A DNA stretch of 64,000 nucleotides from the NCBI RefSeq assembly GCF_014696315.1, contig NZ_JACJPX010000012.1, forward strand, positions 62,001 to 126,000, written 5' to 3'. The DNA is from Calothrix membranacea FACHB-236. GTDB lineage: Bacteria; Cyanobacteriota; Cyanobacteriia; Cyanobacteriales; Nostocaceae. Positions 1 through 64,000 of the stretch are shown here, piece by piece (positions within the stretch are counted from its first letter, which is position 1; each line of letters begins with the position of its first letter). The position numbers and the translations under genes were made by a program. The notes beneath the pieces were generated by a model. It was not told the DNA's origin. It worked only from the letters and a program-made list of their open reading frames with translations, and did not search any database.

Positions 1-2
1 AA

Positions 3-1163
3 GTGACAGCAGAACAGAGAAAACGTCTCATTGGTACAGTCATAGATAAGGGTTTAGCTGGCTGGGTCATCCGTCATCGTCAATTAGGATTAATTGATGA
101 TACCGAAAATGATGATCGCTGGCTGACCTTACCCAATCAACCTTACATTGTGCGTTCTGCTTTAGCTGTTCCCATTCTTCGGGGAGATGAATTACTAGGG
201 ATTATTACCTTACTACATTCTGAACCGGGGCATTTTAGCCATGAAGCAGCTAACCTCATGCAGGTGACAGCCGATCAGATGTCTTTAGTTTTAGAAAATG
301 CGCGGCTTTACTCAAAACTAGAGAAATATTCTAAAGCGCTGGATGCAGAAATGGAAAAAGGGCGGCAGATTCAGATAGATTTTTTGCCCTATGAAATTGT
401 TCAGCAGCCCAATTGTGAGATTACGGCTTGTTTCTACCCTGCGCGTCAAGTAGCTGGAGACTTCTACGACACTTTTGAGCTTGATGATAAACAGATAGGA
501 TTAGTAATTGCAGATGTCTGTGATAAAGGCGTAGGTGCAGCGCTATTTATGGCTTTAATGCGGAGCTTAATTCGCATCTTCTCTGCTGAAACTCAATTAC
601 GCGGTATCGCCCACGAAATTCTAGAACATAATAAACCGCTTCCAGATGGGTGGATTGGCAAGTCTATGTCTGCTAACTTAGCCCATCTCAATGCGCTGCA
701 AGCAGTTACCCGGACTAATGAATATGTCGCCCAAAATCACTGGCAATTGAGTATGTTTGCCACGCTGTTTTTTGGAGTACTAGAGCCGGATACGGGAATA
801 CTCACTTATATTAATGGGGGGCATGAACCGCTGTTTATTCTCGGTGAGTCTGGTATCAAGAAAACTCTGAAGTCTACCGGGCCTGCTGTAGGGATGATGG
901 CAGGGATGAAATTTAAAATTCAGCAAGTGCAGATGGAGCCTGGAGACATCTTAATTGGTTATACTGATGGTGTGACTGAAGGTAAAAATCCTGATGGCCA
1001 GCTATTTACTGATAAAAGATTGCGATCGCTCCTAGAACAACCATGCACCTCAGCTTGTGATTTGTTAGAGCGGATTAAAACCCATTTGTTCGCTTTTATT
1101 GCCGATGCACCACAGTTTGATGATATTACAATGCTGTCTGTGCGTTGGAATCCGGTGAAGTGA
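3..1163 (+). CDS. GAF-PP2C (SpoIIE/RsbU-type) serine phosphatase, 5' end missing
   Basis: The gene runs in from the left edge, so the N-terminus is not seen; the GTG at position 3 is only the first possible start inside the window. Visible residues 5-100 look like the second half of a GAF sensory domain (GLAGWVIRHR, then LVLENARLYSKLEKY leading into a short coiled coil). Residues 130-384 are a PP2C/SpoIIE phosphatase: VAGDFYD, the metal-binding IADVCDKGVGAALFMALMR, INGGHEPLFIL, GDILIGYTDGVTEG and the closing FDDITMLSVRW. Family members dephosphorylate anti-sigma-factor antagonists (partner-switching) in the cytoplasm. No anti-sigma or STAS gene is next to it in the window, so its partner is unknown. 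Domain assignment is firm; the signal it senses is unknown. Confidence 0.9.
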   Translation: MTAEQRKRLIGTVIDKGLAGWVIRHRQLGLIDDTENDDRWLTLPNQPYIVRSALAVPILRGDELLGIITLLHSEPGHFSHEAANLMQVTADQMSLVLENARLYSKLEKYSKALDAEMEKGRQIQIDFLPYEIVQQPNCEITACFYPARQVAGDFYDTFELDDKQIGLVIADVCDKGVGAALFMALMRSLIRIFSAETQLRGIAHEILEHNKPLPDGWIGKSMSANLAHLNALQAVTRTNEYVAQNHWQLSMFATLFFGVLEPDTGILTYINGGHEPLFILGESGIKKTLKSTGPAVGMMAGMKFKIQQVQMEPGDILIGYTDGVTEGKNPDGQLFTDKRLRSLLEQPCTSACDLLERIKTHLFAFIADAPQFDDITMLSVRWNPVK

Positions 1164-1239
1164 CTGGAAGAGGCAGGGGGAAGGGAGCAGGGGGCAGGGG
1201 GAAAATGGGTACAAGCCCCGCCCTTCCTGGGTGCTTGAC

Positions 1240-1378
1240 TGGGGCGGATTACAATACGGTTCGGTTAAGAAATTTTCGTCATAATTTTGGGGTTCTGGAG
1301 ACGCGATAAATCGCGTCTCTACAGGATTTAAATGTCAATCGATTTGTCTTATCCGAACCGTATTGGGGCGGATTACAA
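1240..1378. mobile_element. Small inverted-repeat element (MITE-like) with 15-bp flanking direct repeats
   Basis: A roughly 109-bp element has imperfect inverted ends, TACGGTTCGGTTAAG on the left (from 1255) and CTTATCCGAACCGTA on the right (1348-1362). It is bracketed by an exact 15-bp direct repeat TGGGGCGGATTACAA at 1240-1254 and 1364-1378. The interior holds a second palindrome, GAGACGCGATAAATCGCGTC (1298 onward), which recurs elsewhere in the window. No coding capacity is seen. The preceding 1164-1240 is G-rich low-complexity sequence. The direct repeats look like a long target-site duplication, but no matching autonomous element is in the window. Confidence 0.6.
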
Positions 1379-1497
1379 GCTCCATCCCTTTCTTCCCCCT
1401 CTTCCTCTTGCTGACCAATGACACAATTTTGGATTTTGGATAATGTAAAATTTTGCATTTCCAATCCAAAATCCAAAATCTAAAATCTAAAATTTGC

Positions 1498-4400
1498 TTA
1501 GCGCCATTCGCCTTGGAGGGTGAAAGGTGCCCAGAAAAAAGGTGAGCGGTAATCGGGATTGCGCCACATTTCTACCTGTGCCGCCCGTAATGCCGCAGCA
1601 GGTTTTAAGCCCTGTTGCAACATTTTGCTATAAAACTTCTTCATTAATTCTGAAGTTCCTTGATCATCTACACTCCACAAACTCACCAACACTCTCGGGC
1701 TACCTGCATACATAAATCCTCTTGTCAAGCCAATTAATCCTTCTCCCTTGACTTCTTCACCCAAACCAGTTTCACAAGCACTGAGTACCACTAGTTCTGC
1801 TGGCAATTTCAGGTTGAAAATATCATGTAGACGCAAAAAGCCGTTTTGGGGTTTGCCAGTTTCATCAAATAGCGATAGTACAACTCCTGATAATTCTGGG
1901 TTTTGACTGTTGAGGATGCCATGAGTAGCAAAATGTATGATTCGGTATTGACTCAACTGAGCATCGGTAGCCACAGAACGGTTAGCGGCAAAGTCATAGG
2001 CTTGTTTGCGTTCTTTTGCAGGTACTAAAGACAGAATAGTATCGGCTTCTTGACGAGTAAAAGGTAAACGATCAAAGGCGATACTTGATTCTCTGGCTGA
2101 CCTGGATAATTGTTGTAAGTCTAAGTTTTGATTGCTGTTTTCTGGAGACGTTCCCCTCTTAACCCGCTCATCTTTGGGAGAGAAAATCGGGTCAGCAATC
2201 ACGGCTAATGCTTTTGGGGCAGGTTTTCGTCCAGCAGTTTCTTGTCTAAGAACAGCCAGAGTAGAGGCTGAGGGTAAAGTAATTATTTCATGGTTGACTG
2301 CTAATGGTTCATAGCTGCCATTTTTGGCACTGGGTGTGTTGAGAGCTGCAAAGGGAATATACTGCAAAGCCCCGTCAGCAACAATAACTAAGCGACGCTG
2401 TCCTAGTTGTTGAGCGACGGGTGCCAATATCAACTGCGTTAGGGGAGTAGCAGCTGCATCTGGGCTAGTTCTTTGTATGGGTGAGATTAAAACCTTGCGA
2501 AATTCTTGGACGGCGGCGGCAATTTCGGCGCGCTTAGGTAGTTCGTAACTGGTAATGCTATTTTTGGTGACCGCCCAAAGATAACTGCGTTCTTCGCCCA
2601 CAGCATACTCTAATAGTAGGGTGTTATCATCTAATATTTGTTGCTGAATCTGCTTGAGTGAAAGAGTTTGCGGTTGCGTCAAAGCTGCATAACGGGGGCT
2701 GGTGGATCTAATTTTGGCTTGCAGCTGCCGATACTGTTCCAGTAGTGCTTGTGTTTGCTTTTCTAGGTTTTGAATTTCAGTTTTGTTACCACTACTAGAT
2801 AATTTCAGCCAGCGTTTTTCTTGAGCATCCAGCTGTTTTTGCAAGCTACGTTCAGTTTCTAGTAATTTAGGATCTATACCTTCGCGAATGTCTGCGTTAG
2901 CTTCCGCTAGCAAATCCAAAAGGCTGCGGGCGCGGGCGCGTTCACTGGCTTGTAGGGCTAGGGCATCGTAACCTTTAGATGGTTGCTGCTTGTGCGATCG
3001 CATCAACAAATCGATGTAAAACTCATAATATTTTTGCACCGAGGCAAAGTAAGAAGTCCGCAAGTCTTGGCTGGTAACTCTGGTGCGGATATCTTCAACA
3101 ATTTTAATGGTTGATTCTATTTGCTTGCGGGCAGCTTCTAGGTTATTGCGATCGCGTTCGCTGACGGCGATATTATACAGAGTTTCGGCTTCACCTGTGC
3201 GATCGCCTAATTGTCGCAAAAGTTTGAGTTCTTGATTGTAATTATCTATTGCTTGCTGATACTGCTTTAAGGCATTGTAGACTTTGCCGAGATTACGGAG
3301 AGTATTAGCTTCACCACTGGGGACACCTAATAACCGAAATTTCGAGGTTGCTTGGTTGGAGAAATCGAGAGATTTTTGATAATCGCCAGCTGCTAAATAC
3401 ACCCTACCTAATAAACCTAAGGCAGAAGCTTCGCTGAAAGGACTTTGTTGTTTTTTCGCCAATGCTAGGGCTTGGTTAGCAGCATCTAAAGCCTGGGGAT
3501 AATCTTGGAGTGACTCATAAGCTCTAATTATCCCTGTGAGTGTCGCAAATTCCTGAAATAGCGCTCCTTGTTCCCGCCACAATTTGAGAGCCTGATTGTA
3601 ATATTCCAAAGCTTTTTGCGGCTGTTTTGCACTGCGAGAAACATTCCCAAGACTATCGAAGATTTGAGCTATCTGACTGCGATCGCCAATAGCGCGAAAT
3701 TTATCTAGTGCTTGGTTATAAGTATCAACACTTAACTTATCATCCCCCAAAGACTGATAGAGTTTAGCGATATAAGTTAGTGTAGCTGCTTCTCCTGGTA
3801 AGTCTTTGATCTGGCGCTGGAGAGTTAGCGCTTGGTTATAAAAATCCAAACTTTGCTGATAATTGCCAAAGGATGCGTAAATCCCACCAATATTGTTGAG
3901 TGTAAAAGCTTCCCGAGAGCGATTTTTTTGGGCACGTTGGAGAGTTAGCGCCTGGTTGAGTACGTCAAGGGCTTTTTGTTGTTGTCCTAATTCATCGTAA
4001 ACAAAGCTGATTTGAATTAAGACTTCAGCCTGTTCATTCGGTCTACCTGACTTTTGAAAGAGCGATCGCGCTTGGTTAAAATATTCCAGTGCTTTTTGAT
4101 AATCGTTAGCAACCGTATAGGTTGCACCCATACTCATATAAGTGATTGCTTGCTTGCTAGGGTCTGGTTGTGGTAACTGTTTTTGCAGTGCCAGCACCTG
4201 AGTTAAAGATTCCCTCGCTTTTTGATTGTCACCTAATGAGCTATAGAGTGTGGCTATCAATGTTAGAGTATCTGCTTGTCCTGCGATATTCTTGGTTGTC
4301 TGCTGAATTTCTAAAGCTTGATTTAAAGCTGTTAAAGCCTTTTGTGCTTCACCTAATTGGATATAAACTTGCCCAAGGGTTTCTAAGGTGTCAACTTGCC

Positions 4401-5061
4401 CATTTAAATCTTTACTAGCACGTTGCACTTCTAAAGCTTGATTGTAGGAATCTAATGCCTTCTTTGTTTCACCAGAAGTAAAATAAATTCTGCCAATCCC
4501 CAGTAAAGCACCAGCCGCCAAATCAGATTGCTTTTCAGCTTTAAATATAGATAGAGCTTGATTGTAATATTGTAATGCTTTGGGCTTTTCTCCTAAGCTG
4601 TAATATGCCCCTGCAATGGACTGGAGCATAATAGCTTCTCCCAGACGGTCTTTTAATTGCTGTCTCAGAGATAGAGCTTGGTTGTAATATTCCAGAGCTT
4701 TTATATTTTCGCTTTGGAAATAATAAATAGTCCCAACGCTTAAGAGCGTAGTAGCTTCCTGAGAGCGATCGCCTATTTCCCGCCAAATTTTTAGTGCTGT
4801 CAAATATTTAGCTAGAGCTTGCTGTCGAGAAGCCGCTGTTCCCTGCTTGAATAGTTGGTTTGCTGCTTCTGATAGTTGCTTTGCTTGTGCGTAGGCTCTT
4901 TGTTGAGCAGGGCTAAGATTTTGGGGAGTAGTTGTAGGTTTTTGCGCTATTTCTACATTTATTGCTCTTGCTGTCATCCCTACAGATTCAGACAACAACA
5001 TCATGCTCACAAAGACAACAAGAGTACGATGTCTAAATATTGATATAAGTCGCCTTTGCAT
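1498..5061 (-). CDS. Exported TPR-CHAT protein (caspase-like protease fold)
   Basis: 1187 residues. The N-terminus has a basic start (MQRRLISIFRHR) followed by a hydrophobic segment, consistent with a signal peptide or anchor. Residues about 90-650 form 13-14 repeats of 40 residues of the kinesin-light-chain TPR type, each ending near (A)L-x-x-YNQAL. A coiled-coil helical stretch follows (about 700-800). The last 350 residues are a CHAT domain with the HFATHG motif (His1047) and VVLSACETG (Cys1096), the catalytic dyad positions of the family, and the usual C-terminal end SPFFWAPFTLQGEWR. CHAT proteins are caspase/separase relatives; in filamentous cyanobacteria they are common and mostly uncharacterised. 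A decayed paralogue lies immediately upstream on the same strand (5276-5752), so this was once a tandem pair. Substrate unknown. Confidence 0.9.
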   Translation of the reverse strand: MQRRLISIFRHRTLVVFVSMMLLSESVGMTARAINVEIAQKPTTTPQNLSPAQQRAYAQAKQLSEAANQLFKQGTAASRQQALAKYLTALKIWREIGDRSQEATTLLSVGTIYYFQSENIKALEYYNQALSLRQQLKDRLGEAIMLQSIAGAYYSLGEKPKALQYYNQALSIFKAEKQSDLAAGALLGIGRIYFTSGETKKALDSYNQALEVQRASKDLNGQVDTLETLGQVYIQLGEAQKALTALNQALEIQQTTKNIAGQADTLTLIATLYSSLGDNQKARESLTQVLALQKQLPQPDPSKQAITYMSMGATYTVANDYQKALEYFNQARSLFQKSGRPNEQAEVLIQISFVYDELGQQQKALDVLNQALTLQRAQKNRSREAFTLNNIGGIYASFGNYQQSLDFYNQALTLQRQIKDLPGEAATLTYIAKLYQSLGDDKLSVDTYNQALDKFRAIGDRSQIAQIFDSLGNVSRSAKQPQKALEYYNQALKLWREQGALFQEFATLTGIIRAYESLQDYPQALDAANQALALAKKQQSPFSEASALGLLGRVYLAAGDYQKSLDFSNQATSKFRLLGVPSGEANTLRNLGKVYNALKQYQQAIDNYNQELKLLRQLGDRTGEAETLYNIAVSERDRNNLEAARKQIESTIKIVEDIRTRVTSQDLRTSYFASVQKYYEFYIDLLMRSHKQQPSKGYDALALQASERARARSLLDLLAEANADIREGIDPKLLETERSLQKQLDAQEKRWLKLSSSGNKTEIQNLEKQTQALLEQYRQLQAKIRSTSPRYAALTQPQTLSLKQIQQQILDDNTLLLEYAVGEERSYLWAVTKNSITSYELPKRAEIAAAVQEFRKVLISPIQRTSPDAAATPLTQLILAPVAQQLGQRRLVIVADGALQYIPFAALNTPSAKNGSYEPLAVNHEIITLPSASTLAVLRQETAGRKPAPKALAVIADPIFSPKDERVKRGTSPENSNQNLDLQQLSRSARESSIAFDRLPFTRQEADTILSLVPAKERKQAYDFAANRSVATDAQLSQYRIIHFATHGILNSQNPELSGVVLSLFDETGKPQNGFLRLHDIFNLKLPAELVVLSACETGLGEEVKGEGLIGLTRGFMYAGSPRVLVSLWSVDDQGTSELMKKFYSKMLQQGLKPAAALRAAQVEMWRNPDYRSPFFWAPFTLQGEWR

Positions 5062-5275
5062 TAATTTAATTTCCCTTGAATTGATGATCTATCTAAATAG
5101 GAGTATCAATCACCAAGTTGTAGATTTTAAATTTAGGATTGAAATATTTAAATTTAAAATTTCAACGGTTATGTACTCTCTTAATAAAGAGGCTTACTTT
5201 TTATTCCCTGTTCCCCTGCTTCCTTGCTCCCTCTGCTCACCAAAGCCATAGATGATTTTTTGATGTGCAATTACC

Positions 5276-5752
5276 TTATCGCCACTCACCTTGGAGAATG
5301 AAAGCTGCCCATAAATAGGGTGAATTAAGTAAGTCGGTGGAAATAAACCCAACTAGGTTAAGAAACGTAAATAGGTTTGAAATCCTTACCAATGACAAAG
5401 CGCAAAGTCTGATCGGAGGAAACCTCCGCTCAGAACTTTGTAAGAATGACCTAGGACAAATGACAGCCTCAGCCAGCTATCTTTAATTTCGCCGACCTAC
5501 TTATATTGCCTATTGCCCAAACTCTGCAGTTCCTTTTTCACGCAGTTGTTGTGCTTCTTGGAATAGTTGTTTTACCCGTTCGTAAGCTTGTTCTCTCTCT
5601 GGATTAACCTTTTGTGGGGTGGGTGCAGTATGTTGAGCTATTTTTACGCTTTTTGCACTTACTGATATTGCCATTGATTCTAAAGTCAACATCACACTGA
5701 GCAATAAAGTAAAAGTGCGATTTGTAAAAATTTGCGAACATTTCTTTTGCAT
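5276..5752 (-). pseudogene. Remnant of a second TPR-CHAT gene, interior deleted
   Basis: Codons 1-80 (5752 down to 5510) match the N-terminus of the intact gene downstream: MQKKCSQIF start, hydrophobic segment, then AQHTAPTPQKVNPEREQAYE against AQKPTTTPQNLSPAQQRAYA. The frame stops soon after in GTAEFGQ. On the same strand, 5321 down to 5276 encodes SPYLWAAFILQGEWR and a stop, which is the CHAT C-terminal signature (SPFFWAPFTLQGEWR in the neighbour). Some 1000 codons of TPR and protease are missing between them, and a 178-bp MITE (5326-5503) occupies the junction. The 80-residue N-terminal part could still be translated as an exported peptide, but I read it as a dead gene. Confidence 0.85.
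5326..5503. mobile_element. MITE with TA target duplication, inside the TPR-CHAT remnant
   Basis: Left end AGTAAGTCGGTGGAAATAAA (5328 onward) and right end, read on the other strand, AGTAGGTCGGCGAAATTAAA (ending at 5501) are near-identical terminal inverted repeats. Both are flanked by TA (5326-5327 and 5502-5503), as for IS630/Tc1-mariner-type elements. The centre holds a strong hairpin: 5403-5419 pairs with 5423-5440 around an AAA loop. No transposase is encoded, so it is non-autonomous. It sits at the junction between the surviving 5' and 3' pieces of the pseudogene. Confidence 0.75.
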
Positions 5753-6150
5753 TTATTTGCGCTCCCATCCCGCATTTATGGCTGTACTATTGAGCCACTA
5801 ATTAGTTTTATTTGATTAGATACCTGTAATTTTACATAATTATGAAAATAATTAATACAATCTCATATTTAATTTATGATGTTCTAATACAAATTTGAAA
5901 AAAGAATGCGACAGATTGTAGGGGCATGGCAATCCCATGCCCTCTAGAAGATATTGATGTATTCTCTGCCAAGTATATTAAGAGCGTGCGTTACACTTAC
6001 TTAACGCATGCTACTAACATGATCTGTCTAATATCAATCAAATAAAACTGGGGAATCAATCATTTGTTAAAGCACAAAGCTATGATGATTGACATCAAAA
6101 AATATTTATGGCTCTAAATTGATATTTGTTTAATTTTTTGTATTGCCTGG
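5753..6150. other. Intergenic region with one dispersed-type palindrome
   Basis: This AT-rich gap separates the pseudogene start from the cyclase stop. It contains a small hairpin at 5922-5942 (GGGCATGG / CCATGCCC, five-base loop). No ORF with coding character and no RNA gene was recognised. Confidence 0.5.
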
Positions 6151-8421
6151 TTATTCCATATTATGATTACTAGATTCAGATTTAAATCTGCTATCAAGTA
6201 TTGCTTTTGGCTTGGGTGGCATGGCTGTAAAACGAATTAGAAAATAACTGTCATCATCAGAAGCTTTTTTCAACACCTTGGCATAGATATCGCCTTCACC
6301 GGGAGCAATTTCTGGTGCGTTTAATAATCTCATTTTGAGGTTAGTTAAAGAATCCAGGGAATTTGGCGATCGCAATATTCCACCATGCTCAGATAATTTA
6401 ACAATTTCACCCTTAAATATGGTTCCTACTGCGTGTTTACCTTCCAAAATTGTATATTCTACAGAAATTTCCTCAGACAATTGCAGCATATTGTCATCAG
6501 ATTTAGGTAAGTCAAGATTGTACTTCCCACCAATGCCGCCAATGTCATAAATTGTAATTGGAGCCTTAATTCCTTTCGGTTCTACACGTAATTCTCCATC
6601 AATTCTTATATTAATATAAGGGTCAATCGTGGCATCTTTCAAAGTTTCTTCAGAAATCAAAATTTGACCGCCTACTGTATAAGATTCAATCCGAGAAGTT
6701 AAATTAACATGGCTCCCCACAACTGAATATTTAGCACGCTTTTGAGAGCCAACATTACCCGCTACAACTTCACCTGTATGAATACCAATTCCCATTTCGA
6801 TAATTGGTAAATTCATTTGTTGATTATGTTCATTTACAGGTTTCATCGCTAATTGCATAGCAATAGCACAAGCAATTGCTCTTTGAGAGTCATCTTCGCG
6901 GCTCACAGGCGCACCAAACATCACAAAGATACCATCACCAATAAACTCATTAATCGTACCGTTGTAATGGTTAATAACATCTGCCATTGCACCCAAATAA
7001 ACATTGAGGATGGCTACCACTTGTTCTGGTGGTAAACGTTCGGATACAGCAGAGAATCCTCTTAAATCAGACATTAAGACTGTAACTTTTCTGCGTTCTC
7101 CTCCTAGCTTCAGTCCAGAAGGAGTTTCTAGTAAATTAGCGACCACTTCATCTGTAACGTAGCGACCAAAGGTGCGGCGCATTTCCGCAGCACTCCGCGC
7201 GATATATTGAGTGACTGCGATCGCAGATCCAGTTAAAGCTAACAGGGGCGGTACAATAGGAATCCACCAAGCAAACAGAAAAGCTAAATAACTCCCACCT
7301 ACTAAACAACTAGTTGCTATTACAATACTGCTAGTAGTATTTGTCAGCGAAAATTTCTTGGTTTCATTAGTAATATGTCGATGTTGCCAACATAAAGTAG
7401 CACCGACCATCGACCAAAATAAAATCCATAACCATTCTATAGGTTCAGGTAATGTCTTAATTTGTGGGCGACCTTCCAAAGCCGAACTCAAAATTTGACT
7501 AATCAAATTGGCATGAATTGCAACTCCAGCCATTCTTTCTGGCGCACCCATGACCTTACTGCTATAAGATGTCCAAAATAGATCCTTCAAACTCTCTGCT
7601 GTAGCACCAACTAAAACTATCTTTCCTTGCATTAAACCAGGGGGAATTCGGTTTTCTAAAACATCATAGATAGATACCCTGGAAAACCGATTAATTCCTC
7701 CTCGATAGTTTAAAAGGATTTGGTAGCTGCGATCATCCGCCCGGAAATAACCACCATCATTAGCTTCAAAAGTAGGAAAAACACCTTTACCTAACTGCAA
7801 ATAGTTAGGATTATTGGCTGCTGGTTTTTCAGTAATTCCTCGAGGTTTTAAATATAATAATGAGAGTTTCAGACCAAAGCTTTCAAGATTGCTGCCATCA
7901 GGTAAACCTGCATATAGTAAAGCTCGGCGTATCTTACCATCTTTGTCTAAGGGAAAATCATTTGCTCCTACCTGATTGAGTTTTTTCAGTTCTGGAGGCG
8001 GTTTTACAGAAGAACTATCAGAAGTATTAGATAATTTTTCTACTCCAATTAAGTTGGGTGTAGTCTTAAATGTCTTGACCAAGTTTTGATAACCAGGGTT
8101 TAAAGGTAAATCTCGATAAATATCAAGACCTATAGCTTGGGGTTGTTGTTGTTTAATATTATTTAAAACTTTAGCCAGTACATCATCATTGATTGGCCAA
8201 CCCTTCAATTTAGTAATATCTGATTCATTAATCTCAACTATGACGATGCGCTCATCAACAGGCTGTTGTGGACGTAAAAGAAAAAACTGATCTAGTGCTG
8301 TTAACTCTAAGAATTCCAGCAAGCCCATAAACCGCAGCGCAATCACAATCCCTGTCACATTGGGCACTGCTAGCAAAACTCCGCGCCATTGCCATAGTAG
8401 CTGTTTCAGCTTTGCCCGCAT
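6151..8421 (-). CDS. CHASE2-domain class III nucleotide cyclase, predicted guanylyl cyclase
   Basis: 756 residues. An N-terminal hydrophobic anchor is followed by an extracytoplasmic CHASE2 domain (about 40-330, with IVIVEINESD and LVGATAESLKDLF). Next come three membrane segments (about 335-420) and a class III cyclase domain (about 440-620). The metal-binding aspartates lie in LMSDLRGF and FIGDGIF, and the transition-state Asn/Arg in VNLTSR. The purine-specifying positions are Glu492 (INEFIGDG) and Ser570 (VVGSHVN). Adenylyl cyclases normally have Lys and Asp there; guanylyl cyclases have Glu and a small residue, as in Synechocystis Cya2. I infer GTP as substrate, which is not proven. The last 130 residues resemble a degenerate PilZ-like barrel without its arginines. 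It stands alone on the minus strand. Confidence 0.85.
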   Translation of the reverse strand: MRAKLKQLLWQWRGVLLAVPNVTGIVIALRFMGLLEFLELTALDQFFLLRPQQPVDERIVIVEINESDITKLKGWPINDDVLAKVLNNIKQQQPQAIGLDIYRDLPLNPGYQNLVKTFKTTPNLIGVEKLSNTSDSSSVKPPPELKKLNQVGANDFPLDKDGKIRRALLYAGLPDGSNLESFGLKLSLLYLKPRGITEKPAANNPNYLQLGKGVFPTFEANDGGYFRADDRSYQILLNYRGGINRFSRVSIYDVLENRIPPGLMQGKIVLVGATAESLKDLFWTSYSSKVMGAPERMAGVAIHANLISQILSSALEGRPQIKTLPEPIEWLWILFWSMVGATLCWQHRHITNETKKFSLTNTTSSIVIATSCLVGGSYLAFLFAWWIPIVPPLLALTGSAIAVTQYIARSAAEMRRTFGRYVTDEVVANLLETPSGLKLGGERRKVTVLMSDLRGFSAVSERLPPEQVVAILNVYLGAMADVINHYNGTINEFIGDGIFVMFGAPVSREDDSQRAIACAIAMQLAMKPVNEHNQQMNLPIIEMGIGIHTGEVVAGNVGSQKRAKYSVVGSHVNLTSRIESYTVGGQILISEETLKDATIDPYINIRIDGELRVEPKGIKAPITIYDIGGIGGKYNLDLPKSDDNMLQLSEEISVEYTILEGKHAVGTIFKGEIVKLSEHGGILRSPNSLDSLTNLKMRLLNAPEIAPGEGDIYAKVLKKASDDDSYFLIRFTAMPPKPKAILDSRFKSESSNHNME

Positions 8422-8839
8422 ACTATATAAATCCTAAGTTACGAGTTTAAAATATAATTTTCCAATCTAGACCAAGCAATTGCTGACTACTGTCAAAGCT
8501 AAATAAAATAATACTCACAAAACTTGAGAACACTATTTTGCATCAAAAAATAGTTAGATTAAGCAAATGTTGCATTTTCTGTTTTCTTTCTTTGCAAAGC
8601 TTATTAAACACCTCTTCTATTTTCAACTCCTTAAACCATATTAATGTTATGTCACAGCAGTGCTGTGCCCGTGGATTTTGCTCTATGTACTTGCAAATTA
8701 ACGTATATTATTTTACTATAACGCAAAGAATTTTATATGAGTGACTACAGCATTAGTCAGCAAGATGCTCACTCCATAAGAGTTATATGATTAATCTTTT
8801 ACCTTTTATACTTAACAATTTGTTGTAATTATATAAACA
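8422..8839. other. AT-rich intergenic region upstream of the cyclase
   Basis: It holds the presumed promoter of the CHASE2 cyclase gene (read leftward). A plus-strand 68-codon ORF at 8538-8744 has no initiation signal or family resemblance and is not accepted. No RNA gene is recognised. Confidence 0.4.
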
Positions 8840-8874
8840 CGTAGAAAAGGGTTTAGCATTGCTAAACCCCTACG
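8840..8874 (-). terminator. Probable terminator of the nitrate cluster
   Basis: A near-perfect hairpin has stem GGGTTTAGCA / TGCTAAACCC (8849-8869), extended by CGTAG / CTACG at the base. On the minus strand the 3' arm is followed by CTTTTCTAC. It lies 90 bp downstream of the narM stop codon, the last gene of the leftward cluster. The same palindrome type is a dispersed repeat in Nostocales genomes, so it may be a repeat rather than a dedicated terminator. Confidence 0.5.
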
Positions 8875-8965
8875 AAAAATCAATATTTATCAGGATTTGT
8901 GTAAATTGAGAGTTCAAATAATACTTACACAGTCAACAGTCAGCAGTTAACAGTCAACAATATTT

Positions 8966-9427
8966 TTAAGCCAGATGAAATTCTGCCATTGCTTTAGGAA
9001 AATTTTTATTTTCATGCCCAGAACGGCTAAGTTTAATTAGTGCAAATCGCTCTAAGGGTGTTAAAGATTCCCACTGTGGTGCTGTTAGAGTAATACCGTT
9101 TTGTTGGGCTTGCTCTTGAACAGTAACTGGTAAATTAGTAGAGTCCATCCATGCAGGATTGTGTTCAATCGGCAATTTTGCAGGTGGTGTACCTGTGCGG
9201 TTTAAAATCAACTGTTCAAGATATTGGCTATAAGATTGAATTTCCGCTTCTGTATTACAAGGTAATTCAACCAAAGCTGAACGTTCAGCTTGAGACATCT
9301 GATTCCAATCAGATAATTTCAGCTTAATACCACAAGTATCTAGTTTGTAGCGCACCTGCATAGGTATACAACGCAGGGATGTCACGAAATCTGCTTCAAA
9401 TTCAAAAAAAGTTTTGTTATTTGTCAT
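8966..9427 (-). CDS. narM: Nitrate reductase-associated protein (NarM-type)
   Basis: 153 residues, soluble, no signal peptide. It matches the cyanobacterial Nitr_red_assoc family: FEFEADFVTSLRCIPMQVRYKLD near the N-terminus, then two related helical halves ending in LSQAERSALVEL-like and LTPLERFALIKLSR segments. A gene of this kind (narM) is needed for active ferredoxin-nitrate reductase in Synechococcus, probably for cofactor insertion or maturation. It lies two genes downstream of narB on the same strand, which fits. The short stretch upstream (9418-9460) carries TTTGTCATTTG heptamer repeats. The link to NarM is from memory of the family and not from a search. Confidence 0.75.
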   Translation of the reverse strand: MTNNKTFFEFEADFVTSLRCIPMQVRYKLDTCGIKLKLSDWNQMSQAERSALVELPCNTEAEIQSYSQYLEQLILNRTGTPPAKLPIEHNPAWMDSTNLPVTVQEQAQQNGITLTAPQWESLTPLERFALIKLSRSGHENKNFPKAMAEFHLA

Positions 9428-9540
9428 TTGTCATTTGGTGTTTGGTATTTGGTACGAGTCAAAAGCCAAAAGTCAAGCTTATTTCTATCTTGATGCCTTT
9501 TGCCAATGCCCAATTACAAATCACCAATTATGATGGATTT

Positions 9541-10101
9541 TTAATGAGGGCCTCGTGAATTACTAAAACGAATTATTAAATAACTAATTGATAGTGCTAA
9601 AACTGCAACTCCTAAACCAATGATATCAATTCCTGTGACTTTTTCTAGGTCTAGGATGATAATTTTTCTGGCGACAGCTATTAAAGACGTAACAATAACT
9701 AATTCTACTTGAACAACATGCTTCCTGAGATATGCAGTAATATTTTCTAAAATTTCTAAAGCTATTAAAACATTTAAAAATAATCCAAAAATTTTAAATA
9801 ATGTGGTGTTAAATTTGCCATAGGGTGCCGTAAATAACTCTTTAAGCAGAAAGACAGCTAAATCCCAGATAGCAGCCAAAATAACTACCACCATAAATAA
9901 AGATAATACTTTAGAAACCAGCACTTCAATGTTTTCAATGAAGTGCATAAACTTCTCATCCTGCATCTTCTCTGGTTTGGGATTGCGGATTTTTGATTTA
10001 CGATTCTGAAAAATTGATTGATAATCGTATTTAGCAATCCATTTCTCATAATCTTTTTTCAAATTTGTAGTATCTAATACTTGTTTGAGAATTTTTTTCA
10101 T
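9541..10101 (-). CDS. PsiE-like integral membrane protein
   Basis: 186 residues. The first 55 residues are hydrophilic and basic; four hydrophobic helices then span about 60-180 (VLSLFMVVVILAAIWDLAVF, FKIFGLFLNVLIALEIL, ELVIVTSLIAVARKIIIL and GIDIIGLGVAVLALSISYLI). The pattern ITAYLRKHVVQVELVIVTSL and the LD-LEK stretch are typical of the phosphate-starvation-inducible PsiE family (PF06146), whose biochemical role is unknown. It sits between narB and narM on the same strand, with a 279-bp gap after narB, so co-transcription is uncertain. Its place in a nitrate cluster suggests co-regulation by nutrient status, which is inference only. Confidence 0.75.
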   Translation of the reverse strand: MKKILKQVLDTTNLKKDYEKWIAKYDYQSIFQNRKSKIRNPKPEKMQDEKFMHFIENIEVLVSKVLSLFMVVVILAAIWDLAVFLLKELFTAPYGKFNTTLFKIFGLFLNVLIALEILENITAYLRKHVVQVELVIVTSLIAVARKIIILDLEKVTGIDIIGLGVAVLALSISYLIIRFSNSRGPH

Positions 10102-10380
10102 CTACTACACCCTATTTGTCAATTTACTTTTCAAGCTGCTTAATATTAGGTAGTTAGTGTTATAAAATTACTACAAATTTTGATTAAATATTCAGCATTT
10201 ATTGGCATATATTGGCGGTTAATGACTATTATTCCCAGCGTATTAGTCCCAAGTCAAAAGTCAAAATATAAAATAAAATCCTATAGATAAATCTATAGGA
10301 TTATAAAAAATAATCATAACTATTGACTATTAACTATGGCTGAAATTATCAACTGACTATTTAGTTATCTATTTAGCAGC

Positions 10381-12621
10381 TTACCATTGTGAGGACTGGA
10401 GTTGATAATTTTTAAGTGTAATTTCTACAGAAATGGGTGTTAGATCCACAGCACAAGCTTTTAGTTCTGGTTGTAGAGAATCGGGACAAGATTCTGGATG
10501 AGTGAGAGCGTTAGCTTCAGCTTCGTCAGCCCATAGCGCCCCCCAGTGCATAGGGACAAACACTGTACCAGGGGCGATCGCTTTGGTAATTTTGGCGGGA
10601 AACTTTGCTTTACCCCGACGCGATCGCACTTCTAACCACTGGTGATCGGTAATTCCCAAAGCAGCAGCGTCACGGGGATGAATCTCAATAAACGGTTCCG
10701 GGTGCATAGCGCGAGTTTTTTCAATGCGGCCAGTACGGGTTTGAGTGTGCCAATGTCCGTACAATCGCCCAGTAGTCAGCACAAAGGGATAATTAGGATC
10801 TGGGGGTTCCGCCAAACCCCGTGAATGATATGCACCAAACCGCGCCCTACCATCGGGGGTATGAAAGTGTAAATCAGTGTAAAGCCTTTTTGAGTTCTGA
10901 GTTCTGAGTTCTGAGTGCTGAGTTTGGAGTGCTAAGTTTGGAGTGTTAACCAGGGAATCAGCAATATTAGAAGGAAAGGGCCATTGAGTGGGGCCTTGGG
11001 TTTGTAATTGCTCATGACTCATACCCGTCATGTCGCAGGGGCGATCGCGTGTGAGTTGCACAAATTCGGCGTAGACTTCAGCAGAGTTAGCAAAGGCAAA
11101 TTCTTTGGTAAAGCCTAATCTGCGCCCCACTTCCGCAAAAATTTCCCAATCGGCTTTCGCCTCCCACCAAGGAACGCGGAATGCTGAACATAAAGTTACT
11201 CGGCGTTCAGAATTGGTCATTACGCCAGTTTTTTCGCCCCACTGGGCAGCAGGTAACAGCACATGAGCGTAGGCAGAGGTTTCTGTGGGATAGTATGCAT
11301 CTTGGTAAATTGTGAAAGGCGATCGCAATAATGCTTTCTTCGTCCGTTCCAAATCTGGCATACTGACGGCAGGATTAGTCGCAGCAATCCACAGTAATCC
11401 GACTGCGCCATTTTCTAAGCCAGTAATCATATCCCAAGCTGTCATCCCCGGTTCAGGAGAAATTTGTCCTGGCTTCAGTCCCCAAAAATTTTCTACTTCT
11501 GCACGATGCTGGGGATTTTTTACCAAGCGATAACCAGGTAACAAATGCGATAAACCGCCAGCTTCCCTTCCTCCCATTGCATTTGGCTGACCGGTTAAAG
11601 AAAAAGGGCCGGAACCAGGTTTACCAATCTGTCCCGTCATCAGGTGCAAATTAATAATAGTTCTGACCTTAGCTGTACCTTCACTTGATTGATTTATTCC
11701 CATCGACCACAGAGACAGGACTCTTTGAGACTCTCCCCAGTAGCGCGCTGCGGTTTCTAAATCTGCAACGCTAATTCCGCAGCGATGCGCCACCACATCT
11801 GGGGAATAGTGACGAATCACTTCCGCATAGGCAGGAAAGTTACTGGTACAGTCATCAATAAATCCCACATCTATCTGATTCCAGCGCATCAACAAGTGGG
11901 CGATACCATTTAATAAGTCGATATCTGTACCTGGGCGAATTGCTAAATGTAAATCAGCATTTTCTGCAGTAGGTGTGCGTCGAGGATCGACCACAATCAA
12001 TTTAACTTTGCGATTTTTTTTGCGATATTTTTCCAGCCGATTAAAAATTATGGGATGACATTCGGCGGTGTTAGTCCCAATTAAAAATGCACAGTCAGTT
12101 AACTCTAAATCTTCATAGCAACAGGGAGGGCCATCTGCGCCGAAGCTTTGAATGTAGCCAGCCACAGCGCTAGACATACATAAACGCGAATTTGCATCAA
12201 AATTATTACTGCCCAGACAACCTTTCATCAGTTTCTGAGCAATATAATAATCTTCAGTTTGAAACTGTCCAGAACCATACATACATATAGCTTCTGGCCC
12301 CTGGGTAAAGCGTACTGTTTGAATCCGCTGCACAATTAAATCAAAAGCTTCCTCCCAACTGGTGCGACGAAAATCTTGATCCAAAGATTCTCTAATCATT
12401 GGATATTGCAGCCGACCTTTATCTAAAGACTCAGCGATTGTCGCGCCTTTCACACAAACCATACCTTGGCTTGATGGGTGCGCTTTATCGCCCCGCACCC
12501 GCCAAATTGGAGTTCCTTGACTATCCCGATTAGTCGCTTTACCGTGTTGTGCTGGGGCCGAAACTTCCAGCCCGCAGCCAACACCACAGTATGGACATAG
12601 GGTTTTGGTAAATTCACTCAT
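10381..12621 (-). CDS. narB: Ferredoxin-dependent assimilatory nitrate reductase
   Basis: 746 residues, the expected size for cyanobacterial NarB. It reduces nitrate to nitrite with electrons from reduced ferredoxin. The N-terminal [12 protein letters not shown] plus Cys at VCVKG bind a [4Fe-4S] cluster. Molybdopterin oxidoreductase domains follow ([44 protein letters not shown]), and the C-terminal dinucleotide-binding domain has [18 protein letters not shown] and FVPMHWG. The Cys in SRLCMSS is the likely Mo ligand. Within the linker before the C-terminal domain, residues of about 559-577 ([15 protein letters not shown] region) are encoded by eight tandem DNA heptamers, a species-specific insertion that keeps the frame. 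It lies downstream of nrtP, separated by a MITE. Confidence 0.97.
10892..10947. repeat. Heptamer tandem array inside narB
   Basis: Eight consecutive 7-bp units: three GAGTTCT, then GAGTGCT, GAGTTTG, GAGTGCT, AAGTTTG, GAGTGTT. This is a short tandemly repeated repetitive (STRR) sequence of the kind usually intergenic in Nostocales; here it lies within the narB reading frame. Confidence 0.9.
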
Positions 12622-12694
12622 GGTAGTTTTGTGGGAATTTAGGATTTAAACGCAAAGAAGCGTGGAGATTAATGCGATAGAGATACAAAGTAGC

Positions 12695-12818
12695 TTAGGG
12701 AACTCCAAAAAATAAATTATTCCGTTTAAGTCGTTGACTGTTGACGGTTCACAGTTAACAGTCAACGGTCAACCGTGAACAATAGCAATGGAATGTTTTT
12801 TTACTTGGAAGTCCCTTA
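12695..12818. mobile_element. MITE between narB and nrtP, ending at the nrtP stop codon
   Basis: The left end reads TTAGGGAACTCCAAAAAATA (12695 onward). The right end, read on the other strand from 12818, is TAAGGGACTTCCAAGTAAAA. Both are followed inward by ATTCC. These are terminal inverted repeats. TTA is present at both outer edges (12695-12697 and 12816-12818), so the right-hand TTA is also the complement of the nrtP stop codon TAA. The interior is a hairpin-prone run of GTTGACTGTTGACGG / CAACGGTCAACCG-type repeats. A single copy of the same end is at 27072-27096. Confidence 0.7.
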
Positions 12819-14318
12819 TTCCTCGGCCAAAATTGGTGCGGGTGGTGCTACTGTTTCGGTTGATTCACTTTCATAAGCACCAGCAAAGGAACCTTGAGGT
12901 TCTTTGAGGAAGAAGCCGCACATAAAAGCGCAAATTAAGGCGGCGATACCCATTGTGGTAAATAGTGTTGATGCGTCCGTTAAGCTGAAAATTGTTAGAT
13001 AGACTACGCCACCAAAATTGCCGTAAGCACCGACATTCCCGGCGATTTGTCCGGTAGCTTCTTTTTTAATCAGGGGGACAATACCGTAGGTTGCACCACA
13101 ACCAGCTTGAGCAAAGTAAGCAGCGAACATCGTGACTGCGATCGCTAAGGGAATTGGCCAGCTGCTATTAATAAAATGTGCCATTAAATAGCCAACACCA
13201 ATACCAGCACTAACAATTGTCATTGTCCATTTGCGGGAACCGAATTTATCAGAAATTAAGCCACCGCTAGGACGGGAAATTAAGTTTAAGAAGGGATAGG
13301 TAGCAGCAATCATTCCGGCTACTACGTGTTCTAAAGCAAAGGTTTTTTCAAAAAATGCCGGTAGCATGGAAACAACTGCTAACTCACTACCAAAGTTAGT
13401 AATGTAGGTAAATTCCAGTAAAGCAACTTGACTAAATTGATAGCGTTGAGCAGGTGCGTAAGTTTTTTTACCCAGAAGTAATTCTTTGTTAACTTGGTAA
13501 GCCTTGTAGGTTTGGTAAGCAAATAACCCTGCTAACGCCAACCAAGTTAAATACATTTGGGTTTGATTGAGGAAGTGAATATTCTTTTGTTCCAGCCGCC
13601 AAGCTAGTAAACCCAAGGCGAAAATTAAACCAAAATTTGACACAATCATTGCCCAGAAGCTTTTCACGCTGGTGACTTCCAAAGCACCATTCTTCTTGGG
13701 TTTCTTGTAAACTTTGCCAGTAGGTGTATCTTGAACGCTGTTGTAATAAATTACGCCATAAATAGCGGCGATTATCCCAGTGAGTGCGATCGCTAATCTC
13801 CAGTTGGAACCACCACCAGCTAAAAAGCCTGTCGCCACAGCAATCATTGGTAGGGCGAACTCTGCACCAAAAGCCCCAAAGTTACCCCAACCGCCATAGA
13901 TACCTTGAGCGCTTCCCATCTCTTTAGGTGGGAACCATTCTGCTACCATGCGGATACCTACGACAAACCCAGAACCAACAATTCCCATCAGTAAACGACT
14001 GATGACTAATTGATTAAAGTCTTGTGACAGCGCTGTTGCTAAACAAGGAACAGCCGCAAACATCAACAGTATTGAGTAGGTAATTCTGGGGCCAAAACGA
14101 TCCAGCAACATCCCAATAATTAACCGCGCTGGAATTGTCAAAGCCAGATTACAAATGCCCAAAGTCTTAATTTGCTCAGGTGCTAAATGTAATTCCTTAC
14201 CAATCGTGGTTGCAAAGGGAGCAAAGTTGAACCAACAGACAAAGGTAAGAAAAAACGCAAACCACGTCTGATGTAAGATGCGATAACGATCCCTGAATGA
14301 AAATAATCCTTTAAGCAT
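12816..14318 (-). CDS. nrtP: NNP-family (MFS) nitrate/nitrite permease
   Basis: 500 residues with about 12 membrane helices and a hydrophilic C-terminal tail. The nitrate signatures of the NNP family are present: GSAQGIYGGWGNFGAFGAE in helix 5 and AGNVGAYGNFGGVVYLT in helix 11. MLLDRFGPR and LISDKFGSRKW are the MFS inter-helix motifs. The central cytoplasmic loop plus two extra hydrophobic stretches (about 215-270) are longer than in bacterial NarK proteins. It imports nitrate or nitrite across the cytoplasmic membrane. Genes of this type usually replace nrtABCD in marine cyanobacteria; here it follows nrtD by 115 bp in the same orientation, so both systems are present. Subfamily name NrtP is chosen from context. 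Confidence 0.9.
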   Translation of the reverse strand: MLKGLFSFRDRYRILHQTWFAFFLTFVCWFNFAPFATTIGKELHLAPEQIKTLGICNLALTIPARLIIGMLLDRFGPRITYSILLMFAAVPCLATALSQDFNQLVISRLLMGIVGSGFVVGIRMVAEWFPPKEMGSAQGIYGGWGNFGAFGAEFALPMIAVATGFLAGGGSNWRLAIALTGIIAAIYGVIYYNSVQDTPTGKVYKKPKKNGALEVTSVKSFWAMIVSNFGLIFALGLLAWRLEQKNIHFLNQTQMYLTWLALAGLFAYQTYKAYQVNKELLLGKKTYAPAQRYQFSQVALLEFTYITNFGSELAVVSMLPAFFEKTFALEHVVAGMIAATYPFLNLISRPSGGLISDKFGSRKWTMTIVSAGIGVGYLMAHFINSSWPIPLAIAVTMFAAYFAQAGCGATYGIVPLIKKEATGQIAGNVGAYGNFGGVVYLTIFSLTDASTLFTTMGIAALICAFMCGFFLKEPQGSFAGAYESESTETVAPPAPILAEE

Positions 14319-14433
14319 TGCAATCTTCCTTAGCGAAAGGGGTAATGAGTTCGTAGTCAGGACGTTAGCCCAGGATTGTTAAGCACCAGAAGAATATTTT
14401 GAGCGTAAATAAATACCTTTGATTGCCGAGTTT

Positions 14434-15273
14434 TTACTCATCATCATGAGCAAAGCGGCGATAGAGGAAATCTAGAGCGTAGTTTCTGAGGTTGTAATAT
14501 TCTGGGTCTTCCATAATGCGGCGACGGTTGCGGGGACGGGCAAAGGGAACTTCTAAGATTTCGCCAATTTGAGCAGCCGGGCCGTTAGTCATCATCACTA
14601 CTCTGTCTGCGAGAAACAGCGCTTCATCAATATCATGGGTAATCATTAATACCGTAACTTGATGTTCTCGCCAAATTTGCAGCAATTCCTCTTGCAATTC
14701 TTCTTTGGTGATTGCGTCTAATGCACCAAAGGGTTCATCGAGAATGAGAACTTGGGGACGAATCGAGAGGGCGCGGGCGATCGCAACTCGCTGTTTCATC
14801 CCGCCAGAAATTTGGCTGGGTTTCTTGTCAGCCGCTTCTGTTAGTCCCACCATTGCTAAATGTTCTCTAGCGATCGCTCTTTTTTCGGCTTGGGACTTTT
14901 TGGGAAATACTGAATCAATCGCCAAGTAAACGTTATCAAATACACTCAACCAAGGTAGGAGACAGTAGTTTTGGAAAACCATCATCCTGTCTGGGCCTGG
15001 TTCAGTGATTGGTTGGTCTTGCAAGAGAACAATACCTTCGCTGGGAGTGTTAAATCCAGCCACCATATTCAGCAGCGTAGATTTACCACAACCAGAGTGA
15101 CCAATAATACAAACAAATTCGCCTTCCCGAACTTTCAGGTCAACACCATCCAGTACAGTGTAAGGGCCTTCGGGAGTTGGGTAAATTTTGCTTACGCCTT
15201 CAATTACCAAAAAATCATCTGCTTTCTGTGTTTGTAATTTTTCGATTTGATTATTTCTATTAACTATTTGCAT
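14434..15273 (-). CDS. nrtD: Nitrate ABC transporter ATP-binding protein NrtD
   Basis: 279 residues, a single ABC ATPase. Walker A GHSGCGKST, signature QISGGMKQRVAIARAL, Walker B VLILDEPFGALD, and switch His in ITHDIDEAL. With NrtC it powers the NrtABCD nitrate/nitrite importer on the cytoplasmic side. It has a short N-terminal extension (about 25 residues) before the ABC core and no solute-binding-like tail, which separates it from NrtC. Downstream of nrtC by 167 bp, upstream of nrtP. Confidence 0.97.
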   Translation of the reverse strand: MQIVNRNNQIEKLQTQKADDFLVIEGVSKIYPTPEGPYTVLDGVDLKVREGEFVCIIGHSGCGKSTLLNMVAGFNTPSEGIVLLQDQPITEPGPDRMMVFQNYCLLPWLSVFDNVYLAIDSVFPKKSQAEKRAIAREHLAMVGLTEAADKKPSQISGGMKQRVAIARALSIRPQVLILDEPFGALDAITKEELQEELLQIWREHQVTVLMITHDIDEALFLADRVVMMTNGPAAQIGEILEVPFARPRNRRRIMEDPEYYNLRNYALDFLYRRFAHDDE

Positions 15274-15440
15274 GATATTTTTTGCTTTGATGAATGAATT
15301 TATGATTTACTCACGCAGAGGAGGACACTTGTGTGGGCGGCTTTGCCGACTTGAGCAAAGTGTCCGTCGCGCAGAGGCGCAGAGAGGAGGGAAGAAGAGA
15401 AATAACAAAGAACAAATGACCAATGACCAATGACCAATGA

Positions 15441-17429
15441 CTAAATAAATACTTCTTCCACGCGAATGGGTCGTTTGATTTCTAAGCTTTTGAGATATTC
15501 GATTGGTTCGGAAGGGTTGAAAATTTTCCCATCAAATAAATGAATTGGGTCATCTTCACCGATATCGAGTAAGCCGAGATCCCGTGCGGCTGTACCAAAA
15601 ATATCTGTACGACAGACTCTTTCAATGACTTCTACCCAGTTTTTCGGGAAGGGTATTAAGCCCCAACGTGCCATTTGAGTCACCATCCACAACAGTTCGG
15701 TGCGGTTGGGATAGTTGGTTTGATGCAGGTAAAACTGGTTGTAGCCTGTTAGTTCTTGAGGTGCTTTACCGTCGCCGCGATCGTAGGGATCGATAAATCC
15801 AGGGCGGATGTATGCAGGGTCAATATTCAAATATTCAGAACGAGAGAGTAATTCTATAATTTCTTGGCGGTTGCGGATGTCGTCGCAGTATTGGCAAGCT
15901 TCTAATAGGGCTTTGATCAGCGCGAGATAGGTTTGGGGGTATTTCTGCGCCCACTCTTCCCGCACTCCCAGGACTTTTTTCGGCTGTCCTGACCAAATTT
16001 CTAAAGCTGTAGCTGCAACAAAGCCTAAGTCTTGTTCAACAGCAAGATAATTCCAGGGTTCTCCCGCACAATAACCATCAATATTGCCAGCTTTGAGTTG
16101 TGAAACCATTTCTGTTGGTGGAATCACTGCCAAACTGACATCTTTATCGGGATCTATACTACCAGCAGCCAACCAATAACGCAGCACGAGGTTCTGCATA
16201 GAGGTGGGATGAACCACACCCAAGGTCATAATTTGGTCAGGATTTTGGTTAATTGCCGCTTTTAAGCTAGCTAAGTCGCGGACACCTTGGTTATATAAAT
16301 TTTTGCTTAAGGTGATAGCGTTAGCATTACGCGAAAGATTTAAAGCATTAATTACGGGAATTGGTTTTTGATCGCCAGCGCCCAAAGTTAAGGCTAAAGG
16401 CATTCCGGCTACCATTTGGGCTGCATCTAATTTACCTGTAACCACACCTTTAGCGATTTCTTGCCAACTACTTGCACGGCGCAGACTAATATTTTCTAAG
16501 CCGTATTTAGCAAAGAAGCCTTTTTCTTGAGCAACGATTAAAGGTGCAGCATCAGTGAGAGGCATAAAGCCGATTTCCAGATTAGCTTTTTCTAAGCCAT
16601 TCTGAGATGTAGTTACGGCTACTGGAGTTTGCTGCATCCGGCGTTTTTTCGCCTGTTTTTGCTGGTTGAGGAAGTAAATCATCTCATTCCGCAGATTGTA
16701 GTAACTGGGATGTTTGACTACTTCCAAACGCTGACGTGGACGGGGAATTGGGACTTCGAGAATTTGCCCAATATGAGCTTCTGGCCCATTGGTAAGCATG
16801 ACAACGCGATCGCTTAACAATAGGGCTTCGTCTACATCGTGCGTTACCATCACGCAGGTAACGTTGTGTTCATTGCAGATTTTCATCAGTTGTTCTTGCA
16901 AACTGCCTCTGGTTAAGGCATCCAGCGCCCCAAAGGGTTCGTCTAGCAGTAACAACTTCGGACGAGTAGCCAAGGCGCGGGCGATCGCTACCCGTTGTTT
17001 CATCCCCCCCGATAATTCACTAGGACGTTTATTTGCCGCTAGGCGCAGTCCTACCATATCAATATGTTCTTCAACAATGCCGCGACGTTCGCCCTTGGGG
17101 TGATTCTTATAGACTTCATCCACAGCCAAGGCGATGTTTTCGCGGACTGTTAACCAGGGAAGCAAAGAATAATTTTGAAATACCACCATGCGATCGGGGC
17201 TTGGTTCTCTGACTTCTCGCCCTTCTAAAGTCACGCCTCCAATACTGGCTCTATCCAAACCTGCAATGATATTGAGTAAGGTAGATTTACCGCAACCAGA
17301 ATGCCCAATCAAAGAAACAAATTCCCCTTGTTTAATTTTTAATTCAATATTTTTCAGAGCAATATATTTATCGCCGTTTGGTAAATCAAAGATGCGGTCA
17401 ACGTGATCAACTTCCACAAAAGTAGTCAT
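15441..17429 (-). CDS. nrtC: Nitrate ABC transporter ATP-binding/regulatory protein NrtC
   Basis: 662 residues in two parts. Residues 1-260 are an ABC ATPase (GHSGCGKSTLLN, LSGGMKQRVAIARAL, LLLLDEPFGALD, VTHDVDEAL). Residues about 285-660 are an NrtA-like substrate-binding domain (LEIGFMPLTDAAPLIVAQEK, then GEPWNYLA). This fusion is the hallmark of NrtC; in known systems the C-terminal domain mediates inhibition of uptake by ammonium-derived signals. Lengths and order match other freshwater cyanobacteria. It follows nrtB by 85 bp. Confidence 0.97.
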   Translation of the reverse strand: MTTFVEVDHVDRIFDLPNGDKYIALKNIELKIKQGEFVSLIGHSGCGKSTLLNIIAGLDRASIGGVTLEGREVREPSPDRMVVFQNYSLLPWLTVRENIALAVDEVYKNHPKGERRGIVEEHIDMVGLRLAANKRPSELSGGMKQRVAIARALATRPKLLLLDEPFGALDALTRGSLQEQLMKICNEHNVTCVMVTHDVDEALLLSDRVVMLTNGPEAHIGQILEVPIPRPRQRLEVVKHPSYYNLRNEMIYFLNQQKQAKKRRMQQTPVAVTTSQNGLEKANLEIGFMPLTDAAPLIVAQEKGFFAKYGLENISLRRASSWQEIAKGVVTGKLDAAQMVAGMPLALTLGAGDQKPIPVINALNLSRNANAITLSKNLYNQGVRDLASLKAAINQNPDQIMTLGVVHPTSMQNLVLRYWLAAGSIDPDKDVSLAVIPPTEMVSQLKAGNIDGYCAGEPWNYLAVEQDLGFVAATALEIWSGQPKKVLGVREEWAQKYPQTYLALIKALLEACQYCDDIRNRQEIIELLSRSEYLNIDPAYIRPGFIDPYDRGDGKAPQELTGYNQFYLHQTNYPNRTELLWMVTQMARWGLIPFPKNWVEVIERVCRTDIFGTAARDLGLLDIGEDDPIHLFDGKIFNPSEPIEYLKSLEIKRPIRVEEVFI

Positions 17430-17513
17430 TTGTCTTTAGTCCTTAGTCATTTGTCATTTGTTATTTGTTCAGAGCCAATAATCTACTTTTGAGTTTTGAA
17501 TTTGAACTATTGA

Positions 17514-18353
17514 CTACTTTTGTTCAGCTACAACTTTGCTAGCGATAAATGCTACCAATCTATCAAGCATTAAGCCAACCAAACCAACGTAAACGAGGGC
17601 AATAATAATCTCGCTCATATTGGTTTCTGTAGTAGTGTTGTAGGCATCCCAAATAAATGAGCCAATTCCTACACCACCCACTAACATTTCAGCCGCAACA
17701 ATTGCTAACCAAGATAAACCAATCCCAATTCTTAACCCTGTAAATATATAAGGTACTGTGGCGGGAAAGACGATTTTAAAGAAATACTTTGGCCCTCTTA
17801 ATTTTAAAACCTTAGCTACATTAATGTAGTCTTGGGGAATTTGCTGTACACCAACTGTAGTGTTGATAATAATCGGCCAAATTGAGGTAATGAAAATTAC
17901 GAAAATTGCTGAGGGATTAGCCTGTTGAAATGCTGCCAGTGAAATAGGAAGCCAAGCCAGAGGCGGTACAGTTCGCAATACTTGGAAGATGGGATCTACG
18001 GCATTATAAACTAATTGATTTGCACCAATTAATATTCCCAATGTAATGCCGACAATTGTTGCCAGCGAAAATCCTAAACCGACTCTGCCCAAACTGCTAA
18101 GTATCTGCCAACCTAAACCTTTATCACTTTCGCCATTATCAAAAAATGGATTAATAATAAAAGGGTTCCAAGTTTCCGAAACTGTTTCAATTGGCCCAGG
18201 TAACTTAAAGTTAGGATTTAAACAAAGTAGTTGCCAAATCACCAAAAAAATCGCTAATGCTACCAGTGGCGGTACAATTTTTTTCCAGAATAATTTATTA
18301 AGGGCCTTTTGAGACTTTTTTCTGTTGATCCAACTACCAGCAATAGCTGTCAT
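17514..18353 (-). CDS. nrtB: Nitrate ABC transporter permease NrtB
   Basis: 279 residues, about six membrane helices. The first is WKKIVPPLVALAIFLVIWQL; the EAA-type cytoplasmic loop recognised by the ATPases is near IFQVLRTVPPLAWLPISLAA with a following IVFPATVPYIFTGLRIGIG. It forms the membrane channel of the NrtABCD nitrate/nitrite importer. It lies 95 bp downstream of nrtA on the same strand. Confidence 0.97.
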   Translation of the reverse strand: MTAIAGSWINRKKSQKALNKLFWKKIVPPLVALAIFLVIWQLLCLNPNFKLPGPIETVSETWNPFIINPFFDNGESDKGLGWQILSSLGRVGLGFSLATIVGITLGILIGANQLVYNAVDPIFQVLRTVPPLAWLPISLAAFQQANPSAIFVIFITSIWPIIINTTVGVQQIPQDYINVAKVLKLRGPKYFFKIVFPATVPYIFTGLRIGIGLSWLAIVAAEMLVGGVGIGSFIWDAYNTTTETNMSEIIIALVYVGLVGLMLDRLVAFIASKVVAEQK

Positions 18354-18448
18354 TTTTTTCTTACTCCTGGGCAGATTTAGTTAAATTCAAAAACAATTTT
18401 GTGAAATTTCGTAATTCAAAATTACGAACTACGAATTACGAATTGCTA

Positions 18449-19774
18449 TCAGACTTTTTTGATTTTCAAACTGCTGAGATATTCTTCTGGTTTCTCTGGA
18501 TCAAATTTCACACCATCAAAGAAAGTCTCAACTCCTCTAGAAGTACTAGTAGGAATCTCCGCATCAGCTACACCAAGTGCTTTAGCTGCTTTTTTCCACA
18601 GGTCTTCTTTATTAACCTGATCGACAATTTCTTTCACCTTGGTATCTTTTGGCAGATAACCCCAGCGAATTTCTTCGGTTAAGAACCAAGTATCATGGCT
18701 CTTGTAAGGATAAGAAGCATTATCTGCCCAATACTTCATGCGATCGCCAAAATTTTGCTGTGTGCGACCATCACCATAGTCAATATTGCCCTTAGCCCGT
18801 TCTAAAATATCTGCAGCTGCAACGTTAAAGTATTTGCGATCGGCGCAGATTTTGCACATTTCCTCTTTGTTTTCTGCTTTATCGCACCACTGTTGCGCTT
18901 CTAGAACTGCCATTAACAATGCTTGGGTGGCGTTGGGGTTGTTATCGACCCACTCTTTCCGCATTGCAAAAGCTTTTTCTGGGTGATCTTTCCACAACTC
19001 ACCTGTGACGAGGGCTGTATAACCTAATTTTTGGCTCACCAATTGAGCGTTCCAAGGTTCTCCTACACAAAAGGCATCAACTGTACCAACTTTCATATTG
19101 GCTACCATTTGTGGTGGTGGTACAGGTTCTAATACCACATCTTGATCGGGATTGATCCCGCCAGCAGCTAGCCAATAGCGCATCCATAAATCATGAGTTC
19201 CACCGGGGAAAGTCATAGCTACTTTTATGGACTGTTTATCAGCTTTAGCTTTATCCGCAGCAGCTTTCAGCCCTTTACTTTCTAACCCTACTTTCAGGTC
19301 TTTAAGTTTATTAGCTACCGATATAGCCTGACCATTAGTATTTAAACGCGCCAACAGATACATTGGCACTTTATCGTTAATAGTCATCAAGTAAGGCATA
19401 GGGCTGAGGATATGTGCGCCATCAATACCACCACCAGCCGAGCCAATTTTGAGGTTATCGCGGGTAACAGGCCAAGATTTCTGCTTGATGACTTCAACAT
19501 CAGTCATACCGTACTTAGCAAAGAAACCCTTTTCTTTAGCAATGATCAAAGGTGCAGCATCGGTGAGAGGGATAAATCCTAGCTTGGCTTTGGTGGTTTC
19601 TACTTTCGGTGCATTAGCTACTGTAGAGACGTTAGCCGCAGGTGCAGCCGAAGGCGCTTTGTCACCTGTCGTCGCTGAATTAGAACCATTAGAAGCGCAA
19701 CCATGAGCCAGAATAGAAGCCGCCGCCGCCGCAGTGGATGTAAAAATAAATTGTCTTCGTGAAAAATTAGTCAT
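18449..19774 (-). CDS. nrtA: Nitrate-binding lipoprotein NrtA
   Basis: 441 residues. The N-terminus SRRQFIFTSTAAAAASILAHGC combines a twin-arginine motif and a lipobox (LAHGC), so the protein is probably exported by Tat and anchored as a lipoprotein on the outer face of the cytoplasmic membrane. An Ala/Ser-rich linker precedes the binding domain (KLGFIPLTDAAPLIIAKEKG, GTHDLWMRYWLAAGG, FCVGEPWNAQLV). It captures nitrate and nitrite for NrtBCD. It is paralogous to the C-terminal half of NrtC. It lies 110 bp downstream of nirA; the gap carries GGGTCAAAGGTCAA-type heptamers. Confidence 0.97.
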   Translation of the reverse strand: MTNFSRRQFIFTSTAAAAASILAHGCASNGSNSATTGDKAPSAAPAANVSTVANAPKVETTKAKLGFIPLTDAAPLIIAKEKGFFAKYGMTDVEVIKQKSWPVTRDNLKIGSAGGGIDGAHILSPMPYLMTINDKVPMYLLARLNTNGQAISVANKLKDLKVGLESKGLKAAADKAKADKQSIKVAMTFPGGTHDLWMRYWLAAGGINPDQDVVLEPVPPPQMVANMKVGTVDAFCVGEPWNAQLVSQKLGYTALVTGELWKDHPEKAFAMRKEWVDNNPNATQALLMAVLEAQQWCDKAENKEEMCKICADRKYFNVAAADILERAKGNIDYGDGRTQQNFGDRMKYWADNASYPYKSHDTWFLTEEIRWGYLPKDTKVKEIVDQVNKEDLWKKAAKALGVADAEIPTSTSRGVETFFDGVKFDPEKPEEYLSSLKIKKV

Positions 19775-19883
19775 TTTTTGTTGTTAAGCAGTTTGGTGTT
19801 TGGTATTTGGTAAGAGTCAAGGGTCAAAGGTCAAGGGTCAAAGGTTTATTACCCAGTCCCCAATCCCTAATCCCCAATCCCCA

Positions 19884-21467
19884 TCAATGAGTCACCAACA
19901 CTTCTTGGCTGAGTTTTGCCCCAAAGTGTTGGATGAGTAAATCTCGCAGTACTGATTGCAAGTCTTCGCAGGGAACGGCTTTAGTAACGCAAGTTCCTAA
20001 TTGCGCTTCTTTGCCAACTTTGCCGCCCATATAGATATCTACGGCTTCCACGGTTTTGCCATTTTTGCGGGTTTTAGTTCCCATTAAGCCAATGTCTGCA
20101 ACCTGAGGTTGTCCGCAGGAGTTGGGACAACCAGTCCAGTGAATTCGCACCGGATGAGTTAGAGTTAACTCAGCTTCTATTGCTTTGATTGTTGCTAAAG
20201 CGCGATTTTTAGTTTCAATTAGGGCAAAGTTGCAGAATTGTGCGCCTGTGCAAGAAACTAGCGATCGCGTCAATAAACCTGGATTGATTGCAAATCTTTC
20301 TAGTAATGGCTCGGTTAAAAATGTTGCCAATCTAGAATCGGGAATGTTGGGAATAATGACGTTTTGTTCAACGGTGAGGCGGACTTCTCCACTGCCGTAA
20401 ACTCCAGCTAAACGGGAGATTTCAAACATATCACCCGCATACAAGCGACCAACAGGAATGTGTAAACCTACGTAATTTAATCCTGGCTGCTTTTGTTTAT
20501 ATACACCAATATGGTCGCGTTTTTCCCAATCAATTTCATCTTTCGGTGCTGCGGGTAACAGTGACTTACCCAAACGTTTTTCGACCTCTACACGAAATTT
20601 CTCCAAACCCCATTCGTCAATCAACCACATCAAACGTGATTTCTGGCGATTAGCGCGGAAGCCATTGTCACGAAAAACCTCTACAATCGCTCTAGATAAA
20701 GCAACCACATCTTCGGGAGCAACCCAAGCATTCAACGGAATCGCCGCTTCACAACGTTTTGCAGAGAAGAAGCCACCCACTAAAACGTTAAACCCAAATT
20801 TAGGAGATGGGCTGACTTCTTCCCCTGTCCCATCTTTAAATGCTGGTACAAATGCTAAATCGTTGATTTCTGCATGAACAGAATTGTCTCTTCCGCCGGT
20901 AATCGCAATGTTAAATTTGCGTGGGAGGTTGGTAAATTCGGGATTACCTTCACCTTTGTTGGTGATCATATCCTGAATTTGTTGTACCAACTCTCGCGTG
21001 TCAAACAACTCATCCGCATCTAATCCAGCCACGGGATCGCCTGTAATATTGCGGATGTTGTCCATACCCGATTGGATGGTGGTTAAACCAACTGCATGAA
21101 ATCTGTTGAAGATATCAGGTAAGTCTTCAATCCTGATCCCCCGCAATTGAATATTCTGTCTCGTGGTAATATCGGCACTGCCATCATCACCGTAACGCTG
21201 TACTACTTCTGCTAACACACGCATCTGATTGCTGGTGAGAATACCGTTGGGTACTCGCATCCGCATCATAAACTTACCTGGCGTGACTGGGCGAAAAAAT
21301 ACACCCACCCACTTCAGCCGATGGTCGCGGTCTGTTTCATCCATTGCTTCCCAGCCTAGAGCGGCAAATTTTTCGATTTCTTGCTTGATAGCAAGTCCAT
21401 CTTTTTCTGCCTTAAATTTCTCAAACTTATTGAGGCTGGTTGTAGTGGTAGTTGCTGTGTCTGTCAT
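19884..21467 (-). CDS. nirA: Ferredoxin-nitrite reductase
   Basis: 527 residues. It reduces nitrite to ammonium with six electrons from ferredoxin. Siroheme/[4Fe-4S] ligands are in SCTGAQFC and TGCPNSCGQ. The two ferrodoxin-like and sulfite/nitrite-reductase repeats are present (MMRMRVPNGILTSNQMRVLA; VGLHIPVGRLYAGDMFEISR). Length matches nirA of other cyanobacteria without the C-terminal ferredoxin extension. It is the first gene of the nitrate cluster, preceded by an NtcA-type promoter about 230 bp upstream of the ATG. Confidence 0.97.
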   Translation of the reverse strand: MTDTATTTTTSLNKFEKFKAEKDGLAIKQEIEKFAALGWEAMDETDRDHRLKWVGVFFRPVTPGKFMMRMRVPNGILTSNQMRVLAEVVQRYGDDGSADITTRQNIQLRGIRIEDLPDIFNRFHAVGLTTIQSGMDNIRNITGDPVAGLDADELFDTRELVQQIQDMITNKGEGNPEFTNLPRKFNIAITGGRDNSVHAEINDLAFVPAFKDGTGEEVSPSPKFGFNVLVGGFFSAKRCEAAIPLNAWVAPEDVVALSRAIVEVFRDNGFRANRQKSRLMWLIDEWGLEKFRVEVEKRLGKSLLPAAPKDEIDWEKRDHIGVYKQKQPGLNYVGLHIPVGRLYAGDMFEISRLAGVYGSGEVRLTVEQNVIIPNIPDSRLATFLTEPLLERFAINPGLLTRSLVSCTGAQFCNFALIETKNRALATIKAIEAELTLTHPVRIHWTGCPNSCGQPQVADIGLMGTKTRKNGKTVEAVDIYMGGKVGKEAQLGTCVTKAVPCEDLQSVLRDLLIQHFGAKLSQEVLVTH

Positions 21468-21697
21468 GAACTGACTCTCATTGCAAAGTTTTAATCCCGT
21501 AAACCTAAGTGAGTTATTTGCCCAATATCAATTAACCCGTAGTGCGATCGCTCCTCTGTCTACTAGGGCAAATGTATTCATAAACTTATATTTGTGTATT
21601 GAGATGATTGATTTAGAAAGGATATTTCTGTGTATCCATTTTGGAAATGTATTAAAGCCGTTGTGGTAACAAAACTGTAACGATTTACATATTCTTA

Positions 21698-21739
21698 AGG
21701 TTAAAGGCGGTTTTCTGCTAAAATAGTATAAGTCGCTAC
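21698..21739 (-). promoter_or_regulatory. NtcA-activated promoter of nirA
   Basis: A perfect NtcA consensus GTA-N8-TAC lies at 21726-21739 (GTATAAGTCGCTAC on the plus strand). Reading toward nirA, exactly 22 bases separate it from TAACCT (21703-21698), which fits the TAN3T -10 box. This is the class II NtcA promoter layout. The predicted transcript start is near 21690, giving a leader of about 220 nt. A dyad TGTAA-N4-TTACA at 21676-21689 falls near the start site and could be a second regulator site, which is only a suggestion. Confidence 0.85.
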
Positions 21740-21799
21740 AAAAATTAAGTAATAGTGCAAAAAATGTATCGCTACTATGCATTATTTGCATTTAAATTA

Positions 21800-22724
21800 A
21801 TTCAGCACTTTTGAATCACGTAATCTGCCCCTAATACTGACTAATGCGATCGCACAATAATTAAGCTGTAGCGCTACATCCAAAAGCGAAAATAGCTTTC
21901 TAATTCATTCACAGCAGCAGTTTTAAATAGCTTTCCTAAGCTCATCTCACCCATAAAAGGGGAGACGGGATTTCACCTTGATAGTTAACGGTTGACAGAA
22001 AACATAGTCAACAGTCAACTAAAAGCAAATACAGTTCAGTTGAAAAAATTAATTGATAACAAAACCAAAAAACTAGTTACTCAACAAAAAAACCGAACAA
22101 TAATTTTGGAGGGGGTTTGGGGGACGCAACCGTCACCCAATCGGGGGTTTGGGGGAGAATCCCCCAATTGAGTTGGCTTTTTTAATCAGTGACAAATCAA
22201 TCGCTAATGAGCTTAACCCAAGCGTATTGAGTTATAGGGTAGGTTCTATTTACTAGACTCAAAGCCGTGAACACTTGTGTGATCTGTACTGCATGAAATT
22301 GCCATCCACGGTATGAGTTGTGTTCCACTTATATCGGGTGTTGATGAAAACATCAAAAATCATCCACCATCTTCCGCCTGTGTATTTACTGAATTAACTA
22401 GTTCTATAAGCTACCCAAAATTAATGAATTTTTCCTTTGGAGATAGCCAATAGTAGCGTAAAACACTTAAATCTAGGATATCTAAGTCTGAGGGATAGTA
22501 AAATCAGTTTGGTATTCAAAGTCTTACTATAGGGCAAAGTGCTCTTATTTGAGAAAAAATCTGCTTTAAAGAGATTGTAAATTGTCTAACTGGAGTCCGT
22601 GAACCTGCTTTACAGACAGAGACAGAGTCAATCACAATAAGACTTAACCGAAGTAAAATTTGCCTGACTGCATTCAGGTAATACCGTTATCAAACTAAGT
22701 AATGAGTATAGGAGAGATAAAGCG
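21800..22724. other. Long intergenic region between nirA promoter and the SGNH gene
   Basis: No convincing gene is seen. It contains GTTGACAG/CAACAGTC-type short repeats (21980-22020) and a G-rich palindromic block at about 22108-22171, where GGGGGTTTGGGGGAGA faces AATCCCCCAATTGAG. The last 40 bp include a purine-rich GGAGAGATAAAG just before the ATG at 22725. Confidence 0.5.
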
Positions 22725-23789
22725 ATGAGGGATTCTTATCTGTTGGCAGCAAGCTTGTTAACAGGATTGGCAATACCAGCATCGGCTCTTCCCCAGATGT
22801 CGATTATCCTGCCGGAAAATTCTCAATTACAGTGGGAATTAAATCAAAATTCGCAGCTAACAGTGGCTGAAAAAGCCATCCCTAGTTTTGACATCTCCCT
22901 ATCGGACTTTACTAGTCAGGCTTTGCAATTTTTAAATACACAGCCAGCATTAGCAAAGAAAACCATCCCCAATGGTAATTTTTCCTTACCAGATTTGACC
23001 AACCAGGATTTAGCAACGCCAGTACAATCATCACTTAATCCTACTTCAGTTGGCACTAACCGCACACTGGCATCAGGTAGCCAACTTTATTATCAAAGAC
23101 TAGCAGCCCTAAAAACAGGCCAAGTTTCTAAAGGCGTAGATGATGATAGCTTGCGATCGCTCTCGGAGTCAGCGAAGAAACCACAATTAACCTATGAAGA
23201 TTGGAAACGTTTATTAGCTTTGGAAGCTAAAGCGATCGCCCAAGGTCAAGGGGGAAATCGTCTAGGTATTATGGTAGGCGATTCTTTAAGTATGTGGTTT
23301 CCAGAGGAAAAACTGCCATCTACTAAATTGTGGCTTAATCAAGGAATATCTGGAGATACCTCTGGTGGTGTCTTAAAAAGATTGGGAGCATTTTCTCAAA
23401 CACGACCAGATGTGATATACGTCATGGCTGGGATTAACGATTTACGCAAAGGTGTAAGTGATGAAGTAATTTTGCGTAATCATCGCCAGATTATGCGCCG
23501 CTTACGACAGAATCACCCAAAAGCTCAAATTATTATTCAATCGATTTTACCGACTCGTCTACCAACAATTTCTAACCAACGTATTCGTAATCTTAATAAT
23601 CAACTGGCACTGATGGCCAAACAAGAAAAAGTTAGTTATGCGAATATGTATAGGTGGTTTACAGACTTTGAAGGTAATTTGCGTCTAGAGTTGACTACTG
23701 ATGGCTTACATCTTTCACCTGATGGGTATGAAGTTTGGCAAGCAGCATTAGACCAGATAGAATTAAGGCTCAGTCAGCGCGATAATTAA
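22725..23789 (+). CDS. Exported SGNH/GDSL hydrolase
   Basis: 354 residues. The N-terminus (MRDSYLLAASLLTGLAIPAS-ALP) is a signal peptide. A disordered 150-residue region precedes the hydrolase core. The core has the four SGNH blocks: GDSLS (nucleophile Ser), NQGISGD (Gly), GIND (Asn), and DGLHLSPDGY (Asp/His). Members hydrolyse esters of lipids or polysaccharides; the substrate here is unknown. An SD-like GGAGAG lies about 10 bp before the ATG. The next gene starts 39 bp downstream after a CGATGTCTACGACGGGCTATG repeat-like stretch, so the two may be co-transcribed. Confidence 0.85.
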   Translation: MRDSYLLAASLLTGLAIPASALPQMSIILPENSQLQWELNQNSQLTVAEKAIPSFDISLSDFTSQALQFLNTQPALAKKTIPNGNFSLPDLTNQDLATPVQSSLNPTSVGTNRTLASGSQLYYQRLAALKTGQVSKGVDDDSLRSLSESAKKPQLTYEDWKRLLALEAKAIAQGQGGNRLGIMVGDSLSMWFPEEKLPSTKLWLNQGISGDTSGGVLKRLGAFSQTRPDVIYVMAGINDLRKGVSDEVILRNHRQIMRRLRQNHPKAQIIIQSILPTRLPTISNQRIRNLNNQLALMAKQEKVSYANMYRWFTDFEGNLRLELTTDGLHLSPDGYEVWQAALDQIELRLSQRDN

Positions 23790-23828
23790 GCGATGTCTAC
23801 GACGGGCTATGCCTACGCAATTTAGATT

Positions 23829-24191
23829 ATGGAAATCACTAATAGCGATACTATCGCCATACGTTATGTTATTGAACGTCAATTAGAAGCTTTTCAAAAG
23901 GATGATACTATAGGCGCTTTTGCCTTTGCTAGTCCGGGAATGAAAACCCAATTTCGCACTGCTGAAAACTTTATAGAAATGGTGCGGGTGAGTTATCCGG
24001 CTGTTTATCGTCCTCGTTCTGTATTATTTCAAAATATAATAACTATTCACGGAAAAATAACTCAACCTGTACTGTTACTTGGCCCTGATGGAGTGCCTGT
24101 TAAAGCATTATATTTAATGGAAAAGCAGCCTGATATTACATGGAAAATTAACGGATGTGTTGTATTACCCGTGGAGGCTGAACTTAATTAG
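23829..24191 (+). CDS. DUF4864-type small protein
   Basis: 120 residues, soluble, no signal peptide. It begins with IRYVIERQLEAFQKDDTIGA, and its pattern of AFAFASPGMKTQF, YPAVYRPRSV and a closing WKINGCVV resembles the DUF4864 (SnoaL/NTF2-like fold) family of unknown function. It may share a transcript with the SGNH hydrolase upstream. No catalytic residues can be assigned. Confidence 0.7.
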   Translation: MEITNSDTIAIRYVIERQLEAFQKDDTIGAFAFASPGMKTQFRTAENFIEMVRVSYPAVYRPRSVLFQNIITIHGKITQPVLLLGPDGVPVKALYLMEKQPDITWKINGCVVLPVEAELN

Positions 24192-24196
24192 TTGCT

Positions 24197-24218
24197 CAGA
24201 CGCGATTAATCGCGTCTG
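24197..24218. repeat. Dispersed palindrome CAGACGCGATTAATCGCGTCTG
   Basis: A perfect inverted repeat centred on ATTAAT lies between two convergent genes. Near-identical copies lie at 1298-1319 (inside a MITE), 37961-37982 and 56787-56810. The copies vary at the outer and central bases but keep pairing, which suggests selection for a folded form. It may act as a bidirectional terminator here. Confidence 0.8.
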
Positions 24219-24242
24219 TACAAAAGTAAAGAGTTAAAATTT

Positions 24243-25385
24243 TTACTTTAATAATAGTTGGGGAATAATATCATCTTGCTTGCTGCTAGCAAAGTTAGCA
24301 AAGCGCTGTGCTAAAGGTGGTACTAAGACTAAAGGATTACTAAAGCCAGAAAAAATATGTATACTTTCACATTCTGGAACAGCACCAATTATAGGTAAGC
24401 TATTGCTACTAAAAGCAACTAAACATTTGTACCACGTACCAGGTAAATTTTCTAACAGTGGTAAAACTTTGCCAATACTTTTTCGCAGCCAATTTTCACT
24501 TTCTTGGGAGTTTACCTCACCATCAGGGTTTGTGAGAACGCGGCTAATTTGGCCTAAGCGCAAACTACCATCTTGAAACTGAATTGCACCTGCATCTAAG
24601 ATTGGTGGAAGTGGTTCGTTATCAGGTTGATTCCATAATTCATCAACTTGGGTAGATGTGGCTTCTAGTTGAAATCTTTGCATATTTGCTGGCATGACTA
24701 AAGTATTTAACCGCAGTTCAACAGGTGGAGTTTTAATCACTTCTGCGTGGGTAAAATATACTTTGATGGGAATTCCAGCAGATTTGAGTAACTGACGGCT
24801 GAGTCCACCAGCGCAAATCACAATATTAGCACTGCTGAAATTTGTAGTATTGGTTTTTACGCCGTTAGGTAATATCTGTAATACTTGCTCTATTTTGATT
24901 TCACCGCCAAGCCGGAGAAATGCTTGGATGTAAGCTTGTGTAGTTTTTTCTGCATGAATATGACCATGTTTTACTGTTAAAGCACCTGAGATTGCATCTT
25001 GATTTAACAGTGGTTCTAGTTGACAAGCTTCGGTAACGCTAAGTAGTTGGGGCGGAATGCGGACATTATTGTAGGATCTAGCTGTGATTTGTGGATTAAT
25101 ATCGGCTGGAATAGTTAGTAATAAATCTAATTCGCGAAATTCAATATCAGCGTCTAATTCTTGAGACAGGATTTGATAACGCGCGATCGCTTCTTCGCAG
25201 AGTTGGCGAGTTAACGGTGTAGTTCCTGACCAATAAGCCAACCCACCATAACTATAGCGGGTGGCGTTGTCTGGTGTTTGAAATTGTTCTAACAAGAGAA
25301 CCGAAAAACCAACCTTTGCTAATTCGTAGGAAAGTGTCGCACCTGTAATTCCAGCACCAACAACAATCCAGTCGTAAGTCTTCAT
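24243..25385 (-). CDS. FAD-dependent oxidoreductase of the DAO (glycine-oxidase-like) family
   Basis: 380 residues from the ATG at 25385. I chose this start because GGTGAGGA lies 4-5 bp upstream and the Rossmann motif DWIVVGAGITGATLSYELA then begins at residue 4; a longer version starts at 25412. Other features are the DAO pattern (LLLEQF, ATRYSYGGLAYW, IVICAGGLSRQLL) and the FAD-closing segment IIGAVPECESIHIFSGFSNP. The family oxidises amino or N-methyl groups to imines with H2O2 release. Substrate unknown. No thiamine genes flank it, so ThiO is not implied. Confidence 0.85.
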   Translation of the reverse strand: MKTYDWIVVGAGITGATLSYELAKVGFSVLLLEQFQTPDNATRYSYGGLAYWSGTTPLTRQLCEEAIARYQILSQELDADIEFRELDLLLTIPADINPQITARSYNNVRIPPQLLSVTEACQLEPLLNQDAISGALTVKHGHIHAEKTTQAYIQAFLRLGGEIKIEQVLQILPNGVKTNTTNFSSANIVICAGGLSRQLLKSAGIPIKVYFTHAEVIKTPPVELRLNTLVMPANMQRFQLEATSTQVDELWNQPDNEPLPPILDAGAIQFQDGSLRLGQISRVLTNPDGEVNSQESENWLRKSIGKVLPLLENLPGTWYKCLVAFSSNSLPIIGAVPECESIHIFSGFSNPLVLVPPLAQRFANFASSKQDDIIPQLLLK

Positions 25386-25620
25386 TATCCTCACCAGTAC
25401 GTACCTGTTCAAGTTTAGGCTTTGTTGGTAACGGTAGATAGTGAAGCGATCGCCTACTCAATGGATTATATAACCGACATTCGGCTAGCTCCATCGATTT
25501 CGGGGTTTGAGTCAAGATGATGAATTTTAAGCTTTTATTTACGAATCATCTCTTAGACTAGAATTAACTGGCTCAACAATAAAGCCTGTATTACATACTA
25601 AATATAAAGCTCAAGGAAAA

Positions 25621-26463
25621 ATGTCTGAATATTTAGCTGGAAATAAGCCAACTAGAGAGCAACTTAATAAATGGATTGAGTATTTTCATACTAATGGCTT
25701 TCTGGTAATTGAGAATGTGTTAATGCCTGAACAATGTGAACTTCTTAGAAATGATTTAGACACAGCGCTCAAGCAGACTGAAGGTAACAATTATCATAAA
25801 TCCAAAAAGATTATGAAGCGAATGTTTGAGCATTCTCAGCATAATCTGAACCTTTTTGCTTTGGAACCAATTGTGACATTTGCAGAACATTTAATTGGTG
25901 AAGCAAATGGAATAGGCTATGCAATCAATGATGGGATTCCCAATGCAAATGTCATTCATGTAATTCACAATAACTCATTTAAAATTCCTTCACAAACTGA
26001 CGGTTTGGCGAAAAATGCTTGGCATCAAGACGATACTCCACACATACTTTCCCTTGATGGTCAACCTTTAACTAATGTTCGTTTAAATGTTCTGGCATTT
26101 ACTGTGAATTATTACCTCACAGATGTACTATCTGAAGAAAATGGGCCTACTCAGGTGATTCCCGGCTCTCATCTATTTGGTAAGTTCTGCAATGGTGATA
26201 TTTCAGGATATGAAGACCAAATTTATAGCTGCTTGGGTGCAATGGGTTCTGCCGTTTGCTTTAACAATCAAGTATGGCATAGAGGCTCTAAAAACTCTTC
26301 TGCAATCACTCGCTACATTACGCAGATTACCTACGCGAAAAGGCTAGTTGGTCATAAATATGCACCATTTATGAATTATCAAATGCCTAGCCACTGCTAT
26401 GAAGGGGCAGACGAAAGATTAAAACAGCTTTTAGGATTTCTCCCTAATGGGGCTTACGGTTAA
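25621..26463 (+). CDS. Phytanoyl-CoA dioxygenase (PhyH) family protein
   Basis: 280 residues. A Fe(II)/2-oxoglutarate-dependent oxygenase fold with HxD in AWHQDDTPH and the distal His with Arg in VWHRGSKN and ITRYITQ. GPTQVIPGSH is the usual PhyH loop. Small PhyH proteins hydroxylate lipids, amino acids or secondary metabolites; no biosynthetic cluster surrounds this one and the substrate is unknown. It is transcribed divergently from the FAD oxidoreductase, with about 235 bp between. Confidence 0.85.
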   Translation: MSEYLAGNKPTREQLNKWIEYFHTNGFLVIENVLMPEQCELLRNDLDTALKQTEGNNYHKSKKIMKRMFEHSQHNLNLFALEPIVTFAEHLIGEANGIGYAINDGIPNANVIHVIHNNSFKIPSQTDGLAKNAWHQDDTPHILSLDGQPLTNVRLNVLAFTVNYYLTDVLSEENGPTQVIPGSHLFGKFCNGDISGYEDQIYSCLGAMGSAVCFNNQVWHRGSKNSSAITRYITQITYAKRLVGHKYAPFMNYQMPSHCYEGADERLKQLLGFLPNGAYG

Positions 26464-26573
26464 TTTAATGAATGTGAGAAGATATTTTAAATTTATACTT
26501 ATCTATCATCAGTCTAAATATATGAGGACTTACGCATCAAAAATATTTGAGGAATTATGGGCAAAGTTTATGA

Positions 26574-26936
26574 TTAACGCCGCCAATCATACATTAGTCT
26601 GCCATGACGATCGCGCACAAGTTCCCATTGTCCATAACGATATGCTTGTCCGCGATAACGTATAGAACGATAACGTCGTCTATAATGATGTTTTCGATTT
26701 TGCCGACGTTGATAATGTTTTCCAGTCTGTCGCTGTCTATGGTAACGTCTTTGAGTGTGTCGGTGAGCTAACAAAAGCTCTTCACTTTGCTCTCCTAATG
26801 ATGTTGTTTTTGTGTCAATACTCTGTTCATTGAACACATGATTAAGGGTAGTATCCTTCGCTGCAGCCAAAGTAGGTGGATAGATGAAGGCTAATAGCAG
26901 GACAACCATTGAGGATAGCTTTTGGAAACGGTTCAC
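26574..26936 (-). CDS. Small exported His/Arg/Tyr-rich protein
   Basis: 120 residues. A clear signal peptide (hydrophobic SMVVLLLAFIYPPTLAAA, cleavage near AKD) is followed by a short acidic part. The last 65 residues are extremely basic and rich in His, Arg and Tyr (HRHTQRRYHRQ, KHHYRRRYRS). It ends in a more ordered YGQWELVRDRHGRLMYDWRR. No family is recognised. The composition suggests binding of metal, nucleic acid or an acidic polysaccharide in the periplasm, which is inference. Convergent with the PhyH gene. A partial MITE end (26525-26548) lies just downstream. Confidence 0.7.
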   Translation of the reverse strand: MNRFQKLSSMVVLLLAFIYPPTLAAAKDTTLNHVFNEQSIDTKTTSLGEQSEELLLAHRHTQRRYHRQRQTGKHYQRRQNRKHHYRRRYRSIRYRGQAYRYGQWELVRDRHGRLMYDWRR

Positions 26937-27261
26937 GTTTTTGCTTTTCCTAGTTTATTGGTAGTCATTTTATTTAATACTTAAGTTGAGTAATTATATA
27001 GTTCAGAATTTACCAATTTGAGTAATGCAAACGTGATGAAAGTAACTAAATGAGGGTGTGTGCGTTACAGCTTAGGGACTTCCAACTAAAAAAATAGCAG
27101 AGGAAGCAGAAGAAGTAATTTGTATCAACAATTTCGTGAATTAGACGTGCATTAGCTTCAGCAATAAAATCATCATAAAAATAAAAAGCCCCAGCTTGGT
27201 AGCTGAGGTAATTAGGAGAAGCCCCTTCCGATGAGAGATAACTGTACCGAGGTAAAAAATC
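26937..27261. other. Intergenic region with a solitary MITE end
   Basis: 27072-27096 reads TTAGGGACTTCCAACTAAAA and on, the same end sequence as the MITE at 12695-12818, without a partner end nearby. The rest is AT-rich. No gene recognised. Confidence 0.5.
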
Positions 27262-27432
27262 TTAGCTAACGCCCAAAGCAACTAAAAATAGAGTTGTGAC
27301 TAATAAAGTACCAATTGCTGCTTGAAACTTGTAACGATTTTGCAACTCTTGGTTGGGATATTCAGCGTAATAAAGTTCGGGTTCATTTGCGTAATTGTTA
27401 AGAATGCCGCTTTCGTTAATGGTGGTATACAT
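27262..27432 (-). CDS. psb34: Psb34-type (Ssl1498 family) small light-harvesting-like protein
   Basis: 56 residues: MYTTINESGILNNYANEPEL, then YYAEYPNQELQNRYKFQAAI and a single membrane helix GTLLVTTLFLVALGVS at the very C-terminus. This matches the Ssl1498/Psb34 family of cyanobacteria, a one-helix protein that binds CP47-containing photosystem II assembly intermediates and exchanges with high-light-inducible proteins. The soluble N-terminal part with EYPxxE is conserved in the family. Transcribed alone on the minus strand. Identification is by recalled sequence similarity. Confidence 0.85.
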   Translation of the reverse strand: MYTTINESGILNNYANEPELYYAEYPNQELQNRYKFQAAIGTLLVTTLFLVALGVS

Positions 27433-27848
27433 AATTTTTTCTTTGTTTGTTACTTTATGTAAATTAATTTAACTAAATTATTACAATTGGTCAATACAGC
27501 TTGACAATAAATAATAAATAGTATCTATAACTTGAGCTTATCAGGCAGGCACAAGGCAATACATTTGAACTGCTTTGCAGACTTATATGGAAAGATGCCG
27601 CTACTGCGATCGCATTCCTTAATGTAGGATTCTACTGATAATTAAAAATTAATCGCGAACAATTATCACAATACAAACTTATTACCGAACCAAGATCAGA
27701 GACAAAATCGTTCACTTTATCTTTTACCGATGTATCTCCCGCCACTGAGTAAAAAAAATATCATTAAACCCTCATGAAAACTATGATAAAAAATCGGCAG
27801 ATGCATGATAAGTTTTAAATCCATCGTCCTCGCTTAGAGCCTCGCACT
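27433..27848. other. Intergenic region between divergent genes
   Basis: This is a divergent promoter region for the Psb34-type gene and the CyRepA1-type gene. Short inverted elements GCAGATGCAT (27790s) and ATGCATCTGC (27849, overlapping the start codon) flank about 50 bp and could fold over the start of the downstream gene. I looked for iterons of a plasmid origin and found none. Confidence 0.4.
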
Positions 27849-30800
27849 ATGCATCTGCACTATTTACACCCCCAACACCTTGAGGAATTAGTCAAGAGCA
27901 GTGGCATAAATTTACACATTGCGAAGCTGAATTTTTTGTCCCTTCAAGGGATCAACGCCTATGAGTACCTGTTGATTTCTGAGTTACTTCCCCGCACCAA
28001 CACCGGGATGGTAAAAAACGCCTGGTTGCAACGTTACGCCCATATCACCGAAGGCGGTTGGTGGTGTTCGGGACTCGATCCGGTGAATAATTGGCAAATG
28101 ATGGAATGGGGATGCTTTAAGCCAAACCAACCCCGGATAAATCAAAATGGTAAGGCTATCAAGTATGAACATCCCCCCAGTACGCCAACGCGGGTGTTTT
28201 GTCTGCGCGTGACACTAGATGTTTGGCAGCAAGTCGCCCAGCGTTACAATATCTCTCTACCCAACAATATTAGTATTGCTGCCAGTGGCGAAGCTGTAGG
28301 CTTTTGGCAATGGGTGATGGAACAGAACATTCCCCTAATGATTTGCGAAGGTGCGAAGAAAGCCGCCACACTCTTAAGCCAAGGATACGCTGCGATCGCA
28401 ATTCCGGGAATTACTAGCGGCTATCGGGTAGTCAAAGATGACTTTGGTAAAGTTACTCGTCGTCAGCTAATTCCTGACTTAGGAATTTTTACTCTCAAAA
28501 AACGTACTTTTTATATTTGCTTTGATTTTGAAACTAAACCCAAAACTATCGCCGCAGTTAATAACGCCATTTCTCAACTAGGTTTTTTATTTCAAGAAAA
28601 AAACTGCCCTGTAAAAGTTATTGAACTACCAGGAGTAGAAAAAGGCGTTGATGAGTTTATTGTTGCTAAAGGTGCAAGTAGCTTTGATAAGGTTTATCGC
28701 CAAAGTGTTGATTTAGAAGTTTATCTAGCTTTAACTAAACCCCATACTGAATTAACTATTCCCGCTGCAATTACTGTAAATTCTCCTTATTTAGGTGAAA
28801 TTCCTTTTCCCACCTCTGGCTTAGTAGGAGTGAAATCAGCTAAAGGAACGGGTAAAACTACAGGATTAAAAGCTGTTGTTAATCAAGCTAAAAATAGAAA
28901 TCAGCCTATCTTATTAATTACCCATAGAATTCAACTGGGAAAGTTTTTATGTGAAAAAATTGGCATTAACTGGGGTATTAATTACGGAGAATTGAAAGGG
29001 AATATTCACCAAGTCCCCATGCCACCTGCTCTATTTACTATGCCCAAATCCTTTGGATTGTGCGTTGATTCTATTTGGAAACTGAACCCTGAAGATTGGC
29101 AAGGAGCAATAGTAATTTTAGATGAAGTAGAGCAGTCTTTATGGCATCTACTCAATAGTAATACTTGTAAACAAAAACGCGTCAAAATATTAAAGATATT
29201 CCAACAATTAATTGCTACGGTTTTAAGTACTGGTGGGTTAGTCATTGCCCAAGATGCAGATTTATCTGATGTTTCTCTAGAATATCTACAGGGATTAGCA
29301 GGAACTAAATTAACACCTTGGATAGTTTTAAATCAATGGCAACCCGAACGCGGGTGGGATGTCACTTTTTATGATTCTCCTAACCCAACGCCGTTAATTC
29401 ATCAATTGGAATTAGATTTAATCGCTGGACGAAAATGTTATGTAACTACCGATAGTAGAACTGGGCGTTACAGTTGTGAAACAATTGAACGGTATTTAAA
29501 AGAACGCTTAGAAAAATTACGCCGTCAATTTCCTAAAACTTTAGTCGTTAGCAGCCAAACTACAAATACACCAGGCCATGCAGCAGTTGATTTTGTAGCA
29601 GCGATTAATGCAAAAATTCCTGAATATGAGACGGTATTTGTTACCCCTAGCATTGGCACAGGAATTAGTATCGATGTGCAACATTTTGATAGAGTATATG
29701 GCATCTTTCAAGGCGTAATTCCTGATTCAGAGGCTCGACAAGCCTTAGCTAGAGTCAGAGATAATGTGCCGCGTGTGGTTTGGTGTGCCAAGCGGGGGAT
29801 TGGTTTAATTGGTAGCGGAAGTACAAATTATCGTTTGCTTTCCTATTGGTATCAAGAGAACCAAAAAGATAATTTAGCTTTGCTCAGTCCTCTACATAAA
29901 ATTGATGTTGATTTACCCTTAGTTTATGACCCCATTCATTTACGAACATGGGCGAAATTATCTGCTAGGGTAAATGCTTCCATTCGTCTTTATCGCCAAT
30001 CTTTACAAGAAGGGTTAATTACAGATGGACACCAAATTTGGGCAAGAAGTAATGCCGTACACAATAATATTATTCGCGATTTACGCTTAGCATTTTTAGC
30101 AACAGATCCACAAGATTTAACCAATCGCAAGCGGTTGATTTTAGAGATTGTCAAAGTTCAAAAAGAATGGACAGAAAAACGGCAAAAATCTAAAGAGATT
30201 AAACGTAAAATTCGCGATATTAAGCAGCAAAATCAATTGTTAGCAGCCACATCTGTGGCTAATGCTAGGGATATTGATTATGTTGAGTATGAGAATTTAT
30301 TAGCTAAGCATTCCCTAACTCAAGATGAACGCAATGCCGTTGAGAAGTATGTTCTCAGGCAGAGGTATGGTATAGAAGTTACGCCAAATTTGAAGTTACA
30401 AGATGATAGAGGCTATTACGGACAACTGTTAACTCACTATTATTTAACCCACGAAAGCGAATATTTTCACATTCGCGATCGCCAGGAATGGCACCAACAA
30501 TTATCATGGGGTGATGGGCAGGTTTTTCTACCAGATTTAAAGACTTATACGCTAAAAGTTGAGGCGATGAGAGCCTTAGGAATGGTAGATTTCCTGGCAG
30601 TAGGTAGAGAATTTACAGAAGATGAGCCAGATTTAATTCTGTTGAAAAATTTAGCAGTACAGAATAGTAAACATATTAAGAGAGTACTGGGTATTAATTT
30701 AGGAAGCATTCCCGAACATATTTCGGGAATTAAAATACTCAGTCGGTTGTTAAATTTGTTGGGGTTAAAATTAAAACGAGTGGATGCAAGTTATCAAATT

Positions 30801-30950
30801 GACTCAGAAACCCTTGATGATGGTAGACAAAAAATCTTTGCGATTTGGCATCGAAGGGATGAGTTAATGTTGACTCATCTGCGAAATATGAGAGATGAGT
30901 CGGTTCATCCTCTATCGGAATGGCAACCAGTAGTAGCAATTCGGAATTAA
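27849..30950 (+). CDS. CyRepA1-family plasmid replication-type protein (DUF3854 TOPRIM plus helicase-like)
   Basis: 1033 residues. Residues about 60-290 form a DUF3854 TOPRIM-like domain (MICEGAKKAATLLSQGY, FYICFDFETKPK, KGVDEFIVA). Residues about 315-680 are a P-loop helicase-like module: VKSAKGTGKTTGLKAV (Walker A), ILLITHRIQL, VILDEVEQSLWHLL (DExx), and GTGISIDVQHFDRVYGIFQG with QALARVRD resembling motif VI. The rest is helical and charged, with a coiled coil near 780-800. Such proteins are initiators or helicases of cyanobacterial plasmids and also occur in chromosomes. Here no partition or mobilisation genes flank it. A MITE follows its stop codon directly. Confidence 0.8.
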   Translation: MHLHYLHPQHLEELVKSSGINLHIAKLNFLSLQGINAYEYLLISELLPRTNTGMVKNAWLQRYAHITEGGWWCSGLDPVNNWQMMEWGCFKPNQPRINQNGKAIKYEHPPSTPTRVFCLRVTLDVWQQVAQRYNISLPNNISIAASGEAVGFWQWVMEQNIPLMICEGAKKAATLLSQGYAAIAIPGITSGYRVVKDDFGKVTRRQLIPDLGIFTLKKRTFYICFDFETKPKTIAAVNNAISQLGFLFQEKNCPVKVIELPGVEKGVDEFIVAKGASSFDKVYRQSVDLEVYLALTKPHTELTIPAAITVNSPYLGEIPFPTSGLVGVKSAKGTGKTTGLKAVVNQAKNRNQPILLITHRIQLGKFLCEKIGINWGINYGELKGNIHQVPMPPALFTMPKSFGLCVDSIWKLNPEDWQGAIVILDEVEQSLWHLLNSNTCKQKRVKILKIFQQLIATVLSTGGLVIAQDADLSDVSLEYLQGLAGTKLTPWIVLNQWQPERGWDVTFYDSPNPTPLIHQLELDLIAGRKCYVTTDSRTGRYSCETIERYLKERLEKLRRQFPKTLVVSSQTTNTPGHAAVDFVAAINAKIPEYETVFVTPSIGTGISIDVQHFDRVYGIFQGVIPDSEARQALARVRDNVPRVVWCAKRGIGLIGSGSTNYRLLSYWYQENQKDNLALLSPLHKIDVDLPLVYDPIHLRTWAKLSARVNASIRLYRQSLQEGLITDGHQIWARSNAVHNNIIRDLRLAFLATDPQDLTNRKRLILEIVKVQKEWTEKRQKSKEIKRKIRDIKQQNQLLAATSVANARDIDYVEYENLLAKHSLTQDERNAVEKYVLRQRYGIEVTPNLKLQDDRGYYGQLLTHYYLTHESEYFHIRDRQEWHQQLSWGDGQVFLPDLKTYTLKVEAMRALGMVDFLAVGREFTEDEPDLILLKNLAVQNSKHIKRVLGINLGSIPEHISGIKILSRLLNLLGLKLKRVDASYQIDSETLDDGRQKIFAIWHRRDELMLTHLRNMRDESVHPLSEWQPVVAIRN

Positions 30951-30952
30951 TC

Positions 30953-31066
30953 AGGACTTACGCAACTGGCACAAATATTTTCGGGGTGTGGCAGTCAAAA
31001 ATTGGACTTTGGACTTTTGACACTTGACAACCACTGCGGGAAAAATATGGCACTTGCGTAAGTCCT
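30953..31066. mobile_element. MITE with AGGACTTACGCA terminal inverted repeats
   Basis: The left end AGGACTTACGCAACTGGCAC (30953 onward) and the right end AGGACTTACGCAAGTGCCAT (other strand, from 31066) are imperfect inverted repeats extending over about 28 bp. The 114-bp element fills the whole gap between two convergent genes, so it may also serve as their shared terminator. A single related end is at 26525-26548. No clear target duplication is seen. Confidence 0.7.
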
Positions 31067-31070
31067 AGTT

Positions 31071-32678
31071 TTAATTTTGCAGTAATTCTTGGTAATATTG
31101 CTCTGGTGTACTGGGTAAATAGCTTGTCATTTGCAAGGTTTGGTTACTTAACTTGTAGCTTTGAGTAATGTTAATGCGGTTGAGGAAATCTAAATCGTGG
31201 GAAATTACCCACAGCGCGCCTTGATACTCATTGATACCTACTATCATTTGCTCAACAGTTTCAATATCTAAGTTATTAGTCGGCTCATCGAGAATCAACA
31301 GGTCAATTTCCGAGATACTAATAATTGCGATCGCTAATCTGGCTAATTCCCCGCCACTCAACACTGATGCACTCTTGTGAACGTCATCGTATTTAAACAA
31401 AAAGTGTCCTAGTTGTTGACGCAGTAGTTGATAGCTGAGGCTGGGGTTCGCCGCTTGCATATTTTCTAAAATCGTCTGCTGACGGTTTACCAGTTCATAG
31501 GTTTGGTCGAGATATACGGCTTTCATGGCTGGTGCAAGTAAAATTTCACTCCCACCTAAAACTGCTTTTGGCTGTTCCATTCCCAGAATTGCTTTGGCGA
31601 GAGTCGATTTACCGGAACCATTCGCACCGACAATTGCCAGGCGATCGCCTGTGGTAATATGCAGTTGGATGTTTTGTATCAGTAAGCGCTCTGATACCCA
31701 AAGATTGGCATCTTGAATATCAATCAGGTTGCGTCGTTTTTGAGCTTTTTCAGCTAATTGAATACTGGTTGCTTTTGTGGTTTTTACTTTAGTATCTGCC
31801 ACGTTTTGCGTAGCTTTTGATACGGCAATTTCATGCTTCTTTTTGGCATTCCCAGAAGCAGCCTCGGCTTTGGTTTTAATCAATCCGGCTGAGGCGCGAT
31901 CAACACTGCCATTGAGAAACTTAGCACGTCCTTGACGCTGAGATTGCGCGGCGCGTTGCTGTTCTTGCATTGCTGTAGTTTGCACGCGTTTGAGTTCTTT
32001 TCTGGCGACTTCATGCGATCGCACTGCGGCTGCTAACTCAATTTCTTTTTGTTGGCGGTATTCAGAAAAATTACCTCCATATACTTTTACCCCTTCAGGC
32101 GTTAGTTCCCAAGTAATTTCTGTCACCTGATCCAAAAATAAAGGCTTGTGGGAAACAATAATATATGCGCCAGAGAAATTTACTAAAAACTGCCTTAAAT
32201 TTTCTAGTGCGAGTAGATCCATGTGATTCGTTGGTTCGTCTAGCAATAGTATGTTTGGTTGTTGAAATAAACCAATTGCTAGAAATAGTTTTGTGAGTTC
32301 GCCACCACTCAAGTTAGTCATTGATAAAGATAAGTCTATGGTCGTGTGGAATTGCGTTTGTAAAACTTCCTCAATCTGCCACCATTCATCAGATTTGGCA
32401 CTTAAGAAATCGAGTACTGTTTCTGCAGTAATCTCTTGCCTGATGGTGCTAATTTGGGGCAAATAGTAGACATTACCCTTGCACCATACAGAACCACTGC
32501 TAGGCATAATTTGCCCTGCAAGTATCTTCAACAGGGTGGATTTTCCCACACCATTACTACCAACTAAAGCGATGCGATCGCCTGCGGCAATACTCACCTG
32601 AACTTTATCGAATAAAGTCCTGGTTGAGCCGAGTTGATAAGCTAAATTCTCAGCTAATAATATTGATTTTTTCTGCAT
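31071..32678 (-). CDS. ABC-F family ATPase (ribosome-protection-like)
   Basis: 535 residues from the ATG at 32678 (a TTG at 32687 would add three). Two ABC domains without membrane segments: Walker A GSNGVGKSTLLKIL and GANGSGKSTLAKAIL, signatures LSGGELTKLFLAI and LSGGELARLAIAI, Walker B LLLDEPTNHMD and LILDEPTNNLD. The linker between them (about 200-310) is long, charged and Lys/Gln/Ala-rich, as in ABC-F proteins that reach into the ribosomal E/P site. Architecture recalls the Msr/Lsa-like antibiotic-resistance ABC-F proteins as much as EttA/Uup; resistance is possible but unproven. Stand-alone gene. Confidence 0.85.
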   Translation of the reverse strand: MQKKSILLAENLAYQLGSTRTLFDKVQVSIAAGDRIALVGSNGVGKSTLLKILAGQIMPSSGSVWCKGNVYYLPQISTIRQEITAETVLDFLSAKSDEWWQIEEVLQTQFHTTIDLSLSMTNLSGGELTKLFLAIGLFQQPNILLLDEPTNHMDLLALENLRQFLVNFSGAYIIVSHKPLFLDQVTEITWELTPEGVKVYGGNFSEYRQQKEIELAAAVRSHEVARKELKRVQTTAMQEQQRAAQSQRQGRAKFLNGSVDRASAGLIKTKAEAASGNAKKKHEIAVSKATQNVADTKVKTTKATSIQLAEKAQKRRNLIDIQDANLWVSERLLIQNIQLHITTGDRLAIVGANGSGKSTLAKAILGMEQPKAVLGGSEILLAPAMKAVYLDQTYELVNRQQTILENMQAANPSLSYQLLRQQLGHFLFKYDDVHKSASVLSGGELARLAIAIISISEIDLLILDEPTNNLDIETVEQMIVGINEYQGALWVISHDLDFLNRINITQSYKLSNQTLQMTSYLPSTPEQYYQELLQN

Positions 32679-33250
32679 TCTTCTCAAACCTCAATTCCCA
32701 AAGTTCCACCCGTTGATTAACAACAATTTCGGGTAGATGATTTGCAAAACAAATCTAGCCGTAGCAATCTCACGGCTGACTATAGATACGATAAATCACA
32801 ATATTTTTAGAACATGATTATTCTGAAGTAACCTGTCAAACTGCTTGTGTTGATTAGGTTTTGACATTTGTTGCAGGCAGGCAACAAGAGGCTGTTACTA
32901 CTTCATTTCAGCTATCTCGCTAGCGATTTGTAGAGGTTTGATATTGAATACAGTGTAGCACTAATAAATTCCAGAAGCCTAAGAGGTTATTTTAACAGTA
33001 TTTGGCTGTGACTTGAGATACTTATTAATCCCTACTACCCCCTTGAAAAATGGTGGAAATAGAATTAAATTACAGCATTTTATCAGTGTGATGGCTTGAC
33101 AAGCTTAATTTCTCAACTAAAATTTTGCCAAGATATGTAAATATACTGCTTTTTACTGCAAGAAGTTATTTAAGTGACATTAGGTAGGCGTTTCAAAAGT
33201 AAAAAAGCTAAGTTAGATATTAGTGCTTTTGAATACTTTATCTAGCAAGT
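32679..33250. other. Intergenic region, nothing recognised
   Basis: AT-rich spacer between two divergently transcribed genes. No ORF with coding character, RNA gene or strong repeat was seen. Confidence 0.4.
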
Positions 33251-33967
33251 ATGACTAAGAGTAAAGCGTTATATATTTTATCAGATAAGTCTAAACGCAA
33301 TTTATTGGCTTTTAACTCACCTGTGAAAAAGTATAAATTATTAGCAAAAATAGCTTTTGCATTCTTGAGTTTAGGGTTAGTTAATGTTACTCCTAGCCTG
33401 ATTGCGAATGCAGCGATCGCAAACAAAGCACAAGTAAAAAAAGTGATTTGTCAATCAAAGAAACTGGGATATGAAGAAGCTTTATTTTTTTACCTAGCAA
33501 AACCACAACAAGAATTTGAGAGTGCAGGAGTCATCAATTTATACGAAGATGCAAGATTGGAAGTACTGGCAAAAGGTATTGAAAATTGGCTATATGTAAA
33601 AGTGATTGATTCTGAATCTCCGAAAGATAAATTTTTGGAAGGTTGGGTAAGTTCAGCAGCCCTTAAATGTAACGCTAAAATCGCTGAAGTCAAACCAGCG
33701 ATGTGCGAAGTAACTGGACTTGTGAAAGGACAGTTAAGTTTACGACGTACACCAGGTGGAAAAGTCGAAGCTGGTTTAGATAATGGTAACAACGTCACAT
33801 TATTAATGCGTGATATATCAACCTTGAGTGCTACTCCAACACCCTGGATTAAAGTACGCGTTATACCAGAATCCAACCCTAAATTAGCAAATAAAGAAGG
33901 GTGGATTAATTCTGATTACGTTATTTGCTATAGCAATCAAAGTAATGACGCGATCAATTTTCCTTAA
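33251..33967 (+). CDS. Exported SH3-domain (SH3b-like) protein
   Basis: 238 residues. A basic N-terminus of about 35 residues leads into a hydrophobic helix (LLAKIAFAFLSLGLVNVTPSLIANAAIA) that looks like a long signal peptide with cleavage near ANA. Two SH3b-like segments follow: residues about 90-145 (INLYEDARLEVLAKG, EGWVSSAALKC) and 155-235 (GQLSLRRTPGGKVEAGLDNG, EGWINSDYVICY). Four Cys occur after the signal peptide, possibly in disulfides. SH3b domains often bind peptidoglycan. No enzymatic domain is attached. Confidence 0.75.
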   Translation: MTKSKALYILSDKSKRNLLAFNSPVKKYKLLAKIAFAFLSLGLVNVTPSLIANAAIANKAQVKKVICQSKKLGYEEALFFYLAKPQQEFESAGVINLYEDARLEVLAKGIENWLYVKVIDSESPKDKFLEGWVSSAALKCNAKIAEVKPAMCEVTGLVKGQLSLRRTPGGKVEAGLDNGNNVTLLMRDISTLSATPTPWIKVRVIPESNPKLANKEGWINSDYVICYSNQSNDAINFP

Positions 33968-34009
33968 AGTTTATAGCTTGGCTTTTCTTTAACGCGTCGT
34001 TCTTGATGT

Positions 34010-34052
34010 CATTGGGAGTGCGTGATTGCTTTAAAATCACGCACTCCCAATG
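34010..34052. terminator. Bidirectional terminator-like hairpin
   Basis: A perfect 18-bp stem (CATTGGGAGTGCGTGATT at 34010-34027 with its complement at 34035-34052) and a 7-base loop sit between the convergent SH3 and ppx genes. It is a very strong structure, but without a clean U-tract on either side. Confidence 0.75.
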
Positions 34053-34133
34053 ACTGTATACTTTTAATTGTTATTAGGGATGGCTAGCCTGTGGAAATCT
34101 CTCAGATTTTGCTGCCAATATTAACTGCGTAAA

Positions 34134-35786
34134 CTATGAACTAATAGACATCGTATAAGGTTCTAATGTTGTGATTAAGTGGACATTAAACTCTGCCTCA
34201 AATACAGATTTTTTGTAATCCAAACTCCATAGTTCTAAGGCACAGTCATCATCAGGATGGGAGGGGAAAATTCGCAGATACAATTTTATGGTGTGTGGAT
34301 GATATTCACACTGTACTCTTTCAATAGCACCAAGTTGTCGCCTATCTAAAGCCACTGCCAATCTTAACAGCGTACTTAATTGGCTGACTATTTGACGATG
34401 TTGTTTAGTTAGCAGATTGCGGAAATTTTCGTGCTTTTTCTTAGGAGCAGATTTGCGATGATAGCGCGCTATATTTGCAATAATTTCTATTTCGCTTTCC
34501 GTATAACCAAGTAATTCGCTGTTACGAATCAGATAGTAAGAATGTTTGTGGTGAGAGGAATGGCTAATATGATGACCGCAATTATGTAATATTGCAGCCG
34601 CCCATAGTAGTTGTCGTTCTTCCTCGCCCCAAAAGTGTAATTTGTTTTGAGTTTGGTCAAATATACTGAGGGCAAATCCGGCGACGCGATCGCTATGCTC
34701 TAAGTTAATTTGGTATTTATTAGCTTGTTTGAGTACACTACGCTGCCGAATTGAGCTTTGGAAACGCAGTTTATCTTCAATTAAACCGTGGGCTAGCATC
34801 CAGTCCACGATTACGCCTTCGCGCAAAGAACGCTCACAAGTTGTTATTGATTCAACGCCCAAAAGGGTCATAGCTTCCTGTAATATTACTGCGCCTGCCA
34901 GTATAACTTCCGACCGCTTATCTGGCATACCTGGTATCGCAGTGCGTTCAACGTTACTCAGTTTCCGCAGGCGATTTACCCAATCTCTTAAATCTTTCAG
35001 GCTTAATTGATAGCCATTGAGTGTAGAAGGTTCATAACCCAATTTTTCCCTAGCATTGATTAGTGCTAAGGTTTCAATAGTGCCAGCCGTGCCTACTAAA
35101 CGTGGCGATTCTCCAAATTTGAGGTTTGCTAAAACCTCTTCTACAGAACGTTCTAACATCCCCCGTGCATAGGCTTGGAGATATTGAAACTCCGTGTTGC
35201 TGATAGGATCTGTGGTGATTAACTCACCAGTCAGCCGGACTGCACCAATTTTGGTACTTGTGAGCGTGCGCGGTTCGTTACTATCCCCCAAAATTAATTC
35301 TGTAGAACCACCGCCAATATCAATAATCATATGCGGTTGGTTATTGAATTCCATCCCCGAAAGCACACCTAGGTAGATACGCCGCGCTTCCTCTTGTCCA
35401 GAAATTAAGTCAACGCTTAAACCTAAATCAACTAAAACTCTGTGTAAAAAATCTTTACCATTGGGTGCTTCGCGCACCGCACTAGTTGCGACAGCCACAA
35501 TAGTTTCCGCGTTGAAAGTTTCGGCAACTTTTTGAAAGCGTCCTAAAGCTGCGATCGCCCTGTCCATCACTTCTGGTTTAAGATTACCTGTAGCCAGATC
35601 GCGATCGCCTAGTCTCACAGTTTCTTTTTCTCTGGCAATAATGCTAAAAGCTGGTAGGGTAGCGTCAATTTTTACCACTACCATATGCAGAGAATTTGTA
35701 CCCAGGTCAATGGCAGCAATAATCCGATTTTGCTTAAAGGTCGGAGTGGGAATGCTCACGTGGTTAGTCGAAACTAAACTTAGCAT
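34134..35786 (-). CDS. ppx: Exopolyphosphatase / pppGpp phosphohydrolase (Ppx/GppA)
   Basis: 550 residues. Ppx/GppA ASKHA-fold halves: AIDLGTNSLHMVVVKID (phosphate 1 loop), ATSAVREAPN, MIIDIGGGSTELILG (phosphate 2), and AGAVILQEAM. The C-terminal 200 residues form an HD-like domain (LLWAAAILHNCGHHISHSSHH). It hydrolyses inorganic polyphosphate from the ends and perhaps pppGpp, in the cytoplasm. Length is as usual for cyanobacteria. It is divergent from the ubiA-type gene, an arrangement I recall as common in cyanobacteria. Confidence 0.93.
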   Translation of the reverse strand: MLSLVSTNHVSIPTPTFKQNRIIAAIDLGTNSLHMVVVKIDATLPAFSIIAREKETVRLGDRDLATGNLKPEVMDRAIAALGRFQKVAETFNAETIVAVATSAVREAPNGKDFLHRVLVDLGLSVDLISGQEEARRIYLGVLSGMEFNNQPHMIIDIGGGSTELILGDSNEPRTLTSTKIGAVRLTGELITTDPISNTEFQYLQAYARGMLERSVEEVLANLKFGESPRLVGTAGTIETLALINAREKLGYEPSTLNGYQLSLKDLRDWVNRLRKLSNVERTAIPGMPDKRSEVILAGAVILQEAMTLLGVESITTCERSLREGVIVDWMLAHGLIEDKLRFQSSIRQRSVLKQANKYQINLEHSDRVAGFALSIFDQTQNKLHFWGEEERQLLWAAAILHNCGHHISHSSHHKHSYYLIRNSELLGYTESEIEIIANIARYHRKSAPKKKHENFRNLLTKQHRQIVSQLSTLLRLAVALDRRQLGAIERVQCEYHPHTIKLYLRIFPSHPDDDCALELWSLDYKKSVFEAEFNVHLITTLEPYTMSISS

Positions 35787-36035
35787 CTAGTTTTCTCTCT
35801 GTTAGTAAGGATAGTAAAAACTGTGTGTCGGGGTCATAAAGGTTAAGTGAAGATTAACTCAACCTTGATCATGAATATTCACTCTGCTGCTCACAACTAA
35901 ATTGACCGTTTAGATGTATCTAAGGATGCAAGTTTAGGTTGTGTTTTTACAAATAGCAAATAAAGATATTCTATAGATGTAAAGATGTGTTAATTCATCT
36001 AGCTAAAGTAATTACTTGATTTTTTGTTTACTTCT

Positions 36036-36917
36036 ATGTTAAGAACGCCAGAAAGCAACCAAGAACCGATGTGGCTGATAATTATTCGGCTTTTGCGTTG
36101 GCATAAACCAGAAGGGCGATTAATCTTAATGATTCCTGCCCTTTGGGCTGTGTTTTTAGCAGCCGCAGGTAAACCACCTTTGCCTTTAGTAGGCGTGATT
36201 ATTTTAGGTACTCTTGCTACCAGTGCGGCTGGGTGTGTTGTCAATGATTTGTGGGATCGGGATATCGATCCGGAAGTAGAAAGAACTCGCGATCGCCCCC
36301 TAGCTGCCCGTACACTTTCAATTAAAGTCGGGATTGTTGTCGGCGTAGTAGCGCTGGCTTGTGCCGCAGTTTTGGCGTTTTATCTTAATCCTTTAACTTT
36401 TTGGTTATCAGCAGCAGCAGTTCCCGTCATTTTGCTATATCCAGGCGCAAAGCGAGTTTTTCCTGTACCGCAGTTAGTGCTTTCAATTGCTTGGGGTTTT
36501 GCCGTATTAATTAGCTGGAGTGCTGTTACACAAAACATTTCCCAACCGACTTGGTTACTTTGGGGTGCAACGGTACTGTGGACATTGGGATTTGATACCG
36601 TATATGCCATGAGCGACAAGGAAGACGATCGCCGGATTGGTGTTAATTCTAGCGCTCTATTTTTTGGTAATTACGCACCTTTAGCCATTGCTGTTTTCTT
36701 TGCTGGAACAATCACTTTACTGGCTTACTTAGGAATTGTGACTCACCTTCACATAGCCTTTTGGATTAGCCTAGTAATTGCCACAATTGGCTGGATTTGG
36801 CAATCAATCAAATTAAGTCAACCAAATTTACCCAACCCTATTTATGGTGAGATGTTTCGCCAAAATGTCTGGATTGGTTTTATCTTATTGGGTGGAATGA
36901 TTGTTGGCTGTTTTTAA
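36036..36917 (+). CDS. ubiA: 4-hydroxybenzoate polyprenyl (solanesyl) transferase
   Basis: 293 residues from the ATG at 36036 (a TTG at 36024 is possible). UbiA superfamily with about eight membrane helices. The first Asp-rich site is NDLWDRDIDPEVERTRDRPL, the second is YAMSDKEDDRRIGVNS. KPEGRLILMIPALWAV is typical of cyanobacterial 4-hydroxybenzoate prenyltransferases that start plastoquinone synthesis in the membrane. A strong terminator hairpin follows 24 bp after the stop. Function is by family; the prenyl chain length is inferred from the organism. Confidence 0.92.
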   Translation: MLRTPESNQEPMWLIIIRLLRWHKPEGRLILMIPALWAVFLAAAGKPPLPLVGVIILGTLATSAAGCVVNDLWDRDIDPEVERTRDRPLAARTLSIKVGIVVGVVALACAAVLAFYLNPLTFWLSAAAVPVILLYPGAKRVFPVPQLVLSIAWGFAVLISWSAVTQNISQPTWLLWGATVLWTLGFDTVYAMSDKEDDRRIGVNSSALFFGNYAPLAIAVFFAGTITLLAYLGIVTHLHIAFWISLVIATIGWIWQSIKLSQPNLPNPIYGEMFRQNVWIGFILLGGMIVGCF

Positions 36918-36940
36918 GTTTTGATTTTTTGATATTTAGC

Positions 36941-36982
36941 TAGGGGGTGAAAGGGCTATACTCGTTAGTCCCTTCACCCCCT
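36941..36982. terminator. Terminator hairpin after the ubiA-type gene
   Basis: Stem TAGGGGGTGAAAGGG (36941-36955) with TCCCTTCACCCCCTA (36969-36983) is nearly perfect, with a 13-base loop. It lies between convergent genes, 24 bp after the ubiA stop, and could serve both. Confidence 0.7.
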
Positions 36983-37016
36983 AATAATGATTATTTTGCT
37001 CAAATCTATGGCAAGT

Positions 37017-37694
37017 TTAATTTTTATCTTCCTCAACCACAACTAAACGTCCTTCCTTATATGCCTGTCGCAGTGCGATCGCTTCTGCTACTATTTGTTG
37101 AGCGCTTAAACCTTCTGTGTCAATCATGCTTTGCAGAGCCACCCCTGTATGCTCATCCTCCTCATGAATGGCTGGGATTTGGCAATATCTGCCACCATTC
37201 TTTGTTCGCCGCCAAATACTGGGTTTTTCTGGTTTTGGTTCTCTAGGAGTGCGTTTTTGTTTGACTAGAGAACGCACAGCTTCTTGAGTAATAGCTCTTA
37301 AATCTAAAAGAGCGTCTATTACTGACTTATATTTATTACTGTTATTTGCTAGCTGATAGACAGTCAATGGTTCAATTTGTGCCAAATCTTGGGGGGAAAA
37401 TTCACCAAATACGGCTGCAATCTTCAGATATCTCTTTTCTTCACCCTTCCAGCCTCGATCAATCAATAGCTGTTTGTACTGCCTCAATGAAAGCTTCTGT
37501 TTCTGTTCAGCTAACCAAAATGCATGATGTAAAATTGTTTTGGTAACATCCGCTAGGGAAAGTAGGGATACTTCTTCTCCACTAGCATTTTTCAAAGTAT
37601 TGGCTTTTTCTTGGGCGTATTGGTCAAACTCAGATTTTTTAACTACTTTAGAGTCAACCTGGGATGAAATTACAGTCTGCACTTGTGCGATCAT
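37017..37694 (-). CDS. Uncharacterised cyanobacterial protein, DNA-binding-like C-terminus
   Basis: 225 residues, soluble. No family could be named. The N-terminal 60 residues are charged; residues 60-130 are helical (KLSLRQYKQLLIDRGWKGEEKRYLKIAAVF, then a LTVYQLANNSNKYK segment), a pattern that looks like helix-turn-helix folds. A basic stretch KQKRTPREPKPEKPSIWRRT follows, then an acidic C-terminus. An SD sequence AGGAGG lies 8-9 bp before the ATG, so it is expressed. Convergent with ubiA. Similar unlinked proteins occur as accessory genes in filamentous cyanobacteria, to my recollection. Confidence 0.7.
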   Translation of the reverse strand: MIAQVQTVISSQVDSKVVKKSEFDQYAQEKANTLKNASGEEVSLLSLADVTKTILHHAFWLAEQKQKLSLRQYKQLLIDRGWKGEEKRYLKIAAVFGEFSPQDLAQIEPLTVYQLANNSNKYKSVIDALLDLRAITQEAVRSLVKQKRTPREPKPEKPSIWRRTKNGGRYCQIPAIHEEDEHTGVALQSMIDTEGLSAQQIVAEAIALRQAYKEGRLVVVEEDKN

Positions 37695-38010
37695 GATGTT
37701 GACCTCCTAAAAACTCCCCAATATTGCACAACAAATCAACCGCCTTGGGTGATTCCTAGAAGGCGATGTCTAACGTCAAGCTGTCACAGCAGCTACGCAC
37801 TCAAGTTGCTGGAAGTTGGGAATTAAATTTTCTCACTAGAACAATTGTACTATTTATAGGCAAATAAGAATCCCCAAACATACCCAATTTTTCGGAAACG
37901 TGATGAAAGGTTTATACATGGGGGTTGGGGATTGGGGAAGAGTAGCTTTTAACTTTTGTAGAGACGCGATTAATCGCGTCTCTGTGAGTTTTGTATTTTA
38001 AGCCCTTATT
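37695..38010. other. Intergenic region with dispersed palindrome
   Basis: Contains the palindrome GAGACGCGATTAATCGCGTC (37961-37982), located just downstream of the HxlR gene stop and a candidate terminator for it. Otherwise no gene is seen. Confidence 0.5.
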
Positions 38011-38376
38011 TCAGATTCGCTGGCGGCGTATTTGAGCAGAATGTTTAACAGCCCATTCATGCATAGCGTTAAGAATTGGTTGCAAGCTTTCACCTAAAGC
38101 TGTCAGTGAATATTCTACTTTGGGGGGAATTTGGGGATAAACTTCACGGTGGATAATACCATCCTCTTCCATTTCCCTTAGCTGTTGGGTAAGCATCTTT
38201 TGCGTAATACCATGTAATGCCCTTTGTAACTCACCAAAGCGTTTTACACCTGACATCAGTTCTCTAATAATTAAAACTTTCCAACGTCCACCAATCACCT
38301 CTAATGTAAGTTCTACTTCACAAGTTAGTCTGGCGGAGTTTTCTGCTTGAGTTTCCATAGTTTTGGGATTTGGCAT
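38011..38376 (-). CDS. HxlR-family winged-helix transcriptional regulator
   Basis: 121 residues. Begins with a Cys ([20 protein letters not shown]) in the position used for redox sensing in some HxlR members, followed by the winged helix: [58 protein letters not shown]. The pattern is diagnostic for the HxlR (PF01638) family. Targets unknown; neighbours are unrelated. Upstream DNA is a run of heptamers. Confidence 0.93.
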
Positions 38377-38428
38377 TTGTCATTTGGCATTTGTCATTTG
38401 GTAATTGGTAATTGGTAATTGGTAATTG
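38371..38428. repeat. Heptamer array (STRR)
   Basis: TTTGGCATTTGTCATTTGGCA-type units pass into four perfect GTAATTG units (38401-38428). It overlaps the 5' end of the HxlR gene and its upstream region. Similar TTTGTCATTTG runs occur at 9418-9460, 17428-17472 and 19793-19843. Confidence 0.85.
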
Positions 38429-38487
38429 GGATTTTTCCTCTGCTTACTCATCTCCCTTATCTTTCAATCCCCAATCCCAGTCCCTAA

Positions 38488-41400
38488 TCACCAGCCCCCA
38501 ATCCCCCGATATGTAATTGTAAATGCTGCCCAATAATAGGGATGATTGTACAATTTTTGTTCTGGGGAAAGTTTACTGCTTCTATACATTTGTGTTGCTA
38601 CATAAGTCCGGATTCTTAAATCTTCAGGATGGAGATTATTTAGTAAATCTTCATACCATTTTGTGAGTTCTCTAGCAGTTAGTTCTCTCAACCATGTTGT
38701 GACTTCAGCTAAGGTATTGACTGCTGATTTATCTGGCTGTAGTCGTCGGTAAAATTCTAAAACTACTAGGTCGTTAGCAACTGATTCTACAGTCCATAAA
38801 GTACTAACAACTTGCGATACTCCTACATTTAGAAAAGCATTGATTAAACTGACATACTCACTAGTAATAGGATGACTATTATTAGTTGTAATTTCGCAAG
38901 CTGATAGGTTAACTAGGTTGTAACTTACTAACGATGGTTGACTAATTTCTGCTAACGTGAGCTTATCTTCCCCAGCTAAAACTAATTCAGATTTTTGCGG
39001 TTCACTTAAGTTGTTAATGATATGACCTGTAAAGTGAAAAATATGGTAATTATCAATTAGGGCATTTCTAACGATGTGTTTGTCAGCTTGTACCCCTTGG
39101 ATGCGGTAGGAATTAGGAAACAGGTGATTAATAATTTCTGATTGCAGTTTGGCAAATTTTAATGGCGGATAATCTGTACTGTGGGGATGTTCAACGTTAA
39201 GAAGAACTTGATTGTGTTTATTGTCAATGATTTCGGGTTTTATGGATAATCCGATTTGAACACTAGGCAAATAGCTAATGGTGAAATTCGACTCTACATT
39301 TGATAAATATTCTGATGGAGTAGAGCCATCAAATAACGCATGAAGTGGCAATCTTTGCAAATCGCGGTGGGGAATTAAAATTAAATGGGTAATTCCTTCC
39401 AGTTCCTGGATCACAGTAGAAATATTCAGGATATGTTTTAGCTCTAAAAGCCTTTGTTCCATATCCACTCGCCAGGAATGGTTGCTTTGATTTTGCTTAT
39501 CTCCAGCGAGGCTACTATATTCTTGATATTGCTGATTCCAATCTTCTAGCCAATCTTCAAAAGCTAGTAAACGCCTGACTCCTTCTGGTAAAGGTATTTC
39601 TTGTAGACGTGATGGGCTTCTTCCTAAATTAAATACACCTGTATCTTGCATAGGTGTAAATATAAGGATGGGTGAAGGAGCCTGATCTTTGAGAACGAAG
39701 GTATGAAGAGAAGTTGGGCTAATATGCCAGTAAATAATTGCTGTTTGAGGGTTGAGTAGAGGCTGAACTTCAGAATAGTTGATTGATGCAATCTCTTCTT
39801 GCCAACCATCAAGTTGCCAAGTTAAACAAGCATTTTTAGCTTGTTCGGCAATTTCCCAAGCTTCTACTAAATCACCGTACTCTACTGCTAAATCAACTAT
39901 TAATTGTCGCAAGCCAGTAAATCTTAAAGCTAGCTGTTTTTTACTATCATCTGGACGTGTGGAATCAGTTAATAATTCTTTTAATAAATCGGTGCTGTAT
40001 TGCAGTAAGTCTTGTGCTTGTGCTGTTTGTCCCAAACCGACAAGAGTTTTAATTAGGGATTGCAACACTTCCAAATGTAATTGCGGAAAATCTTCGCTGG
40101 TTAAAGTTAATAGTGCCTGATTATACTCAGCTACAGCTTTTTGCCAAGGAGTGCGGCTAGCTACATTTTTCTTGCCGTAATCGTAATGAGTATTAGCGAT
40201 CGCTAAATGTAATCTGCCCCAACCTTCGGGGTGAGTGTCTGGGCGGACATATTTCAAGCCAGCTTCGTAGCTAGCTACTTTACCTTCATAGCCAGTTTCC
40301 TTTAACCCGGAATTGCTAGCTGTAATGTTCGTGAATAAACTTGAAAGTGCATCTGCATTGACTAAATTACCCGCAGCCGTTCCCCGTCCAATCCAGGCTT
40401 CCCAGTAGTCAAGTTTAATTTGTAAAGCGCTGTCATAGGAGGCGATCGCATCGGCATAGCGTCCTAAATAAAACAAGGCTACTGCTTGGTTATACCAGGC
40501 TAAGTGGAATTCTGGGTTAATGGCGATCGCTTTATTGTAGGAGTCGATAGCTTCTTCGCGTCTGCCTAAATTATCTAAAGCTACACCTCGGTTGTACCAA
40601 GCTAAGTAGAAATCGTTGTGAATGGAGAGGGCTTTATCCCAGGAGGCGATCGCTTCTGACCATTGTCTTAAATTAAACAGGACTACGCCGCGATCAATCC
40701 AGACTTCATAATAATCGGGGTCAATTTCTAAGGCCTTATCGTAAGACGCGATCGCTTCTTCATGTTGCTCGTTGATACCTAGTGCTATGCCTCGGTAATA
40801 CCAGTTTTCTGGGTCTTGGGGTTCCAAAGCTAAGGCTTGGTCATAACTTTCTATAGCTTCCCATAATAGCCCTAACTTCATTAATGCTAAACCCCGTCTT
40901 GCCCAAGCTTCCGAGAAATCGGGTTTGATGGCAATTACTCGCTCAAAGGAGACAATCGCATCATCAAATTGCCCTAATTCTCCGAGAATTCCACCCCTGT
41001 TATACCAAGCTTTGTAGTAATCAGGACGTAGTTCTATGGCTCTGTCATAGGAAGCGATCGCTTCATTAAAATGTTCTAAATGAAACAGTGTCAAACCCCG
41101 ATTAAACCAGTATTCATCAACATGGGGTTTCAGTTCTATCGCTGCATCATAAGAAGCGATCGCACCTAATAAATCACCTGTTCTCGCTTGTTGCAGACCT
41201 TGATAAAACCATGCTTGCGCCCGATCAATCGGTTGCTGGGGTACAATTTGCGAACTTTGGCGTTGAATGGCTAGTTCCGAAGCCAGTTCTTGGACTAAGG
41301 AAGTACTTTGATCCAATCTGACTAACAACTCATCCAAAGCTTGAGCGACGTTAGGCTCTAATTTAGCTAAGGATTTATCCCATGTTGGTGCTTCGGAGAT

Positions 41401-42279
41401 TTCGGCGGGTTTCTCCTCTGGTGGAGGAACAAGGTTAGTATCTTCCTCTGGCGGTGTGGGAGTAGTTACTTCTGCTTCTGGGGTTGCAATCTGTGGAGGT
41501 TCTTCCGGAAGCGGATTTAAGTCAGTAACTGGCGTTAAGATTTCCGTTTCTTCATCATCAGGCGGTTCTAAGAACAGATCGAATAAATTGGCGATCGCAT
41601 CATCTTCTGAAGGATTGAGGATAGCAGCTCTTGTTGCGGCATCTTCCCCTTCATATTCCCATAACACTTCCCCGATATTGCCTGTCCATGCTTCCTCCAC
41701 AGACATCATCTCGGGTATAGGAATTGTAGATTCGGTATCTTCCTCCTCATAATCCCATAACCGTTCGCCCAAGTTGCGGATCAATTCCTGGCCTGGAGTA
41801 TTGTGAAAATTATCTTCAGGGGTAGTGCTTTCCATTCCCAGATGACGATCAAAATCATCAATTTCTTCATAACTACTTGCGGAGTTACGCTTCAACAAGG
41901 TTAAACCAATGTCATAAGCAAGTTCTCCAATTCTGCCCACACCAAGTTCACCCAGCTGGATCATCCGTGCTGCTAACTGCTGGTTCGGTGCAGGTGAATT
42001 CAACAATCTTTCACCAAAATTCAGTAACCAATCTATCCAGCGTTCATCAGGAATCCGATGTTCCATCCGTTGCAGGTACTTCAGCGCCCACTGACGGCCT
42101 CTAGCTTGATGCACACCTTCTAGCAGCTGGGTAAACAACAGTTCTAGATCCGCATTGGTAAGCTCCGGTGGTGACTTTGTCACCCCGTATCCCCTTGCAG
42201 TAGTTCGAGAACCAGCTTTTTGATTACTAAAAGGAAGCTGGAACAAGTTTTTTAGCCATTCAATTAGACGCCTGAGCAT
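38488..42279 (-). CDS. TPR-CHAT protein with membrane-targeting N-terminus
   Basis: 1263 residues. Residues 1-14 (MLRRLIEWLKNLFQ) form an amphipathic helix, not a signal peptide. Residues 35-132 are a helical domain shared with the neighbouring 235-residue protein (LLEGVHQARG, LAARMIQLGELGVGRIGELAYDIG). Two WxYE motifs follow (W175, W207), then an acidic, Pro-rich linker to about 330. Nine 34-residue TPRs occupy about 355-660 (AWYNRG-x-x-L-x-x-LG...YDxAL). The C-terminal CHAT domain has HFTGH (His1086) and LSACEI (Cys1128), the catalytic dyad positions. The CHAT fold is caspase-like; the role here is unknown. Upstream partner at 42420-43127, 140 bp away, same strand. Confidence 0.88.
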   Translation of the reverse strand: MLRRLIEWLKNLFQLPFSNQKAGSRTTARGYGVTKSPPELTNADLELLFTQLLEGVHQARGRQWALKYLQRMEHRIPDERWIDWLLNFGERLLNSPAPNQQLAARMIQLGELGVGRIGELAYDIGLTLLKRNSASSYEEIDDFDRHLGMESTTPEDNFHNTPGQELIRNLGERLWDYEEEDTESTIPIPEMMSVEEAWTGNIGEVLWEYEGEDAATRAAILNPSEDDAIANLFDLFLEPPDDEETEILTPVTDLNPLPEEPPQIATPEAEVTTPTPPEEDTNLVPPPEEKPAEISEAPTWDKSLAKLEPNVAQALDELLVRLDQSTSLVQELASELAIQRQSSQIVPQQPIDRAQAWFYQGLQQARTGDLLGAIASYDAAIELKPHVDEYWFNRGLTLFHLEHFNEAIASYDRAIELRPDYYKAWYNRGGILGELGQFDDAIVSFERVIAIKPDFSEAWARRGLALMKLGLLWEAIESYDQALALEPQDPENWYYRGIALGINEQHEEAIASYDKALEIDPDYYEVWIDRGVVLFNLRQWSEAIASWDKALSIHNDFYLAWYNRGVALDNLGRREEAIDSYNKAIAINPEFHLAWYNQAVALFYLGRYADAIASYDSALQIKLDYWEAWIGRGTAAGNLVNADALSSLFTNITASNSGLKETGYEGKVASYEAGLKYVRPDTHPEGWGRLHLAIANTHYDYGKKNVASRTPWQKAVAEYNQALLTLTSEDFPQLHLEVLQSLIKTLVGLGQTAQAQDLLQYSTDLLKELLTDSTRPDDSKKQLALRFTGLRQLIVDLAVEYGDLVEAWEIAEQAKNACLTWQLDGWQEEIASINYSEVQPLLNPQTAIIYWHISPTSLHTFVLKDQAPSPILIFTPMQDTGVFNLGRSPSRLQEIPLPEGVRRLLAFEDWLEDWNQQYQEYSSLAGDKQNQSNHSWRVDMEQRLLELKHILNISTVIQELEGITHLILIPHRDLQRLPLHALFDGSTPSEYLSNVESNFTISYLPSVQIGLSIKPEIIDNKHNQVLLNVEHPHSTDYPPLKFAKLQSEIINHLFPNSYRIQGVQADKHIVRNALIDNYHIFHFTGHIINNLSEPQKSELVLAGEDKLTLAEISQPSLVSYNLVNLSACEITTNNSHPITSEYVSLINAFLNVGVSQVVSTLWTVESVANDLVVLEFYRRLQPDKSAVNTLAEVTTWLRELTARELTKWYEDLLNNLHPEDLRIRTYVATQMYRSSKLSPEQKLYNHPYYWAAFTITYRGIGGW

Positions 42280-42419
42280 CTGTCACACTCTTGGATTTTT
42301 ATTTAACCTAGATTGTAGCCATCGTTGTGTTAAAAAGATCATGAATTACGTAAAAACTCATGAGTATAGTTACAAAAAATTTATGATCCTCGGCGGTAAC
42401 AATATTTTCATGTGAGTAT

Positions 42420-43127
42420 TTATGATTCTGTTGGTTCTGTAGCTGCTTGTTCTGTAGCCGCTTGATTAGCAGCATGGTATTGATTAATCAATTCTTGGAT
42501 GATTACTTGTGGATCAGTGGTTTCCAGTCCCAGTTGTTGGGCAACTTGCTGGCATAAATTTTCATCTTGCTGCATCATCATAAACAACTGTTCTAAAGTA
42601 ACAGTTTCATAGCCTTCTGTTGAATTATTTTCTTCTGTATCTGTTGCGTTTGCTACCGAGTCCATTTCTTGGGGTTGTGATGTGCTAGTAGCATCTGGCC
42701 CTTCATATTCCCAAATAGGTTCGCCTTGATTGCGCGTCAACAATTGCATCCCGATATCATAGGCAACTTCTCCTACTTCACCAACGCCTAAATCACCCAA
42801 CTGCACTAACCGCGCTGCTAATTCATTATTGGGTGTAGGTGCGGCTAGTAATCTTTCGCCCAAGCGTCGCAACCACTCTACCCAACGTTCAGTAGGGATG
42901 CGATTTTCAATATTATGTAGCCACTTTTGTGCCCACGCTTGACCACGTGCTTGGTGTACTCCTTCCAACAATTCATTGAACAGAAATTCCAAATCGGTAT
43001 CGCTAAGTGTTGGTGGTGGTTGTTTGGGTACATCTGCACGCACTTGAGAGCGAGTTTTTTTACGCCCAAACAAGCCCTGAAACAAGTTTTTCAGCCATTG
43101 AACTAACCTCCTGAGCATTTGCTGCAT
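42420..43127 (-). CDS. Partner protein sharing the N-terminal domain of the adjacent CHAT protein
   Basis: 235 residues. MQQMLRRLVQWLKNLFQGLF is the same amphipathic helix; residues 42-133 match the CHAT protein's shared domain almost residue for residue (LLEGVHQARGQAWAQKWL, LAARLVQLGDLGVGEVGEVA). One WEYEGPD motif (W139) follows, then an acidic Gln/Glu/Thr-rich tail with LEQLFMMMQQDENLCQQVAQ. No protease or TPR part is present. The SD GGAGGAG lies 8 bp before the start. It is transcribed just ahead of the CHAT gene, so it may be a scaffold, inhibitor or membrane recruiter for it. Function not established. Confidence 0.8.
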   Translation of the reverse strand: MQQMLRRLVQWLKNLFQGLFGRKKTRSQVRADVPKQPPPTLSDTDLEFLFNELLEGVHQARGQAWAQKWLHNIENRIPTERWVEWLRRLGERLLAAPTPNNELAARLVQLGDLGVGEVGEVAYDIGMQLLTRNQGEPIWEYEGPDATSTSQPQEMDSVANATDTEENNSTEGYETVTLEQLFMMMQQDENLCQQVAQQLGLETTDPQVIIQELINQYHAANQAATEQAATEPTES

Positions 43128-43652
43128 GATTTTATCTCCTCCCCTTGGTGCCGCAAAGTCCTAGATGACGCAATTGTTCGCCTCTTGATTCTGGACTTTT
43201 TTTGAGTTTGATTACCCTAAGAATTGTAGCGATCGGTGTTCATTTAGTAACTGGTTCACTAGGCAAAATGGGGCTATGGTACATAACTATAACCATCCAC
43301 TTTGTGAATTAACTTGCAGTACTTATGACGGACTGGGCTTACCTGGCCTTGATCCGTCATCTTTTCAAACACCCCACTGGCGCACAGAGCTAAAAGCTGG
43401 AAAGTACTTTTAGGTGTGATGACTTTTTTAAAGTAGCCCTATTTGGGCTTAAGCTGGGTATCTATCCACTAAATTAATCTTTTGTTCAGATTTGCTGAGT
43501 GTTCGGTTGATAGCACTGTACTATAGCGTTAATCTGCAAAACTTTCTAGAAGTCATCTTTAAACGCCAAAGTTCCACCGCAGAGCAACCTATGGTTCGGT
43601 TCTGGTAGTCTACAATAGTAAAATCTTCAACTCTACTGGGTGCTATCATCTT
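43128..43652. other. Intergenic region upstream of dnaX with a possible structured RNA
   Basis: Contains a perfect 8-bp stem ATGACGGA / TCCGTCAT at 43325-43332 and 43353-43360. A second potential stem (ACACC / GGTGT) encloses AGCT-AAA-AGCT at about 43370-43425. A third hairpin AGCCC-TATTT-GGGCT is at about 43435-43450. I do not recognise a known riboswitch or small RNA. The dnaX promoter must also lie here. Confidence 0.35.
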
Positions 43653-46600
43653 ATGTCTTACGAACCCCTGCACCATAAGTATCGCCCAAAGAGTTTTGCG
43701 GAATTAGTCGGACAAGAGGCGATCGCTACTACCCTCACGAATGCGATCAACTCAGCTAAAATCGCCCCCGCCTATTTGTTCACTGGCCCTAGAGGTACAG
43801 GCAAAACTTCCAGCGCGCGCATTCTTGCCAAATCCCTCAATTGTCTAGCAAGTGGTAAGCCCACTGCTCAACCTTGCGGTAAGTGTGATGTCTGTCAGGG
43901 AATTACTCAAGGTTACTCTTTGGATGTGATTGAAATCGACGCAGCCAGCAATACTGGTGTCGATAATATCCGAGAAATTATTGAAAAAGCCCAGTTTGCT
44001 CCTGTCCAGTGTCGCTACAAGGTGTACGTCATCGACGAATGTCTAACTGGGGATTCTTTAGTCTTAACTGATGAAGGACTCTTCAGAATTGACGACCCTA
44101 CTATTCAAGGCAAAAAAGTTTTAAGTTACAACGAATTATCAGGTAATTGGGAATTTAAGCCCGTCGTACGGTGGTTAGACCAAGGAAAACGTCAAACTTT
44201 GGTTATTAAGACAACTCATGGCGAAATTAGATGTACTGGCAATCATTTGATTAGGACAGATCGAGGATGGATACCAGCAAGGGACGTAAAAGAAGGAGTG
44301 AAGATACTATCGCCTGTGAATGTGGATGTGGTAGCCTCATTTACAAATTTGGCACGGATGGACGCATCCGTCGATTTGCCTCAGGACACCAATTTAAAGG
44401 TAATACCTACGGGCAAAAATTCTATAACTTGCAATCTATTCTGGAACAAGCTAAGTTACTCCGTCCCTTCTGTCGGTGCGGTTGTGGAGAAAAACTCGAT
44501 GTCCCCAACTTTTTACAAACAAAAGGTAGAGAAATTAAGAGCATACAATCTAACTGGGAAAGACATCCATTTAAAAAAGGACACGGAATTTGGGAAAAGC
44601 GCACAGAAAATTTCGTTTCCAGTGCAGAAGTTCTGCCAACAGAAAAACTTGGACTTATCTACGGAACATTACTTGGGGATTGTTCCATCACTTATCCCAA
44701 CAAATATAGTAGATTCCCGCGATTGGCTTGGACACACGCGGAAAATCAACAAGAATGGTCTAATTACAAAGCGTCTCGCCTTCCAGAACTGCGTCCAAAG
44801 CAGAGACTTACATCGAACAAAGGATACGGAAGCAGCTCAATTACCTGCAATACAGCTTGCCATCCCCAACTCCAAGAAATTTTTGAGATCGTTAAACCAA
44901 ATGGAGATGAAAAAATCGTCTCTATGTCGTGGCTTAATAGAATTTCTCCAGAAGGACTTGCTTGGTGGTACATGGATGATGGCTCACTCAGCCTTAGCCC
45001 TCAAGGAAGCCCACAAATCCAGTTACATACAGAAGGATTTTCCGCCCAAGAAAATCAAATCATTGCCAGTTGGCTTACAGCAATGGGATACCCAGCAGCA
45101 ACAAAGTTTTACACCAGAAGTAGTACAGGTAAGAAATATCACTACATCTGGATGGGTGCCAGCACCAGTAGAAAATGGCTGGCCGCTATCCAGCAGTATT
45201 CCATCCCGACAATGGAATACAAGTTTGGCAACGGTAGAATCTGTCCACCTCGCTGGGGTTGAGCCAGTTTATGACATTGAAGTCGAAGATAATCACAACT
45301 TTGTAGCTAATGGGCTTTTGGTGCATAATTGCCATATGCTCAGTACACAGGCATTCAATGCGTTATTAAAGACACTCGAAGAACCACCTAAACATGTAGT
45401 ATTCGTCTTGGCAACAACCGACCCCCAGCGAGTATTGCCGACAATTATCTCTCGCTGTCAAAGGTTCGATTTTAGACGTATTAACTTAGAGGCGATGGTC
45501 AAGCATTTAAGCGCGATCGCCCAGAAAGAAAATATTAATATTTCTCTAGATGCTGTAACTTTGGTTGCCCAAATTGCTCAGGGGGGATTGCGAGATGCCG
45601 AAAGTCTCCTCGACCAATTAGCTCTATTATCTGGTGAAGTTACGCCGGATAGAGTGTGGGATTTAGTTGGTTCTGTGAGCGAACGGGACTTAGTAATATT
45701 GTTAAGTGCGATCGCTCAGGATAATGCCGAAGCAGTTTTAGATTGCACTCGTAAAATTTTGGATCGTGGTCGAGAACCATTAACTATTCTGCAAAATCTC
45801 GCTGCTTCTTACCGTGATTTACTGATCGCCAAGACTGCACCCAAGCGTCAAGATTTAGTTGCTTGTACTCAGCAAACCTGGCAAGCATTAATTGCATTGG
45901 CTCAGGAGCTAAACACCAGTACAATTTTGGCGGGACAGAAAAATTTACGCGAAGCAGAAGTACAAATCAAAAACACTACCCAACCGCGTTTGTGGTTAGA
46001 GGTGACATTGCTGGGATTGTTACCTAGTGCCAACATTCCAGTGCAAGTTGCTAGCGTAGCACCCAGTAGAGTCAGCACAGCACTACCCAGTTATTCTCCC
46101 ACATCTCCCCCACCTTCATCTCCCCCCATTTCCCCAACCCCACAGCCAGCAAATAACACCTCTGCTGCTCAAGCAGTTTCATTACCTCAACGAGAAAATA
46201 TTCCTGTTCCTCAACAATCTAGTCAGGTATCATCACCACCAACAGCAAATATTTCTGTTCCTCAACCGAATATTCAGGAACCGCCATTAAGCGTACCTGT
46301 ACAACCAGCATCTTCCGGTGCAGATGTTGCGGAAGTAATAGAAACAACACAGTCTGACTTAACTCAAATTTGGCAGCAAGTACTTGGTTGTTTATTAAAT
46401 CCTGGTAGTCAGGCTTTATTCAAGCAACATGGGCAATTGTTAAGTATCAATGATGGTTTAGCTCAAGTAGGAATGCCACCAGCGCTAGTAAAGTTTGCTC
46501 AACCAAAAACGGTGGAAGTTGAAGCGGCATTTGAGCGAGTTTACCAACAGAAGGTAAAAGTTACTTGGGTTTCCAACCAATCTAAGAATGGGGCGATGAA

Positions 46601-46988
46601 TGGGGGTAGTGTAGCTTCACCCAAAGATTCTACTCGTGTTCAGCAGCCACCTGCGCCCAGATACAATAATCAAAACACACCAGTAGCTCCGATACCGCAA
46701 CCAGAAACCCCGAAAGCGCCACCACTGCCAGCATCACCACCAATACCAACACCAGCAAGAAACGAGCCAGCTACAACAGCTAGAGGTGGTGTCCAAACTT
46801 TGCCGCCACCAACCCCTACACCTGCACCACCCCCTAGCGAATGGGAAACGGATGAAGTGGCGATCGCAGCACAGCGATTAGCAGAATTCTTTCAAGGACA
46901 AATAATCCGCTTGTCAGATGATGCTTTAGATTTTGGCGGTACTATGGCTGATTCTGGCTTGATGGATGAAGCGGATCTTGATGATTGA
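43653..46988 (+). CDS. dnaX: DNA polymerase III gamma/tau subunit with an intein
   Basis: 1111 codons as precursor. Residues 1-129 are the N-terminal extein: LVGQEAIATTL, Walker A TGPRGTGKTSSARILA, zinc cysteines in CGKCDVC, and VYVIDE at the DExx box. The intein is residues 130-559. The C-extein resumes CHMLSTQAFNALLKTLEEPP with sensor 1, ISRCQRFDFRR, and domain III (about 560-830). A Pro/Gln-rich linker and a C-terminal tau-like region follow. Spliced product about 681 residues. DnaX is the clamp loader ATPase that couples loading to the replicase. The intein sits at the Walker B Asp-Glu, so no splicing means no functional protein. No separate gamma/tau frameshift signal was identified. Confidence 0.97.
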   Translation: MSYEPLHHKYRPKSFAELVGQEAIATTLTNAINSAKIAPAYLFTGPRGTGKTSSARILAKSLNCLASGKPTAQPCGKCDVCQGITQGYSLDVIEIDAASNTGVDNIREIIEKAQFAPVQCRYKVYVIDECLTGDSLVLTDEGLFRIDDPTIQGKKVLSYNELSGNWEFKPVVRWLDQGKRQTLVIKTTHGEIRCTGNHLIRTDRGWIPARDVKEGVKILSPVNVDVVASFTNLARMDASVDLPQDTNLKVIPTGKNSITCNLFWNKLSYSVPSVGAVVEKNSMSPTFYKQKVEKLRAYNLTGKDIHLKKDTEFGKSAQKISFPVQKFCQQKNLDLSTEHYLGIVPSLIPTNIVDSRDWLGHTRKINKNGLITKRLAFQNCVQSRDLHRTKDTEAAQLPAIQLAIPNSKKFLRSLNQMEMKKSSLCRGLIEFLQKDLLGGTWMMAHSALALKEAHKSSYIQKDFPPKKIKSLPVGLQQWDTQQQQSFTPEVVQVRNITTSGWVPAPVENGWPLSSSIPSRQWNTSLATVESVHLAGVEPVYDIEVEDNHNFVANGLLVHNCHMLSTQAFNALLKTLEEPPKHVVFVLATTDPQRVLPTIISRCQRFDFRRINLEAMVKHLSAIAQKENINISLDAVTLVAQIAQGGLRDAESLLDQLALLSGEVTPDRVWDLVGSVSERDLVILLSAIAQDNAEAVLDCTRKILDRGREPLTILQNLAASYRDLLIAKTAPKRQDLVACTQQTWQALIALAQELNTSTILAGQKNLREAEVQIKNTTQPRLWLEVTLLGLLPSANIPVQVASVAPSRVSTALPSYSPTSPPPSSPPISPTPQPANNTSAAQAVSLPQRENIPVPQQSSQVSSPPTANISVPQPNIQEPPLSVPVQPASSGADVAEVIETTQSDLTQIWQQVLGCLLNPGSQALFKQHGQLLSINDGLAQVGMPPALVKFAQPKTVEVEAAFERVYQQKVKVTWVSNQSKNGAMNGGSVASPKDSTRVQQPPAPRYNNQNTPVAPIPQPETPKAPPLPASPPIPTPARNEPATTARGGVQTLPPPTPTPAPPPSEWETDEVAIAAQRLAEFFQGQIIRLSDDALDFGGTMADSGLMDEADLDD
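44040..45329 (+). other. DnaX intein (430 codons), splicing domain blocks A, B, F, G
   Basis: Begins at Cys1 in CLTGDSLVLTDEGLF (block A). Block B contains CTGNHLI with its TxxH His and GWIPARDVKEG. Block F/G is VYDIEVEDNHNFVANGLLVHN ending in His-Asn, followed by extein Cys (+1) in CHMLS. All catalytic residues for class 1 splicing are present. Between blocks B and F (about 325 codons) the frame stays open but shows no LAGLIDADG, HNH or other endonuclease motif and no recognisable domain. That DNA instead carries a complete endonuclease gene in another frame (44267-45262). A DnaX intein at this site is known from Synechocystis sp. PCC 6803. Confidence 0.93.
44267..45262 (+). CDS. LAGLIDADG homing endonuclease encoded inside the intein in an alternative frame
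   Basis: 331 residues from ATG 44267. The codon phase differs from dnaX (start mod 3 is 2 against 0). Two N-terminal Cys clusters, CECGCG (17-22) and CRCGCG (69-74), are each followed by basic/His segments (RRFASGHQFKG and HPFKKGHG), possibly zinc modules. Two LAGLIDADG helices: LGLIYGTLLGD (codons 44648-44680, residues 128-138) and GLAWWYMDDGS (44954-44986, residues 230-240), about 100 residues apart as in single-chain LAGLIDADG enzymes; Asp of LLGD and MDDG would bind metal. An AGGA lies 10 bp before the ATG. It stops at 45262, just inside block F. It would cut intein-free dnaX and spread the intein. Confidence 0.85.
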   Translation: MDTSKGRKRRSEDTIACECGCGSLIYKFGTDGRIRRFASGHQFKGNTYGQKFYNLQSILEQAKLLRPFCRCGCGEKLDVPNFLQTKGREIKSIQSNWERHPFKKGHGIWEKRTENFVSSAEVLPTEKLGLIYGTLLGDCSITYPNKYSRFPRLAWTHAENQQEWSNYKASRLPELRPKQRLTSNKGYGSSSITCNTACHPQLQEIFEIVKPNGDEKIVSMSWLNRISPEGLAWWYMDDGSLSLSPQGSPQIQLHTEGFSAQENQIIASWLTAMGYPAATKFYTRSSTGKKYHYIWMGASTSRKWLAAIQQYSIPTMEYKFGNGRICPPRWG

Positions 46989-47067
46989 GGAAGCAGAGGG
47001 AGCAGGGGAAAGGGAAAGAAATCACACATAACCAATGCCCGATCCCCTATGCCCCATGCCCCATTTC

Positions 47068-48471
47068 TTATTCCACCCCTGTATGCACAGTTTTGACCCA
47101 TTTCAGGCGTTTGGGACGGAATGACATCCGGGCAGTGGTACTGCTCATAACTACAAACCAGTGGAACATATATAAGGTGCCACGTAGGGTTTGCAGCAGT
47201 AACACTAGATATGTAGAAAGCTGGAATTTTTGTCCTTGATGTATCCGCCGTAAACCAGTGAACATGCCGATTACTGAGAGAGTTACAGACAAACCAGTAA
47301 TTGGGCCGAAGATGGGGGGACGATGACGGGCGATCGCCATTAATAAATCTGGTATCGCTGCTGTCGGTAAAATATACATAATGAGCATAAAGCTCAATAA
47401 ATCCCAGGTTTTGCGGGTTCCTAGGCGATTTTTGAGCAGCAAATCCCAGTAATCTAAATAGCGCTGATATCCACCTTCTGCCCAACGGTTGCGCTGATGC
47501 CAAAGTGCGATCGCATTGGTCACACCTTCTTCTTCTACGGCTGGCGAGAAGACACACTCAATATCCCAATTGTCCAAATGTAGGCGCAGCGTCAAGTCTA
47601 AATCGTCGGTGATGGTTTCTTCATTCCAACCCCCACAACTTTCTAAGGCTGTGCGCCGGACAAATTGACCGTTACCGCGCAGTTCGCCAATCCCACCCAG
47701 CGCTGTCCGCTGTTGCTGAAAATAGGTATCAACGGCCATTTCTGCCATTTGACCTTTAGTCCAAAAATTCTCTTTGGCATTGGCGATCGCTTTTCGCACC
47801 TGCACCGCCCCTACCTGTTCTCTTTGAAATAAAGGTACTACCTGGTGCAACAACTCTGGTGAGACTTGAGCATCAGCATCAAACACGGCGATGATTTCGC
47901 CTTTTGTTAGTGGTAACACTTGATTTAATGCTCCAGACTTACCACCACTTGCTTGTGCTGAACGTCGGAAAGTTTTTAGTTGTTTATATTCTTTGGCCAG
48001 TTCTGTTAATAACTGGGGTGTGCGATCGCTGCTGTTATCGTCAATGACCCATAGTTCGTACTTGCCATCTGGATAATCCAAACTGCAAAGACTCTTGACT
48101 AATCTGCCAATTACTGCTTCCTCATTCTTCGCTGCTACCAATATAGATACAGAAGGTAATTCTCCCTCTATCTTTTTGGGGTGACGGCGCGGTCGGGTAA
48201 ATACCACCTCCAGAGCGTGAATACCTAGAATAGTGGTCAGTCCCAGTACGAACAAAGAACCCCAGGAAACTAAATGCAGCGCGATCGTGCTACTCCAAAC
48301 TATAGTCAAAACTAGAGCTGCTTTGCGTCTGCGTCCTTGAAACCGGAATGGTAGAAACAAAGGGTCTGTCTCTACAATTGACTCCTCGGTTGCTGAAAGG
48401 TCAGACAACAGAGAGTTGAGCGGAGCCAGCTCGTTGCTAGAATCGTCTTCGGGCCAGAAATTCGCTGGCAT
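47068..48471 (-). CDS. Family 2 processive-type membrane glycosyltransferase
   Basis: 467 residues. Residues about 55-85 hold two hydrophobic segments, then the GT2 core: ILVAAKNEEAVIGRLVKSL, WVIDDNSSDRTP, AVFDADAQVS (DxD), ITDDLDLTLRL (base) and QRNRWAEGGYQRYL (QxxRW). Four C-terminal membrane helices follow. The motif set is that of cellulose-synthase/N-acetylglucosaminyl-transferase-like enzymes that make and export polysaccharide or glycolipids. Sugar unknown. Convergent with dnaX, with only 79 bp between. Confidence 0.9.
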   Translation of the reverse strand: MPANFWPEDDSSNELAPLNSLLSDLSATEESIVETDPLFLPFRFQGRRRKAALVLTIVWSSTIALHLVSWGSLFVLGLTTILGIHALEVVFTRPRRHPKKIEGELPSVSILVAAKNEEAVIGRLVKSLCSLDYPDGKYELWVIDDNSSDRTPQLLTELAKEYKQLKTFRRSAQASGGKSGALNQVLPLTKGEIIAVFDADAQVSPELLHQVVPLFQREQVGAVQVRKAIANAKENFWTKGQMAEMAVDTYFQQQRTALGGIGELRGNGQFVRRTALESCGGWNEETITDDLDLTLRLHLDNWDIECVFSPAVEEEGVTNAIALWHQRNRWAEGGYQRYLDYWDLLLKNRLGTRKTWDLLSFMLIMYILPTAAIPDLLMAIARHRPPIFGPITGLSVTLSVIGMFTGLRRIHQGQKFQLSTYLVLLLQTLRGTLYMFHWFVVMSSTTARMSFRPKRLKWVKTVHTGVE

Positions 48472-49242
48472 AGGTTACTTGATTCCAAAACCACTATTTG
48501 TCTAAGCCAATAAAGAAGCTGAGAATCAGGTAACACCAAACTGTACAACCTTGAGAAACGTTGAGCTAGCCTGAGATTGGCAGTAGTTTTCCGCCGCTTC
48601 TCACTCAAAATCGAGCTAGGAGAATTGCCTCCTGATGGCAAATCTGGTTTAGCCACAGCGATCGCCAAGTAGCAACAGCTAGTTGTTAAGATAAATCGCA
48701 ATTACAGCATCTGCCTTTAGATAGAGGAGATTTTTGGCTGTTATTGCTCTCAGCTTCGATACAAGCCAATGCGGCCTTATTGTACATGACATTCATACAT
48801 TTCTTAACAGTAACTTTGCGCGGAATTAAGTAGTTAGGCAAAATTCAAGTTACGACTGAAGGTCAGGTAACTATTAACAGCTTGAAAGGTACTTATTAAT
48901 TTTTTTAAGTATTTATAAATTTATATAATGCCATCCCTACTCTCTGTAGAGGTTGGTAAAAACAACATCAAGAATTTTCCTAGCAGAAATATCCCAATGT
49001 GAGGAGCATAGTAAACAGAGTTGCACGATCAAGAAAATTTTTTGGGAATACTGAGTATTGAAACCCACTGATATCCTTAGCTAACAACAGTTGTAACGTT
49101 AGCAAATCCACCAAGGTCGGAGTTTCCCGCCCTATCAGACACTCTATAACTAGGGACTGGGGTGCAGGAATCTGGGTACTCAGCTTCTTTTCCCAATTTC
49201 TTATCCCTAGTTACTTGTACATAACTTGAGGAGCATTTAACG
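48472..49242. other. Long intergenic region between divergent genes
   Basis: AT-rich; a short imperfect hairpin GCTAAC...GTTAGC is at 49080-49103. An SD-like TTGAGGAGC lies about 10 bp before the ebsA-type ATG at 49243. A minus-strand ORF (48372-48701) is a shadow with no family. No RNA gene recognised. Confidence 0.4.
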
Positions 49243-49617
49243 ATGTCTATTGAGCAACTCCAGCCAGCCAGCCCGCAACAAGCAAGTGTTTATCTGCCTT
49301 ACATTCAAGGCAACAAACGCAATTTCTTACCCTATGCCATCAGTCTTTATCAAAAAGGCGTTTTAGAAGGACACCGAAAAATAGAGGCTAGTGAAGCTAT
49401 TCCCTTTGTAGCCACATGGAATGTTGTTACCCTCCCTTCAGACTTAACCCGTTGCCGAATGCAGTTTCAAGGTGATGCCGATCTGAGTTATGAAGTAATG
49501 ATGGTTAATTCGGAGTTTATAACTTATTTAATCGAACTGATGGATAACTATAAACGCAATCGCACCACTGATTTTTCTCAAGCCTTTTATCGCAAGCTGC
49601 TGCGTATCGATGAATAA
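49243..49617 (+). CDS. ebsA: Probable type IV pilus-associated EbsA-type protein
   Basis: 124 residues, soluble, no signal. Conserved cyanobacterial sequence beginning MSIEQLQPASPQQASVYLPY and containing YAISLYQKGVLEGHRKIE, PFVATWNVVTLPSDLTRCRM and FYRKLLRIDE. I recall this family as EbsA (essential for biofilm self-suppression A), a cytoplasmic component linked to type IV pili in Synechococcus elongatus. The identification is from memory and should be taken as probable. No pilus genes are adjacent; the next gene is a phosphotransacetylase-like protein 208 bp downstream. Confidence 0.6.
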   Translation: MSIEQLQPASPQQASVYLPYIQGNKRNFLPYAISLYQKGVLEGHRKIEASEAIPFVATWNVVTLPSDLTRCRMQFQGDADLSYEVMMVNSEFITYLIELMDNYKRNRTTDFSQAFYRKLLRIDE

Positions 49618-49825
49618 ATCAGGAGTAACCTAAAAATTCTCTCATTAATAGATATTACTAGCCATATCACTAGAAAAAGATCTTGTGTGAACCACTCATC
49701 CACTTTAGTATTTGGCCATTCACTCCTGTAACTAAGGTTTGTAACAACAGCGATGGCTAAGTTCGACCTAAAATTAGGAAACACCAAGCTGGGTTCTACT
49801 TCCTTTTGAATTTAGGAGTGCATGT

Positions 49826-50920
49826 GTGCCAAAATCCGCGAAATATTTGCTGATTGGATCAACTGAAACTTACAGTGGTAAATCTGCTACAGTTCTAGGT
49901 TTGTCTTATCAGTTACAGCAAACAGGACTGGATATTTCCTACGGCAAACCATTAGGTACTTGTTGGAATGTATCTGTTGGTAATGTATTTGAAGAAGATG
50001 TCCAGTTCATTGCTCATAGCCTTAACTTGCCAGAAAATCGTGTTGCACTACCAATACTGGCTTTAGATGAAGCGAGTGTGCAAAAACGCTTAGTTGGCGA
50101 AGACAAAACCAATTATCAGCAGTCCCTATTACAGCAATATTTGCAAATGTCCAAAGGAGATTTGGTGTTGCTAGAGGGGCCTGGTGATTTGGAAGAAGGA
50201 AAGTTATTTGACTTATCTTTGCTGCAAGTGGCCGATGTCTTAGATGCTTCTGTGTTATTAGTAGCACGCTATAAATCTCTAGTTTCAGTTGAGCCACTTT
50301 TATCTGCAAAACAGCGAATAGGCGATCGCTTAATTGGCGTTGTACTCAATGATATCCCTAGCGAACAACTAGAATCGGTAACCAATGTTGTGCGGCCGTT
50401 TTTAGAACAGCAGGGAATTCCTGTATTGGCCATGCTACCAAAACATGATGTGCTACGCAGTGTGAGCGTTGGCGAACTGGTCAAGCAGCTAAAGGCTGAC
50501 ATTCTTTGTGGTAGTGATCGCCTCGATTTAATGGTAGAAAGCCTAGCCATTGGCGCGATGAATGTGAACGCTGCTGTCAAATATTTCCGCAAACGTCGAA
50601 ATATGGCGGTAGTTACAGGTGGGGATCGTGTAGAAATTCAGCAAGCAGCATTGGAAACTTCTACCCAATGCCTCATTCTCACTGGACAATTACCTCCTCC
50701 CCCGTTCATCCTCAGTCGTGCGGAAGAACTAGAAATCCCCATTTTATCGGTTGATTTAGATACACTCACCACTGTAGAAATTGTTGACCGCACTTTTGGA
50801 CAAGTACGTGTTCATGAACCGCTAAAGGTTCATTGCATCCGTCAGTTGATGAGTGAGCATTTTGACTTAGAACGCTTATTATCCAAACTTGGGTTAAGCC
50901 CTGCAGCAGCTTTACCTTAG
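49826..50920 (+). CDS. Phosphotransacetylase-family protein (BioD-like P-loop plus DRTGG domain)
   Basis: 364 residues, GTG start with AGGAG 7 bp upstream. Residues 1-210 are a BioD/CobQ-like P-loop domain (LLIGSTETYSGKSATVLGL). Residues about 215-335 are a DRTGG domain (MAVVTGGDRVEIQQAAL, CLILTGQ, PILSVDLDTLTTVEIVDRTF). This is the N-terminal regulatory part of Pta proteins without the acetyltransferase catalytic domain, common as a stand-alone protein in cyanobacteria. Possible role in sensing or regulation; enzymatic activity not supported by the sequence. Confidence 0.85.
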   Translation: MPKSAKYLLIGSTETYSGKSATVLGLSYQLQQTGLDISYGKPLGTCWNVSVGNVFEEDVQFIAHSLNLPENRVALPILALDEASVQKRLVGEDKTNYQQSLLQQYLQMSKGDLVLLEGPGDLEEGKLFDLSLLQVADVLDASVLLVARYKSLVSVEPLLSAKQRIGDRLIGVVLNDIPSEQLESVTNVVRPFLEQQGIPVLAMLPKHDVLRSVSVGELVKQLKADILCGSDRLDLMVESLAIGAMNVNAAVKYFRKRRNMAVVTGGDRVEIQQAALETSTQCLILTGQLPPPPFILSRAEELEIPILSVDLDTLTTVEIVDRTFGQVRVHEPLKVHCIRQLMSEHFDLERLLSKLGLSPAAALP

Positions 50921-50929
50921 GGGTTGGGG

Positions 50930-51086
50930 ACTGGGGATTGGGGACTGGGGATTGGGGACTGGGGACTGGGGAGATGAGGAAGAGAAGGGAGATAAAGGGG
51001 ATGAGGGAGAAGTACTGATTACCCATTACCCATTACCCATTACCCATTACCCATTACCCATTACCCATTACCCATTACCCATTACC
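50930..51086. repeat. Two tandem-repeat arrays downstream of the phosphotransacetylase-like gene
   Basis: 50930-50972 alternates GGGGACT and GGGGATT heptamers. 51018-51080 has nine perfect ATTACCC units plus a partial one to 51086. These are STRR-type arrays, both 7-bp period, in the gap before the DprA-like gene. Confidence 0.95.
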
Positions 51087-51197
51087 AAATGACCTTAAAT
51101 TATCCAGAAATTGTAGCAAAATCTAACTTAAGTTGGCTTCGCACTTACCCTCTGTTTGGTAAAATAGCTGGGTCGTTTAATCTCATCCAGTCCATCT

Positions 51198-51701
51198 TTG
51201 AGCCAGTCAATAGACCTCATTAACCTCGATACATTAGCGCAAGAACTGGCGACAATCCAGCAAACAGGTTCTAAAAGAATTGCTTTGCTGGGTTCCCGTC
51301 ATGTCCCCATTACGCATCAAACTCTGATTGAAATGATGACTTACGCCTTGGTCTTATCAGGCAATCGAGTCATCACTTCTGGGGCTACAGGTACCAATTC
51401 AGCTGCCATTAAAGGCGCAATGCGAGCTGACCCCAATTTGTTAACGGTGATTTTACCCCAAAGTCTAGATCGCCAACCCAATGAATCGCGCCAGCAATTA
51501 GAACAGGTAATGCACCTGGTAGAAAATCCCAGTAACGATAATCTGTCTCTTGCCGAAGCGAGCTACATTTGCAATAAGGAGATAATTTCCCGCTGTCAGC
51601 AACTCATTTGCTTTGCTTTTCACGACAGTCGCACTCTGCTACAAACTTGTAAAGATGCAGAAGAACAGAGAAAAGTAGTAACACTTTTCTACTTTGACTA
51701 A
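51198..51701 (+). CDS. DprA/LOG-type Rossmann protein (DNA recombination-mediator protein A-like)
   Basis: 167 residues, TTG start. Rossmann fold of the DprA/SLOG superfamily: KRIALLGSRHVPITHQTLI, VITSGATGTNSAAIKGAM, LTVILPQSLDRQP and a closing segment LICFAFHDSRTLLQTCKDAEE. Cyanobacterial members of this size are annotated as DNA recombination-mediator protein A, but lack the C-terminal DprA domain. The Rossmann pocket suggests nucleotide or DNA-end binding; function unproven. TTG is chosen because it matches the family N-terminus (MSQSIDLINLDTLA); no strong SD is visible. Confidence 0.75.
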   Translation: MSQSIDLINLDTLAQELATIQQTGSKRIALLGSRHVPITHQTLIEMMTYALVLSGNRVITSGATGTNSAAIKGAMRADPNLLTVILPQSLDRQPNESRQQLEQVMHLVENPSNDNLSLAEASYICNKEIISRCQQLICFAFHDSRTLLQTCKDAEEQRKVVTLFYFD

Positions 51702-51943
51702 TGTGAGGCCGAGTTTCCGTGGGTGTAATTATAAAGAAAAGAAACTACTCATGGTTAATGGGTAATAGGTTCTATTGCCCATAACCTTAAATTAATGCTA
51801 CTTATTGATTGGGTTGATGACGCTATTACAACCGCCTGTTTCTGCTGTCGTTTTATGTGCGATCGCAAACGAGGGGTAAAGAGAAGGGTCGCAATTCCCC
51901 ATTGACTCATCCTGAATCCAACATCTAAAACCCAACATTTGCT

Positions 51944-52435
51944 ATGGCTTCTACTTTTTCTTTTGACATTGTGAGTGACTTTGACCGCCAAGAATTGGTC
52001 AACGCTGTCGATCAAGTTGTACGAGAAATTAAAGGCCGTTACGACCTCAAAGATACTGCCACTACTGTTGAGTTAGGTGAGCAAAGTATTGATGTAAATA
52101 CCGATAGTGAGTTTACTTTAGACGCAGTGCAAAATATTCTGCGGGAAAAAGCTGCTAAACGTAATCTCTCTCAAAAAATCTTTGATTTTGGCACAGTTGA
52201 ATCAGCTAGTGGTAATCGTGTACGCCAAGAAATCAAACTCAAAAAAGGCATTAGTCAAGACATTGCCAAACAAATTTCTAAACTGATTCGAGACGAATTT
52301 AAAAAGATCCAAGCCTCAATTCAAGGTGATGCAGTACGGGTAAGTGCAAAATCTAAAGATGAATTGCAAGCTGTCATCCAACGCTTAAAGCAAGAAGATT
52401 TACCTGTAGCTTTGCAATTTACAAATTACCGATGA
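51944..52435 (+). CDS. YajQ-family nucleotide-binding protein
   Basis: 163 residues. Two ferredoxin-like repeats typical of YajQ (DUF520): [20 protein letters not shown] with [10 protein letters not shown], and [20 protein letters not shown] with [16 protein letters not shown]. Some members bind cyclic di-GMP and act as transcription co-factors; ligand here unknown. Length is standard. Stand-alone gene. Confidence 0.93.
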
Positions 52436-52514
52436 ATAGTGCTAGGGACTGGGGATTGGGGACAAGGTAAACAACAGAAAATTTGACCCTTGACCCTTGA
52501 CCCTTGACCTCTTC

Positions 52515-52979
52515 TTACAAAACCTTGTGTGTATGGGAGTGCTGTTTAACGTTATCGTCTTTAGTAACTACTCTGGCAGCATTTAGTATCCGTTTACGCT
52601 CGGTGGAATATTTTAAATCCGTGTAGGTTGTACCTAAAGGAATTAAAGATTTTGCACTTTCACGACGCTTGTAAGTCCGAGAGGCCGCAAACAAGCGCGG
52701 TACAAACTCATCCCCAAATTGAGCTGATTCGGGGAAGCCTGTAGGTAATAAAAGTTGATCCCCGTTGAATACAGAACCTAAAGTTGTCGCATAAGCAAAC
52801 TTGTATGATGTGGGAATACCTTTCATCACTGCTTCCAAAGCCGCAGAGGGAATAGGTTCAATAACTTCAATTTGATGAATTTCTCCATCTTCCTTGACAA
52901 AGCAGGTTGCCAAGCCGATGACAATGTAATCATCAGCCGTGAGATCAGAGGCATTGGGATAAGAAATTGCAATTGTCAT
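52515..52979 (-). CDS. Conserved cyanobacterial protein of unknown function
   Basis: 154 residues, soluble, no signal peptide or membrane segment. It reads IVIGLATCFVKEDGEIHQIE, a mostly beta-rich first half, then a basic helical tail (RLFAASRTYKRRESAKSL, KRILNAARVVTKDDN) with HSHTHKVL at the end. I recognise no family with confidence; the regular composition, neighbour spacing and convergent arrangement with yajQ suggest a real chromosomal gene. The preceding 52482-52509 has GACCCTT heptamers. Confidence 0.7.
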   Translation of the reverse strand: MTIAISYPNASDLTADDYIVIGLATCFVKEDGEIHQIEVIEPIPSAALEAVMKGIPTSYKFAYATTLGSVFNGDQLLLPTGFPESAQFGDEFVPRLFAASRTYKRRESAKSLIPLGTTYTDLKYSTERKRILNAARVVTKDDNVKQHSHTHKVL

Positions 52980-53702
52980 AAGAAAATTGTCTCAAAACTT
53001 AAAAGTCAGATTAAGAAACTGGAACCTAGGAAGCGTAAGATGCGAGCCTAGAGGTATACACACTAAGACAGCAGTGCAACAATTGATGCTTAGCGCAGTT
53101 CATCCGTGTTGGGCAATTTCAGAGTAGTATAAGGCAAAGCTAAGAAGTTGCTTTTGCCTTCTTTGCATCGCCACTTTCCTGTGTTCTCTGCGTCGTCCCT
53201 AATTTGAACGGCTTGTTCGCATTCTACCAAGTTGTCGCTCTCAGTACTTGAGCGTACCAATTTTAGATTTTAGATTGCCTATTTGAGATTTTTTTGGTAA
53301 TCCTACAGAAAAGCAGGCTAGATACCTCAGCAAGTTAAGGTGGGAAAAATCCAAAAAATCGCACAACTTGTGACAATGGGCAGAATTTCCACAACGCAGT
53401 GGTGCCAAAATTTGAAATTCTTGAGTCTAACTAGCAAACATAGCCAGGGTCAATCTAAAATCCGAAATTCAAAATTGATTAACTAGTCTTTGAGATTGAT
53501 ATTTGCTTTTTCTGGAATTTAACTTGAGGATGAGGTATCCATGATCAGATTGGATCATTGTGTGAAGTAAAGTCTTCGACTGGCTAAGGTTTGGATAGTC
53601 GAGTAATTATAGACACCTTAATAACTGACATATCGGATAAACCAGCAGCAACATAGAAAGTATATTTTAATTCACGAAAAAGAGTATAGGCGGCAGGAAA
53701 AT
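52980..53702. other. Intergenic region, nothing recognised
   Basis: About 720 bp with AT-rich stretches and no gene, RNA or strong repeat that I could support. The last 15 bp carry GGCGGCAGGAAAAT before the next ATG. Confidence 0.4.
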
Positions 53703-54398
53703 ATGACTAATAACTCCTACTTAGCTTTTGGGGATAAGGAAAATAACTTATATAATTTAGTATCTAATAATACAATTAATTCTCAAGATTTAGTCATAGA
53801 AGATAGCTATGTCCGCTCTTGTGCTTTGAAGTCAGCTCAACAAGGAGATTACACAAAAGCGATCGCACTACTCAGCCACCTAATTCGCCGTCATCCTCAA
53901 AATGCTGTTGACTACAACAACCGGGGGCTAATTTATTTTCAAAGTGGGGAAGCGCAAAAAGCTTTTTGTGACTACAACACAGCACTACAAATCAATCCCA
54001 GTTTAGCTAGCGCTTATAATAACCGTGCCAATTACTACGCAGCCTGTGGCAAATTAGCTGCGGCGATCACCGATTATGATCGCGCAATTGATTTGAATCC
54101 TAGCCATGTGCGGGCAAGAATTAACCGAGGCATCACCTGGCGCGAATTAGGGCAATACGAGGAGGCAATTGAGAATTTTGATGTCGCACTGCTGTTCGGG
54201 CAATTAGAAGGTCATATCTGGGCAGAGAGAGGCAGAACATATCATTTGTGGGGAGATTGGAATTGTGCGATCGCTGACTACCGTCGTGCCCTGACGCAAC
54301 TGCCCAATAGCAGAAAAAATGTTATTGGTTGGCGCTTACGTATACAACTAGAAAATTGGTTAAACGAACTGCTATCTCCTGAGCATCCTAATGCTTAG
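53703..54398 (+). CDS. TPR-repeat protein
   Basis: 231 residues. A 40-residue variable N-terminus, then four to five 34-residue TPRs: AQQGDYTKAIALLSHLIRRHP, AVDYNNRGLIYFQSGEAQKA, ASAYNNRANYYAACGKLAAA, VRARINRGITWRELGQYEEA and HIWAERGRTYHLWGDWNCAI. No signal peptide. TPR arrays serve protein-protein interaction; no partner is indicated by the neighbours. Confidence 0.85.
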   Translation: MTNNSYLAFGDKENNLYNLVSNNTINSQDLVIEDSYVRSCALKSAQQGDYTKAIALLSHLIRRHPQNAVDYNNRGLIYFQSGEAQKAFCDYNTALQINPSLASAYNNRANYYAACGKLAAAITDYDRAIDLNPSHVRARINRGITWRELGQYEEAIENFDVALLFGQLEGHIWAERGRTYHLWGDWNCAIADYRRALTQLPNSRKNVIGWRLRIQLENWLNELLSPEHPNA

Positions 54399-54588
54399 AT
54401 TCGTCCTTTTGAATACTGGAAAATCTCAAATTTTGATTGGAGATAGTCACCCTGTATAACTAAATAACTAATAGATAATTGATAATGCAGCTTAGCGGCA
54501 ATAACTATAAACAGGCAATATTTTTGAAAGAGTGCTGAGTGCTGAGAGAAACAATAGTCTCTAGTTTCTAGCCTCTAGCCTCTAATCC

Positions 54589-54999
54589 CTAGTTCCCAGC
54601 CGCTTGACCGGATGCTGGTGTTTGATCTTGATTCATCAGGACGATTTGCCGTTGGTTGGGGTCAAATCGGTATGATTGTTGTTGCATAATGCTTTTCGCT
54701 TGAGACGGATCAAAGTTGCGGCTAAACTCGGCCTGCAAAATCTCCACACGTTTTTCCATCTGCTTGACTTCCGTCCGCATTTCTCGCAATTTTTCTTGCT
54801 GTAACCAGTGATAAGGCAAAAGCTGAACAAGGGCAGAAACGGCTGCTGTGGCGATCGCAATATTAACAGCAATCTTGGCTGTCACTTCCATAGCCATAAC
54901 TTGATGAGACCTTTGACGAAGATGCCGTTTCGGCCGAGATACTACTTGACGTTTTTGTATCGGTTGTAGCGGGGGGCTAGAATGTTGAATCGCGTTCAT
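54589..54999 (-). CDS. Slr1601-type putative cell-division protein
   Basis: 136 residues starting at MNAIQHSSPPLQPI (ATG 54999; upstream in-frame codons to 55056 add 19 residues without similarity). A basic N-terminal tail, one membrane helix (VTAKIAVNIAIATAAVSALVQLL), a coiled coil (LREMRTEVKQMEKRVEILQAEF) and the ending RFDPNQRQIVLM, characteristic of the cyanobacterial Slr1601 family. Bitopic architecture resembles FtsL/FtsB-type divisome proteins, hence the family label; the role is not established. Confidence 0.75.
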   Translation of the reverse strand: MNAIQHSSPPLQPIQKRQVVSRPKRHLRQRSHQVMAMEVTAKIAVNIAIATAAVSALVQLLPYHWLQQEKLREMRTEVKQMEKRVEILQAEFSRNFDPSQAKSIMQQQSYRFDPNQRQIVLMNQDQTPASGQAAGN

Positions 55000-55252
55000 G
55001 ATGAAAAAAGAGACCTTGTAAATTGACAGGGAACAGCCTAAAAAGCTGACTTCCAATGATTACAGCCAGAGTTAGCTGCCATATTACTTCATTTTTCGCT
55101 AAATGCTACACGTGTATTCAATGCCAAAAAATAAACCTGGCATACGTACGTATGCTTGCTCAAACTGTTGATTGCTTCAAGCTATCAATGTCGATCAAGT
55201 TTACTTACTAATGCCAGGAATTTTAGTCTAATAACTGTGTCACAGTTTGGCT

Positions 55253-55363
55253 TTATTTGTAAAGCTCTGTAGCTAAACGCCAAGCTAGAAGCCCTGGAAG
55301 CAGCGCTACGACTAAAGCGATGTAAACTTGAGAATCTGAGAGAGATGTTACGGCTAGGAACAT
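55253..55363 (-). CDS. psaM: Photosystem I reaction centre subunit XII
   Basis: 36 residues, MFLAVTSLSDSQVYIALVVA then LLPGLLAWRLATELYK. The C-terminal half is the conserved PsaM signature (ALLPxxLAxRLxTELYK), a single membrane helix at the trimer-facing edge of photosystem I. Start supported by GGAGG 7 bp upstream (complement of 55371-55375). The product has a few extra N-terminal residues compared with the usual 30-31; an alternative internal start is not present. It sits upstream of the Slr1601-type gene on the same strand. Confidence 0.92.
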   Translation of the reverse strand: MFLAVTSLSDSQVYIALVVALLPGLLAWRLATELYK

Positions 55364-55519
55364 AGGAAACCTCCTAAACTCAATCGATTATTTGAATAGT
55401 TCGTTTACTACTTTTCCTTGTTTTGCAAGAATTGTGGAATATCTTGTAACAAGATGCAACAAAAGCAGTGTTCCATCAGTATCTATTATTTATTCTTTTT
55501 AAACAAAATATATAAATCT

Positions 55520-56779
55520 ATGAATTTATTTCTGGGGATAGACTTCGGTACCTCTGGTGCAAGGGCGATTGTGATTGACGCTGAAGCTTGCATCAAAGCA
55601 GAGATGAAGTATCCTTGGGAGATTGACGGTGATTGGGTAGATTTGTGGCAGAAGGCTTTATTTACCCTTCTAGCATCCATTCCAGAGGCTTTACGGCAAC
55701 AAATTCAGGCGATCGCTATTAATGGGACTTCTTCAACTGTCTTGCTGGTAGACGGGGCTGGTAAGCCTGTAGACGCGCCTCTACTTTATAACGATGCGCG
55801 GGGATCAGTGATGCTGGAACAATTGAAAAGCATTGCCCCTGAAAATCATACTGTAGTTAGTGCTACTTCTAGCCTGGCGAAGTTGCTGTGGATGGCGCAG
55901 TTACCAACCTTTAACCAAGCCAGATATTTCCTGCATCAAGCAGATTGGCTAGCATTTCTGTTGCATGGACGCTTGGGTATTAGCGACTACCACAATGCTT
56001 TAAAACTGGGTTACGACGTTGAAGAGTTGCGATACCCCCAATGGCTAGAAAATTTGCAAATTCCTATCCAACTACCTGAAGTTTTACCTCCTGGTACACC
56101 TATTGCTGAATTAACCCCAGAAATTGCAGCTAAATTTGGTTTACCCCATGATTGCTTGGTATGTGCTGGGACTACAGATAGTATTGCCGCTTTTCTTGCT
56201 AGTGGTGCCAAATCCCCAGGGGAAGCAGTGACTTCCTTAGGTTCAACATTAGTACTCAAACTATTGAGTCGGACTCGCGTTGAAGATGCAAGATATGGAA
56301 TTTACAGCCATCGCCTGGGTGATTTGTGGCTGACTGGTGGTGCTTCTAATACTGGGGGTGCAGTGCTGCGGCAATTTTTTACTGACGCTGAGTTAAAAAG
56401 CCTGAGTAGTCAGATTAATGCTAGTACAGCCAGCCAATTAGATTATTATCCTTTATTGAAACCAGGCGATCGCTTTCCGATTAACGACCCCAATTTACCC
56501 CCACGCTTAGAACCCCGCCCAGATAATCCTGTGGAATTTTTGCATGGATTATTGGAAAGTATTGCCCGCATAGAAGCGCGTGGGTATGAATTATTACAGC
56601 AAATGGGCGCAGACCAGTTAACACAGGTTTATACTGCTGGTGGTGGTGCAGCGAATAATACTTGGACTGCGATTCGTGAAAGATATTTAAAAGTCCCTGT
56701 AGTTTCATCCAAAAATACAGAAGCAGCCTATGGGACAGCGCTTTTAGCCATGCGAGGAGTAGGGAGTGCTGAGTGTTGA
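55520..56779 (+). CDS. FGGY-family sugar kinase (D-ribulose kinase-like)
   Basis: 419 residues from the ATG at 55520, which puts the phosphate-1 motif FLGIDFGTSGARAIVID at residue 4; the upstream in-frame extension to 55418 has no family similarity. Other motifs: AIAINGTSSTVLLVDGAG, GTTDSIAAFLASGAKSPG, LGSTLVLKLL, TGGASNTGGAVL and AGGGAANNTWTAIR. Cyanobacterial/plant homologues (Synechococcus SePSK, Arabidopsis XK-1) phosphorylate D-ribulose; I infer the same substrate. Followed by the dispersed palindrome at 56787-56810, a likely terminator. Confidence 0.88.
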   Translation: MNLFLGIDFGTSGARAIVIDAEACIKAEMKYPWEIDGDWVDLWQKALFTLLASIPEALRQQIQAIAINGTSSTVLLVDGAGKPVDAPLLYNDARGSVMLEQLKSIAPENHTVVSATSSLAKLLWMAQLPTFNQARYFLHQADWLAFLLHGRLGISDYHNALKLGYDVEELRYPQWLENLQIPIQLPEVLPPGTPIAELTPEIAAKFGLPHDCLVCAGTTDSIAAFLASGAKSPGEAVTSLGSTLVLKLLSRTRVEDARYGIYSHRLGDLWLTGGASNTGGAVLRQFFTDAELKSLSSQINASTASQLDYYPLLKPGDRFPINDPNLPPRLEPRPDNPVEFLHGLLESIARIEARGYELLQQMGADQLTQVYTAGGGAANNTWTAIRERYLKVPVVSSKNTEAAYGTALLAMRGVGSAEC

Positions 56780-56786
56780 GAGTTGC

Positions 56787-56810
56787 AGAGACGCGATGAA
56801 TCGCGTCTGT
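56787..56810. repeat. Dispersed palindrome GAGACGCGATGAATCGCGTC
   Basis: A copy of the palindrome also seen at 1298, 24197 and 37961, positioned 8 bp after the kinase stop codon. It is followed by short CCCAGTCCCCAATC repeats to about 56872. Confidence 0.75.
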
Positions 56811-57029
56811 ACAAAAGTATTTGTCTCCCTCATCTCCCTTCCCCAATCCCCAGTCCCCAATCCCCAGTCCCCATTTCCATCAACTTCAGCTGAAGCTGTA
56901 AGAGTTGATCTAGCATAGGGAAAAGCCTGTTAAGATGGCATATTTGCCCATGTTATATTTGGGTAGATTTTTCAGAACACTTACTGATCAATCACTTTAG
57001 CAATCACTTCGCCAATGGTTTAGCAGCCG

Positions 57030-58859
57030 ATGTCGCCTAATCAAGTTCCCAATCAATCAGAACAACCTGCAAAAATGTATTTACCTCGTAGCAGCGAATC
57101 GGAAAACTTAAAAAAAATCCGCCACACTGCTTCCCATGTGATGGCTATGGCTGTACAAAAGCTGTTTCCCAAGGCGCAAGTAACAATTGGCCCCTGGATT
57201 GACAATGGCTTTTATTATGATTTTGACAATCCAGAACCATTTAGCGATAAGGATTTAAAAGCCATCACCAAAGAGATGGTAAAAATTATTAATCGCAAAT
57301 TACCAGTAGTTCGGGAAGAAGTCAGCCGGGAAGAAGCTGAACGTCGGATTCAGGAAATTAAAGAGCCATACAAGTTAGAAATTCTGGCAGATATCAAGGA
57401 AGAACCAATCACGATTTACCACTTGGGGAATGAATGGTGGGATTTGTGTGCGGGGCCGCATTTAGAAAATACCAGCGAAATTAACCCCAAAGCGATTGAA
57501 TTAGAAAGCGTTGCGGGTGCTTATTGGCGGGGTGATGAAACCAAAGCCCAACTACAACGAATTTACGCTACTGCTTGGGAAACTCCCGAACAATTAGCTG
57601 AATATAAGCGGCGCAAAGAAGAAGCACTACGAAGAGATCACCGCAAATTAGGTAAAGAACTGGGTTTATTTATATTTTCTGACCTTGTGGGGCCGGGTTT
57701 ACCTTTATGGACTCCCAAAGGAACTTTGCTACGGAGTCTGTTAGAAGACTTTTTGCAAAAGGAACAGCTAAAACGCGGCTATTTACCTGTAGTCACCCCC
57801 CATATCGCCAAAGTAGATTTATTTAAAATCTCTGGACATTGGCAGAAGTATAAAGAAGATATGTTCCCCTTGATGGCGGAGGATGAAGCAGCTGCGGCGT
57901 TAGAAAATGGCTTTGTAATGAAGCCAATGAATTGTCCTTTCCATATCCAAATATATAAGAGTGAATTGCGTTCCTATCGGGAACTACCAATGCGTTTGGC
58001 AGAATTTGGTACTGTTTACCGCTACGAACAATCAGGGGAATTAGGCGGTTTAACGAGAGTACGCGGTTTTACCGTGGATGATTCTCACCTCTTCGTCACC
58101 CCCGAACAGCTAGACAACGAATTCCTCAGCGTGGTGGATTTGATTTTATCGGTATTCAATAAACTGCAACTGAAGAACTTTAAAGCCAGACTCAGTTTCC
58201 GCGATCCGGCTAGCGATAAATACATTGGTTCAGATGAAGCTTGGGAAAAATCTCAAGGTGCAATTCGCCGCGCTGTGGAACAGCTAGGGATGGAACATTT
58301 TGAGGGAATTGGGGAAGCAGCTTTTTATGGGCCTAAACTCGACTTTATCTTTAGTGATGCCCTAGAAAGAGAATGGCAATTAGGAACTGTACAAGTAGAT
58401 TACAACCTACCAGAACGCTTTGAATTAGAGTACGTTGCTGAAGATGGTTCCCGTCAACGTCCAGTAATGATTCACCGTGCGCCTTTTGGTTCTCTGGAAC
58501 GACTAATTGGGATTTTGATTGAAGAGTATGCGGGTGATTTTCCCTTATGGTTAGCACCAGTACAAGTAAGATTGCTACCAGTTGGGGAAGCGCAAATTGA
58601 TTTTACAAAAGAAGTCGTCGCGAAGATGCAAGCTTTGGGCATTCGTGCCGAAGTGGATCTGAGTGGCGATCGCTTAGGTAAATTAATCCGTAATGCTGAA
58701 AAAGAAAAAATACCCGTAATGGCAGTTGTGGGAGCCAAGGAAGTTGAAACCAACAGCCTGAGTATTCGTACTCGCGCTTCTGGGGAATTGGGCGTGATTG
58801 TAGTTGATGAGGTTTTAGATAAATTGAAAACTGCGATCGCTAACTTCGAGAACTTCTAG
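57030..58859 (+). CDS. thrS: Threonyl-tRNA synthetase without TGS domain
   Basis: 609 residues. Editing domain (about 30-230) with HTASH (HxxxH) and CAGPH; class II core with motif 2 YRYEQSGELGGLTRVRGF, zinc Cys in MNCPFH, motif 3 GSLERLIGILIEEY; anticodon-binding domain from about 510 (VRLLPVGEAQIDFTKEVVAK). The N-terminal TGS (N1) domain found in E. coli is absent, as is usual for cyanobacteria. Charges tRNA-Thr and hydrolyses Ser-tRNA-Thr. No tRNA-like leader or T-box seen. Followed 70 bp later by a toxin-antitoxin pair. Confidence 0.97.
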   Translation: MSPNQVPNQSEQPAKMYLPRSSESENLKKIRHTASHVMAMAVQKLFPKAQVTIGPWIDNGFYYDFDNPEPFSDKDLKAITKEMVKIINRKLPVVREEVSREEAERRIQEIKEPYKLEILADIKEEPITIYHLGNEWWDLCAGPHLENTSEINPKAIELESVAGAYWRGDETKAQLQRIYATAWETPEQLAEYKRRKEEALRRDHRKLGKELGLFIFSDLVGPGLPLWTPKGTLLRSLLEDFLQKEQLKRGYLPVVTPHIAKVDLFKISGHWQKYKEDMFPLMAEDEAAAALENGFVMKPMNCPFHIQIYKSELRSYRELPMRLAEFGTVYRYEQSGELGGLTRVRGFTVDDSHLFVTPEQLDNEFLSVVDLILSVFNKLQLKNFKARLSFRDPASDKYIGSDEAWEKSQGAIRRAVEQLGMEHFEGIGEAAFYGPKLDFIFSDALEREWQLGTVQVDYNLPERFELEYVAEDGSRQRPVMIHRAPFGSLERLIGILIEEYAGDFPLWLAPVQVRLLPVGEAQIDFTKEVVAKMQALGIRAEVDLSGDRLGKLIRNAEKEKIPVMAVVGAKEVETNSLSIRTRASGELGVIVVDEVLDKLKTAIANFENF

Positions 58860-58928
58860 CAAAAAGTGGGCTGGTGATTAACCAGCCAAACAACAAAATT
58901 ACTAAAATGTAAGATTTTGCGAGGCGCT

Positions 58929-59156
58929 ATGCGTTCAATTGAGCAACTGACAGAAGAACTCTTAGCACTCCCTAGTGCATCTAGAGCACTCTTAGCAGAC
59001 AAGCTAGTTGAAAGTTTGGAATTTGATACCGATCCAAACATTCAATCTGCTTGGGTTACTGAAGCGATGAAACGAAGAGATCAGGTTCGCAACGGTTCTG
59101 TTCAGAGCATTCCAGGAGAAGAGGCTTTGGCTCAAGTGAGGCGATTGCTTGAGTAA
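58929..59156 (+). CDS. Addiction-module antitoxin component
   Basis: 75 residues from ATG 58929 (GAGG 4 bp upstream; a TTG at 58917 would add four). Sequence MRSIEQLTEELLALPSASRA then LLADKLVESLEF and a C-terminal toxin-binding helix. It matches the putative addiction module component family (TIGR02574/PF09720), short ParE-associated antitoxins. Its TAA stop overlaps the ATG of the toxin gene (TAATG), showing translational coupling. Confidence 0.9.
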   Translation: MRSIEQLTEELLALPSASRALLADKLVESLEFDTDPNIQSAWVTEAMKRRDQVRNGSVQSIPGEEALAQVRRLLE

Positions 59157-59446
59157 TGAGATACGTCTTTCACCCTCAAGCTCTCACAGAGTATACTGAG
59201 GCTGTTCAATACTATTTAGAACAACGGGTTGAGGTGGCGCAGGCGTTCATTGATGCTATTGAAGATGCAGTCTATCGGATTAGAGAATCCCCTACTCGCT
59301 ACATAGTTATTGATGAAGATGTTCGGCGATGTATGACACGCAAATTCCCCTATGGGATTCTCTATACAATCGAGCAAGATTACATTCTTATTCTGGCAGT
59401 GATGCATTGTAGCCGAGAACCTGGATATTGGAAAAATCGTAGATAG
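59156..59446 (+). CDS. RelE/ParE-family toxin
   Basis: 96 residues, ATG overlapping the antitoxin stop. Pattern YVFHPQALTEYTEAVQYYLE, then VRRCMTRKFPYGILYTIEQD and a closing VMHCSREPGYWKNR are typical of the ParE/RelE superfamily (plasmid stabilisation proteins). Members poison gyrase or cleave mRNA at the ribosome; which applies here cannot be told. Forms a type II module with the preceding gene. Confidence 0.92.
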   Translation: MRYVFHPQALTEYTEAVQYYLEQRVEVAQAFIDAIEDAVYRIRESPTRYIVIDEDVRRCMTRKFPYGILYTIEQDYILILAVMHCSREPGYWKNRR

Positions 59447-59576
59447 TTGTAGTTGCTAGCAGGCGAACACTGCACTGCAACTAATAGACCTGCCGCCGTT
59501 AAGCTTCATAGTGAAACCAATTTATTGCTTTAATAAAATTAAGAGCGATCGCTTAATTTTTAGAGCATTAGAGTTT

Positions 59577-59676
59577 CCCAGACTAACTGATTATCTGGTA
59601 AATTCAGATGAATGTCGTCTTGATACAATGCTTTATCGTTTGCATTTGAGTTGAGTATCGGTAATACATCGATATC
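59577..59676 (-). pseudogene. Fragment of a SGNH hydrolase C-terminus
   Basis: Reading leftward, this 100 bp encodes DIDVLPILNSNANDKALYQD then DIHLNLPDNQLV, against YIDVLPIFNSTANVKALYQD and HIHLNLQGNQLV in the intact gene at 60687-61670. DNA identity is about 75-80 percent over 60746-60845. No upstream coding part of that gene is present. It lies on the far side of the Rpn-type ORF from the intact copy, so the ORF sits between a gene and its broken duplicate. Confidence 0.8.
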
Positions 59677-59701
59677 AGATTATTATACTACCAATTAATT
59701 C

Positions 59702-60703
59702 ATGACAGAGGAACGCGAAAGAGCAGATCAAGATAGCCCTTGGAAGGAAGTTTTAGAAGCTTACTTTCCACAAGCAATGCAATTTTTCTTTCCGCAAACA
59801 GCTGCATTAATTAACTGGGAACGTCCCCACGAATTTTTAGATAAAGAATTTCAACAAATAGCCCGAGATGCCGAACAAGGAAGAAGATATGCAGATAAAT
59901 TAGTTAAAGTTTGCCACATCCAAGGTGAAGAGATTTGGCTATTGATACATATAGAAATTCAAGCAAAACCAGAATCAAACTTTGCCGAAAGAATGTTTTC
60001 ATACAATCTGCGAATTTTTGACAGATTCGGCAAACCAGCAATTAGTCTGGCTATTTTGTGTGATTCGGACTCGACATGGCGACCAACCCAATATAGTTAT
60101 AATTACCCTGATACCAAGCTGAACTTTGAATTTGGAACAGTCAAGCTTTGGGATTACCAAACACGTTGGACAGAATTAGAAGCTAGCGATAATCCTTTTG
60201 CAACGGTGGTAATGGCACATTTAAAAACACAACAAACCACCAAAAAACCGCAAGAACGCAAAACTTGGAAATTTAGTTTAATTCGACGATTGTATGAACA
60301 AGGTTGGCAAGAAAAAGATATTCGTAACCTTTATCGCTTTATTGACTGGGTTATGATTTTACCAAAAGCATTAGAAGTGGAGTTTTGGGAAGAGTTTAAA
60401 CAATTTGAACAGGAGCGAACTATGAGCTACATTACCACAGGTGAGCGCATTGGCTACGAGCGAGGAAGAGAAGAAGGTAAACAAGAAGGCAAACAAGAAG
60501 GTAAGCAAGAAGGTAGACAAGAAGGTGAACAAATTCTGGTTCTCCGACTATTACAAAAACGGGTTGGAAATTTACCCGAATCACTTCGCTTACGCATCCA
60601 AACTCTTTCTCTCAATCAGTTGGAAGAACTTGGTGAGGCATTGCTAGATTTCACAGCTATTGAGGATTTGTTTAACTGGCTAGACACTAATCAAGCACAG
60701 TAG
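59702..60703 (+). CDS. Rpn-type PD-(D/E)XK nuclease-family protein with DUF4351
   Basis: 333 residues. The N-terminal 200 residues are the Rpn/transposase-like PD-(D/E)XK core (ADKLVKVCHIQGEEIWLLIH, IEIQAKPESNFAERMFSYNL, RIFDRFGKPAISLAILCD). A helical middle follows, then a run of EGKQ/EGRQ units from a 12-bp DNA repeat (60470-60530), then a DUF4351 C-terminus (LLQKRVGNLPESLRLRIQTL, LEELGEALLDF). Homologues promote recombination or are mobile in bacterial genomes. Its last 17 bp overlap the stop of the SGNH gene on the other strand. Confidence 0.85.
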   Translation: MTEERERADQDSPWKEVLEAYFPQAMQFFFPQTAALINWERPHEFLDKEFQQIARDAEQGRRYADKLVKVCHIQGEEIWLLIHIEIQAKPESNFAERMFSYNLRIFDRFGKPAISLAILCDSDSTWRPTQYSYNYPDTKLNFEFGTVKLWDYQTRWTELEASDNPFATVVMAHLKTQQTTKKPQERKTWKFSLIRRLYEQGWQEKDIRNLYRFIDWVMILPKALEVEFWEEFKQFEQERTMSYITTGERIGYERGREEGKQEGKQEGKQEGRQEGEQILVLRLLQKRVGNLPESLRLRIQTLSLNQLEELGEALLDFTAIEDLFNWLDTNQAQ

Positions 60704-61670
60704 GAAGTTTCTCTTGCATCAATTCAATTAGCGATCGCTCTATGAGTTGGCTAACTAACTGATTACCTTGTAAATTCAGGTGAATGTGGTCTTGATACAA
60801 GGCTTTGACGTTAGCTGTTGAGTTAAATATCGGTAATACGTCTATATATTTAATCTGCTGTGCTTGAGTAAAGTCAGTTAAACGCTGACGTGCTTCTATT
60901 TCGTAATCGCGGGGGCCGGGATCGCCTATTTCTCGCAATAAGGGAGTCATCACTAGCAAAAATTGACTGTCACTTTCGTGGGTTAGCGCTTGAATTTTCG
61001 CGATCGCATCCAAATTAACTCCAACGCGATCGCCTGGTTCATTTTGCAAGGCTGTAATTTCAGGAATAGGCTTTTGCTTACTTAAATAGCGTTGCCAAAC
61101 TTCTACTAAAGCCAAGGGCGGTTTACGATCTGGATAGTTGCGATCGCGTCCTACTGGTAAGGATGTGGGAGCAGTAGCAAATAAGTCATCTGTATTAATT
61201 AATAAGACTACTGCCTGGGCTTTAAAATTCCCAAATTTTTGCAGATAAGCTAATTCATTTCTTGGCCCCCAAGAATTAGCTGATGCATTTAATACTTCAA
61301 CCTGTTGATACTTCTCAGTGTAGGCTGCACTTAAAGAACGCATCATCAATTCAGAGATGGTATTCTTTTGATCCGTCCACCAACCACCATTAGCGATAGA
61401 GTCTCCCAGAAGCAGCACTCGCAGAGGTGCAGGCTTTGGTGTAATCGGCCCGCTACGCATGGAATACTCGTTAATCTCAATGCGGTTTCCAAAGCGGCGG
61501 GTGCGCTGGTTAGGTGCTAACAAATAACCGATCTGCTGATCCCCGATGTAAATTAGCGGATTACCAAAACCGAACAGCGATCGCAATCCCACCTCGATTA
61601 CTAGCAATAATCCAATCACTACTGCCACAATGACCATCAGTGCTAACTTCACTGCAAAGACTCTCCACAT
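60687..61670 (-). CDS. Membrane-anchored SGNH hydrolase
   Basis: 327 residues. One N-terminal membrane helix (LALMVIVAVVIGLLLVIEVGL), then an SGNH fold outside the membrane: LLLGDSIANGGWW (Ser), NASANSWGPRNEL (Gly/Asn region), VVLLINTDDLF and DHIHLNLQGNQLV (Asp/His). Similar proteins act as O-acetylesterases or transferases on cell-surface sugars; substrate unknown. A broken copy of its C-terminus lies beyond the Rpn gene (59577-59676). Its final codons overlap the end of that convergent gene. Confidence 0.85.
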   Translation of the reverse strand: MWRVFAVKLALMVIVAVVIGLLLVIEVGLRSLFGFGNPLIYIGDQQIGYLLAPNQRTRRFGNRIEINEYSMRSGPITPKPAPLRVLLLGDSIANGGWWTDQKNTISELMMRSLSAAYTEKYQQVEVLNASANSWGPRNELAYLQKFGNFKAQAVVLLINTDDLFATAPTSLPVGRDRNYPDRKPPLALVEVWQRYLSKQKPIPEITALQNEPGDRVGVNLDAIAKIQALTHESDSQFLLVMTPLLREIGDPGPRDYEIEARQRLTDFTQAQQIKYIDVLPIFNSTANVKALYQDHIHLNLQGNQLVSQLIERSLIELMQEKLPTVLD

Positions 61671-62213
61671 TCATCTCATGCGGGAATAAAATAGCACATT
61701 TTTTCTGGAAGGTTGTCCATTGCCAAAGTCTATAGCCCAGATTTAATCTGGCTTGTAATCTCTATGGCAAAAAATCTATCAATAAACTTTTAGTAATAAA
61801 TTATACTAAAATTTTGTATTTCTTTGGAATGATTTATTCTTCAGCTTGCTAAATATTTTATTAAGCATTATTACAAAAATATTAAATTAATAAGGTATAA
61901 AAAATAGCATATTTTGCGTTGAAAGCTGTTTATGGCTAAAACCTAATTCAGAATCACAAATGTTCCTGACAACCTCTAAGGATAAGAATGTACAAGCATA
62001 CCCAGAAGATTCTTCTTCCCCTAATCCCCAGTCCTGAGCGTGCAATTTCTAGTATAAAATTCCCCCTAACTCCATAGGCAGATATAGAGTTAGATGAGTT
62101 ATCGTTGCAAAGCTTAAACAAAATAATAATGATGATTTAGCACTATCTTTAAACAGAAGGACTACAATCAAAACGGACAAATTAGTACCGTAACCAAGGA
62201 GGCATACACTGCT
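61671..62213. other. Intergenic region between divergent genes
   Basis: AT-rich, with low-complexity TATT runs at 61800-61900. A strong SD AAGGAGG lies about 11 bp before the ATG at 62214. No gene recognised. Confidence 0.4.
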
Positions 62214-62354
62214 ATGTCCGACTTAAATCGTGGAATTATGAAATTTGAGGGCGCTGACTCTCCAAAAGTGGTCACTATCTCTACCGTGCTGCTATTGGGG
62301 TCAATTGCTGCTCTAATTATTTGGGCCCTACAAGCAGCCTATGCGCTAAACTAA
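62214..62354 (+). CDS. Single-helix small protein of unknown function
   Basis: 46 residues: a soluble start MSDLNRGIMKFEGADSPKVV and one membrane helix TISTVLLLGSIAALIIWALQ ending in AAYALN. AAGGAGG precedes the ATG, which supports translation. It has the look of the small one-helix proteins of cyanobacterial photosynthetic complexes, but I cannot assign it to a named subunit. A longer gene begins 190 bp downstream on the same strand. Confidence 0.75.
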   Translation: MSDLNRGIMKFEGADSPKVVTISTVLLLGSIAALIIWALQAAYALN

Positions 62355-62544
62355 GTAATTAGCAGCTTAGTATTTGGTAGCTTAGCAGGACACTGGTAAA
62401 AGCTTCTGCCCTAGCCAAGTGTCCACTGCTCAACCCGATAAAAGCGCCCTTAAAAGCATCAATAAAATTTCCCACCGATTTTAGATTTGAGATTTGAGAT
62501 GCAAAATGCAAAATGCAAGATAAATCTAAAATCCAAAATCCAAG

Positions 62545-64000
62545 ATGTTTGAACTTTGGGGTGCCTTAACTATTTTAATTGTCTGCCCCCTATTGGGTGC
62601 AATACCGCTAATTGCCTGGATTACCTATGCCATCACGGGTAAAACCCTGGCAAAACTGGGGACAGGGAATATCAGTGTGTCAGCCGCTTTTTACCACGGT
62701 GGCAAACTGGTAGGGATTCTAGCAGTATTATCTGAAGCTTTTAAAGGTATTGCCGCAGTTCTCATTGCCCGCGCTTTCTTTGGCGAGGGATCAACATGGG
62801 AACTGATTGCCATGATTGCCTTAGTATTAGGTAGATACTCGCTAGGTAAAGGGGCTGGTACAACCAACGTCGTCTGGGGATTTTTGGTACATGATCCACT
62901 TGTAGCGGGGTTTATAGGTTTATTAGCAGCGATCGGCTTTACAGTTTTCCAATCGAAAAAGCTAGTGAAATTTGGAGTTTTATTGCTGTTACCTATATTT
63001 GAGATTGTGCTGCACGCGGAAGACTTCTTCAGAGTGGTTGCATCTGTAGCTCTAGCTGGCTTGTTAGGCTGGATTTATACCAGAATTCCTGATGATTTGA
63101 AGTTACCTGTCCCAGGGGCAAAAAGTGAATCAAAGCCCATGTTGGAATTTTTGGGCGGTGATATCAAGCTTTTCTCGCTCAACGAAGACTTAGACGAATC
63201 GATAGTTGGGCACAAAGCAGCAGCATTATCTCAAATTAAACGCTGGGGTTATCCCGTTCCCAAGGGATGGATATTGACACCCAATGACGATGTAGACGCA
63301 GTTATCGATTTTTTTCAACCTTCAGAATTATCGCCTTTAGTGGTGCGTTCCTCGGCAATTGGGGAAGATTCAGAATCCGCCTCTGCGGCTGGACAGTACT
63401 TAACAGTATTGAACGTTACTAACGAACAGGGGTTAAAAGAAGCGATCGCTCAAGTTAGAGCTTCTTACGATCATCCCGCGGCTGTACAATATCGGCGCGA
63501 TCGCGGTTTACCAGACCAATCGATGTCCGTTTTGGTTCAGCAACAAGTCCAGAGTGTCTATTCAGGCGTGGCTTTCAGTCGCGATCCCATCACTCAGCAA
63601 GGTGATGCCATTGTGATTGAAGCTTTACCAGGGAGCGCCAGTCAAGTTGTTTCTGGCAGAATCACACCAGAACAATATCGGGCTTTTGTGGTGGAAACGG
63701 AGAATTTCTCTTCTGTGCAGTTAGAAGGTACAGGAAAAGTTCCACAAGCCATCATTAAACAAGTGGCATTTTTAGCCCGTCGTCTGGAAAAGCGTTACTA
63801 CGGCGTTCCCCAAGATATTGAGTGGAGTTACGACGGTCAAACTCTGTGGGTATTACAAGCAAGACCCATCACAACTTTATTACCCATTTGGACAAGGAAA
63901 ATCGCTGCGGAAGTTATTCCTGGTGTGATTCACCCCTTAACTTGGTCGGTGAATCGTCCCTTAACTTGCGGTGTCTGGGGCGAAATTTTTACTATAGGTT
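62545..64000 (+). CDS. PlsY-like membrane domain fused to PEP-synthase-type ATP-grasp domain (3' end missing)
   Basis: 485 codons in the window, still open at the right edge. Residues 1-195: five or six membrane helices with a PlsY (glycerol-3-phosphate acyltransferase) pattern, LAKLGTGNISVSAAFYHGGK, VLSEAFKGIAAVLIA and GRYSLGKGAGTTNVVWG; the canonical GSGNPGATN motif is altered. From about residue 205: a pyruvate-phosphate-dikinase/PEP-synthase nucleotide domain (ESIVGHKAAALSQIKRWGYP, PLVVRSSAIGEDSESASAAG, VYSGVAFSRDP, DIEWSYDGQTLWVLQARPI). Fusions of this kind occur in cyanobacteria; a phosphotransfer or acyl-phosphate role is inference. Confidence 0.8.
   Translation, partial: MFELWGALTILIVCPLLGAIPLIAWITYAITGKTLAKLGTGNISVSAAFYHGGKLVGILAVLSEAFKGIAAVLIARAFFGEGSTWELIAMIALVLGRYSLGKGAGTTNVVWGFLVHDPLVAGFIGLLAAIGFTVFQSKKLVKFGVLLLLPIFEIVLHAEDFFRVVASVALAGLLGWIYTRIPDDLKLPVPGAKSESKPMLEFLGGDIKLFSLNEDLDESIVGHKAAALSQIKRWGYPVPKGWILTPNDDVDAVIDFFQPSELSPLVVRSSAIGEDSESASAAGQYLTVLNVTNEQGLKEAIAQVRASYDHPAAVQYRRDRGLPDQSMSVLVQQQVQSVYSGVAFSRDPITQQGDAIVIEALPGSASQVVSGRITPEQYRAFVVETENFSSVQLEGTGKVPQAIIKQVAFLARRLEKRYYGVPQDIEWSYDGQTLWVLQARPITTLLPIWTRKIAAEVIPGVIHPLTWSVNRPLTCGVWGEIFTIG

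What the first reader, a model, noticed from the sequence alone, without database searches (positions are those of the whole stretch)
44267..45262. A complete LAGLIDADG homing endonuclease encoded in an alternative reading frame inside the dnaX intein
The dnaX frame is open through the intein (430 codons) and carries splicing blocks A, B, F and G but no endonuclease motif. The same DNA, in a different frame, encodes 331 residues with both LAGLIDADG helices (LGLIYGTLLGD, GLAWWYMDDGS), each with its metal-binding Asp. In usual inteins the endonuclease is fused in frame. Here about 1 kb is constrained twice: once as a stop-free intein linker and once as an endonuclease. This is direct dual coding in a mobile element. 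I do not know of a described case of exactly this arrangement, although the Synechocystis DnaX intein (about 430 residues by my memory) may share it.
Basis: partly seen in the sequence, partly recalled or inferred. Interest (0 to 1): 0.92.

Follow-up and report, generated by a model that had tools for sequence, protein, structure and literature searches.

The report
Endonuclease gene hidden inside an intein
In many cyanobacteria a self-splicing insert in a DNA polymerase gene carries, in a second reading frame of the same DNA, a complete DNA-cutting enzyme that could spread the insert, so about one kilobase appears to spell two unrelated proteins at once.

Summary
Confirmed, and broader than proposed. 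dnaX (43653-46988) is open through a 430-residue intein (44040-45329). In another frame the same DNA encodes a 331-residue LAGLIDADG_2 endonuclease (44267-45262; modelled fold closest to I-SceI). It is not chance: all 81 distinct complete dnaX inteins collected are stop-free in the dnaX frame, and the endonuclease has one phase in 98 of 98 dnaX loci. The endonuclease frame is under purifying selection (dN/dS about 0.2); the overlapped dnaX frame is not (about 1.1, predicted disordered) but holds no stop. Redrawing synonymous codons gives about 13 dnaX-frame stops; 0 are observed. The start ATG is conserved beyond what dnaX needs. Twelve viral loci (helicases, terminases) share the arrangement, in two phases; nine pass a curated intein cut-off. 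Relatives also exist fused in frame and as split genes. Best reading: the splicing domain is translated with dnaX, the endonuclease starts at its own ATG and homes the intein into the DE^CH site. Translation, splicing and cleavage were not tested. The nearest published precedent I found is the non-splicing ShiLan element (out-of-frame HNH); my library searches listed no such intein, but key older intein papers are not held.

The parts
43653..44039 (+). dnaX N-extein (129 codons), ending ...VYVIDE
44040..45329 (+). DnaX intein, dnaX frame, 430 codons, stop-free; insertion DE^CHML (Walker B; that label is recalled)
44040..44324 (+). intein N-terminal splicing segment (blocks A and B; residues 1-95), modelled with high confidence
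   Evidence: block names recalled
44325..45206 (+). dnaX-frame linker (residues 96-389), predicted unstructured, dN/dS about 1.1, stop-free
45207..45329 (+). intein C-terminal splicing segment (blocks F and G; residues 390-430)
   Evidence: block names recalled
44267..45262 (+). out-of-frame LAGLIDADG_2 homing endonuclease gene, 331 codons plus TGA
44267..44269 (+). endonuclease start ATG (third base of dnaX-frame Gly76 plus TG of Trp77); ATG in 45 of 45 430-codon inteins
44315..44332 (+). first CxCGCG Cys cluster of the endonuclease (residues 17-22), possible metal site (inference)
44471..44488 (+). second CxCGCG Cys cluster (residues 69-74), possible metal site (inference)
44648..44680 (+). 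LAGLIDADG helix 1, LGLIYGTLLGD (D138 invariant in A1 and A2)
44954..44986 (+). LAGLIDADG helix 2, GLAWWYMDDGS (D237, D238 invariant in A1 and A2; lies opposite LAYWFMDDG of an I-SceI chain in the PDB search alignment)
45260..45262 (+). endonuclease stop TGA, at the start of intein block F
45330..46985 (+). dnaX C-extein, starting CHML

Best explanation
This is a mobile intein whose homing endonuclease is encoded out of frame. Ribosomes on dnaX make a precursor in which a Hint-type splicing domain, with a long floppy loop of about 290 residues, excises itself and rejoins DnaX. From the same mRNA, initiation at an internal ATG just after intein block B makes a free 331-residue I-SceI-like LAGLIDADG enzyme with N-terminal Cys-rich modules; it would cut intein-free dnaX at the DE^CH site so that repair copies the intein in. 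Selection keeps the endonuclease as a protein and keeps the dnaX frame free of stops, because a stop there would destroy DnaX. Shown: both frames, their conservation, the codon-level stop avoidance, the conserved start, folds by prediction. Inferred: internal initiation, splicing of this copy, cleavage, homing.
For: 81 of 81 distinct complete dnaX inteins stop-free in the dnaX frame, and one phase in 98 of 98 dnaX loci with an endonuclease match, duplicates between collections included. Endonuclease-frame dN/dS 0.22, 0.19, 0.18 in three bins (46, 8, 200 of 666 pairs) against 1.22, 1.08, 1.15 for the dnaX frame of the same DNA and 0.12, 0.15 for the intein N block in two bins. Synonymous redraw 12.7 stops expected, 0 observed in 37; codons that would complete a dnaX-frame stop: 0 of 12,247 endonuclease codons, 883 of 13,438 extein codons. 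Gly76 is GGA in 44 of 45 and the 45th is Ala GCA, still giving ATG; three other conserved Gly codons are GGA in 23-27 of 45. Endonuclease model pLDDT 86, best PDB match I-SceI, E 2.4e-11; intein model folded at both ends, linker under 50. Uninterrupted VYVIDE-CHML site in 14 of 14 same-family genomes examined. Same intein at the matching site of a dnaX-like paralog. 22 of 655 pairs with extein four-fold divergence over 0.2 have endonuclease four-fold divergence under 0.1; 8 have N-block divergence under 0.1.
Against: No evidence of translation. No strong Shine-Dalgarno: AGGA at -14 in 24 of 45. 8 of 45 full-size copies have stops in the endonuclease frame and 28 of 81 inteins lack an endonuclease-frame ORF of 270 codons, so many lineages have lost it. 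The endonuclease tree largely follows host groups. Evidence for recent transfer is limited: the ten pairs that show lower intein than extein silent divergence (p 2.7e-4 or less) were picked for low endonuclease divergence; the two comparison pairs not so picked do not show it (p 0.13, 0.30); and endonuclease silent sites are dnaX second positions, so part of their low divergence may be constraint. In the closest bin endonuclease dS (0.145) is below N-block dS (0.40), so some constraint on linker residues is not excluded. The intein set was gathered by endonuclease similarity, from capped lists.
Confidence: 0.78

Rival explanations
1. The endonuclease is real but is made by programmed -1 frameshifting from the dnaX frame, not by internal initiation.
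For: The endonuclease frame is one base behind dnaX, and dnaX genes elsewhere use -1 frameshifting (recalled).
Against: No conserved slippery heptamer of the one pattern tried: the commonest position occurs in 4 of 45 inteins. The ATG is conserved in 45 of 45. Viral relatives use the other phase as well, so no single frameshift could serve all.
Confidence: 0.08
2. The endonuclease no longer homes; it is kept for another role, for example as a regulator or a domesticated nuclease.
For: It largely follows host groups in the tree and keeps the motif Asp residues over deep divergence; two pairs not picked for low divergence show no excess similarity of the intein.
Against: Frequent loss with dnaX open, a paralog copy at the matching site, and some pairs with little silent divergence in the intein but more in the exteins suit a mobile element.
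Confidence: 0.12
3. The dnaX-frame linker is the functional protein and the endonuclease-like frame is a passive relic.
For: The linker frame is never interrupted in 81 inteins; endonuclease silent sites are somewhat slow in close pairs.
Against: Linker identity 35% where the endonuclease frame is 63% (bin 0.60-0.65); dN/dS about 1.1 against 0.2; linker predicted unstructured; large parts are deleted in many inteins.
Confidence: 0.02

Closest known systems
Ordinary bifunctional inteins with a LAGLIDADG endonuclease domain (for example PI-SceI; recalled)
   Same: Hint-type splicing domain plus a LAGLIDADG enzyme in its loop, at a conserved site of an essential gene
   Different: There the endonuclease is in frame and part of the intein protein; here it is a separate frame of the same DNA
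I-SceI / I-WcaI, intron-encoded LAGLIDADG endonucleases (PDB 1r7m, 6x1j)
   Same: Best sequence and fold matches; two LAGLIDADG helices with Asp
   Different: Carried by introns; the Cys-rich N-terminal region here lies outside the matched range; 17-20% identity in the five best fold matches
[quoted passage not shown] also Applejack gp54/gp55 (PMC12613952, passages seen)
   Same: Endonuclease encoded out of frame in an insert that is stop-free in the host frame
   Different: HNH family, and its authors found no intein or intron splicing; here an intein splicing domain surrounds a LAGLIDADG enzyme, in a cellular essential gene, over many bacterial families
Fractured genes: split inteins with a free-standing endonuclease gene between the halves (Dassa 2009; not held, recalled)
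   Same: Relatives L033, L034 and L115 have helicase parts with intein halves on either side of the endonuclease gene
   Different: In dnaX the host frame is continuous and the endonuclease overlaps it
Ssp DnaX intein as a laboratory mini-intein (PMC3443213, passages seen)
   Same: Same gene in Synechocystis; a 150-residue form is used and its parts trans-splice, so the middle region is not needed (inference from the length)
   Different: The word endonuclease occurs there only in two reference titles

Membership tests
LAGLIDADG_2 homing endonuclease (PF03161) | profile match over the curated cut-off | tested here: met
   77 bits against cut-off 25, E 2.1e-21
LAGLIDADG_2 homing endonuclease (PF03161) | two LAGLIDADG helices, each with the acidic residue | tested here: met
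   D138, D237 and D238 invariant in 20- and 32-row alignments; fold like I-SceI
LAGLIDADG_2 homing endonuclease (PF03161) | site-specific cleavage of the empty site | not testable with these tools
   only the conserved empty site was seen
Intein (Hint protein-splicing element) | splicing blocks with Cys1, block B T..H, C-terminal HN, and Cys+1 | tested here: met
   C1, T66, H69, H429, N430 invariant in 30 rows; PF14890 over cut-off; C-extein starts with Cys
Intein (Hint protein-splicing element) | protein splicing of this copy | not testable with these tools
   parts of the Synechocystis DnaX mini-intein trans-splice (PMC3443213, passages)
Bifunctional intein with in-frame endonuclease | endonuclease domain in the host frame | tested here: not met
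   one base off the dnaX frame in 98 of 98 dnaX loci with a match
Group I intron | intron RNA detectable, host frame interrupted | tested here: not met
   no Rfam match at the gathering scores in 43000-47500; host frame open in 81 of 81
ShiLan-type out-of-frame insertion | HNH endonuclease and no splicing domain | tested here: not met
   LAGLIDADG family and intein splicing domain present
Split intein / fractured gene | host gene in two separate ORFs | tested here: not met
   one continuous ORF here; met in viral relatives L033, L034, L115

The most novel reading that the evidence does not exclude
Out-of-frame endonuclease inteins are a distinct and recurrent class of mobile element, found in cyanobacterial dnaX and in viral RadD-like and Hel308-like helicase and terminase genes, in two different phases and so arisen or re-phased at least twice. 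In them the selfish enzyme is entangled with an essential gene's reading frame yet expressed on its own, and a stop in the linker gives the split-intein state, making them a natural source of split inteins (or the reverse).
Probability: 0.55. Interest if true: 0.88.

Novelty: new variant of a known kind. Interest (0 to 1): 0.82.

Why it matters
Long dual-coding stretches in which both frames are used are rare in bacteria (recalled). This one is about 1 kb, conserved over many cyanobacterial families, and lies in an intein whose Synechocystis relative is a laboratory tool. It separates an intein's two jobs onto two frames, gives a testable route between fused, entangled and split inteins, and offers a natural model of entangling a gene with an essential one. 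Gene finders that forbid overlap would miss such genes.

Tried and rejected
Sequencing or assembly frameshift: rejected, same phase in 98 of 98 dnaX loci and zero dnaX stops in 81 of 81 inteins. Chance open frame: rejected. Of 102 distinct rows of viral and Bacillaceae relatives, 12 have an alternative forward frame open across the endonuclease match. One search compared these with 18 in-frame and 26 other relatives (0 open) but the groups had been sorted by that feature, so it shows only that they do not grade into each other. Group I intron: no Rfam match. Frameshifted expression: no conserved slippery site. The first frame script ignored strand and was redone. Trees were quick ones with long branches; the count of changes for out-of-frame (5) is not pressed. 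One search stopped with an error at the last N-block bin (saturation), and its last part, start codons of the viral out-of-frame genes, did not run and was not redone: those starts are unexamined. The strict-pattern start check missed 9 of 81 inteins. Papers: ten library searches (one search listed 10 of 28 and 20 of 35); passages or sections of 9 papers were opened.

Full report
WHAT IS THERE. The dnaX gene (43653-46988, +) is one open frame of 1111 codons. It holds a 430-codon intein at 44040-45329 between ...VYVIDE and CHML.... Pfam finds the intein splicing domain and, in this frame, no endonuclease at E up to 1. One base behind that frame lies an ATG-to-TGA ORF, 44267-45262, 331 aa, LAGLIDADG_2 with E 2.1e-21. 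Sequence search of PDB gives 6x1j (E 0.0019; named I-WcaI) and I-SceI chains (best E 0.0043). Its AlphaFold2 model (pLDDT 86) matches I-SceI best (1r7m, E 2.4e-11, target TM 0.75). The dnaX-frame intein model is confident at residues 1-95 and 390-430 and below 50 at 96-389. The ORF begins just after block B and ends at the first bases of block F, so it fills the whole loop and overlaps both structured edges.

RELATIVES. In a draw of 388 genomes of the class, 36 have a match to the endonuclease; in a draw of 376, 75 match the intein N block, 48 of them with E below 1e-30 by my count of the table. A scan of GTDB contigs with a 20-row alignment found 90 relatives, of which the best 80 (78 distinct loci) were kept. 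From all loci, 95 complete dnaX inteins, 81 distinct, were taken. The set was gathered by endonuclease similarity, so mini-inteins without it are under-sampled. All 81 have zero stops in the dnaX frame; 45 are exactly 430 codons; 53 of 81 have an endonuclease-frame ORF of at least 270 codons and the rest are interrupted or deleted. In the 45, the endonuclease frame is stop-free in 37. The phase is the same in 98 of 98 dnaX loci with an endonuclease match, duplicates between collections included.

SELECTION. In the overlap, substitutions are commonest at the endonuclease third position in all nine identity bins and rarest at its second in eight of the nine (the bin above 98% differs slightly); for pairs with 60-65% endonuclease identity the dnaX-frame linker is 35% identical. 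Nei-Gojobori dN/dS: endonuclease frame 0.22, 0.19, 0.18 in three distance bins (46, 8 and 200 of 666 pairs); dnaX frame of the same DNA 1.22, 1.08, 1.15; intein N block 0.12 and 0.15 in the two bins that could be computed. Such figures are biased by overlap, but only the endonuclease frame behaves like a conserved protein. Yet the dnaX frame marks the endonuclease's codons: none of its 12,247 codons is an NTA or NTG that would complete a dnaX-frame stop with the next base, while 883 of 13,438 extein codons are; its Leu codons are CTT in 319 of 1012, against 111 of 1738 in exteins. Redrawing synonymous codons by extein usage gives 12.7 dnaX-frame stops on average (lowest 3); shuffling each gene's own codons, which already carry the bias, gives 5.6 and zero in 0.08% of shuffles; with the dnaX-frame protein fixed, the endonuclease frame would gain 20.4 stops (lowest 6). 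So the dnaX frame is held to being open and the endonuclease frame to being a protein. Some further constraint on the linker is possible, since endonuclease silent sites change more slowly than N-block ones in the closest bin (0.145 against 0.40); over a wider set of 175 pairs the four-fold sites do not show this.

START. The ATG uses the third base of Gly76 and the first two of Trp77. In the 45 inteins it is ATG in 45; the Gly codon is GGA in 44, and the one with Ala uses GCA, keeping ATG, while three other conserved Gly residues are GGA in 23-27 of 45. Over a wider set read by a strict pattern (72 of 81 inteins), ATG is present in 49 of 51 long (CTG in 2), 9 of 11 middle (GTG in 2) and 10 of 10 short inteins; short ones presumably lost the gene recently. 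A weak AGGA at -14 is present in 24 of 45; no slippery heptamer of the pattern tried is conserved. Internal initiation is therefore the favoured, untested route.

MOBILITY. All 14 same-family genomes that I examined among those without an endonuclease match carry an uninterrupted VYVIDE-CHML site. One genome has the same intein at the matching site of a dnaX-like paralog, with the endonuclease frame interrupted. Of 655 pairs with extein four-fold divergence over 0.2, 22 have endonuclease four-fold divergence under 0.1 and 8 have N-block divergence under 0.1. Ten pairs picked from that low end show significantly less silent divergence in the intein than in the exteins (Fisher p 2.7e-4 to 5.6e-12); two comparison pairs not picked that way do not. 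In L054-L058 and L065-L066 the N block also has 0 of 25 silent differences; in L054-L058 the C-extein comparison is unreliable (63.7% mismatches without gaps), so that pair rests on the N-extein. Against recent spread, the quick trees of endonuclease and exteins (49 loci) agree on several large groups. I read this as an old resident with local spread and frequent loss.

WIDER CLASS. Viral relatives show several arrangements of the same endonuclease family. Of 102 distinct rows, 12 have an alternative frame open across the endonuclease. Same phase as dnaX: RadD/ResIII-type helicase inteins L032 (Xanthomonas phage FoX3; L133 is its copy), L116, L117, L131; L032, L116 and L117 sit after ...DE, and L117 before CHRI. 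The other phase: terminases L118, L121, L146, L136, L137 and Hel308-like helicases L156, L158, L161. Nine of the 12 pass a curated intein cut-off (PF14890 or TIGR01443); L118, L146 and L158 have only weaker intein matches. In these 12 the host frame has 0 stops where synonymous redraw expects 5.6 to 32.0, with no zero-stop draw in 300 for any; the reverse redraw gave zero-stop draws at 0.0067 for L118 and L156. Split: L033, L034, L115, with helicase and intein halves on either side of the endonuclease; in L033 and L034 both halves keep the dnaX-type phase, and their C-parts begin CHMV and CQHV. In frame: L035, L036, L120 and, by ORF only, others. In a quick endonuclease tree with 9 dnaX copies these form one clade (99), inside a group of 17 rows (94) with the phage helicase and split forms and one unclassified row. 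This suggests that dnaX acquired the element from, or shared it with, phage helicases through the common DE^CH coding site. These viral loci were found by similarity to the endonuclease and are not a census.

KNOWN OR NEW. The ShiLan element is the nearest precedent in print that I found: an HNH enzyme out of frame in a stop-free insert of a phage methylase, with no splicing domain (PMC11855218). Ten searches of the held library listed no paper that, by title, abstract start or the passages I opened, reports an intein with an out-of-frame endonuclease. Papers that most need checking are not held. I therefore call it a new variant of a known kind, with the caution that the Synechocystis case may have been noted before.

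Noticed in passing
window 38488-42279 (-) and 42420-43127 (-): A TPR-CHAT protein and the neighbouring 235-residue protein share a related N-terminal region (46% over 197 columns, E 2e-51).
   Followed up: partly
G000:C154:112570-113967 (-), locus L001: The same genome has a second intein-like ORF (1143 codons) with a LAGLIDADG_3 match (E 1.2e-17) and a weak match to the intein N block.
   Followed up: no
L240 (G084:C8), ORF 1597-3591 of the reverse complement: A dnaX-like paralog carries the same intein at the matching DE^CH site, with the endonuclease frame interrupted.
   Followed up: partly
L033, L034 (Escherichia phage AN_ECEAS, Pectobacterium phage Ymer): Helicase split by an endonuclease gene with intein halves on each part; both halves keep the phase of the dnaX arrangement, as if a continuous entangled intein had been broken.
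   Followed up: partly
L082, L085 (Laspinema), 522-codon inteins: Endonuclease N-terminal region with extra repeats, and CTG where other copies have the start ATG; start unknown.
   Followed up: no
L016, L017, L022, L082, L085 endonuclease N-termini: The CxCGCG-type module seems to occur in varying copy number, so the loop may grow and shrink by whole modules while dnaX stays open.
   Followed up: no
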